DNA from: Advenella sp. FME57
GTDB taxonomy: Bacteria > Pseudomonadota > Gammaproteobacteria > Burkholderiales > Burkholderiaceae_B
Assembly (NCBI RefSeq): GCF_014897675.1
Contig: NZ_JABUXU010000024.1
Location: forward strand, 1 to 41,085
Length of the DNA: 41,085 bases
Direction: 5' to 3'
Part shown: positions 1-41,085 of the stretch, piece by piece
Layout of the letters: the number at the start of each line of letters is the position of its first letter
Position numbering within the stretch: position 1 is the stretch's first letter
Made by a program: the position numbers and the translations under genes
Notes under the pieces: model-generated
What the model saw: the letters and a program-made list of their open reading frames with translations, nothing else
Database searches by the model: none
What the model was told of the DNA's origin: nothing

Positions 1-180
1 AAAAAGCACCTGCCAAGAAAGCCGTTGCTAAAAAAGCCGTCGCCAAAAAAGCACCTGCCAAGAAAGCTGTTGCCAAAAAGGTCGTAGCTAAAAAAGCACC
101 TGCCAAGAAAGCCGTTGCTAAAAAAGCCGTCGCCAAAAAAGCACCTGCCAAGAAAGCTGTTGCCAAAAAGGTCGTAGCTA
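1..180 (+). repeat. Two perfect 90-bp tandem repeat units inside the histone-like gene
   Basis: Bases 91-180 are identical to 1-90, each unit encoding 30 residues (six pentapeptides). A diverged third copy starts at 181 and decays into less regular 15-bp units. Perfect identity, including synonymous positions, points to a recent duplication or to gene conversion. The array may extend left of the window. Confidence 0.9.
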
Positions 181-452
181 AAAAAGCACCTGCCAAGAAA
201 GCCGTCGCTAAAAAAGTAGTGGCCAAAAAAGCACCGGTTAAAAAAGCCGTTGCCAAAAAGGCGCCTGCCAAGACGGTAGCGAAAAAGGCACCTGCAAAAA
301 AGCCGGTCGCTAGGAAGGCACCTGCTGCCAAAAAGCCAGTCGTGAAAAAAGCGCCGGCTGCGCCAGTAGCAGAAACCGTGTCCGCCGATGATGCAAAAAC
401 CGCAAGCAATACGTCTGCAGCATGGCCATTCCCAACAGGTGGTCGTCCTTAA
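1..452 (+). CDS. Histone H1-like DNA-binding protein, 3' part (5' end outside window)
   Basis: The frame is open from the window edge (first full codon at 3) to TAA at 450-452, so 149 residues of a longer protein are visible. It is almost entirely [15 protein letters not shown] pentapeptides, strongly basic and low in complexity, followed by a short tail rich in Ala, Ser and Asp that ends in GGRP. This is the composition of the C-terminal arm of bacterial histone H1-like proteins such as Bordetella BpH1, which bind DNA non-specifically and help compact the nucleoid. A GTG within the repeats (219) could be mistaken for a start, but the repeat runs unbroken upstream of it. The DNA repeats at 90-bp scale, so protein length may vary between strains. 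AlgP-type regulators have similar tails, and the missing N-terminus would decide between them. Confidence 0.85.
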
Positions 453-477
453 GACGCGGCATCAGTCCGGTTATAAT
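449..477 (+). promoter_or_regulatory. Candidate sigma70 promoter after the histone-like gene
   Basis: A -35 element TTAAGA (449-454, overlapping the stop codon of the histone-like gene), a 17-bp spacer and a perfect -10 element TATAAT (472-477) are present. The expected start of transcription is near 484. It would drive the structured transcript at 484-632 and, if there is read-through, yggT. Confidence 0.45.
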
Positions 478-483
478 GATGTT

Positions 484-632
484 GCCCTCTCGGACAGCAC
501 GTTGATATCCGGAACGCAGGGAGTCCCAGTGGCCCCTGCGTCACCGCTTCGATCAAACTCAAATTTTGCGATCGAAGCGGGCCGCAGCTGTATTGATCAA
601 GCCGTCCGGCCTTTGGTTGGGCGGTTTTTTAT
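484..632 (+). ncRNA. Candidate structured small RNA or yggT leader/attenuator
   Basis: Between the TATAAT element and yggT lie three consecutive hairpins. SL1 pairs CGCAGGG (515-521) with CCCTGCG (534-540). SL2 pairs CCGCTTCGATC (544-554) with GATCGAAGCGG (570-580), a perfect 11-bp stem. SL3 is the intrinsic terminator at 599-630. A transcript from about 484 would be near 147 nt and end in a U-run only 20 nt before the yggT start codon. It could be an independent sRNA, a transcription attenuator for yggT, or a structured 3' UTR of the histone-like gene. I recognise no known RNA family. Confidence 0.45.
599..630 (+). terminator. Rho-independent terminator before yggT
   Basis: AAGCCGTCC (599-607) pairs with GGGCGGTTT (619-627), including two G-U pairs, around an 11-nt loop. 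The strand runs straight into TTTTTT (625-630). Confidence 0.75.
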
Positions 633-651
633 TTTGTCGGGCCCGTAAATC

Positions 652-1200
652 ATGATCTCTTCCATACTCACATTTCTGATCTCGACAGTATTTTCGCTGC
701 TGATTTCCATATTCCTGCTCAGAGCCTGGATGTACTGGGTACGGATCCATCCGTTTACCCCGTACGCGCGTCTGATCAATAACATCACCGATTGGGCTGT
801 CGTCCCCTTGCGCACGATCCTGCCAACGGGAACCAAGATAGATAGCGCCTCTTTACTCATGGCGTTTATTTGCGCCGCAGTGGAACTGCTTCTGATGATG
901 TCGGTTAGCGGTTTGGGATTCGCAGACGGCCTGTTACTGCGCCTGCCGGTTGTTGCTTTGCTGATGACGGTGAAATGGGCGCTGAGCTTGGCCACCTGGC
1001 TATGTATTTTTCAGGCGATCCTGTCTTGGATCAACCCCATGCAGCCGGTAATGCCGGTCCTCAATACGCTGCTGGCCCCGCTGCTTGATCCGATCCGCCG
1101 CTTTATGCCCCGCACGGGAATGATCGATTTTTCACCGCTGGTGCTGATTCTTATTCTGCAAGTATTGCAAATCGCGCTTGCCAGCCTAATGCCTTTTTAA
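652..1200 (+). CDS. YggT family integral membrane protein
   Basis: 182-residue hydrophobic protein. It contains the two YGGT repeats typical of the family: the first begins at the N-terminus with several hydrophobic stretches followed by LRAWMYWVR, the second lies around residues 105-180 and contains a FQAILSWINP segment and a C-terminal membrane helix. The family is widespread and poorly understood; roles in osmotic-shock tolerance and in cell division or envelope organisation have been suggested. The start ATG at 652 lacks a clear Shine-Dalgarno sequence and follows immediately after a terminator, which makes leader-mediated control possible. The strong terminator at 1225-1258 ends the unit, so the gene appears to be monocistronic. 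Confidence 0.85.
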   Translation: MISSILTFLISTVFSLLISIFLLRAWMYWVRIHPFTPYARLINNITDWAVVPLRTILPTGTKIDSASLLMAFICAAVELLLMMSVSGLGFADGLLLRLPVVALLMTVKWALSLATWLCIFQAILSWINPMQPVMPVLNTLLAPLLDPIRRFMPRTGMIDFSPLVLILILQVLQIALASLMPF

Positions 1201-1224
1201 GACCCAGTCGGCCAACATATGCAC

Positions 1225-1258
1225 TGCCAGCCCGGTTATACTGGGCTGGCATTTTTTT
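1225..1258 (+). terminator. Rho-independent terminator of yggT
   Basis: Perfect 9-bp stem TGCCAGCCC (1225-1233) / GGGCTGGCA (1243-1251), followed by seven T residues at 1252-1258. The T-run is on the plus strand, so it serves yggT. It directly abuts the stop codon of the convergent kinase gene. Confidence 0.92.
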
Positions 1259-1259
1259 A

Positions 1260-2210
1260 TCAGCGCGTGCTCACGGGCAGTTGCAGGCCATAGGCCGTAT
1301 CCAGCAGGCTCGAAATCTCATCCCTTGATGGACTGTGGTTCTGCGGCCCCTGGGAGGCAATTTTGATGGCGCCCATGATACTACCCAGTTTGCAGGCGTC
1401 TTCAAATGACCAGCCCAGAGTCAGCCCATACAGCAAACCGCCCCGGTGCGCGTCGCCACACCCGGTGGGGTCGTTGACGGCGACCGCCTTGCAAGGCGCG
1501 ATGGCGCGCTGGCTGCCGTTTTCGTACAGTGTCGCCCCTTCGGCACCGCGTGTCACAATGATCGCCCGCAACCCATCAGCCAGCTCATCGACAGACTTTT
1601 CCATGCGCTGCTCAACCACGGATGCCTCGTAGTCGTTGAAGGTCCAGACATCTGCCAGTGCATGCATGTCTTCCAGGTCCTGGCGATCAAACAGGGGCAT
1701 GGCCTGGCCCAGGTCGAAAATAAACGGAACCTTTGCCGCCTGCATGGCGCGGGCATGCTTGAACATCCCGTCCTTGGCATCTGGCGCAACAATACCCCAG
1801 GCCGCAGACTCGCCGCTTACATCATTTTCAGTGGAGCGCGTCATGGCGCCAGGGTGGAACGCCGCGATCTGGTTACCATCTAGATCGGTGGTGATATGGC
1901 ATTGCGGCGTAAACATATCATCCAGCACACGCACCAGACGGGTATCGATACCCTGGCTGCTCATGCGCGCCAGATAATCACTTGCATCGGGCCCTACCGT
2001 TGCCACAGGCACCGGATTGCCGCCCAGCAACCTGAGGTTATAGGCAATGTTGCCCGCGCAACCGCCAAATTCTTTGCGCATCGTGGGTACAAAGAAGGAC
2101 ACGCTCAATGACTTGATATTGCCCGGCAGGATATGATCCTTGAAATGACCTTCGAAGGTCGTGATGGTGTCAAATGCCACCGAACCGCAAATAAGAACTG
2201 CATTATTCAT
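1260..2210 (-). CDS. PfkB-family carbohydrate/adenosine kinase
   Basis: 316 residues. The N-terminal ribokinase-family signature includes GGCAGNIAYNL (49-59), which contacts the sugar. The C-terminal ATP/anion-hole signature NDPTGCGDAHRGG is at 246-258, with the catalytic-base Asp at about 253. The enzyme phosphorylates a sugar or nucleoside with ATP in the cytosol. Close relatives in betaproteobacteria are usually annotated as adenosine kinase, but the substrate cannot be read from sequence. It is the last gene of a minus-strand run, starting 10 bp after the zinc-ribbon gene, so it is probably cotranscribed with prmA and that gene. The GCGDAH form of the second motif, rather than the more usual GAGDAF, is a mild departure from the consensus. 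Confidence 0.85.
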   Translation of the reverse strand: MNNAVLICGSVAFDTITTFEGHFKDHILPGNIKSLSVSFFVPTMRKEFGGCAGNIAYNLRLLGGNPVPVATVGPDASDYLARMSSQGIDTRLVRVLDDMFTPQCHITTDLDGNQIAAFHPGAMTRSTENDVSGESAAWGIVAPDAKDGMFKHARAMQAAKVPFIFDLGQAMPLFDRQDLEDMHALADVWTFNDYEASVVEQRMEKSVDELADGLRAIIVTRGAEGATLYENGSQRAIAPCKAVAVNDPTGCGDAHRGGLLYGLTLGWSFEDACKLGSIMGAIKIASQGPQNHSPSRDEISSLLDTAYGLQLPVSTR

Positions 2211-2220
2211 TGAAAAACCT

Positions 2221-3276
2221 TCAGGGATAAAACAAACTCAATTCGAAACCGGCCACATCTGTACGACTGACCTGTACAGGTAAATTAATGGCAATTTCGT
2301 CATTTGGCTGGAAAGCGCGCTTTTGCGCTTCGGGCAACAGATACTCTTGCGGTTTGATGATGCGGCGGGCAGAAACGGATTCGGACGCATCCTTCAGGCT
2401 CAGCACCAGCGACGGCAACGGCTGGGCGATCGTATCGTTGTTTTTGATGACGGCATGCAGACTGAATGCCCGGGTTTCGGGCGTAGCCGACGGCGTGCTC
2501 ACCTGACGCAAGGCCGGCTTCATAATGGCCAGATGCCGTACGGAGCGCGTATAGCCGACCTGACAACCAACAAAACTGCACAACTGTACGAGCTTGGGTC
2601 GCAAGGTTGGCGCCACACTGACAATCTGGTTGCGAAACACAATGGCGCCCTGGGCGAACAGAACAATCAGGGCAAACAACACGGCTAGAAACCAGATCAG
2701 GCCACTGCCGCTGCTGCGCTCGGGATCATCGTACTCAGTGTCGCGCTGAACGCGTCGGCGATACTGGCCTTCCACATGAACCTGGGGCGCTGGCCCCCGT
2801 TTATCCTGATAATATGCGCCGCTGCCCGACAGGCTTGGCGCGCCCACCACAAAACGCTCGCCAGCCCCCCGGTCGGTGTCCTGCGCCCGGCCTGTTCGCG
2901 GGGCGAGCCCGTCATCCTCAAGGCCCTCATCATCCTCATCATCCTCATCGTCCAGCATCGGCTCAGTCGCCTGACCCGCGTGCGGGCCTGCTGCAGCTTC
3001 ATGATATCGCCCCGTCGACACGGCGGGACGTCCCGGGCGATCGCCGGCGCGCGCAGGAGTATGGTATACCGACCCTGGCTCATGACGGACAGAGAATGCA
3101 TCGTCGTGCGCCTTGTCAGCTCGCAATACCGGAAAATCAGGCTCTTCTTGCACTGCGTGATCGAAAGCATTGAAAACGGTGGAGCAAACGCCGCAACGCA
3201 CCTTGCCGTTACGCACATTCAACTGCGCCGGCGTCACATCAAAGCTGGTACTGCAATCTGGACAACGCGTTTTCAT
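2221..3276 (-). CDS. Zinc-ribbon (MJ0042-type) DUF3426 membrane protein
   Basis: 351 residues. Residues 1-40 form a zinc ribbon with two CxxC pairs (CPDC and CGVC). A long low-complexity acidic linker (about 100-130) follows, rich in Asp-Asp-Glu. One transmembrane helix lies around residues 195-215 (LIWFLAVLFALIVLFAQGAI), and the C-terminal DUF3426 domain follows it. This layout, directly downstream of prmA, is standard in Burkholderiales. The function is unknown; the topology suggests a cytosolic metal-binding head and a periplasmic C-terminal domain. The acidic tract is encoded by a 9-bp tandem repeat. There is a 9-bp gap from prmA, so cotranscription is likely. Confidence 0.85.
   Translation of the reverse strand: MKTRCPDCSTSFDVTPAQLNVRNGKVRCGVCSTVFNAFDHAVQEEPDFPVLRADKAHDDAFSVRHEPGSVYHTPARAGDRPGRPAVSTGRYHEAAAGPHAGQATEPMLDDEDDEDDEGLEDDGLAPRTGRAQDTDRGAGERFVVGAPSLSGSGAYYQDKRGPAPQVHVEGQYRRRVQRDTEYDDPERSSGSGLIWFLAVLFALIVLFAQGAIVFRNQIVSVAPTLRPKLVQLCSFVGCQVGYTRSVRHLAIMKPALRQVSTPSATPETRAFSLHAVIKNNDTIAQPLPSLVLSLKDASESVSARRIIKPQEYLLPEAQKRAFQPNDEIAINLPVQVSRTDVAGFELSLFYP
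2926..2952. repeat. 9-bp tandem repeat x3 coding for an Asp/Glu tract
   Basis: CTCATCATC, CTCATCATC and CTCATCGTC occur in succession on the plus strand. On the coding minus strand they give repeated Asp-Asp-Glu. Expansion or contraction would preserve the reading frame. Confidence 0.8.
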
Positions 3277-3285
3277 ACAAGTCTC

Positions 3286-4203
3286 TCAGGTCTGCTTGCG
3301 AGTGCCGGCCAGGCATACCCATCCCTCATGGCTGCGCCAGACCGACATGTCGATCCATGGCGCATAGGCAGCGGCAACCTCTTGCGCCTGGCGCTCCAGG
3401 ACACCCGACAGAATAAGCCGGCCCGCCGGCGCCACGCGGCCACACAACATGGGCGCAAGTACTTTCAACGGATTTGACAGAATATTGGCCACCACGATAT
3501 CAAAGGTTCCGGCCTGCAGCCCATCGGGCAGACATGCTTTAACCTGTACCCTGTTGTTCTGCGCATTGTACTCAGTAGACTGTACCGCCTGCTCATCAAT
3601 GTCGACGCCGACAACATCACGGGCGCCGAGTTTGGCTGCAATGATGGCAAGAATACCGGAACCACAACCGTAATCGAGCACCGTTTGCTGGCTCTGCAGA
3701 TTGACCGCGAGCCACTGCGCACATAAATGTGTGGTTGGATGACTGCCGGTGCCAAATGCCAGCCCGGGATCCAATTCGATCAGAATGGGGTGGCCTTGCC
3801 CGTCGGCGTTGGGCACCTCGGGATTTTCACGATGCCAGCTGGGCACGATCCAGATCTGATCGGTAATGCTAATGGGCGCAAACTGCGATTGCGTCAGCCT
3901 CACCCAATCGGTGTCGGCGACTTCACGCACGACAGCCGAGCCGGCATAGTCTTCGCCGCTTTGCTGCGCCAGCGCTTGCAGCAAAGTTTCGAGCGCGATG
4001 TCATCGGGCAAAAGCGCAACAACACGATTGTGATTCCAGGCCTGGACATCGGGCTCGCCGCCGGGTTCTCCGAAAAGCGGCGTTTCGCGCTCGGTGCCCG
4101 AGTCGGCGTCCTCGACAGACACCGACAGCACGCCGAGTTCGAGCAATATGTCCGACAGCGCTTCCGCCCGGTCTTCCGAGCATGATAAAACAAGTTCCCG
4201 CAT
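3286..4203 (-). CDS. prmA: Ribosomal protein L11 methyltransferase
   Basis: 305 residues, close to the E. coli PrmA length. The N-terminal substrate-recognition domain is followed by the family motif DPGLAFGTGSHPTT (145-158), the SAM-binding glycine loop DYGCGSG (177-183) and the post-motif VVANILSNPL that shapes the target-amine pocket. The enzyme transfers methyl groups from S-adenosylmethionine to lysines and the N-terminal amine of ribosomal protein L11 in the cytosol. It lies downstream of accC (58-bp gap) in the order accB-accC-prmA, which is conserved in many proteobacteria. All key motifs are intact. Confidence 0.95.
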   Translation of the reverse strand: MRELVLSCSEDRAEALSDILLELGVLSVSVEDADSGTERETPLFGEPGGEPDVQAWNHNRVVALLPDDIALETLLQALAQQSGEDYAGSAVVREVADTDWVRLTQSQFAPISITDQIWIVPSWHRENPEVPNADGQGHPILIELDPGLAFGTGSHPTTHLCAQWLAVNLQSQQTVLDYGCGSGILAIIAAKLGARDVVGVDIDEQAVQSTEYNAQNNRVQVKACLPDGLQAGTFDIVVANILSNPLKVLAPMLCGRVAPAGRLILSGVLERQAQEVAAAYAPWIDMSVWRSHEGWVCLAGTRKQT

Positions 4204-4261
4204 GGCCTATCCTCTTGCGTCGTTGCAAAAAAAGGTCCGAAGACCTTTTCTGCTGACACGA

Positions 4262-5611
4262 TTATTTTGCTCGTTGTTCGAGTTTGTGTTCCAGATAATG
4301 GATACTGGTTCCACCCTCGACAAAACGTGCATCGGTCATGAGTTCGCGATGCAGTGCAATGTTGGTTTGAATACCTTCCACGACCATTTCAGACAGGGCC
4401 AGGTTCATGCGGGCGATGGCCTGATCACGCGTATCGCCGAAAGTAATGAGTTTGGCGATCATGGAGTCATAATTTGGGGGTACCCGATAGCCATTGAACA
4501 CATGTGAATCGATGCGAACACCTGGTCCGCCGGGCACATGCCAGTTGGTGATCAGGCCGGGCGACGGCATGAAGGTATAGGGATCTTCGGCATTGATACG
4601 GCACTCGATGGCATGCCCTTTAAAGGTAATGTCACGCTGGCGCAGCTTGAACGGCTCGCCTGCAGCAATAAAGATCTGCTGCTGGACCAGATCGATGCCG
4701 GTGATGCATTCGGTCACAGTGTGCTCAACCTGAATGCGGGTATTCATTTCAATGAAATAGAATTCGTCGTTTTCGTATAAGAATTCGAAGGTGCCCGCAC
4801 CACGGTAACCCATTTTGCGGCAGGCTTCGGCGCAGCGCTCGCCAATGCGTTCGATCAGCTTGCGCGGAATGCCGGGCGCCGGCGCCTCTTCAATTACTTT
4901 CTGGTGGCGACGCTGCATTGAGCAATCGCGCTCACCCAGCCAGACAGCGTCTTTCTTGCCATCGGCAAGGATCTGGATCTCAACGTGCCGTGGATTTTCA
5001 AGATACTTCTCCATGTACACTTCGGGATTATTGAATGCTGCCTGTGCTTCTGCCTTGGTCAGATTCACAGCGCTCACCAGGGCGGCTTCGGTGTGAACCA
5101 CGCGCATGCCGCGTCCGCCACCACCACCGGCTGCCTTGATGATGACCGGATAGCCCACCTTGCGGGCCGTTTCCAGCAGGACGGCCGGGTCGTCGGGCAA
5201 TGCGCCTTCGGAGCCAGGCACTACCGGTACGCCGGCAGCGATCATGGCCTGCTTGGCACTGACCTTGTCACCCATGATGCGAATGGTTTCGGGACGAGGG
5301 CCAATGAACACAAAACCGGAGCGCTCAACGCGTTCGGCGAAATCCGCATTTTCTGCCAGGAAACCATAGCCCGGGTGGATCGCCTCGGCATCGGTGACTT
5401 CTGCAGCAGAAATAATGGCCGGCATATGCAGATAACTCTGCTGAGCCGGCGCTGGGCCGATACATACCGACTCATCGGCCAGGCGTACATATTTGGCATC
5501 GCGGTCGGCTTCAGAATGCACGACCACCGTTTTGATACCCAATTCGCGGCAGGAGCGCTGGATACGCAGGGCAATTTCACCCCGGTTTGCAATCAGGATT
5601 TTTTCAAACAT
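4262..5611 (-). CDS. accC: Acetyl-CoA carboxylase, biotin carboxylase subunit
   Basis: 449 residues from the ATG at 5611 ([17 protein letters not shown]), the same length as E. coli AccC. An upstream in-frame GTG at 5617 would overlap the accB stop codon as GTGA and add two residues. The biotin carboxylase N-terminal domain is followed by the ATP-grasp domain with the glycine-rich loop [10 protein letters not shown], then the [12 protein letters not shown] segment, the HVEIQ and [10 protein letters not shown] active-site segments, and the C-terminal ECRINAEDP. It carboxylates biotin carried on AccB using ATP and bicarbonate, the first step of fatty-acid synthesis. It is translationally linked to accB just upstream. 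Confidence 0.97.
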
Positions 5612-5613
5612 AC

Positions 5614-6051
5614 TCACGCAATCACGAAAAGTGGTTGGCCAAACTCAACGGGTTCGCCATTTTCAACCAGAATTTCCCGGATCACACCGGATTTGTCCGC
5701 TTCGATTTCATTGAGCAGTTTCATGGCTTCAATAATGCACAGCGCATCGCCTTCGGCAACCGTGGCGCCCACTTCAACAAATGGGGGCGAACTTGGGTTG
5801 GGCGCCCGATAAAAAGTGCCAACCATAGGAGACTTGACAATGTGGCCGGTGGGTGCTGCCGGTGCAGCAGGCGCGGCGGCGGGAGCCGCGGCAGCTGCAG
5901 GAGCCGGCTGTGGCTGGGCCGGGGCTACCGGTTGCAGCGTCTGGGAGAACTTGACAATGCGGACCTTGCCTTCACCTTCGGTGATTTCAAGTTCTGCGAT
6001 GCCTGATTCGGCAACCAGATCTATTAACGTTTTCAGTTTTCTGAGATCCAT
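5614..6051 (-). CDS. accB: Biotin carboxyl carrier protein of acetyl-CoA carboxylase
   Basis: 145 residues. A short N-terminal helical region ([13 protein letters not shown]) leads to a flexible linker of Ala and Pro (about 42-68) and a biotinyl domain with the biotinylation motif EAMKL; the modified lysine is Lys111. The protein carries biotin between the biotin carboxylase AccC and the carboxyltransferase. The gene directly precedes accC. A 26-bp gap separates it from the upstream aroQ, so the aroQ-accB-accC order and cotranscription seen in other proteobacteria are probably kept here. Confidence 0.97.
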
Positions 6052-6077
6052 ATTAATTCCATGCTTCGAGTTGATTG

Positions 6078-6542
6078 TCAGACAGACGCCGTTTTCCGGG
6101 CCTGTTTTAAATGATGTTTTATCGCGTATTGCAAGGCGGCCATATAACCATCGGCACCAAGCCCGCAGATGACCCCAACCGCCTTGTCTGCCAGATAGGA
6201 GTGATGCCGGAAGGATTCGCGCTGATGTACATTGGAAATATGTACCTCTATGAATGGAATGGCTACGGCGCCAAGGGCATCGCGCAAGGCGACACTGGTG
6301 TGCGTATACGCTGCAGCATTGATGACGATGAACGCGGTATTGTTACGCGCAGACTGGATTTTTTCGACCAGCTCGCCTTCATGGTTGCTCTGGAAACATT
6401 CGCATTGCACGCCGGCTTCGCTTGCAGCAAGCATTAATGCGTCATGAATGTCCTGCAGTGTCTGCCGACCGTAGACATCCGGTTCGCGCGTACCCAGCAG
6501 ATTCAGATTAGGACCATTGAGAACCAGTACCTTTTGCGTCAT
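6078..6542 (-). CDS. aroQ: Type II 3-dehydroquinate dehydratase
   Basis: 154 residues from the ATG at 6542. An in-frame TTG at 6563 would add seven residues that do not fit the family. The dodecameric type II enzyme is recognised by [12 protein letters not shown] (10-21) with Arg19 and Tyr24 of the active site, [13 protein letters not shown], and EVHISN...[10 protein letters not shown], which carries the catalytic His. It dehydrates 3-dehydroquinate to 3-dehydroshikimate in the shikimate pathway. aroE, the next step, is also in this window but in a separate cluster. It is the first gene of the aroQ-accB-accC run. Confidence 0.96.
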
Positions 6543-6636
6543 TGAGCGCCAGTCTATAAGCAAATAAACTCGTATTTAACGGCAATTTCACGCTTTTGTC
6601 TATTAAAATCTACCAATCCGCAGGTCTGGCGCCGAC

Positions 6637-7167
6637 TCACGCATGCCTACGCGCGAACGCAGCCAGGCCTTCCATCTCTATTTCACCCAGGATCGTGGCC
6701 AGTGGATTGCCCTTACTATCGAGCACCAGTGTAAATGGCAGCCCTCCCTTGGGGTTGCCCAACTTGCGCATAAGACTGATTTTACCTGCCCCTGCCGTCA
6801 GTAAAGGGTAAGATACCGGCGTTTTACGTGCAAATGCTTCAATATTGGCGACAGTATCAAGCCCGATGCCCACGACATTGACCGACTGCTGTTTTTTATG
6901 CAGCGCGTCCAGCGCAGGCATTTCCCTGACACAGGGGGCGCACCATGAGGCCCAGAAATTGATAATGGTCAGTTGGCCGTCGATGGCATCCCGCAACGAT
7001 ACCGTCGTACCACCCAGATTGGGCAGCGACAGGCCCAGCAGTTCGTTGAGCGCAGCCTCGTCCACGGCCGACACGTCTTCATTCAGTTTCGCCTTGGCCC
7101 AGGCCGGTCGGGTCATTAACAAAAAGGGAAGGGCCACGCCTGCCCCAACTAACTGTCTACGATTCAT
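6637..7167 (-). CDS. TlpA/ResA-type thiol-disulfide oxidoreductase
   Basis: 176 residues. The N-terminus (MNRRQLVGAGVALPFLLM) is a signal peptide with a twin-arginine-like start and a probable cleavage site after AWA (residue 24), so the protein is expected in the periplasm. The thioredoxin fold carries the redox motif WCAPC (75-79), with the two cysteines at 76 and 79, and the cis-proline region GGLPFTLVLD. Proteins of this kind reduce disulfides, for example in cytochrome c maturation; the partner cannot be determined. The gene lies upstream of aroQ on the same strand with a 94-bp gap, an arrangement also seen in Bordetella-type genomes. Confidence 0.88.
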   Translation of the reverse strand: MNRRQLVGAGVALPFLLMTRPAWAKAKLNEDVSAVDEAALNELLGLSLPNLGGTTVSLRDAIDGQLTIINFWASWCAPCVREMPALDALHKKQQSVNVVGIGLDTVANIEAFARKTPVSYPLLTAGAGKISLMRKLGNPKGGLPFTLVLDSKGNPLATILGEIEMEGLAAFARRHA

Positions 7168-7312
7168 TCTGTATTACCCATCATGTTTTAAACGTTGTAT
7201 GAAAATAACAGCGTGCTCGGGCAGGAGCGGGGCCAGTGGCAGGTTCCGCTACCGGAAACAACGCATCCTGTAACAGCAACTGTATGACATACGTATTGCT
7301 AATTCTACCTAC

Positions 7313-7363
7313 TGAGCGGTGCAATGGCCGCGATGTGGCTGATTCCGCTTAAAATACCGCTCA
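7313..7363 (+). repeat. Inverted repeat reaching the mpl ribosome binding site
   Basis: TGAGCGGT (7313-7320) and ACCGCTCA (7356-7363) are perfect 8-bp complements, 35 nt apart. The right arm ends on the first base of the mpl ribosome binding site AGGAG (7363-7367). The stem could form in a leader transcript and affect initiation. Confidence 0.45.
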
Positions 7364-7373
7364 GGAGAAATTT

Positions 7374-8762
7374 ATGCATTTACATATCTTGGGCATTTGT
7401 GGCACGTTTATGGGCGGTCTGGCCCTGATTGCGCGCGCGGCCGGGCACCAGGTCACGGGCTGCGATACTGGCGTGTACCCTCCCATGAGTACACAATTGC
7501 AGGAACAGGGTATCGAGCTGATCGAAGGGTTCGATGCCGCCCAGACAGGCATCAGGCCCGATCTTTTTGTGATCGGCAACGTTGTCACGCGTGGCAACCC
7601 CCTGATGGAAGCGATTCTTGACCAGGGGCTGCCGTATGTGTCCGGGCCCCAATGGCTGGGAGATCATGTCCTGCAGCACCAGCACGTGCTTGCCGTGGCA
7701 GGCACGCATGGCAAAACCACGACCAGCTCCATGCTGGCCTGGATCCTGCAGGATGCCGGCCTGCAACCCAACTTTCTGATTGGGGGCATTGCTACCAATT
7801 TGGGTATTTCAGCCCGTTACGACCAGGCGCAACGCTATTTTGTCATTGAGGCCGACGAATACGATACGGCTTTTTTCGACAAGCGTTCAAAATTTGTGCA
7901 CTATCATGCCCGCACGGCGATCCTGAACAATCTTGAGTACGATCACGCCGACATCTTCCCTGATCTTGCCGCCATCGAAACGCAATTTCATCATTTGGTC
8001 AGGACCGTACCGCAAAGCGGTTGCATTATCTATCCGCCACAGGACCAGGCGCTCGCGCGGGTGATGCAGCGTGGCTGCTGGTCACAAGAGGATCAGTTCG
8101 GCCCCGGCGGGCGCTGGACCTTCGAAACGGACCAGGCCGACATGAGCAGGTTTACCGTCCTGTATGACGGCAAACCCCAAGGACAGGTCAGCTGGTCGCG
8201 CACGGGCGTGCACAATGCCAATAATGCGCTGTCTGCCATTGCTGCGGCCAGCCATGTGAATGTGCCGGTGGCCGCCGCCATTGCAGCGCTGTCGCGGTTT
8301 TCCGGCATCCGCCGCCGCATGGAGCTGCGCGGGACCGTCAATGGGATCCAGGTTTTTGACGATTTTGCCCATCACCCCACCGCCATTGAGACCACCCTGG
8401 ACGGCTTGCGCAAGCAGGTTGGACCGCGCCGCATTCTTGCCATACTCGAACCCCGCTCCAACACCATGAAACTGGGCACGATGGCCGCAAGATTGCCACA
8501 GGCCCTGGCTCTGGCCGACCGTATCTACTGTTTCGGCGCCAAAACCGGTAAACATGCGCTTGGCTGGGACCCGGCCGAAGTATTCGGCAACAGCACCGTA
8601 CCCGCCCAGGGCTTCAACGACCTGGATCTGCTGGTTCAAGAGGTCAGCAAGCAGGCTCAGCCCGATGACGTGATTCTGGTCATGAGCAACGGCGGTTTTG
8701 GCGGCATCCACGAAAAACTGCTGCAAGCCCTGCAGCAGACAGCGACGCAAACGGTCTCATGA
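7374..8762 (+). CDS. mpl: UDP-N-acetylmuramate:L-alanyl-gamma-D-glutamyl-meso-diaminopimelate ligase
   Basis: 462 residues, a Mur ligase-family protein. The N-terminal Rossmann segment HILGICGTFMGGLA (4-17) is typical of Mpl. The ATP-binding loop is GTHGKTTT (110-117), and the conserved NNLEYDHADIF and DDFAHHPTAIE segments follow. The enzyme recycles cell-wall murein tripeptide by joining it back to UDP-MurNAc in the cytosol. An AGGAG ribosome binding site precedes the ATG. The stop codon overlaps the start of the next gene by 4 nt (ATGA), so translation is coupled. This is the first gene of a five-gene run ending in mtgA. Confidence 0.96.
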   Translation: MHLHILGICGTFMGGLALIARAAGHQVTGCDTGVYPPMSTQLQEQGIELIEGFDAAQTGIRPDLFVIGNVVTRGNPLMEAILDQGLPYVSGPQWLGDHVLQHQHVLAVAGTHGKTTTSSMLAWILQDAGLQPNFLIGGIATNLGISARYDQAQRYFVIEADEYDTAFFDKRSKFVHYHARTAILNNLEYDHADIFPDLAAIETQFHHLVRTVPQSGCIIYPPQDQALARVMQRGCWSQEDQFGPGGRWTFETDQADMSRFTVLYDGKPQGQVSWSRTGVHNANNALSAIAAASHVNVPVAAAIAALSRFSGIRRRMELRGTVNGIQVFDDFAHHPTAIETTLDGLRKQVGPRRILAILEPRSNTMKLGTMAARLPQALALADRIYCFGAKTGKHALGWDPAEVFGNSTVPAQGFNDLDLLVQEVSKQAQPDDVILVMSNGGFGGIHEKLLQALQQTATQTVS

Positions 8763-9340
8763 TTCTCTATCTGCACGGGTTTCGTTCGTCTTCTCTTTCT
8801 GCCAAATCGCAGCAATTGCAGCAAGCGATGGCTGCCGCTGGTCGCACCCATGAACTGGCCGCGCCCGATCTGCCGGATGATCCTCATGCCGCCATTGCAT
8901 TGGCCATGGCACATGCAAAGCAGCTGTGCCCGTCCGGGAATATGCAAAATCTGACAGTGATCGGTTCTTCGCTTGGCGGCTACTATGCCACCTGGCTAAA
9001 GGAGGAATTGAACTGCAAGGCAGTCCTGATCAATCCGGCAATATACGCAGTACGTGACCTGTCCACCCAGCTAGGCCACACCACAAAATTTCATAGTGAT
9101 GGGTCTTTTTCATTTACGGCGGCGTCCGTTCAGGCGCTGGCCAGCCTGTATCGGCCCGTTCTGACCGACATGCAACACTATTATCTGCTGGCCTGTACCG
9201 GAGACGAAGTGCTGGACTGGCAGGAAATGACCCAACGCTACGATGGCGCACGCCTCACACTGATACAGGGAGGGGATCACGCATTTTCCATGTTTGAACG
9301 CTATCTCCCTGCCATTCTCGATTTCACCGCCTCTAAGTAG
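8759..9340 (+). CDS. YqiA/YcfP-type alpha/beta-fold esterase
   Basis: 193 residues, a compact alpha/beta hydrolase. The protein begins with ILYLHGFRSS (oxyanion-hole HG motif). The nucleophile elbow is GSSLGG (69-74), with the probable catalytic Ser71. An acid residue lies in CTGDEVLDW and the catalytic His in GGDHAF near residue 174. The E. coli YqiA relative has esterase activity on short acyl substrates; the natural substrate is unknown. It is translationally coupled to mpl and precedes the RNB nuclease by 12 bp, an order shared by Bordetella-like genomes. Confidence 0.86.
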   Translation: MILYLHGFRSSSLSAKSQQLQQAMAAAGRTHELAAPDLPDDPHAAIALAMAHAKQLCPSGNMQNLTVIGSSLGGYYATWLKEELNCKAVLINPAIYAVRDLSTQLGHTTKFHSDGSFSFTAASVQALASLYRPVLTDMQHYYLLACTGDEVLDWQEMTQRYDGARLTLIQGGDHAFSMFERYLPAILDFTASK

Positions 9341-9352
9341 GAACTCATATTC

Positions 9353-11257
9353 ATGTACGTGGTTTTTGAAGACGACGGCAGCTTCAAGGCTGAAAAAATT
9401 CATTCCGAAGCCGATTCGACGCTACAGGTCGAGTCGGTCAGCGGTAAACGCAGCAAAATCAAGCGCAACGCAGTCATCTTTACCTTCGATGGTATTGAGC
9501 CACAAGCCATGCTCGAACAGGCACGGGCGATGGGCGAAGAGCTCGATCTGCAATTTCTGTGGGAATGCGCTCCGCAAGATGAATTTTCGGCCCAGGATCT
9601 GGCTCGCGATTATGTCGGACACGAACCGTCCATTACCGAAAAAACGGCGATTTTGCTGCGCCTGCATAGCGCGCCAGCCTACTTTCACCGCAAGGGCAAA
9701 GGTCATTACAAGGCAGCGCCTGCCGATATTTTGCAGGCGGCACTGGCTGCCCTGGAAAAGAAACAGCGTCAGGCCGAACAGCAGCAGGCCTGGACCGATG
9801 CCATGCTGGCCGGCACGCTGCCCGACGACTTGCGCGAAGCCGCCCGCACATTCCTGATTCGCCCGGACAAAAACACGCTGCAGTGGAAAGCCTTCGAGAA
9901 GGCGCTGACCGAAAGTGGCAAGACCGCTGAAACCCTGTTGCTGGAGCTGGGCGTATATCCGCATGCGCTAGCCGTGCATATGGAAAGATTTCTCAAACAG
10001 CACTTTCCCAAGGGAACGGCAGTGCCCGAGCTGGACATCCCGCCAATACCAGAGTTGCCGTCCGGCGACGTTGTGGCCTACTCCATTGATGACATCAGCA
10101 CGACCGAGATTGACGATGCGCTGTCGGCGACACATATTGAAGGCGATCTGTACCGGATTGGCGTGCATATTGCTGCTCCGGCGCTGGTGGTCACGCGTGA
10201 TTCGGACCTGGACAAACTGGCCCGCAGTCGCATGTCTACGCTATACATGCCGGGGGATAAGATTCCCATGCAAAGCGACACGCTGATCAGCATGTTCTCG
10301 CTGGATGCCGGCAAGCGGGTGCCTGCCCTGTCCCTGTACGTCACAGCCAATATCGCTACAGGTGAAATACAGGAAACTGTCACGCGCGCTGAAACCATCA
10401 CGATTTGTGAAAACCTGCGTATCGACGATTTGGTGACGCAGGTTACCCGCGAAGCGCTCGAAGACCAGGCGGCTAGCCTGCCCTACGCCGAGTTATTCCG
10501 GCCACTATGGAAGCTGGGACAGCACCTGAAGGCTGCGCGCGAACAGATGCGCGGCAAACCGGAAAACAACAACCGCACGGAATACACGTTCCGCCTGCAC
10601 GGGCCTGCCGATGATCCCAATTCGGTCATCGAGCTTATTCCGCGACAGCGCAATGCGCCGCTCGATCAAATCGTTGCCGAGTACATGATACTTGCCAACA
10701 CGCAGTGGGGTGGATATCTCAACGAGCACGGCCTGCCCGGCGTGTATCGATCCCAACAGATGGGGCGCGCGCGCATGTCTACCCATCCATTGCCGCATGA
10801 ATCTATCGGCGTTCCCCAGTATGCCTGGGCCACGTCGCCACTGCGCCGCTATGTCGATCTGGTGAACCAGCGCCAAATTCTTGCCGCCGCCGAACACGGC
10901 GTATCGGCACGCCTGGTGGCACCGTTCAAACCCAAAGACGCCGATCTGTACGCCATCATCGGCGCCTTCGACTCCCAGTACATGCTCTGGCACGAATTCC
11001 AGAACCGGCTGGAGCGCTATTGGTGTCTGCGCTGGCTGACCCAGCAGTCACGTACCAGGCTTCATGGCACCTTCATCCGCGACAATCTGGTTCGTCTCGA
11101 AGAAATCCCGCTTGTTATCGAAGTGAACGGGGTACCAGAGCTTGAACGCAATGATCGTATTGTCATTAATGTACGCGGCACCGATGAGCTGTCACTGCAT
11201 ATTGACGCCGAATATGCCGGGCTCGTGCAACCGGACGCAGAGGCAACTGCATCATGA
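9353..11257 (+). CDS. RNB-domain exoribonuclease (RNase II/R family)
   Basis: 634 residues. A divergent N-terminal region (1-230) probably contains a small RNA-binding domain and winged-helix-like segments. The RNB catalytic domain starts with YSIDDISTTEIDDAL (about 242-256), carrying the metal-binding aspartates. SYATSPLRRY-like motif WATSPLRRYVDLVNQR lies near residues 490-505, followed by a C-terminal S1-like segment. The enzyme should degrade RNA processively 3' to 5' in the cytosol. It is shorter and more divergent at both ends than classical RNase R, so I do not assign rnb or rnr. Its stop overlaps the aroE start by 4 nt (ATGA). Confidence 0.9.
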   Translation: MYVVFEDDGSFKAEKIHSEADSTLQVESVSGKRSKIKRNAVIFTFDGIEPQAMLEQARAMGEELDLQFLWECAPQDEFSAQDLARDYVGHEPSITEKTAILLRLHSAPAYFHRKGKGHYKAAPADILQAALAALEKKQRQAEQQQAWTDAMLAGTLPDDLREAARTFLIRPDKNTLQWKAFEKALTESGKTAETLLLELGVYPHALAVHMERFLKQHFPKGTAVPELDIPPIPELPSGDVVAYSIDDISTTEIDDALSATHIEGDLYRIGVHIAAPALVVTRDSDLDKLARSRMSTLYMPGDKIPMQSDTLISMFSLDAGKRVPALSLYVTANIATGEIQETVTRAETITICENLRIDDLVTQVTREALEDQAASLPYAELFRPLWKLGQHLKAAREQMRGKPENNNRTEYTFRLHGPADDPNSVIELIPRQRNAPLDQIVAEYMILANTQWGGYLNEHGLPGVYRSQQMGRARMSTHPLPHESIGVPQYAWATSPLRRYVDLVNQRQILAAAEHGVSARLVAPFKPKDADLYAIIGAFDSQYMLWHEFQNRLERYWCLRWLTQQSRTRLHGTFIRDNLVRLEEIPLVIEVNGVPELERNDRIVINVRGTDELSLHIDAEYAGLVQPDAEATAS

Positions 11258-12102
11258 ACACACCACGCACATTCGCCGTTCTTGGCAACCCGATCAAACA
11301 CAGCCTGTCGCCACGCCTGCACGCCCTGTTTGCCCTGCAGACCGGCCTGCAGATCGAGTACAGCAAGCAATGCGTAGAACCGGCGCATTTTAGCGATCAC
11401 GTGAAGCAGTTCTTTGTCTCCGGCGGCTGTGGTCTGAACATTACGTTGCCTTTCAAGGAACAAGCCTACGCACTGGCCGAACCTCGTATCTCCGATCGCG
11501 CCAGGGCGGCCGGTTCGGCCAACACCCTGTGGCAGGAAAATGGCAACATACACGCCTGCAATACCGATGGCGTCGGGCTGGTCAATGACATGCTGCGCCA
11601 GCACATCACGCTGCGTGACAGTCGTATTCTATTGATCGGAGCCGGCGGGGCAACGCGCGGCGTCATGCCTGCGTTGTTGCAGGCCGGATGCGCACATCTG
11701 CACATTGTGAACCGTACTGAAGAAAAAGCCCATGCGTTGGCCGCACAGGCTACGGCGCTATCGGGCCCGCACGCACAGGTAACGGCCTCGGCATTTTCCT
11801 TGCTGCAGGGCACTTGGGACATTATCATAAATGCCACCGCCAGCAGCCTGTCGGGCCAGACATTGCCCCTGCCTGACAGCCTGTTTCGCGCCGACGCCGT
11901 GGCCTACGATATGCTCTATACCGCAGACGGCGACACGCCGTTTCTGCAGCAGGCGCGCAACGCCAGCGCCTGCTATACATCAGACGGCCTGGGCATGCTG
12001 GTCTACCAGGGCGCCGAGAGTTTTCGCATCTGGAACCAGATTGAGCCCGATGCTGCGTCGGCTCTCACTGCGCTGCGCATGGAACTGACGGGGTCGGTCT
12101 GA
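11254..12102 (+). CDS. aroE: Shikimate dehydrogenase (NADP)
   Basis: 282 residues. Shikimate is bound by NPIKHSLSPRLH (12-23) and by NITLPFK, with the catalytic Lys68. The NTDGVGL segment supplies the second catalytic residue, Asp. The NADP-binding loop is GAGGATRGV (about 129-137), and the C-terminal SDGLGMLVYQGAESF is typical. It reduces 3-dehydroshikimate to shikimate. The start overlaps the end of the RNase gene by 4 nt and the stop overlaps the mtgA start (TGATG), so the three genes are translationally coupled. Confidence 0.96.
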   Translation: MNTPRTFAVLGNPIKHSLSPRLHALFALQTGLQIEYSKQCVEPAHFSDHVKQFFVSGGCGLNITLPFKEQAYALAEPRISDRARAAGSANTLWQENGNIHACNTDGVGLVNDMLRQHITLRDSRILLIGAGGATRGVMPALLQAGCAHLHIVNRTEEKAHALAAQATALSGPHAQVTASAFSLLQGTWDIIINATASSLSGQTLPLPDSLFRADAVAYDMLYTADGDTPFLQQARNASACYTSDGLGMLVYQGAESFRIWNQIEPDAASALTALRMELTGSV

Positions 12103-12875
12103 TGCTCGAGGCAGTCGGACGCATCGCCAGCCAGATTGTTATCGGTATCGCCGAGCGCGTGCGCGCACAGTCGATAGCTCGCTCAATGGTCGATCTTGTT
12201 GCCCTGCTGATTGCGGTCATTCTGCTGTATCAGATCTATCTGTTCGCCTGGGTACTCTGGTACAGCGTCTTCAATCCCGGCGGCAGTGCCTATATGCGCG
12301 AACAGGCCAGCCGTCTGGCGGCCCTGGATCGGCCAGTGAGCATTCAATATGAATGGACACCCTATGAGGCAATCAGTCCTGCCCTGAAAAAGGCGGTCAT
12401 TGCCGCCGAGGACGCCCGCTTTACCGAACACTCCGGCGTTGAATGGGAGGCAATCCGCAAGGCCTGGCGCTATAACGAACGGCAGGAGCAAGCCGGCCGC
12501 AATCGCCGCCGCGGTGGCTCCACGCTCACGCAGCAACTTGCAAAGAACCTGTTTTTATCGGCCGATCGCACCTATATTCGCAAGGGCCAGGAACTGGTCA
12601 TTACCTATATGATAGAAGCGATCATGTCCAAGCGGCGAATTCTGGAACTGTATTTGAATGTTGTGGAATACGGCAACGGCATCTTCGGCGCCCAGGCTGC
12701 TGCCCGCCACTATTTCAACGTGGATGCAGCGCGTCTGTCGACTTTTCAGGCCGCGCGCCTGGCAGCCATTCTGCCCAATCCAAGGGTCTATGGAAAGAAC
12801 CTGCAATCGCGCTATGTGCAATCGCGCGGCCGGACAATTTCTGCCCGCATGCGCAGCGCAATCCTGCCTGAATAA
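12102..12875 (+). CDS. mtgA: Monofunctional biosynthetic peptidoglycan transglycosylase
   Basis: 257 residues. One N-terminal membrane helix (about 32-57) anchors a periplasmic glycosyltransferase-51 domain. The domain has the catalytic motif AAEDARFTEHSG (101-112, catalytic Glu103), RGGSTLTQQLAKNL and the KRRILELYLNVVEYG motif; no transpeptidase domain follows. It polymerises lipid II into glycan strands. It is the last gene of the coupled run mpl-yqiA-RNB-aroE-mtgA, an order conserved in Bordetella-like genomes. The following 305 bp hold no gene. Confidence 0.96.
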   Translation: MLEAVGRIASQIVIGIAERVRAQSIARSMVDLVALLIAVILLYQIYLFAWVLWYSVFNPGGSAYMREQASRLAALDRPVSIQYEWTPYEAISPALKKAVIAAEDARFTEHSGVEWEAIRKAWRYNERQEQAGRNRRRGGSTLTQQLAKNLFLSADRTYIRKGQELVITYMIEAIMSKRRILELYLNVVEYGNGIFGAQAAARHYFNVDAARLSTFQAARLAAILPNPRVYGKNLQSRYVQSRGRTISARMRSAILPE

Positions 12876-13180
12876 AGCGGAACCGCGGCAGGCCGTCGAC
12901 CGTCATCACCTAAACGCAATGACAGCATCCCCGGTTACCAACCAGTTACTTTATCGCACGGCAATCAACGCTAAAATACAGGAGAACGACATTGGGGATA
13001 CGACCGATGCCCCAGACATGAGTGCTGGATCAACAGCATTTGCAAGGTCTGCAATAGGGCCTGCAAATTTATCGGCGAGAAGCTGTTATGCTGGAATCGA
13101 CCTGCAAACAACAGTAAAATCAACGATTCTGAGGCCAGCCGCAACACTTTCCTGCGTCTGACTGGACACTAATAAGACAC
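12876..13180. other. Gene-free 305-bp interval between mtgA and lptG
   Basis: I see no convincing ORF, RNA or terminator here on either strand. AGGAG at about 12981 is followed only by a nine-codon TTG frame. TAAAAT elements occur twice (near 12972 and 13117) without good -35 partners, so a lptG promoter is likely but cannot be placed. In many betaproteobacteria lptF would sit directly upstream of lptG; no remnant of it is recognisable. Confidence 0.5.
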
Positions 13181-14356
13181 ATGCGCACAGCAAGAAAATA
13201 TATAGGGACAGAAATCTACCGCTCCACCGTGGCTGTACTGGTGGCGCTCGTGGGCCTGTTCACCTTTTTTGCCCTAATAGACGAACTGGACAGCATCAGC
13301 GATCAGTTTCCGCTGTTCTCGCTGTTGTATTTGCAGGTATTGCAATTGCCAACGCGTCTGTATGATCTGTTGCCCATCGGGCTGCTGATCGGGTCGGTGC
13401 TGGCGCTGGCCAGCCTGGCGCAGCGCAACGAACTGGTGATACTACGCGTTTCGGGTGTCAGCAGCATTTCGTTGCTGCTCATGCTCTGGACCATTACCAT
13501 TCCGCTGATGCTAGGCGCATTCGTACTGTCGGAATTTGTTACGCCTCGTGCCGAACTCATGACCAGCGAAGCCAGCCTGAAGTACCTGGGCAAAGCCAGC
13601 GGCGGACAGATGAATTCGGGCCACTGGTTTCGCGAACCCGATGACCACGGCAATATCCGCACCATCAACATTGCACAACTTCGCGACCAGGGCAGCGTAC
13701 AGGACATTCGCATCATCACGTACAACGCAGACGAGAGCCGGTTTATTTCTCTTGATCATGCAAAAACCGGACACTTCAGCCAGAACACCCTCACCCTGAC
13801 CGATGTAGTACACATCACCAGCCTGATCGATGCCAAATCCGCCCTGGCCGACCCCAACAAGCCGGTCGCCGATGTTGCCAGGCGCACGGTGTTGCCAACG
13901 CTGGAACTGACAACGACGCTTACCCCCAATCGCCTGCTGGCCGGCCAGATGCAACCGGACCGCATGTCGACGATTTCGCTGCTTGATTACATTTCATACC
14001 TGGAAGAGAACAAGTTGCAGACAAACCGTCAGGTTGTGGCGTTGTGGCGCAAACTGAGCTATCCGTTCACGTTGCTGGTCATGATTACCATTGCCGCACC
14101 TATCGGATTCATGCAAACACGCAAGGGCGGTGTGGGCGGCAAGGTGTTTCTGGGCATTTTATTGGGCGTTGCATTCTATATGATCAACCAGCTTGCATTG
14201 AATGTGGGCATGTTGAAGAATCTGCCCCCCTGGTTTACCGCGCTTACGCCCAATACGATCGCGATGCTGATCGCCATGCTTGCGCTCTACCTCATGGAAG
14301 CCCGGCGGACCCCGCGCATGCAACGTGCACCACTGTCGGGGAAGGCTGCGACGTAA
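13181..14356 (+). CDS. lptG: LPS export ABC transporter permease LptG
   Basis: 391 residues of the YjgP/YjgQ family. Three N-terminal membrane helices (about 15-37, 52-80 and 98-122), then a periplasmic jellyroll domain (about 130-275), then three C-terminal helices beginning near residue 290 ([18 protein letters not shown]). The length and the [12 protein letters not shown] start fit LptG. It would form a heterodimer with LptF and, with LptB2, extract lipopolysaccharide from the inner membrane and pass it to LptC/A. LptF is not in the window. The stop overlaps the apaH start (TAATG). Confidence 0.93.
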
Positions 14357-15171
14357 TGAATATTTGGGCTATAGGAGATTTACAGGGTTGTTGTGGTGCG
14401 CTGGACGAACTGCTTGACCATCCATTGATTCAGGAAGATCCCGACTGCCGGCTCTGGTTTGCCGGCGACCTGATCAACCGCGGGCCGCAGTCGTTGCGTA
14501 CGTTAAAGCGCATTATCAAGCTGGGCGATCGCGCCGTCAGCATTCTGGGCAACCATGATCTGCATATGCTTGCCGTCCATGCCGGCATACGCAATGAGAA
14601 CAAATCAGACACATTCGACGCGATTCTCAAGGACAAGCATGTCAACGATTTGATTGACTGGCTGCGACATCGCCCGCTGGCCCATTACGAGGCAGGGCAT
14701 TTGATGGTTCATGCCGGCGTCATGGCCAAATGGGATCTGGACAAGACCCTGGCGCTGGCCGAAGAGGCGCATCAGGCGCTGATCAGCGACAAATGGAAAA
14801 AGAACCTGCAAAAAATGTACGGAAATGAGCCCGTCCAGTGGAAGGACAAGCTATCGGGCGCAAAACGGCTGCGGGTGATTATCAACGCCTTTACCCGTAT
14901 GCGACTGTGCACAATGCAGGGCGAAATGGATTTTGCATCCAAGGACGCGCCCGATGGCCATCCGGGGCTGGTGCCCTGGTTTGACGTGCCTGACCGAAAA
15001 ACGGCCGATATCCCTATCATCTTCGGACATTGGTCAACACTGGGCCTGCTGATTCGCAAGAATCTGCTGGCCCTGGACACCGGCTGCGTGTGGGGCGGAA
15101 AACTGACCGCGCTGCGCCTGAGCGATCGCAAGCTCATCCAGATAGACTGCAAACAGCACGGCAAGCAATAA
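14356..15171 (+). CDS. apaH: Symmetrical bis(5'-nucleosyl)-tetraphosphatase
   Basis: 271 residues from the ATG at 14356, which overlaps the lptG stop by one base. The longer frame upstream lies inside lptG and is not coding. Metallophosphatase motifs are GDLQGC (7-12), GDLINRG (37-43) and GNHD (65-68), followed by VHAGV and the C-terminal FGHWSTLG and [10 protein letters not shown] segments typical of ApaH. The enzyme cleaves diadenosine tetraphosphate symmetrically into two ADP; homologues also remove Np4 caps from RNA. Probably cotranscribed with lptG. Confidence 0.96.
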
Positions 15172-15252
15172 AGCATGCAAGCGGCAAATGCAGCGGTTCT
15201 GCCGGGACCGGCAGGGGCCTGACCCAACCCTGCCAGAGCCGACAGTAACCGT

Positions 15253-16002
15253 TCAGTCCTGAACCACCCTGGCCCGAATGGCGTCACGCACTTTTGCCGC
15301 CAACTCGGCGCGCCCCAGCTCCGATGGCTGACCATTTTGCGTGACCGCAGGCAGGCAATAAACTTCAACGCAGACGTGGCTTGCACTGAGCAGAACCCAG
15401 ATATTGCCAATTAGAGTCTGGTCGCCGATAAAAGCCATTTTCCCGCTGCGCTGACCTTCATACCAAAACACCAATGCGACCGGTTGAATCGCCACATGGG
15501 CACGCATGGCGGGCTCGAACAGACTTGTGCTAAATGGCTTGACGTCCAGGCCATCGGAGGTCGTGCCCTCGGGAAACAAGCCAACGCAGATATTGCGCTC
15601 GAACAGCCTCTTCATATTGTCACTGACACGACCGATGGCCTGACGCTGCCCTCGTTCGATAAACACCGTGCCCACCCTGGCCACCAGCCAGCCGATCACC
15701 GGCCATCTGCGGATTTCCTGTTTGGCGATAAACGACGTCGCCCGCCAGCTGTTCAGAATAAAAATATCAATCCACGACACATGATTGGCAACCCACAAGA
15801 CCGGGCCGCTCTTGATCGGTGTGCCATGACGCACCACTTTGACGCCACAAACCAGCATCAGGCAGCATGACCAGGCTTTGGTCACGGCATCTTGCACCGG
15901 CCGATTCATGAATGGCAAAGCGATAGCGGCCGTCAGCAGTCCCGAAAGTAACAGAAGAATCAGAAAGATCGCCCTGACAACAAACCGTAAATACGCGATC
16001 AC
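15253..16002 (-). CDS. 1-acyl-sn-glycerol-3-phosphate acyltransferase-type enzyme
   Basis: About 249 residues. I prefer the GTG at 16002 because it forms a GTGA overlap with the pyrC' stop and has GGGAG three bases upstream; a GTG at 16014 would add four residues. One N-terminal membrane helix is followed by the acyltransferase motif I NHVSWID (HX4D), then FIERG and the FPEGTTSDG motif that binds the glycerol phosphate. This PlsC-family enzyme acylates lysophosphatidic acid or a related lyso-lipid at the inner membrane. It is the last gene of the rubredoxin-yqgE-ruvX-pyr cluster. A second PlsC elsewhere cannot be excluded, so the exact acceptor is uncertain. Confidence 0.88.
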   Translation of the reverse strand: MIAYLRFVVRAIFLILLLLSGLLTAAIALPFMNRPVQDAVTKAWSCCLMLVCGVKVVRHGTPIKSGPVLWVANHVSWIDIFILNSWRATSFIAKQEIRRWPVIGWLVARVGTVFIERGQRQAIGRVSDNMKRLFERNICVGLFPEGTTSDGLDVKPFSTSLFEPAMRAHVAIQPVALVFWYEGQRSGKMAFIGDQTLIGNIWVLLSASHVCVEVYCLPAVTQNGQPSELGRAELAAKVRDAIRARVVQD

Positions 16003-17291
16003 ACAGACTCCCACACGCTGCGACCACTGACCAGCGTCATGATAATTTTGCCAGGCAGTTCGTAACCGACAAAGGGCGTGTGCGCACTTTGGCTAAGCAA
16101 CGTATCGCGCCCGACTGTCCAGGCAGCGTCGGCATCCGCAATGGCGATATCGGCCGGCGCGCCCACAGACAACGTACCGCAGCCCGGCAACGACGGTGCG
16201 CCCGCCTTCAGAATGGCGGCCGGCCCGGTGGTAATGAGTCCCAGCGCCTGTACCAGCGGCAGCTTTTCCTCCTGCGCCCATTTGACCACCAGCGAGAACA
16301 GCAACTCCACACCCGTGGCGCCTGCCTCGGCCTCGGCAAAGGGCATCAGCTTGCCATCGTCGTCCACCGGCGTATGATCCGAGCAGACGGCATCAATCGT
16401 TCCATCGGCAAGCCCGGCGCGAATCGCGTCGCGATCACGCTGGCCGCGCAAGGGCGGATCCAGCCGGTAATTGCTGTCGAAAAACCCGATATCCAGGTCT
16501 GTCAGGTGCAAATGATTGAGCGACACATCGCAGGTAACCGGCAGGCCCTGCGCCTTGGCCTGGCGCACCAGTGCAATCCCGGCCGCGCTCGACAGGCGGC
16601 ATATATGCAGGCGCGTACCCGTAACTTTTTGCAATTCGAACAGGGTATGCAGCGCAATCGTTTCTGCCTGCTCAGGCACGCCGACCAGCCCCAGACGCGA
16701 GGCAAAGGGTCCGCTGGCCGCTACTCCCTTGGACAGGGATGCGTCCAGCGGCGTGAGCCACAAGGTATAGCCATAGGTTTTCGCATACTGCATGCTGCGC
16801 AGCAGGACTCCAGTATCGATCAGCGGCAGTGAAGCCTGGGAAAAGGCAATGCAACCGGCTTCGGTCAGCTCGGCCATTTCGGTAATGATTTTGCCTTCAA
16901 GGCGATTGGTCATTGCGCCCAAGGGATACAGATTAGCCTGATGCAACTGGCGGGCGCGGTGTTTAAGCATTTCGACCAGGCCAGGCTCATCCAGTGCAGG
17001 TTCGGTATCGGGCGGCAACACCAGACTGGTCACCCCGCCGGCGAGCGCGGCCTGCATTTCCGACTCCAGCGTTGCCCGGTGTTCAAAGCCGGGTTCGCGC
17101 AGACGGACAGCAAGGTCAATCAGACCCGGAATCACCAGTTTACCGGTGGCATCGATGGTGCGTGCCGATTCAAATCCGTCCGGTTCCCGGCCCGTGCCGA
17201 CTATGCGTCCGGCTGCGATATAAAGATTACCGGCCTGGTCCGTACCGGAAGCCGGGTCAAGCAGCCGGCCACCTTTAATTACTATTTTCAC
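15999..17291 (-). CDS. pyrC': Dihydroorotase-like PyrC' (probably non-catalytic, ATCase-associated)
   Basis: 430 residues with the amidohydrolase fold of type I dihydroorotases. The metal-binding HxH that normally sits in PGLIDxHxHLREPG is replaced: the segment reads [13 protein letters not shown], giving Ala61 and Arg63. The conserved Asp-rich stretch near 151-153 reads SQA, the position of the next His ligand (about 180) is Thr, and the HVST-like segment reads CRLSS. Only Asp305 (CSDHTP) remains. In Pseudomonas putida an inactive PyrC' of this sort is required for aspartate transcarbamoylase assembly (pyrBC'). Here too it follows pyrB with a 4-nt overlap. It is therefore inferred to be a structural partner of PyrB, and a true dihydroorotase should be encoded elsewhere. 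Confidence 0.9.
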
Positions 17292-18241
17292 TGAGAAGCT
17301 CCAGCTACGATGCTCATGACTGCCATTCTGACAGCAATCCCGAACGTTACCTGATTAAGAATAACCGCCTGTGGTCCGTCCGCGACGGCAGAATCAATTT
17401 CAACCCCGCGATTCATGGGCCCCGGGTGCATGACAATGGCATCCGGTTTGGCATAGGCTAATTTTTCGTGGGTCAGCCCGTAATGCTTGAAATACTCCTG
17501 CGAAGACGGCAGCAACGCGCCCTTCATGCGCTCATTCTGCAAGCGCAGCACCATGATCACATCCACGTCCCGCAGGCCTTCGCGCATATCGGTAAATACC
17601 TTGACGCCCATTTGTTCAAGCCCGCCCGGCAGCAGTGTGAGCGGACCGATGGCGCGCACTTCGGCCGCGCCCAGCGTGGTGAGTGCGTGAATATCGGACC
17701 GCGCGACCCGGGAATGCAGAATATCGCCCACAATGGCGACCGTCAGCCCGGAAAAATCTTTCTTGAAATGGCGGATGGTGTACATATCCAGCAAGCCCTG
17801 CGTAGGATGCGCGTGGCGACCATCTCCGGCGTTAATGACGTGAATGTGCGGCTGCACGTGGCGCGCGATCAGATACGGTGCGCCGCTGGCTTCATGCCGC
17901 ACGACAAAGATATCGGCCTGCATGGCCGTCAGATTGCTGATGGTATCGAGCAGCGACTCGCCTTTGGCGGTAGACGATACGTTGATATTCAGGTTATAGA
18001 CATCGGCCGAGAGCCGCTTGGCAGCTATTTCAAATGTGGTACGGGTGCGGGTAGAATTTTCAAAAAACAGATTGAAGACGCTTTTGCCGCGCAGCAGCGG
18101 CACCTTTTTGATATCGCGTTCAGCCATGGGCACGAATGTCTGGGCCGTGTCCAGGATATGGGTCAGAATATCGCGCGGCAGCCCCTCGGTGGACAGCAGA
18201 TGGGTCAGCTCGCCATGCCGGTTCAATTGCGGGTTAAACAT
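17288..18241 (-). CDS. pyrB: Aspartate carbamoyltransferase catalytic subunit
   Basis: 317 residues from the ATG at 18241 ([16 protein letters not shown]); upstream codons to 18352 lie within pyrR and are not homologous. The carbamoyl-phosphate motif is STRTRTTFE (63-71), followed by [14 protein letters not shown] and the C-terminal [12 protein letters not shown]. The enzyme condenses carbamoyl phosphate and aspartate to carbamoylaspartate, the first committed step of pyrimidine synthesis. It overlaps pyrR by 8 nt upstream and pyrC' by 4 nt downstream, so the three are translationally coupled, as expected for a class A (PyrB-PyrC') holoenzyme. Confidence 0.96.
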
Positions 18242-18758
18242 GGCGGGGTTCCTCTTCCAGGGCCAGGGTAAAACGGGAGTCCTCATCAGCAGCCAGAACA
18301 TAATTGCTGCCGCGTGGTAAAGGCAGCACGCCGCCGCAGATATCGGGCGCAATGGGCAGCTCGCGGCCCCCCCGGTCGATCAACACGCCAAGGCGAACCG
18401 AAGCCGGCCGGCCATAATCGTACAGCTCATTGAGCGCTGCCCGGATCGTGCGGCCGGTAAAGAGAATATCGTCGATCAGAAAAATGTGCGCGCCTTCGAC
18501 CTCGAACGGCACGTGACTTGGCTGAGTTTGCGAATGCAGCCCAATGCGGCTGAAGTCGTCGCGATGCAGACTGGTATTGAGCGTGCCCGGCTGATTGGGC
18601 AGATTCAGATCGCCGCAGAGTCGCCGTGCCAGCCAGGCGCCCCCTGAATAAATACCTACTAGATATGTGTTGGCCGGGTCAGTGCCCCTTAGCTTTTCGC
18701 TCAGGGCGTTTTTCAGATGCGCGTAAAGTTCTTCGGCGCTGGGCAGGCTGCCTGTCAT
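18234..18758 (-). CDS. pyrR: PyrR bifunctional pyr regulator / uracil phosphoribosyltransferase
   Basis: 174 residues. The PRPP-binding motif is [17 protein letters not shown] (about 93-109). The [12 protein letters not shown] segment and the N-terminal YLVGIYSGG fit PyrR. In Gram-positives PyrR controls attenuation by binding pyr mRNA; in proteobacteria with a pyrRBC' cluster its regulatory role is less clear, and uracil phosphoribosyltransferase activity is possible. I see no anti-terminator or PyrR-binding loop in the 45 bp between this gene and ruvX. It is coupled to pyrB by an 8-nt overlap. Confidence 0.93.
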
Positions 18759-18803
18759 GGTTTTTCGATCCTGTTAGCAAAGGTGCCGTTATCAAAGATG
18801 CCG

Positions 18804-19208
18804 TTATTTTAAGCTATCCAGATAGCGTTGAAGAATAACTGCGGCCGCCACGGCATCATCTTCTTCGTTGTTGCCAAGAAGCGCCTGCGCTTCCATGCTG
18901 GAACCGCGTTCGTCTACCAGCTCGACCTGCAGGCCAAAACGGCCGTGCAACTGGTTGGCAAAGCGCCGGGCAAATTTTGAAGCAGGCTGTTCGTCGCCCG
19001 CGCTGGTTAGCGGCAGGCCGACCACCACCCTTTCGGGTTGCCATTCATACAGCAGCGCAGCAATACGGGCAAAGCGACCATCGCGCGTCACCTCGCGGAT
19101 AATGCACAACGGGCGCGCCTGTCGCGTCAACGTATTACCCAGGGCCACGCCGGTTTTTTTCATGCCGGCATCAAACGCCAGCAGGGTTTCTTCAGGCATG
19201 TCCGGCAT
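18804..19208 (-). CDS. ruvX: RuvX/YqgF-type RNase H-fold nuclease
   Basis: 134 residues from the ATG at 19208; an ATG at 19199 is an alternative. The longer upstream frame lies inside yqgE. The RNase H-like fold has the first catalytic Asp in AFDAGMKKTGVALG (Asp13), then VVGLPL, the DERGSSMEA motif (Glu side) and a C-terminal DDAVAAAVILQRYL. Known homologues process the 5' end of 16S pre-rRNA, and a Holliday-junction resolvase activity has also been proposed. The start overlaps the 3' end of yqgE by 8-17 nt, the usual yqgE-yqgF arrangement. Confidence 0.93.
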   Translation of the reverse strand: MPDMPEETLLAFDAGMKKTGVALGNTLTRQARPLCIIREVTRDGRFARIAALLYEWQPERVVVGLPLTSAGDEQPASKFARRFANQLHGRFGLQVELVDERGSSMEAQALLGNNEEDDAVAAAVILQRYLDSLK

Positions 19209-19773
19209 CACCGGACAAGGCTGCGGGTTCGATGCCAAGCAGCGCCAGTGCTGCCGTATAACGGTCAGCCGGTCGTTTGTTGAAAATGATATTGCGGTCT
19301 GCGCTGACATTGAGCCAGGTATTGGCGGCAATTTCCTGCTCCAGCTGACCCGCAGACCAGCCGGCATAACCCAGCGTAATAAAAATTTGCTGCGGACCTT
19401 CGCCCCGCGCCAGGTCTTCCAGCACGTCGCGCGAGGTTGTTAGCGCCATCTCGCCCAGCACGACACTGGAACGATAATGACCGGCCGGATGATGCAGGAC
19501 GAAACCGCGATCAGTCTGGACAGGCCCGCCATAGAAAACGGTCTGCGCAGCCAGATCGGCATTGACTTCCAGTTCGAGCCGCTCCAGCAATTGCTCCACC
19601 GACAGGTCAGTAGGCCGGTTCAGCAACAGGCCCAGCGCACCGTCTTCGGAATGTTCACAAACATATACCACGCCACCTTCGAAAATATCGGATGTTTGAG
19701 AAGGCATGGCCATGAGGAACTGGTTCGCCATACTGACAAATTCAGATTCTTTTTTGTCTTCGTGTTCGGTCAT
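19192..19773 (-). CDS. YqgE/AlgH family protein
   Basis: 193 residues. Family signatures are FLMAMPSQ near the N-terminus, GGVVYVCEHSEDGALGLLLNRP, VFYGGPVQTDRGFVLH and the C-terminal GYAGWSAGQLEQEI. AlgH in Pseudomonas affects alginate production, but the biochemical role of the family is unknown. The gene is next to ruvX in very many proteobacteria. The start is the ATG at 19773; upstream a 25-bp gap separates it from the rubredoxin gene, so cotranscription is likely. Confidence 0.93.
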   Translation of the reverse strand: MTEHEDKKESEFVSMANQFLMAMPSQTSDIFEGGVVYVCEHSEDGALGLLLNRPTDLSVEQLLERLELEVNADLAAQTVFYGGPVQTDRGFVLHHPAGHYRSSVVLGEMALTTSRDVLEDLARGEGPQQIFITLGYAGWSAGQLEQEIAANTWLNVSADRNIIFNKRPADRYTAALALLGIEPAALSGDAGHA

Positions 19774-19798
19774 GGTCCTTCCTTTTTGAGGATGCGCG

Positions 19799-19963
19799 TC
19801 AGATTTCCATCATTTCAAAGTCTTCCTTGCGCGCACCGCATTCAGGACAGACCCAGTTGGGGGGGACGTCTTCCCATTTGGTACCCGGCGCAATTCCTTC
19901 TTCAGGAACGCCGGTTTCCTCATCATAAACCCAACCACAAATTAAACACATCCAGGTACGCAT
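19799..19963 (-). CDS. Rubredoxin
   Basis: 54 residues from the ATG at 19963, preceded by AGGAAA; an in-frame ATG at 19984 would add seven residues that do not fit the family. Four iron-binding cysteines occur as CLIC (6, 9) and CPEC (39, 42), with the conserved aromatic and Gly positions of rubredoxins (GWVYDEETG, PPNWVC). It is a small cytosolic electron carrier. It opens the minus-strand run that continues with yqgE, ruvX, pyrR, pyrB, pyrC' and plsC, and is divergent from the ThiD-like gene. Confidence 0.96.
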   Translation of the reverse strand: MRTWMCLICGWVYDEETGVPEEGIAPGTKWEDVPPNWVCPECGARKEDFEMMEI

Positions 19964-20171
19964 AATACGGTTATTTCCTAACATTCAAATGTAACTTCAC
20001 GAATCGGATGGAACCGGCCCATCGGGCTTGTTCCCGAAAACATGCTCGCGCACGCTTTAGTACCCATTTTAATTTAAAATGATACCTTTGGTCCGTTTTC
20101 CCAAAAACCGCGCCGTGCTTTTTTGTGCACCGGCAATTTTCACCGCTTTTGTTTTTCACTTAGTACGCCTC

Positions 20172-20981
20172 GTGTCCCCTGATCATGCCCCTGCAGTGCT
20201 GTTTTTCAACCATCTGGATCCAACCGGGCGCTCCGGGCTCGCTGGCGATGTCCTGACCGCCACGCAATTCGGTTGCCAGGCGGTCACCGCGCTGACCGCC
20301 ATTATGGTGCAGGACACCGGCGTCATCGAGGAAATCCATCCCATTGCGGACGAAATCCTGGACAATCAGGCACGCTGCCTGCTCGAGGACATCCCGGTTC
20401 ATGCCATCCGGGCCAGCGGCCTTTACAGCCCCGACCACGTCAGTGTGATTGCGCAAATCGCCGCCGACTATGACAGCGTCCCGCTGGTTCTGTATCTTGG
20501 GCCGCAATACGCGTCGGTCATCGAAGACAGCTCCGATGACGAGATCGAGGCCTTGCTGCAGGCAACTTGGGAAACCCTTATTCCACAGGCCAGTTGCGTT
20601 GTCGTCGACTGCAGCTACCTGAACTTATGGGCCCCGGAAGATGACCATGACGACGTGAACCCGATCCCGGTGGTGCTCGAAGCCATTCTGGCAGCAGGGG
20701 CAAAATCCTGCCTGGCGCTGTTTTGTCCTTCACCAGACGACGCCCATCAGCATGTCTTGCTCGAAGGCGGCGATCGCAGCCTTGCTTTTGGCTTTTTCCC
20801 GCTGGCCGGACAATCTGAAGCCGGCGATATGATCAGCGCTGCCCTGGCCTGCGAACTGACGCGAGGCCAGGCGATGACCCAAGCCTGCGAGCAGGCCATT
20901 ACCTACGCCCACAAGGCGCTGGCCAACGGGCGCAAGCTGGGCATGAGCAAGCTGGTTGCGCAAAGGCTGCAGAAACCCTGA
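20172..20981 (+). CDS. Divergent hydroxymethylpyrimidine/phosphomethylpyrimidine kinase-like protein (ThiD-like)
   Basis: 269 residues from the GTG at 20172 (VSPDHAPAVLFF). The frame is open back to an ATG at 20079, but those 31 residues are hydrophobic, overlap promoter-like AT-rich DNA and do not resemble the family. The ThiD/PdxK fold is suggested by NHLDPTGRSGLAGDVLTA (family GSDxSGGAGIQADLKT) and VTALTAIMVQDT, and by the C-terminal EAGDMISAAL where ThiD has GTGCTLSAAL. Several substrate and anion-hole residues are changed, so catalytic activity is uncertain. thiE follows by 92 bp, which supports a thiamine role. The rubredoxin-yqgE block is divergent, as in other Alcaligenaceae. Confidence 0.75.
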   Translation: MSPDHAPAVLFFNHLDPTGRSGLAGDVLTATQFGCQAVTALTAIMVQDTGVIEEIHPIADEILDNQARCLLEDIPVHAIRASGLYSPDHVSVIAQIAADYDSVPLVLYLGPQYASVIEDSSDDEIEALLQATWETLIPQASCVVVDCSYLNLWAPEDDHDDVNPIPVVLEAILAAGAKSCLALFCPSPDDAHQHVLLEGGDRSLAFGFFPLAGQSEAGDMISAALACELTRGQAMTQACEQAITYAHKALANGRKLGMSKLVAQRLQKP

Positions 20982-21073
20982 TCCTCTGCCTGATACAGGC
21001 TTGCGGACAACCGCCAGCGCTTTCTCGCTATACTTCTATAGATATCTGCATCTCCCTTCAGGCATACCGCGCA

Positions 21074-21745
21074 ATGACAGCAAAAACGTTTCCCTCCGGT
21101 CTATACGGCATTACGCCCGAATGGCATGACGCCGGACGCCTGCAACAGGCCGTTGCACTGGCCTGCGAAGGCGGCATGCGGGTGCTGCAGTGGCGACAGA
21201 AAACCATGCCGCCCGAACAGTCGCGCGATATCGCTGCGTCGCTGCGGGCGATCTGTCGTGCGGCAGGCGTGTTGTTTATCGTCAATGATGACTGGCAGCT
21301 GGCACTGGAGCTGGATGCAGATGGCGTTCACTTAGGTAAAAACGATGCAGCCATCGCAACCGTTCGCGCACAGTTGCAACAACGGAACCAGGCGCCCTTG
21401 CTGATCGGCGTCTCCTGCTATGACAGCCTGGAGCTGGCCGGCACCGCCATGCAGGACCAGGCAGATTACATTGCCTTTGGTGCCCTTTTTCCTTCCATGG
21501 TCAAGCCCGACGCGGTCCATGCGCCCCTGTCGCTGTTTCAGGCAGTCAGAAAACCGCCGGGTGCGCAGCGCAAGCCGGCAATGGTCGGGATTGGCGGAAT
21601 CAACAGGCAAAATGCCCATCTGGCGGTAGAAGCCGGTGCCGACAGTATCGCCGTCATCACCGGATTATTCGGTGAACCGGACATTCGCAGCGCCGCCGCC
21701 TACTATGCGTCGCTGTTTGACAAGCGCCCCTCGCCGTCGTCATGA
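21074..21745 (+). CDS. thiE: Thiamine phosphate synthase
   Basis: 223 residues, a TIM-barrel enzyme. The motifs are LQWRQK (family QxRxK), IVNDDWQLALELDADGVHLGKND, GVSCYDS (family GxSxH), IAFGALFPS and the phosphate-binding VGIGGI. The enzyme joins hydroxymethylpyrimidine pyrophosphate with thiazole phosphate to give thiamine monophosphate. Cys/Tyr in GVSCYDS, where many ThiE proteins have His, is a modest departure. It lies between the ThiD-like gene and hemL. thiC is also in this window (38852) but 17 kb away. Confidence 0.92.
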   Translation: MTAKTFPSGLYGITPEWHDAGRLQQAVALACEGGMRVLQWRQKTMPPEQSRDIAASLRAICRAAGVLFIVNDDWQLALELDADGVHLGKNDAAIATVRAQLQQRNQAPLLIGVSCYDSLELAGTAMQDQADYIAFGALFPSMVKPDAVHAPLSLFQAVRKPPGAQRKPAMVGIGGINRQNAHLAVEAGADSIAVITGLFGEPDIRSAAAYYASLFDKRPSPSS

Positions 21746-21847
21746 TTGACGTTTTCCTGCCCGGTCATGTCACCGCCCATGCCGCGCGCAACAAGCCCTG
21801 ACACAACCGGCCACCTTTTCACTCATTTTTCAGATAAAGATTTCATT

Positions 21848-23125
21848 ATGTCCCAGAACGAAGTTCTCTTTAAACGCGCCCTTCAATCCATTCCAGGTGG
21901 CGTCAACTCGCCGGTACGGGCGTTCCGCTCGGTAGGTGGCACGCCGCGCTTCATCAGCAAGGCAAAAGACGCTTATATATGGGATGCCGATGGCAAACAG
22001 TATATTGATTATCTGGGCTCGTGGGGCCCGGCCATTGTTGGCCATGCACATCCGGAAGTTGTTCAGGCGGTGCAGCGGGCCGCAGAATCAGGCCTGTCTT
22101 TCGGCGCGCCGACCGAGGCCGAGTCATTGCTGGCCGAAGCCATTATTTCGCGCATTCCTTCCATTGAAAAGGTCCGTCTGGTCAGCTCTGGTACCGAAGC
22201 GACCATGAGCGCCATTCGCCTGGCCCGCGGCGCCACCGGCCGCAATAAGATTATCAAATTTGAAGGCTGCTACCATGGTCATGCCGACAGCCTGCTGGTC
22301 AAGGCTGGCTCCGGACTGTTGACCTTTGGCAACCCGACATCTGCCGGCGTCCCTGCCGAATTTGTCGCGCATACGCTGGTGCTGGACTATAACGACCTGG
22401 ACGCAGTCAAGGCTGCATTTGTCGAATTCGGCGCCGACATTGCCTGCATTATTGTGGAACCGATAGCCGGCAATATGAACCTGATCAAGCCGGCGGAAGG
22501 ATTCCTGGCCGGCCTGCGCGCATTGTGCACGGAATATGGCGCACTGCTGATTTTCGACGAAGTCATGACCGGATTTCGTGCTGGCCCTCAGGGAGTACAA
22601 GGCCTGTCTGGCGTCACGCCCGATCTGACGACACTGGCCAAAGTCATTGGCGGGGGCATGCCGGTGGGCGCCTTCGGCGGTCGCACCGATATCATGGACC
22701 AGATTGCACCACTGGGACCTGTCTATCAGGCGGGCACCCTGTCGGGCAACCCAGTATCCGTCGCCGCCGGCCTTATTACACTTGAAATACTGTCGCGCCC
22801 CGGTTTCTATGAGCACTTGCAGACACAATCGGCCAAACTGGTTGCCGGCTTGCAGGAAAAGGCCAAGGCTGCAGGCGTAGCGTTCTGCGCCGACTCAGTG
22901 GGCGGCATGTTCGGGCTGTATTTCCGTGAAACCGTTCCCACCACTTTCGCGCAGGTATCCGACGTCAACCATGACGCCTTCAAGGTCTTTTTCCACGGCA
23001 TGCTGGACAATGGCGTTCATCTGGCGCCATCGGCCTTTGAAGCCGGTTTTGTCTCGGCCATGCATAGTGACGAGATTTTGGAAAAAACGCTGGACGCAGC
23101 CGCCCGCGCATTTTCACTGCTATAA
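21848..23125 (+). CDS. hemL: Glutamate-1-semialdehyde 2,1-aminomutase
   Basis: 425 residues from the ATG at 21848 ([26 protein letters not shown]); the open frame upstream is not part of the protein. It is a class III aminotransferase fold with [31 protein letters not shown] and the PLP lysine in [16 protein letters not shown] at residue 265, the same number as in E. coli. It converts glutamate-1-semialdehyde to 5-aminolevulinate, feeding haem and, through uroporphyrinogen III, the sirohaem made by CysG in this window. The ribosome binding site is weak. No clear terminator follows. Confidence 0.97.
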
Positions 23126-23332
23126 CAACAACCGGCACCAGATCGCATGTGCGCCCTGCGCCATCGATCCGGTGCCGCATCCCCGTCGCCGCCGCTTCCA
23201 AGCCTTGCGTCGGAAAAACGCCATTGCGGACCCTCGGAGATTTTTTTTCAGATATCCCGGTTTTCTCAATGTGAAATAAAAAAGACGCTACACTCAGGGT
23301 TATCCATAATATGTTAAAGGTGTTGAAGCTGT

Positions 23333-24559
23333 ATGGCTGTAAACTTAAATATACCTGACGAATCAGCTATCTATCCGGTAGCAGGGGTTGAAATTGGCAT
23401 TGCGCAAGCCGGGATCAAAAAGCCTGGCCGCGATGATCTCACATTATTCAAATTCACACCAGGTACCTCTGTAGCTGGCGTTTTCACCCGTAACCGTTTC
23501 AGAGCCGCCCCGGTGCAGATCTGCGAATCGCGCCTGGCCAAGGGCAATGCCATGCGGGCCCTGGTCATCAATACCGGCAATGCCAATGCCGGCACCGGTG
23601 CTGACGGCCTGGAACGTGCCTTTGAGACCTGTCGCGTGCTGTCCAAGGAACTGGGCCTGTTGGAAGAAGAAATCCTGCCATTTTCTACAGGGGTTATTCT
23701 TGAACCCCTTCCGGTAGACAAGATTACGGCAGCGTTGCCGCAATGCATTCGATCCCTGGACAAAAATGCCTGGCTCAAGGCAGCGCACAGTATCATGACC
23801 ACCGATACGCTGCCCAAAATCTGCTCCAGGCAACTGACACTGGACGGGCGTAAAGTGAGCATTACCGGCATCAGCAAAGGCGCCGGCATGATCCGCCCAA
23901 ATATGGCCACCATGCTGGGCTTTGTCGCAACCGATGCGGAAATTGCCCCGGCACTGCTCAAGGAGCTGGTCAAGGATATTGCCAACCGTTCTTTTAACCG
24001 TATTACGGTAGACGGCGACACCTCGACCAATGACTCATTTATCGTGATCGCCACCGGTCAAAGCGGCATACAGGTACAGGACGCCCAAAGTCCACATTAC
24101 CAGACCATTAAGGCAGAGCTGATTGAAGTCGCCCGCGAGCTGGCACAAAAAATCGTGCGTGATGCCGAAGGCGCCACCAAATTCATCACCATCCAGGTGG
24201 AAGAGGCAGAAAGCAGCCAGACTGCGCTGAAAATTGCCTACGCGATCGCGCACTCCCCGCTGGTCAAAACCGCCTTCTACGCATCGGATCCGAACCTGGG
24301 TCGCATTCTGGCCGCCATTGGTTACGCCGGCGTCGATGATCTGAATGTGACCGCCCTGCGCCTGTGGCTTGACGATGTGCTGGTTGCCACCGGCGGCGGC
24401 CGCGATCCTGACTATCTAGAAGAAGATGGGCAGCGTGTCATGCAGCAGCCCGAGATTCTGGTGCGTGTAGCACTGGGCCGCGGCAATGTATCGGAAACGG
24501 TATACAGTTGCGACTTCTCGCATGAGTACATCAGCATCAACGCAGACTACCGTTCCTGA
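23333..24559 (+). CDS. argJ: Bifunctional ornithine acetyltransferase / N-acetylglutamate synthase
   Basis: 408 residues. The self-cleavage site is in MATMLGF, with Thr193 as the predicted N-terminal nucleophile of the beta chain. Other motifs are [35 protein letters not shown] and [11 protein letters not shown]. The enzyme transfers acetyl from N-acetylornithine to glutamate, closing the cyclic arginine pathway; bifunctional forms also use acetyl-CoA. AT-rich sequence at 23250-23330 probably holds its promoter. The 3' end overlaps the DUF1853 start by 38 nt. Confidence 0.97.
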
Positions 24560-25652
24560 GATCAAACCCGGGCAGCGTAGCCAGGCCTGGCATGATCTTC
24601 ACTGGCTGACGCATTCTCCGGATTTGCTGGCGCCAGCTGCAGATCTGCCACTGGCAAGCTGGCCGGCCACCGCGCTGCGCGAGATTGACCGCTGGCTGCA
24701 GCACCAAGGCAATGCGCCCGAGCCCCTCTCCAGCGACTTTGGCGCACACTACCGCCGGCTTGGGCTCTATGCCGAAGCCCTGCTGCGTATCGCGCTGCAG
24801 CAGGCCGGCAGCATTGAACTGCTGGCGCACCGCACACCCATCCATATCACCGTTTCCCAGGCTCTTGGCGCTGCCCGGCAAACCGTTGGCGAGCTGGACT
24901 ATATCTGGCGCGACCGCCATAACAATCAGGTGTGGCACTGGGAATTGGCCGTCAAGTATTATCTTTATGTGCCGCAGGCTAGCCGGACCCAGGACGCCGA
25001 CCGGTTCGTCGGCCTGCAACAGCGCGATACGCTGGCTCGCAAAACCACAAAATTGCGCGATCGACAGTTGCCGCTGTCCGCAATGCCACAGGTTACCCAG
25101 CAATTGGGCGTGCTAGTCGACGCCGCCGCAGCGTATGTCAAGGGCTGGCTGTTCTACCCCTTGCGGGGCGAGCGCTGGGATGATTATGTCCTTGCCGAAC
25201 CTGCCACCCGGGCGATGCTCAATCCTCTGCACCCAAGGGGCTGGTGGCTGACGCAAGCCGATTTTGCGCAGCGCCTCACACGCGAGACCCGCGCAGGCGG
25301 GACCGGTATTGTGCGCTGGCGCATTCTATCGCGCATGCAATGGCTGTCTCCGCAACAGATCGATGTCGCCGACACGCTTGAGGCCACGGCACTTCTGGCA
25401 CAACTTGAAGCCTGGTTCTGTTCCGTCGCTGCAGCAACAGGCCCGAGGCCAGGACTGTTGATCGTGGCATTGGCCCCGTCGGGCGTCGCAGCACCGGTCA
25501 GCGACACCGGCGTACCGGTAAAGGCTGCAGCAGGACCGGAGTTCGCCGCGCCCGGGGCCGGGCACCTGCTGCAGGAATCTTTCGGCCGGGCGTACACAGA
25601 AGTACACCGTGGTTTTGTGGTTGCCAATGATTGGGTCGACGCAGTATTGTGA
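24522..25652 (+). CDS. DUF1853 family protein, function unknown
   Basis: 376 residues from the ATG at 24522 ([13 protein letters not shown]), overlapping the last 38 nt of argJ in another frame. The family is recognised by a PD-(D/E)XK-like core: TVGELDYIW, then [14 protein letters not shown], which contains the Asp and Glu-x-Lys-type residues of nuclease-like folds. Whether it is an active nuclease is not known, and the resemblance is inferred from motif spacing. The C-terminal third (about 300-376) is Ala/Gly/Pro-rich and poorly conserved. The long overlap makes translational coupling with argJ likely. Confidence 0.8.
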
Positions 25653-25749
25653 TCGCGTCGCGGGCTGGCATCTGTCGGCAAAAATACCACATTTTGTGCC
25701 GGCCTACCCCCTCGCCGGCTGACTTTATTGGAACAAGCGATTGATTCTT

Positions 25750-25779
25750 TTGACTTTTTATTGGTTTTCGCAGTAGAAT
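25750..25779 (+). promoter_or_regulatory. Promoter of rplU-rpmA
   Basis: TTGACT (25750-25755), an 18-bp spacer and TAGAAT (25774-25779) each match the sigma70 consensus at five of six positions. The leader of about 50 nt before rplU contains TTAGC/GCTAA, a possible short hairpin. Confidence 0.7.
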
Positions 25780-25836
25780 AACGGGCTTAGCGTTGAAATA
25801 TGCTAATTCCAAATTTATTTTTAGAGGTTAACCCAT

Positions 25837-26148
25837 ATGTACGCGGTCATAAAAACCGGAGGCAAGCAGTATCGTGTTGCCGAAGGTCAAAAACTCAAGG
25901 TAGAACAGATACCGGCAGACATCGGGCAAGAAATCTCGCTAGACCAAGTTTTGTCAGTAGGCGAAGGTGAAACACTCAAAGTGGGTGCACCCCTGGTCGA
26001 AGGCGCTGTGGTTAAAGCCAAAGTTCTTGCACATGGACGTCACGACAAGGTGAAAATTTTCAAAATGCGCCGTCGCAAGCATTATCAGCGGCACCAAGGC
26101 CATCGCCAGAATTACACCCAGATCGTCATCGAAGCAATCACTGCTTGA
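25837..26148 (+). CDS. rplU: 50S ribosomal protein L21
   Basis: 103 residues, the same length as E. coli L21. It starts [20 protein letters not shown] and ends with the basic [15 protein letters not shown] segment that contacts 23S rRNA. It is the first gene of rplU-rpmA, whose order with obg downstream is conserved across bacteria. The consensus-like promoter at 25750-25779 precedes it. Confidence 0.98.
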
Positions 26149-26181
26149 TCCGTTCGTTAACAGCACAACAGGAGCTTAAAC

Positions 26182-26442
26182 ATGGCACAGAAAAAGGGCG
26201 GCGGCTCGACCCGCAACGGCCGCGACTCGGAATCCAAACGACTGGGCGTAAAAGCCTTTGGCGGTGAAGTTATTCCAGCCGGTTCAATTATTGTTCGTCA
26301 GCGTGGCACACGTTTTCACCCGGGAACCAATGTTGGTATCGGTAAAGACCACACTCTGTACGCACTGGTAGACGGCAGTGTTTCCTTTTCACATAAAGGC
26401 GCACTCAACAAGCATACTGTTTCCGTCACAAAGGTAGACTAA
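26182..26442 (+). CDS. rpmA: 50S ribosomal protein L27
   Basis: 86 residues. It starts [20 protein letters not shown], the flexible N-terminal arm that reaches the peptidyl-transferase centre, and continues with the conserved [15 protein letters not shown]. There is no Firmicutes-type cleaved N-terminal extension. ACAGGAGCTT supplies the ribosome binding site 33 bp after rplU. A strong terminator follows, so obg downstream must have its own promoter or depend on read-through. Confidence 0.98.
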
Positions 26443-26466
26443 ACCTTTCCCCGGACATCATGCAGT

Positions 26467-26501
26467 GCCGTTCACTTGTCGCCAGGTGAACGGCATTTTT
26501 T
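26467..26501 (+). terminator. Rho-independent terminator after rpmA
   Basis: GCCGTTCAC (26467-26475) pairs perfectly with GTGAACGGC (26486-26494) and is followed by ATTTTTTA. Confidence 0.93.
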
Positions 26502-26543
26502 ATTCCGCAACGCGCTCTGATATGCTCAGACCTGCCCGCGTGA

Positions 26544-27719
<1,176 letters not shown>

Positions 27720-27771
27720 CGGTTCTGCGCCCTATCACTCTTTCGTTTCCTTCTTCTGGATTTTTTGCAAC

Positions 27772-28938
27772 ATGAGCGATTTCGTTTCTTCAGTGGCCAC
27801 GGCAAAGCGTATCGTCGTCAAAGTGGGCTCATCCCTGCTCACCAACAATGGTCAGGGCCTGGATCCGCAGGCCATCGGAGAATGGTCATCGCAAATCGCC
27901 ACCCTGTGTCGCCAGAACAAGCAACTGATTCTGGTGTCCAGCGGCGCCATCGCCGAAGGCATGGCACGCCTGAAGTGGAAAACCCGTCCCAAAGCCATGA
28001 GCGAGCTGCAGGCTGCAGCTGCGGTGGGCCAGATGGGCCTGATCCAGGCCTATGAATCGGCTTTCGCAGCGCACCACATGCGCGCAGCACAAATTTTGCT
28101 GACCCATGAAGATTTGACCGACCGCCTGCGTTATCTGAATGCGCGGTCAACCATTTTTAAACTGCTGGAGCTCGGTGTCATCCCTATCGTCAATGAGAAC
28201 GATACGGTGGTCACGGACGAAATCCGCCTGGGTGATAACGACACCCTGGGCGCCGTGGTCAGTAATCTGATAGAAGCCGATGCGTTGATCATTCTGACGG
28301 ACCAGCGCGGGCTATACGACAGCGATCCGCGCAGCAACCCCGATGCCCGCTTTATTCACCTGGCCACCGCCGGTGATCCGGCGCTGCAGAAAATGGCCGG
28401 CGGCGCCGGCAGCCATATCGGCACCGGCGGCATGCTGACCAAGGTACTGGCCGCACAGCGCGCCGCAAGTAGCGGCGCCACCACCATTATCGCGTCTGGC
28501 CGCGAGGAGCGCGTCCTGGAGCGTCTGGGCCTGGGCGAAGCCATCGGCACCGAATTGCGCGCCTCGCCCTCTTTGCGCTCCGCACGCAAGCAATGGATGG
28601 CCGACCATTTGCGTCTGCCCGGCAAGTTGGTGCTGGACGAAGGCGCATGCAAGGCGCTGGTAGACCAGGGTAAAAGCCTGCTGGCTGTTGGCGTGACCGA
28701 TGTCGTCGGTGAATTTGAACGCGGCGACGTCGTGGCCTGCACCGACCAGCAGCATCGAGAAATCGCCCGCGGACTGAGCAATTACTCTTCGGCCGAAACC
28801 CGCCGGATCATGCGACACCCGACCCGCGAAATCGAAAGCATTCTTGGCCATTGCCGCGACGAAGAGCTGATTCACCGCAATAACATGGTGCTCGTTCACG
28901 CGCCACAAGGTGCCGCTGTCGATATTCCCCAAATTTAA
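27772..28938 (+). CDS. proB: Glutamate 5-kinase
   Basis: 388 residues: an amino-acid kinase domain (about 1-270) followed by a C-terminal PUA domain, as in E. coli ProB. Motifs include [10 protein letters not shown] at the N-terminus, [24 protein letters not shown] and [12 protein letters not shown]. It phosphorylates glutamate to gamma-glutamyl phosphate, the first step of proline synthesis, and is normally feedback-inhibited by proline. proA is not adjacent. It lies 52 bp downstream of obg and converges with the MFS gene on the other strand. Confidence 0.97.
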
Positions 28939-29085
28939 ATGCCCGCTGTAGCATCGCCTGGGCAGCAGCCGATAGAACGCAGCGCCGGCTAAGCCACGGC
29001 TTGCAATTGCGCCGCTTGTAGGGCTGCCACTTGTGCGACCGGTGCTTGCAATTGAAATTGATTATGGGCGCCGTCGCAGCAAGGG

Positions 29086-30309
29086 TCAGTCCGGCGTCGC
29101 ATGAGCCCGCCCCCCGCCGGTGACGGCCTTGTACTGACGCAGGCCTATTGTGAAGCACAACAGTACGGCGGCCGCAGCAAATGCCCCAGCCAACCAGAGA
29201 TTGGCCGTCAACCCGAGCGAATCGACCATCTGACCGCCGAGCCAGGATCCCAGCGCTATGCCTACATTGAATGCGCCCACGTATAGTGCAGTGGCTACTT
29301 CCACAGCGCCTGCTGCAGCTTTCATCATCCATGTCATCAGACCAACCGACACGCCTCCATAAGCCAGCCCCCAAATCAGTAACGTCACGCCGCCGCCCAA
29401 GGGGGAACGTCCGACAAGCAGGAACAGGGCCGGCGTAAGCAGCAACCCCAGCGCAATCGCCAGCAATGTCTGCTGCGTATAGCGAGCGGCAAGAATGCCC
29501 ATCAGAAAGTTGCCGGCAATGCCCGCGATACCGTAAGCAAACAGCAATCCCCCAATCCATTGCACGTCAAAACCCGAAACAGACAGCAATAATGGACGCA
29601 CAAACGTAAAGGCGATAAAGTGACCTGCCACCAATAACAGCGTTAAAGCCAGGCCTACTTGCAATTGACGATTACCAAGCTGCGTGCCGAACTGCCGTAC
29701 GGACGCCGAACGCGCAACTGGTAACGCCGGAATCACAGCAACATGCAGTGCCAGCACGAGCCCGCTGAGCATTGCCATGCAACCAAAGGCCCAGCGCCAA
29801 CCCCACATCTGGCCGACCAGTGCCCCTAGCGGCACGCCCAGCACAGATGCCGCCGCCACCCCGCCGAAGATGATGGATGTCGCCAATCCGACTGCATGAT
29901 TGGGGACAAGCCTGGAGGCCAGACCAGCGGCAATGGCCCAGATGCCACCTATACAGAAACCGACCAGAATGCGAGTTGCAAGCATCCACGCCATGCTCGG
30001 GGCAAGCGCCCCGGCAATATTGGCAATCACCAGCAGCCCCAACAAACCACACAGTATCCTGCGCCGGTCTGTGCCACCCGCCGCCATGACCACCAGCGGC
30101 GCAAACATCGCCGCCAGCAGTGCGGGCAACGAGATCATTAAACCGGCGGTTCCGGCAGACGTATCCAGCGTCTGGGCAATTGGCGTAAGCAAGCCGACCG
30201 GCAGCATCTCCGTGGTTACGACGCAAAAGGTCGCAAGGCCTACAGCGACCACCGCCAGCCAGGGATGCCGGGCATCCGCTTGTTCAGAAACAGTTGGCGA
30301 CGAGTTCAT
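29086..30309 (-). CDS. MFS transporter, DHA1-type exporter
   Basis: 407 residues with about 12 hydrophobic helices. TTEMLPVGLLTPIAQTL in helix 1 is characteristic of the AraJ/PbuE/YdhP group of drug and metabolite exporters. The loop after helix 2 is short and reads GGTDRRR, the motif A position. The later RILVGFCIGGIWAIAAGLASR helix is the motif B/C region. The substrate is unknown. It lies 39 bp downstream of a second, different MFS gene on the same strand, so the two are probably cotranscribed and controlled by the divergent TetR regulator. Confidence 0.88.
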   Translation of the reverse strand: MNSSPTVSEQADARHPWLAVVAVGLATFCVVTTEMLPVGLLTPIAQTLDTSAGTAGLMISLPALLAAMFAPLVVMAAGGTDRRRILCGLLGLLVIANIAGALAPSMAWMLATRILVGFCIGGIWAIAAGLASRLVPNHAVGLATSIIFGGVAAASVLGVPLGALVGQMWGWRWAFGCMAMLSGLVLALHVAVIPALPVARSASVRQFGTQLGNRQLQVGLALTLLLVAGHFIAFTFVRPLLLSVSGFDVQWIGGLLFAYGIAGIAGNFLMGILAARYTQQTLLAIALGLLLTPALFLLVGRSPLGGGVTLLIWGLAYGGVSVGLMTWMMKAAAGAVEVATALYVGAFNVGIALGSWLGGQMVDSLGLTANLWLAGAFAAAAVLLCFTIGLRQYKAVTGGGRAHATPD

Positions 30310-30348
30310 GTGATTGATCCTTGAATTTGTATGAAAATTTTGCGGCCA

Positions 30349-31563
30349 TTACGCGGCTTCGGATACCGGCGGGGACTGACAATATGCGCGCAGACGCAGA
30401 TGCCCCAAAAGCGCTACCAGCAATACCAAGATCCCCGCACACAGCGCAATAGCAAAGCCGACCTGCGCGCCTGATTCATCCACAATCCGGCCCGAGGCGA
30501 CGGCCCCCAACGCCACGCCCACATTCAGACGGGCCAGCAGCCAGGTCATGCCCTCGGTCAATTGGCGCGCCGGCACCAGACGCTCCACCAGCGTCATCGC
30601 CACTATCATCGTTGGTGCAAAGAACAAACCGGCCAAGAATACAGTGGCAGCCAGCGCGGGGACATTGTCTACCAGCATCAGGGGAAGCGTGGTGACAGCC
30701 GTTGCCAGCCCACCCAGCAACAGCAAGCGATGCAAGGGCGTTCGCAATTTCATTGCGCCAAATAGCAGGCCTGCCAGGAACGATCCGACAGCATAGGCTG
30801 CCAGCACCAGGCTAGCCGCCGCCGGCTGCCCCAATTGCTCGGTGAGGGCCACGCTCACGATATCCACGGTGCCGACAATAACGCCCATTGCCGCCATCAG
30901 CAGTATCAACAAGCGTACATTGGCCAGCCGGATAACCGATCCTGCGGCATCTGTGCCGTTGGGCCGGACCTGAACCTGGGGTTCAGTGCCACGCTGGGTG
31001 GTCAGCGCCCATACGCCAAGCACAAGCAACACGAGCGCTGCCAATGGACCAGCTTGGGGAAACGCCGCTACCGACAATCCAACAGACAGCGCAGGCCCGA
31101 CGATGTAGGTGGCTTCATCAATTACCGTCTCCAGGGAATAGGCGGCACTTAACTGCGGCTGACCCCGATAAATCGCCGTCCATCGTGCCCGCAGCATCGC
31201 CGAGATACTGGGCATGAAGCCGGCCAGCAAGGCGCCAGCGAACAAAATCCAGTCGGGTGCCTGCCAACGGGACGCAGCAAGCAAAACCAGCATACCGATA
31301 ACACTGATCATCGTCGCTGCGGGCAATACCCGGCTTTGTCCGTGACGGTCTACCAAACGAGAGATCTGCGGTGACAATAGTGCGTAGGTCAACACGAACG
31401 TAGCAGACACGGCACCGGCTAAAGCATAGCTTGCACGCAGTTGCGACAGCATGGTGATGATGCCGATACCAGTCATGGGCAGTGCAATCCGCGCCAGCAG
31501 ACCTGCCAGGGCAAAGCCCATGGCGCCAGGCGCAACGAAAAGTTCTCGATACGGATTAACCAT
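30349..31563 (-). CDS. MFS transporter, first gene of a TetR-linked exporter pair
   Basis: 404 residues from the ATG at 31563, which has GGAG seven bases upstream; a longer frame to 31620 runs through the promoter. Around 12 membrane helices are visible. The first helices read FALAGLLARIALPMTGIGI, and the motif A-like loop is SRLVDRHGQSR. An additional conserved acidic position lies in ETVIDEATYIVGPAL (helix 5 region). The family exports small molecules, but the substrate is not evident. It has a near-consensus promoter (31639-31667) that contains a TetR-type palindrome, so it is probably repressed by the divergent TetR protein. Confidence 0.88.
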   Translation of the reverse strand: MVNPYRELFVAPGAMGFALAGLLARIALPMTGIGIITMLSQLRASYALAGAVSATFVLTYALLSPQISRLVDRHGQSRVLPAATMISVIGMLVLLAASRWQAPDWILFAGALLAGFMPSISAMLRARWTAIYRGQPQLSAAYSLETVIDEATYIVGPALSVGLSVAAFPQAGPLAALVLLVLGVWALTTQRGTEPQVQVRPNGTDAAGSVIRLANVRLLILLMAAMGVIVGTVDIVSVALTEQLGQPAAASLVLAAYAVGSFLAGLLFGAMKLRTPLHRLLLLGGLATAVTTLPLMLVDNVPALAATVFLAGLFFAPTMIVAMTLVERLVPARQLTEGMTWLLARLNVGVALGAVASGRIVDESGAQVGFAIALCAGILVLLVALLGHLRLRAYCQSPPVSEAA

Positions 31564-31617
31564 TTCATTCTCCAGAGCGCGACCCGCTTGCCATTGCGTC
31601 ACGGGGCAGCGATAATA

Positions 31618-31686
31618 CATACAGTGCGTATGAATAGAATTATATATTCATACGCATCGTATGTAAATAATCATACGTCACGTATT
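31618..31686. promoter_or_regulatory. Three matching 15-bp operator-like palindromes between the MFS and tetR genes
   Basis: The same motif, CATACR-N3-CGTATK, occurs three times: CATACA-GTG-CGTATG (31618-31632), CATACG-CAT-CGTATG (31649-31663, perfect) and CATACG-TCA-CGTATT (31672-31686). Centre-to-centre distances are 31 and 23 bp. Between the outer two sites there is also a 12-bp inverted repeat, TGCGTATGAATA (31625-31636) / TATTCATACGCA (31645-31656). This is the expected form and location of binding sites for the divergent TetR protein. Confidence 0.75.
31639..31667 (-). promoter_or_regulatory. Promoter of the MFS gene pair
   Basis: On the minus strand TTTACA (31667-31662) is followed by a 17-bp spacer and a perfect TATAAT (31644-31639). 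The central palindrome (31649-31663) fills the spacer, so a bound repressor would block RNA polymerase directly. Confidence 0.75.
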
Positions 31687-31703
31687 AAAAAGGAGATGCA
31701 CAA

Positions 31704-32291
31704 ATGGTCCGTCGAACCCGCGCCGAAACGGAAGAAACGCGCGCTACTCTGCTGGCGACGGCAAGAAAGGTATTCACTGAGCGTGGCTATGCCGACACGT
31801 CGATGGATGAGCTCACGGCGCAGGCAAACCTGACCCGCGGCGCGCTCTATCATCATTTTGGCGACAAAAAAGGGTTGCTTGAGGCTGTGGTAGAACAGAT
31901 CGATGCCGAGACCGATGCCCGCCTGCGAGTAATTTCTGACTCGGCTCAGGACCCATGGGAAGGTTTTAACAATCGCTGCCACGCCTATCTGGAGATGGCG
32001 CTGGAACCCGAAATGCAGCGCATTGTGCTACGCGACGCCAAAGCGGTGTTGGGGGGCCCTTCGCCTGACTCACGCCGCCATTGTCTGGACACGATGCAAC
32101 GACTGATCGAAAATCTCATGCAACAGGGCGTTGTAGTCAAAACCGACCCGGAAGTATTGACCGCACTCATTTACGGCGGCCTGGCCGAGGCCGCCGTCTG
32201 GATCGCGCAAGCCAAGGACGGCAAGCTGCGATTGAAGCAGGCCAAGGCCACCTTACAATTGCTACTTCGGGGCCTGTTAATCAGGGCATAG
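31704..32291 (+). CDS. TetR/AcrR family transcriptional regulator
   Basis: 195 residues. The N-terminal TetR helix-turn-helix spans about 16-60 (ATARKVFTERGYADTSMDEL, then LTRGALYHHFGDKKGLL). The C-terminal ligand and dimerisation domain (about 70-195) resembles AcrR-type C domains (EPEMQRIVLRDAKAVLGG). AAGGAG lies eight bases before the ATG at 31704. It is divergent from two MFS exporters, and three operator-like palindromes lie in the shared region, so it most likely represses both directions until an exported compound binds. Confidence 0.93.
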   Translation: MVRRTRAETEETRATLLATARKVFTERGYADTSMDELTAQANLTRGALYHHFGDKKGLLEAVVEQIDAETDARLRVISDSAQDPWEGFNNRCHAYLEMALEPEMQRIVLRDAKAVLGGPSPDSRRHCLDTMQRLIENLMQQGVVVKTDPEVLTALIYGGLAEAAVWIAQAKDGKLRLKQAKATLQLLLRGLLIRA

Positions 32292-32603
32292 ACCAGGCCT
32301 GATATTGTCACACCAGGAAAATGCATATCCCGATACGGATATTATTGGCCTGTTACTGACCTGATATTGCTGAAGCGATATCATGGACGTGATATCGTAT
32401 ATTTGATACCAAGTGCGTGATTGACCTTTGGCGATAGGCCGAATAAATGTGGATTTGACGCTATCGTTACCCCCAAACATAAAGAAAAGAAAATTTTCGA
32501 TAAAAAAACGTCAAAAAGTGATAATTGTTAAAGAAAACCTTTGAAACCCGGCTATTATTGAAAATTGTTATTTACCACTTGTAACATTTTTGGTCTATCT
32601 GAT
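32292..32603. other. Gene-free interval with GATAT half-site array and XRE gene leader
   Basis: The left part (32300-32411) holds repeated GATAT-type half-sites, described separately. The right part (32480-32600) is very AT-rich and probably contains the XRE gene promoter, which I cannot place with confidence. No ORF is credible. Confidence 0.6.
32300..32411. promoter_or_regulatory. Array of GATAT half-sites at 14-bp spacing (candidate XRE operator)
   Basis: Four octamers start exactly 14 bp apart: TGATATTG (32362), CGATATCA (32376), TGATATCG (32390) and TGATACCA (32404). The middle two form a perfect dyad, CGATATCA-N6-TGATATCG. Another dyad with the same 14-bp core spacing, ATATCC-N6-GGATAT, lies at 32325-32342, and an isolated TGATATTG at 32300. 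The array sits in the leader region of the XRE regulator, which suggests autoregulation. Confidence 0.6.
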
Positions 32604-33029
32604 ATGGCTACTCGAAAAAACTATGAATCCTTGCCAGACCTGCGCGCAGTGGCAAAACTAGGCACCTTTGCCGAGCGGCTGCACTTTCTTCGCAAAATTC
32701 ATCATGGCATGAATCAAAACGAACTGGCGCTTGAGCTCGGTGTGTCCCAAAGTACGATCGCCAATTATGAGATGGGTAATCGTAAAGTCAGCCCATCAGC
32801 GCAAATTGTCAGTCGGCTGGCTGTATTCTTTGGTGTCAATTCCGATTGGCTGATCAACGGCACACTGCCCATTCTTCCGGAAAAAAGTTTCGTTCCCCCG
32901 GAAGTGGCCGCCCGCGACGCCTTGTTCAAATCACTGACCCAAAAGGAAACAGCTGCGCTTATTGCCCTTACCGGCAAACAGCGCAAAGAGCTGACGGCGC
33001 ATATCAAGTCATACCTGAAAAATGCTTGA
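32604..33029 (+). CDS. XRE-family helix-turn-helix regulator
   Basis: 141 residues from the ATG at 32604 (MATRKNYESLPDL). A TTG frame from 32565 is possible, but neither start has a clear Shine-Dalgarno sequence. The HTH_3 domain lies at about 24-80, with the helix pair MNQNELALELGVSQSTIANYE (36-56, recognition helix near QSTIANYE) and the FFGVNSDWLINGT ending typical of single-domain XRE/Cro-type regulators. The C-terminal 50 residues are helical (LTQKETAALIALTGKQRKEL) and may mediate dimerisation. Targets are unknown; the half-site array upstream is the obvious candidate. A bidirectional terminator separates it from cysI. Confidence 0.88.
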   Translation: MATRKNYESLPDLRAVAKLGTFAERLHFLRKIHHGMNQNELALELGVSQSTIANYEMGNRKVSPSAQIVSRLAVFFGVNSDWLINGTLPILPEKSFVPPEVAARDALFKSLTQKETAALIALTGKQRKELTAHIKSYLKNA

Positions 33030-33065
33030 TCAGCCTAGCTGATTCCTTGCCCAGTACCAGCAAAA

Positions 33066-33112
33066 AAAGAGCCGTGTGCAATGTATAACGCACACGGCTC
33101 TTTCCGTTTTTT
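33066..33112. terminator. Bidirectional terminator between the XRE gene and cysI
   Basis: AAAGAGCCGTGTGC (33066-33079) pairs with GCACACGGCTCTTT (33090-33103). On the plus strand TTTCCGTTTTTT follows, and on the minus strand a seven-T run follows, so it can stop both the XRE and the cysI transcripts. Confidence 0.93.
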
Positions 33113-33219
33113 GCCAGGACCCATTGACTCAGTCCCCGCCCTGCTCCGATACGCTTATCCGCACGCATCAATCATCATCGATCGCGACATTACGACCAAA
33201 GCTAGCGGCCGTAACCTTC

Positions 33220-34965
33220 TTAAACGATTGCTGCAGTGTCAGGCACCTTGCTCGCATCATGAAAGTCAACTGACGGATTGACCACCGGCTTGATAAAACC
33301 GGTACGAATTAGAAAGTCTCCAAAACCTTCCTGATCCTGCCGCCCGGCAGCCCAATGACCGATCTGTTCATCCAGGATGTCCAGAATCTGTTCTTCGGTA
33401 ATGTTTTCCTTGTACAGCCTTGGAATGCGGGTACCGACGCGATTGCCGCCCAGGTGCAGATTGTAGCGCCCTACCGCTTTACCAACCAGTCCCACCTCGG
33501 CCAGCATGGCTCTGCCGCAACCATTCGGACAGCCCGTCACGCGCGTGACAATAAAGTCGTCTTGCAAACCATGACGAGCCATGATGGCATCCATTTTGTC
33601 GATAAACGACGGCAAAAAGCGCTCGGCTTCAGCCATCGCCAGCGGACAGGTTGGCAAGGCCACACAGGCCATTGAGTTTTCCCGCTGGACAGTCACGTTG
33701 TCGTTGATCAAACCATGGTCGCGCGCCAGTTTTTCTATCGCATCCTTGTTCGCCGCATCCACATTGGCCACGATCAGATTCTGGTTAGCCGTCAGACGAA
33801 AATCACCGTTGTGAATTCGCGCAATCTCACGCAAGCCAGTTTTCAGCGACCGGCCGGGATAGTCCAGCACACGTCCATTTTCAATGAACAGCGTCAGATG
33901 CCATTTTTTATCAATGCCATGAACCCAGCCGATCCTATCGCCTCTATCGGTAAATTCGTAGGGGCGGATCGGCTCAAAGGCAAAGCCCATGCGCTGTTCC
34001 ACTTCCGCCTTGAACGCCTCCAGGCCCACACGCAAAATCGTGTAGCGTGTTTTGGCCGCTTTCCTGTCGCTGCGATTACCCAAGTCACGTTGCGCCGTCA
34101 CCACTGCTGCGGCGGTGTCCAGCGTTTTGTCCAGGGGGATGAAACCGAACTCATACGCCGTGGTGGGAAAAGTCGCGGCATTGCCATGTTCCATGGACAG
34201 GCCACCACCGATCAGCACGTTGAATCCAATCAGGCTGCCTGCCTGTTCGATAGCAACAAAATTCAGATCGTTGGCATGTAGGTCCACATCGTTTTGCGGC
34301 GGTATGATCACTGTAGTTTTGAATTTGCGTGGCAGATAGCTTTTGCCCAGAATCGGCTCCAGTGTATCGGTATCGGTGCTTTGCACCTTTTCGCCATCCA
34401 GCCAAATTTCCGCGTAAGCCTGAGTTTTGGGCAGCAGATGCTCGGAAATTTTCTTGGCCCATTCCCAGGCTTGTACGTGCAGCTGGGACTCGACCGGGTT
34501 GGACGTGCATAGCACATTGCGATTGACATCGCCCGCCGTAGCGATCGAATCCAGGCCCAGTTGATGCAGCCACTGGTGTACCGGACGAATATTCTGCTTT
34601 AACACGCCGTGATACTGGAAGGTCTGACGATTGGTAATGCGGATGCTGCCGTACATTGTATGACTGGCGGCAAACTCGTCAATCCCCAGCCACTGGGCTG
34701 GTGTAATGACACCGCCCGGCATCCGGCAGCGCAGCATCACATTTTTCAGCGGCTCCAGTTTCTGTTCTACACGTTCGGCCCGAATATCACGATCGTCCTG
34801 CTCATACATGCCGTGAAAACGGATCAGGTTGAAATTGTCACCACGAAAGCCGCCGCTTAACGGATCCTGAAGATCCTCGACGATGGTGCCGCGCAGATAC
34901 CTGCTATTGCTTTTCAGACGTTCGTTATCCGACAGCTTGCCGGCCGGTGCTTTGATGTCACTCAT
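33220..34965 (-). CDS. cysI: Assimilatory sulfite reductase (NADPH) hemoprotein beta subunit
   Basis: 581 residues from the ATG at 34965, chosen because GAGGA lies six bases upstream; an ATG at 34971 would abut the ribosome binding site. Counting from this start, the 4Fe-4S/sirohaem cysteines are 434 and 440 (CVALPTC) and 479 and 483 (CPNGC), the same numbers as in E. coli CysI. Two nitrite/sulfite reductase ferredoxin-like half domains and the [12 protein letters not shown] motif are intact. It reduces sulfite to sulfide with electrons from CysJ. The gene starts 9 bp after cysJ. The sirohaem it needs is made by CysG, encoded divergently. Confidence 0.97.
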
Positions 34966-34974
34966 GATCATTCC

Positions 34975-36807
34975 TCAATATACGTCGCGCTGATAGCGGT
35001 GCGACTCGCGCAGCTCATCCAGATAGGCATCGGCATCATCAACACTGAGCCCGCCCTCGCTGGCGATCACCTCAAGCAAGGCCGCTTCAACGTCTTTAGC
35101 CATACGACTTGCGTCACCGCACACGTACAGATGCGCGCCCCTCTGCAGCCACTGCCACAGCTGCGTGCCTTCCTGCAGCAACTTGTGCTGGACGTAAACT
35201 TTTTCCTGCTGATCACGCGACCATGCAAAACTGTAGCGTGACAAACGCTCGGACTTGGCCAACTGCTGCCATTCGAGCTGGTATAGAAAATCATCCTTGA
35301 AGGATTGGTTGCCAAAAATGAGCCAGTTGTCCCCTTCCTGGTCTTGGGCATCGCGTTTCTGCATAAATGCGCGAAACGGTGCAATGCCAGTGCCGGCCCC
35401 GATCATGATAATGGGCGTTTGTGCATCCTGGGGCAGACGAAAGTGCGCCGACGGTTCGATAAAAATATCCACTTCATCGCCTGCTTCCAGACGACGATTC
35501 AGGTAACCGGAAGCCCCACCCTGATACTGTATCGTATCCTGCTCATACTCCACCAGGGCCACGGTGATGTGGACCTCGTCACCCACCTCTTCCTGCGCCG
35601 AAGCAATGGAATACAGGCGCGGGGTAAGCGGGCGCAGCAAATTGCACAACTGCTGCGCTGTCAGCACCTGCGGCACCCTTCGGAGCACCGTATCTATAGG
35701 CGTATCGGCGATATAGTCCTGCAATGCCTTGTTGTCGGCAACCAGCTCAAGAAGACCCGGATCCTGGGTAATCTGTGCATATCCCTTCACAAAGGCCGGC
35801 GTGTTTTGGGTAATGTCCAGATGATGAATCAGTGCGTAGCGAACCCCCACCTGTGTCTTGCCATCGGCCAGCGTCACATTTGCGGCGCCATCGATCCCGG
35901 TCGAGGACAAAATCGAATCAACTAGCGCCGGGTCATTGCGAAACCAGACACCCAGCGCATCGCCAGGCTGATAACGGATACCGGAGTCAGCCAGATCAAA
36001 TTCCAGATGCCGTACATCCTTGAGCGAGTCGCGACTGGTGATTTTCTGGTTGGTCAGAATGGTGGCAGTAAACGGTTTTTCCCGCGTGTAAATTTGCGCA
36101 TGCACCTGCGGTTCATTGACCAGGCCACTGACACTGGCGGGCGCTGAAGTGGCTGCCGTATTGCTGCTTTCGTGTTCGACCAGCCAGGCCACTGTTTTTT
36201 CAACCCACTGGTCAGCCGTTGCCTGGTAATCCAAGTCGCAGTCTACACGCTCAAACAGACGCTGCGCGCCCAGTTGCTCCAGACGCGAATCGAAATCCTT
36301 GCCCGCCTGGCAAAAATCAGGATAGGAACTGTCTCCCAACCCCAGCACTGCAAACTGCAGGGATTTGACCTCGGGTGGCTTCTTGCCGAACAGCGCCTTG
36401 TGCAATGTCAGCGCCTCTTCAGGTGGTTCACCATCGCCCTGGGTCGAGACGACAACCAGGACAAGCCGCTCCGAAGCGAGCTGCCGGCTTTTGTAATCGC
36501 CCGCATTTTTGAGCACCGATGCGACCCCGGCGGCCTTCAGTTTATCCTGCAACGACTGGGCAACCCGGCGTGCATTACCGGTCTGGGATGCCGACAATAT
36601 CAGTACCGGACTGGCCTGTTCCGGCGTGCCGGGCGCTGCTGCAACACTGGCACTGGCGGCGACAGGTGCATCCATCTGCTGGCTGCGTGCCCATAAATAG
36701 CCGGACAGCCACGCTGTCTGCAACGGATTCAACCCCGAAAGGTTCTTCTGCAATTCGGATAGCGTATCCGAATTGATCGGCAAGCCCGATAGTGGTGGAT
36801 AACTCAT
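34975..36807 (-). CDS. cysJ: Assimilatory sulfite reductase (NADPH) flavoprotein alpha subunit
   Basis: 610 residues from the ATG at 36807 (MSYPPLSGLPINSD), with AGGGAAA upstream; a TTG frame at 36834 is not conserved. The FMN-binding flavodoxin domain (about 65-215) has SASQTGNARRVA, STQGDGEPPEEA and GLGDSSYPDFC. The FAD-binding connecting domain has RLYSIAS, and the NADPH-binding domain has GAGTGIAPFRAF and the C-terminal DVY. It passes electrons from NADPH via FAD and FMN to CysI. The two genes form an operon transcribed away from cysG. Confidence 0.96.
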   Translation of the reverse strand: MSYPPLSGLPINSDTLSELQKNLSGLNPLQTAWLSGYLWARSQQMDAPVAASASVAAAPGTPEQASPVLILSASQTGNARRVAQSLQDKLKAAGVASVLKNAGDYKSRQLASERLVLVVVSTQGDGEPPEEALTLHKALFGKKPPEVKSLQFAVLGLGDSSYPDFCQAGKDFDSRLEQLGAQRLFERVDCDLDYQATADQWVEKTVAWLVEHESSNTAATSAPASVSGLVNEPQVHAQIYTREKPFTATILTNQKITSRDSLKDVRHLEFDLADSGIRYQPGDALGVWFRNDPALVDSILSSTGIDGAANVTLADGKTQVGVRYALIHHLDITQNTPAFVKGYAQITQDPGLLELVADNKALQDYIADTPIDTVLRRVPQVLTAQQLCNLLRPLTPRLYSIASAQEEVGDEVHITVALVEYEQDTIQYQGGASGYLNRRLEAGDEVDIFIEPSAHFRLPQDAQTPIIMIGAGTGIAPFRAFMQKRDAQDQEGDNWLIFGNQSFKDDFLYQLEWQQLAKSERLSRYSFAWSRDQQEKVYVQHKLLQEGTQLWQWLQRGAHLYVCGDASRMAKDVEAALLEVIASEGGLSVDDADAYLDELRESHRYQRDVY

Positions 36808-37149
36808 TTGTCTGATTTCCCTGCGCACGGACAATACTCACCCAGTAGAATGCCGGTCGTCAGAACCGTGCCCTGGGCGGCTTGTCACTCATTGTTTACT
36901 ATTTATGTGGACGATTTACTATTTATACGGGTTTCATCCTAGCAACGATTGCGCACTGCACGAACGACAGATATGTCATTTCAACATTACCTCTATCTAT
37001 ATAAGCCTGCCAGGTATGTGATACCTTCTTATTACTGAAAGATCTAAGCTACAAGCAGATATATATTTTTCGATTATTTGTAAAAACACTACGATTACAG
37101 ATGCAATAACCATATAACCGCCCTTCTCTCACATTTGACTCGAAACACG
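36808..37149. other. 342-bp divergent regulatory region between cysJI and cysG
   Basis: No ORF is supported. The region is AT-rich and should hold both promoters. Visible elements are a 12-bp direct repeat, TTTACTATTTAT, at 36895-36906 and 36915-36926 (20-bp period), and a 15-bp palindrome AGGTAT-GTG-ATACCT at 37012-37026. Either could bind a LysR-type regulator such as CysB, but I have no direct evidence. Confidence 0.55.
36895..36926. repeat. 12-bp direct repeat with 20-bp period upstream of cysJ
   Basis: TTTACTATTTAT occurs at 36895-36906 and again at 36915-36926. On the minus strand each copy reads ATAAATAGTAAA and contains TATA/TAAA-rich -10-like sequence, so the two copies may be paired promoter elements or adjacent activator sites. 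Confidence 0.65.
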
Positions 37150-38565
37150 ATGCAGACCTTTCCCTTATTTGCCAATCTCGCAGGACGTCCCGTACTGGTG
37201 ATTGGCGGTGGCACAGTGGCCGAGCGCAAGACGCACGCCCTGCTTGATGCCGGCGCCTGCGTACACCTGGCAGCCCCGGAGCTGACACCACAACTGAAAT
37301 TATGGACAGAACAGGGCAAAGTATTGCTGCGCGGGCAGCAGTTTGAAGCCCAATGGCTCGACGACGTATTCCTGGTTGTGGCGGCCACCGACGATGCCGC
37401 TGTCAATCAGACCGTATCGGATGCCGCCGAAGCTCGTAAAAAACTGGTCAACGTCGTGGACAATCCACAACTGTGTTCGTATATCGTTCCGTCGGTGATC
37501 GACCGTTCGCCCGTGCAAATTGCCATTAGCAGCAATGGCACGGCCCCGGTGCTTATCCGGCAATTGCGCCAGCAACTGGAAACACTGATTCCCCAGCAAT
37601 TCGGCAATATGGCCCAGATTGCCGGACGCTGGCGTGGCAAGGTCAAGCAACAACTGGGCTCCCTGACGGAACGACGACGCTTCTGGGAAATGCTGTTCAG
37701 CAGCCGCTTTGCCGATGCCGCGCAGTCGGGCGACACGGCGGGCGCCGAGGCGTTGCTGCAGGCGCAACTGGCTAGCGGCGTGCCGCAACAAGGCGAAGTC
37801 ACACTGGTGGGCGCTGGTCCGGGCGACCCCGGGTTGCTTACCCTGAACGCCCTGCAGGCCGTTCAACAAGCCGATATTGTCTTTCATGACGCACTGATTT
37901 CAGATGAAATAATGACACTGATCCGCCGCGATGCCGAGCGGGTGCCGGTGGGCAAGCGCGGTGGCCACCATTCTGTGCCACAGGACCAGATCAATGAACT
38001 GTTGATCAGCCACGCCAGAAAAGGCCTGCGCGTGGTGCGGCTCAAGGGCGGTGATCCTTTTATTTTCGGACGTGGCGGCGAGGAAATGCAGGCAGTCACC
38101 GACCAGGGCATTGCCTGTCGGGTGATTCCGGGTATCACTGCCGCACTAGGCGCCTCTGCCTATGCCGGCATCCCGCTGACCCATCGCGACCATTCGCAAT
38201 CGGTTCTGTTTGTTACCGGCCACACCTGTCGTAACGAAAATGCGATTGACTGGGATACCCTGGCTCGGCCGCGTCAGACCATTGTGGTCTACATGGGCAC
38301 CGTTAATGCGGCCAGAATTACCCGCGAACTGACGCAGCGTGGTCGTCGTGCCGACACGCCGGTTGCCGTGGTCAGCCATGCCACACGCGCTTCACAAAAA
38401 GTGTACGCGGGCACATTGGCCGATCTGCACGCCCTGGCCGCGCAGGCCGCAGCGCCGGCTCTGTTCATCATTGGCGAAGTCGCTGCAGTACAGCATGAAT
38501 CCCGGCTTTCTGGCGTAAACAGCGTGGCCAGCGAAACTAACAGCGTCATTGCAAACGCCGCCTGA
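37150..38565 (+). CDS. cysG: Siroheme synthase (trifunctional)
   Basis: 471 residues from the ATG at 37150 (MQTFPLFANLAGRPVLVIGGG); the TTG frame at 37135 adds five unlikely residues. The N-terminal precorrin-2 dehydrogenase/ferrochelatase half has the NAD motif VIGGGTVAERK. The C-terminal uroporphyrinogen-III methyltransferase half begins with GAGPGDPGLLT (about residue 220) and contains VRLKGGDPFIFGRGGEE and PGITAALGASAYAGIPLTHR. It converts uroporphyrinogen III to sirohaem, the cofactor of CysI encoded divergently. Pairing of cysG with cysJI is consistent with sulfite assimilation. Confidence 0.97.
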   Translation: MQTFPLFANLAGRPVLVIGGGTVAERKTHALLDAGACVHLAAPELTPQLKLWTEQGKVLLRGQQFEAQWLDDVFLVVAATDDAAVNQTVSDAAEARKKLVNVVDNPQLCSYIVPSVIDRSPVQIAISSNGTAPVLIRQLRQQLETLIPQQFGNMAQIAGRWRGKVKQQLGSLTERRRFWEMLFSSRFADAAQSGDTAGAEALLQAQLASGVPQQGEVTLVGAGPGDPGLLTLNALQAVQQADIVFHDALISDEIMTLIRRDAERVPVGKRGGHHSVPQDQINELLISHARKGLRVVRLKGGDPFIFGRGGEEMQAVTDQGIACRVIPGITAALGASAYAGIPLTHRDHSQSVLFVTGHTCRNENAIDWDTLARPRQTIVVYMGTVNAARITRELTQRGRRADTPVAVVSHATRASQKVYAGTLADLHALAAQAAAPALFIIGEVAAVQHESRLSGVNSVASETNSVIANAA

Positions 38566-38675
38566 ACATGCTGCGTCGCACCAATATACACTGCGCGCTG
38601 CTGCGCCGTGCCGGCACCGCTTGTGCGGCAGCACATTTCAATTGCTTGCGTAAATGCTGGATCCATCGGATTGAC

Positions 38676-38704
38676 TTGTCTGGATCCGCATAAGCTCCTA
38701 TACT
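38676..38704 (+). promoter_or_regulatory. Candidate promoter of thiC
   Basis: TTGTCT (38676-38681), a 17-bp spacer and TATACT (38699-38704). The predicted start near 38711 lies just before the riboswitch core. Confidence 0.6.
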
Positions 38705-38711
38705 TCCCAGT

Positions 38712-40765
<2,054 letters not shown>

Positions 40766-40886
40766 TGCCCAGCAGCGGCAAAAGAGTGCTACCCAATCCG
40801 GCAGTACGAGGTTGGGTTGGTAGCATGTGCTGGCAGTGCACTTATCCCTGTTGTGATGCTGTCGGTAAAACTACCTTTGTCCACAA
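40766..40886. other. Gene-free interval after thiC with a bulged hairpin
   Basis: TGCTACC-C-AATCC (40787-40799) pairs with GGGTTGGTAGCA (40814-40825) as a bulged stem. No U-run follows on the plus strand; on the minus strand it is followed by CTCTTTT, so it could end leftward transcription. No ORF is credible here. Confidence 0.5.
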
Positions 40887-40915
40887 TTGACAGCTAGGGA
40901 TATATTTTGTAAATT
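40887..40915 (+). promoter_or_regulatory. Candidate promoter of the antisense RNA
   Basis: A perfect -35 TTGACA (40887-40892), a 17-bp spacer and TAAATT (40910-40915, four of six) point rightward. Transcription would start near 40922 and run antisense through the small ORF. Confidence 0.55.
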
Positions 40916-40925
40916 AAAACCTGAA

Positions 40926-40950
40926 ACCGGTGGGGTACGTTCCCACCGGT
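40926..40950 (-). terminator. Candidate terminator of the small-ORF mRNA
   Basis: ACCGGTGGG/CCCACCGGT is a perfect 9-bp stem with a 7-nt loop. On the minus strand it begins six bases after the small ORF's stop codon and is followed by TTTCAGGTTTTAATTT, an interrupted U-rich tract. On the plus strand there is no U-run. Confidence 0.5.
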
Positions 40951-40956
40951 CCCTGA

Positions 40957-41034
40957 TCAATAAGCTGGGGAGCTATACACTGGCATCAACAGCGATATAC
41001 TGATCAGGATAAGTTGTAATACGATTTGCTTCAT
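40957..41034 (-). CDS. 25-residue hydrophobic peptide, candidate Ibs-like type I toxin
   Basis: ATG at 41034 to TGA at 40957. The peptide begins MKQIVLQLIL, continues with Ile, Ser and Leu, and ends SSPAY; it is a single predicted membrane helix with one basic residue at the N-terminus. AAGGAGG (41046-41040) lies five bases upstream, the strongest ribosome binding site in the window. The start codon sits in a hairpin (ATACGAT/ATCGTAT) nested in GATAAG/CTTATC. E. coli Ibs toxins are 18-19-residue hydrophobic peptides that end in a similar Ser/Pro-Ala-Tyr and are opposed by Sib antisense RNAs; the resemblance is in kind and is not a demonstrated homology. It could also be a membrane microprotein of other function or a leftover signal peptide. 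Confidence 0.55.
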   Translation of the reverse strand: MKQIVLQLILISISLLMPVYSSPAY

Positions 41035-41049
41035 CGTATCCTCCTTATC
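41008..41049. promoter_or_regulatory. Nested hairpin covering the small ORF's start and ribosome binding site
   Basis: Inner stem ATACGAT (41019-41025) / ATCGTAT (41033-41039) with a 7-nt loop, and outer stem GATAAG (41008-41013) / CTTATC (41044-41049). In the minus-strand mRNA the AAGGAGG and the AUG lie inside this structure, so translation would be restrained. The same fold in the antisense RNA offers a loop for initial pairing. Confidence 0.6.
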
Positions 41050-41054
41050 AGGCA

Positions 41055-41080
41055 GGGCCCGGCTTCGGTCGGGCCCTTTT
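41055..41080 (+). terminator. Rho-independent terminator with UUCG tetraloop
   Basis: GGGCCCGGC (41055-41063) pairs with GTCGGGCCC (41068-41076) around a UUCG loop closed by C-G, an exceptionally stable hairpin, and TTTT follows (41077-41080). The U-run is on the plus strand only, so it ends rightward transcripts: the candidate antisense RNA or thiC read-through. Confidence 0.85.
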
Positions 41081-41085
41081 ACCGT

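Follow-up and report, generated by a model that had tools for sequence, protein, structure and literature searches.

The window, meaning the whole stretch of DNA that was analyzed (41,085 nucleotides), corresponds to the entire contig C34 of Advenella sp. FME57, whose genome comprises 59 contigs and 4.74 Mb. Advenella is placed in the Alcaligenaceae, Betaproteobacteria, by the NCBI taxonomy. Close to the right end of the window, downstream of thiC, an element was found at 40887..41080 that combines a short hydrophobic ORF on the minus strand with the signals of an opposing RNA on the plus strand. The features of the region are as follows:

38852..40765, plus strand: thiC (NCBIfam), the upstream neighbor; in two relatives, arrays of the element lie just downstream of it
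40887..40915, plus strand: antisense RNA promoter TTGACA-N17-TAAATT, the best of 3 promoter-like sites (0.4 expected)
40922..41081, plus strand: predicted antisense RNA antitoxin of about 160 nt with deduced ends, complementary to the whole ORF and its ribosome binding site (RBS)
40926..40950, no strand assigned: post-stop hairpin, the first hairpin of the antisense RNA and terminator-like on the toxin strand
40957..41034, minus strand: toxin-like ORF of 25 codons plus stop, with one hydrophobic stretch and ending SSPAY
41008..41049, minus strand: outer stem, in which 41044-41049 pairs with 41008-41013, including the 5' part of the Shine-Dalgarno (SD) stretch
41018..41040, minus strand: start-codon stem-loop, in which 41040-41033 pairs with 41025-41018; codons 2-3 form its variable loop
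41046-41040, minus strand: RBS AAGGAGG, with the ATG 5 bases downstream
41054..41080, plus strand: CUUCGG hairpin and short U run, then the tail ACCGT; presumed terminator of the antisense RNA

The ORF, read from 41034 to 40957 on the minus strand, translates to MKQIVLQLILISISLLMPVYSSPAY. A reading made from the letters of the window (hereafter the sequence-only reading) had described 25 hydrophobic codons preceded at five bases by AAGGAGG, and a start region folded in two nested stems. Both observations held, the first in the sequence itself and the second by folding and by alignment of the copies presented below, in which the RBS is kept with few changes. The start-codon stem (z-score -3.2; 3 of 200 shuffled sequences equally good) is nested within the outer stem, which counts six pairs in the consensus and four when the toxin strand is folded as a single sequence. 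Folding of this strand gave a z-score of -6.3, with none of 200 shuffles as good. A toxin promoter was absent from the window, and the position at or beyond its edge that had been assigned to this promoter proved right, as the contig ends before any. Inspection by eye revealed a CAGAATA-like box ca. 85 nt before the ATG, common to most of the 25-codon paralogues, which may be the -10 element of the toxin promoter. In the more distant genome G916, discussed below, TTGACT-N17-TATAAT was seen by eye on the toxin strand.

On the plus strand, the TTGACA-N17-TAAATT promoter was confirmed and is mostly conserved among copies, with spacer or box variants in some. Confirmed as well was the hairpin just past the ORF stop, which carries a U-rich tail and appears as terminator-like for the minus strand in the terminator scan. 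The UUCG-loop terminator claimed for the other end was upheld in part: the hairpin is present at 41054-41077 and is strong (-21 kcal/mol, z-score -3.8), but a simple scan for terminators passed over it, the stem being followed by only four T. This hairpin differs in C28-type Advenella copies, named after another contig of the same genome. From the positions of promoter, ORF and hairpins alone, it follows that the antisense RNA would overlap the entire ORF and RBS, and the proposed length of about 160 nt fits these positions. Folding of the predicted RNA gave a z-score of -6.8, matched by none of 200 shuffles.

Searches of 61 genomes at the DNA level returned 39 matches, located in six of the ten Advenella genomes, a set that includes A. 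incenata DSM 23814 (G001) and A. kashmirensis W13003 (G003); the 51 genomes outside Advenella gave none. Because it recurs 39 times in six genomes the element is not a product of chance, and the multiple chromosomal copies looked for in the sequence-only reading are there. Plasmid and phage collections gave no blastn match at 1e-5. Carrier genomes have 3-10 matches each, neighboring ones lying ca. 340-1240 bp apart, and in five of the six there are 5-10 full copies, broken ones counted. The genome of FME57 itself holds at least five full copies, the six matches being the window, two on C51 ca. 920 bp apart, one on C29, one on C28 and, where contig C43 ends, a fragment of 54 bases. As to the intergenic position expected of Ibs/Sib, three of these five copies are clear of stop-to-stop frames of at least 100 codons, and the other two overlap such a frame by 73 and 112 nt. 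The four Advenella genomes with no match are smaller (2.6-3.3 Mb vs 4.3-4.9 Mb).

In G001 and G007 a three-copy array sits downstream of thiC; the window aligns with its right end to one side of this array and C43 with its end to the other, so the contig of the window probably ends where assembly failed within a tandem array. As to the remaining surroundings, cysJ (minus strand) and cysG (plus strand), identified with NCBIfam at 34975-38565 of the window, adjoin thiC, and a TPP riboswitch-like element precedes thiC at 38708-38804 on the plus strand (42.4 bits; Rfam cut-off 54.3).

The 39 matches comprise 33 intact ORFs, five broken ones and one cut by the contig end. The intact hydrophobic ORFs have 25 codons in 23 cases and 22 codons in ten. 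ATG, frame and stop are thus kept in 33 of the 38 uncut copies, and disruption of the frame in close relatives, raised beforehand as a possible objection, is confined to five: a duplication, a nonsense codon, two truncations and one frameshift. Included among them are all three matches of Advenella sp. S44 (G009; L042, L043 and L044), as if the family were being lost in this species. The stop position is identical in the 33 intact copies, after -PAY in 32 and -SAY in one, which excludes that the ORF is the 5' part of a longer secreted protein. If substitutions were random, 10.7 of the 23 and 4.1 of the ten ORFs would stay open at the distance from the consensus that was observed, these sets having been chosen as intact and the estimate made without a tree, so that the fair observed figure is 33 of 38. 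Between intact copies, pN/pS was 0.55 and 0.50 for the two length classes and 0.62 and 0.61 for the core; judged from these intact copies, selection on the peptide looks moderate, a point counted against the reading as an Ibs/Sib module.

Structural evidence was drawn from an RNA alignment of the 33 intact copies only (A2), with the caution that kinship among sequences can beat shuffles without structure. Conserved hairpins and covariance had been put forward as marks of such a module and were found: 97.1% of the cells are paired, and both partners have changed in 12 pairs, against a shuffled mean of 6.7, with none of 500 shuffles reaching 12 and slid controls giving 1-4. Seven of the 12 belong to the post-stop hairpin (helix 1), in which 7 of 9 pairs changed on both sides. 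The start-codon stem (helix 5) is 100% paired, with one A-U to G-C exchange in 6 of the 33 copies, and the outer stem (helix 4) is 98.3% paired with no covariation, its pairs being invariant or nearly so. One of five covariation measures, that of further pair types, was not above shuffles (215 of 500) and likewise counts against the Ibs/Sib module. The most variable of 11 stretches were the loop of the post-stop hairpin (1.63 bits) and the start loop (1.14 bits); the stems of the same two hairpins showed 0.14-0.56 bits.

The relation to Ibs/Sib was analyzed with models built from either side. The Rfam model SIB_RNA (RF00113, cut-off 56 bits) aligned to the window over its whole length at 19.9 bits, and in the ten Advenella genomes nine of its ten rows at E<=1 fell on these loci. 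Its alignments pair one -35 box with the other and make the toxin stops coincide. All these rows are below the cut-off, with a top score in Advenella of 26.5 bits, and at E<=1 the model also matched one of 14 non-E. coli control genomes, Sulfolobus, once; both facts were counted against the assignment. SorX, SorY, Yar_2 and other sub-cut-off Rfam matches were taken as chance. In the opposite direction, a model made from the 33 Advenella copies with the promoter left out (R1) was searched against seven E. coli K-12 stretches and three other loci (342 kb). SibC, E, B, D and A were the top five of its eight matches at E<=10, and in four of the Sib matches neither end was more than 2 nt away from that of the RNA as annotated. 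No match was obtained at ldrA-D, shoB/ohsC, tisB/istR or hokA, all of which lie inside the searched stretches. The R1 scores on Sib are weak (14.3-25.2 bits), again a point against, and the lowest, that of SibA (14.3), is one bit above the best non-Sib match (13.3).

A third model (R3) was built from E. coli and from two further families, called here after the genomes G916 and G543, without Advenella sequence. Searched against the ten Advenella genomes at E<=1, it gave 37 rows, of which 34 were known loci, ranks 1-31 being all known, and 34 of the 39 Advenella loci were recovered; in the 41-kb window the element was the only match at E<=10 (5.6e-7). The other three rows (G006:3095841, G002:C6 and G008:C14) were taken as strays; a scan of the first of them showed no such ORF. 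The independence of R3 is incomplete, as 20 of the 25 sequences in it had been collected with R2, a joint model that includes Advenella copies and G543 sequences. This reservation is offset by RF00113, which has no tie to Advenella and by itself recovers 16 of the 20, with place and strand in agreement (9 of 9 in the G543 family and 7 of 11 in the G916 family; best score 55.0 bits, cut-off 56). R2 and R3 rest mostly on sequence, as their automatic structures keep 15 and 5 pairs, and the E-values of the models are rough owing to a short calibration. At the protein level, hhalign found agreement between the peptide profiles in 11 columns at the C-terminal end (P 2.2e-6, probability 89%). Four peptides compared with Pfam and NCBIfam gave no family match, which was counted against the assignment, and an MgtU profile gave a weak peptide match below the cut-off (E 0.27). 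The sequence-only reading had left the choice between a betaproteobacterial Ibs/Sib-like module and an independently evolved one; the former is supported, the reciprocal model searches favoring relatedness over independent origin.

The likeness extends to anatomy. In E. coli ibsA-E/sibA-E and in Advenella alike, the antisense RNA covers ORF and RBS, a TTGAC promoter occupies the same position, a hairpin lies past the toxin stop, a similar terminator is followed by a CCGT tail, and an -AY or -TY end is common (-AY in all 33 intact Advenella copies). The sibA/B and sibD/E genes are in tandem with the ORF inside the antisense RNA, as are Advenella copies. E. coli and the G916 family have in common with most Advenella copies the Y-stop region, the promoter position and a terminator loop of CNUCGG type followed by an [A/C]CCGT tail; C28-type copies and G543-family members are devoid of the CNUCGG-type terminator. 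By contrast to the 18-19 residues of E. coli Ibs, Advenella toxins have 22 or 25 and are 3-7 residues longer, which counts against membership; they also differ in the outer stem at the SD, the higher copy number and scores below the RF00113 cut-off. Ldr/Rdl, ShoB/OhsC, TisB/IstR and Hok/Sok share with the predicted Advenella module the combination of a small membrane toxin and an RNA antitoxin, and ldrA-C are in tandem like the Advenella arrays. However, Rdl, OhsC and IstR as annotated do not overlap the ORF of the toxin, unlike the predicted Advenella antisense RNA. Another Ibs-like small ORF outside the enterobacteria comes from Histophilus somni, a gammaproteobacterium. Its HSP5, reported in 2012 from RNA-seq, has a predicted IbsB3-like peptide, but is 57 nt long, and the accessible account of it describes no antitoxin (PMC3262788).

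Beyond Advenella, distribution was surveyed in wider samples. In a class sample of 369 genomes, RF00113 at E<=0.01 matched three, none above the cut-off and the genome of the window not among them, and R2 matched three, namely the window's genome and G543, both of which had supplied model sequences, and G552. In an order sample, R2 matched two of 399 genomes, the window's and G916, the latter from another family, independent of the model and scoring 59.9 bits. R2 found matches in 14 of 83 genomes of the G916 family and in 47 of 140 of the G543 family, G543 included; our guess is that these families are Neisseriaceae and Pasteurellaceae. Fifty distant matches were read (all 20 rows of the G916 family and 30 of the 68 rows of the G543 family), and 46 contained a hydrophobic ORF and an RBS-like stretch at the expected place, compared with 64 of 7494 places picked at random within these loci that passed the filter. 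These 46 ORFs encode 18-24 aa, and 41 end in -AY, -TY or -VY. In a sample of Advenella's own family the element was present in 6 of 268 genomes, all of them Advenella, besides one chance match. Among single candidates, a 26.1-bit match in G182 was dropped as a UUCG hairpin following a coding region, and G574, from the class sample, had no convincing ORF and no R2 match. A weak Ibs/Sib-like locus in the 1.5-Mb genome G552 (L104, 1501-1679) has an in-frame stop at codon 3 and was left as broken, the sequence past this stop being inspected by eye but kept out of the analysis. Among the titles and abstracts listed in literature searches, none dealt with Ibs/Sib in Advenella or other betaproteobacteria, an earlier mention being possible.

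Combined, these results are best explained if the element of the window belongs to the Ibs/Sib family as a chromosomal type I toxin-antitoxin module, a reading to which we assign a probability of about 0.84. The Advenella loci are additional members of this known family, with longer toxins and more copies. IbsC is described as depolarizing the membrane (PMC8309996), and Sib as covering ORF and RBS with two recognition domains, one of them over the translation start, the duplex with the toxin mRNA being likely processed by RNase III (PMC4147584). By analogy, the 25-residue hydrophobic peptide would insert in the inner membrane and depolarize it, and the antisense RNA of about 160 nt, by pairing with the mRNA of the toxin, would keep ribosomes from binding and lay the duplex open to RNase III; transcription, repression and toxicity in Advenella are likewise what we infer from these relatives. 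Since the start codon and part of the SD lie in the nested stems, the toxin mRNA would probably be self-restrained. The variable start loop of Advenella falls at the position of the second Sib domain, which suggests pair-specific recognition; through this loop (codons 2-3) and that of the post-stop hairpin, each antisense RNA might know its own toxin mRNA.

A type I module that had evolved independently and reached the Ibs/Sib layout by convergence would work by the same mechanism with no common origin. Constraints such as strong promoters, hairpins and short hydrophobic ORFs are common, peptides of this length do not permit a firm test of homology, and Advenella stands alone in its own family sample; yet RF00113 and R1, built from opposite sides, each detect loci of the other, as does R3 with the reservation given above, terminator loop and tail, Y-stop region and promoter position are shared, and members of 18-24 aa exist in another family of the same order, so that convergence is improbable. 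Relatedness to Ibs/Sib, together with up to 10 copies per genome and the breakage of every copy in one species, as for a dispensable or harmful gene, also weighs against a hydrophobic regulatory peptide that is no toxin and is placed under antisense control; toxicity is a prediction here and the MgtU match illustrates that other short helices look alike, but such a role is very unlikely. That the locus is a structured repeat or an sRNA whose other strand carries an ORF by chance is hardly credible, for although the copies are structured repeats with stems among the best conserved stretches, ATG, frame and stop are retained against the random expectation and the distant matches carry the ORF at the expected place.

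With the element read as an Ibs/Sib module, this family, best known from E. coli, appears to reach well beyond gut bacteria, Advenella being an environmental genus. Type I systems have been described as phylogenetically narrow, perhaps owing to search methods (PMC12390103); here, sequence-structure models carry Ibs/Sib from E. coli to Advenella and to the G916 and G543 families. We give even odds to a broader picture in which Ibs/Sib is a beta- and gammaproteobacterial family and not an enterobacterial speciality, expanded in Advenella to as many as ten copies per cell (eight intact) that variable RNA loops would insulate from one another, its patchy spread reflecting transfer or repeated loss. 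Distribution and copy number are the interesting part of the Advenella finding. With such a divergent set, covariation, recognition loops and limits to toxin length become testable, and genomes that carry as many as ten related pairs lend themselves naturally to the study of how antisense RNAs avoid cross-talk.

Two further observations concern the distant loci. In the G543 family, five units (L095, 1219-1432, L128, L132, L133 and L139) lie just downstream of two tandem tRNA genes. In G1054, a single contig encodes four diverse Ibs-like peptides (L113, L123, L125 and L127), of which that of L125 is close to the E. coli Ibs peptides.
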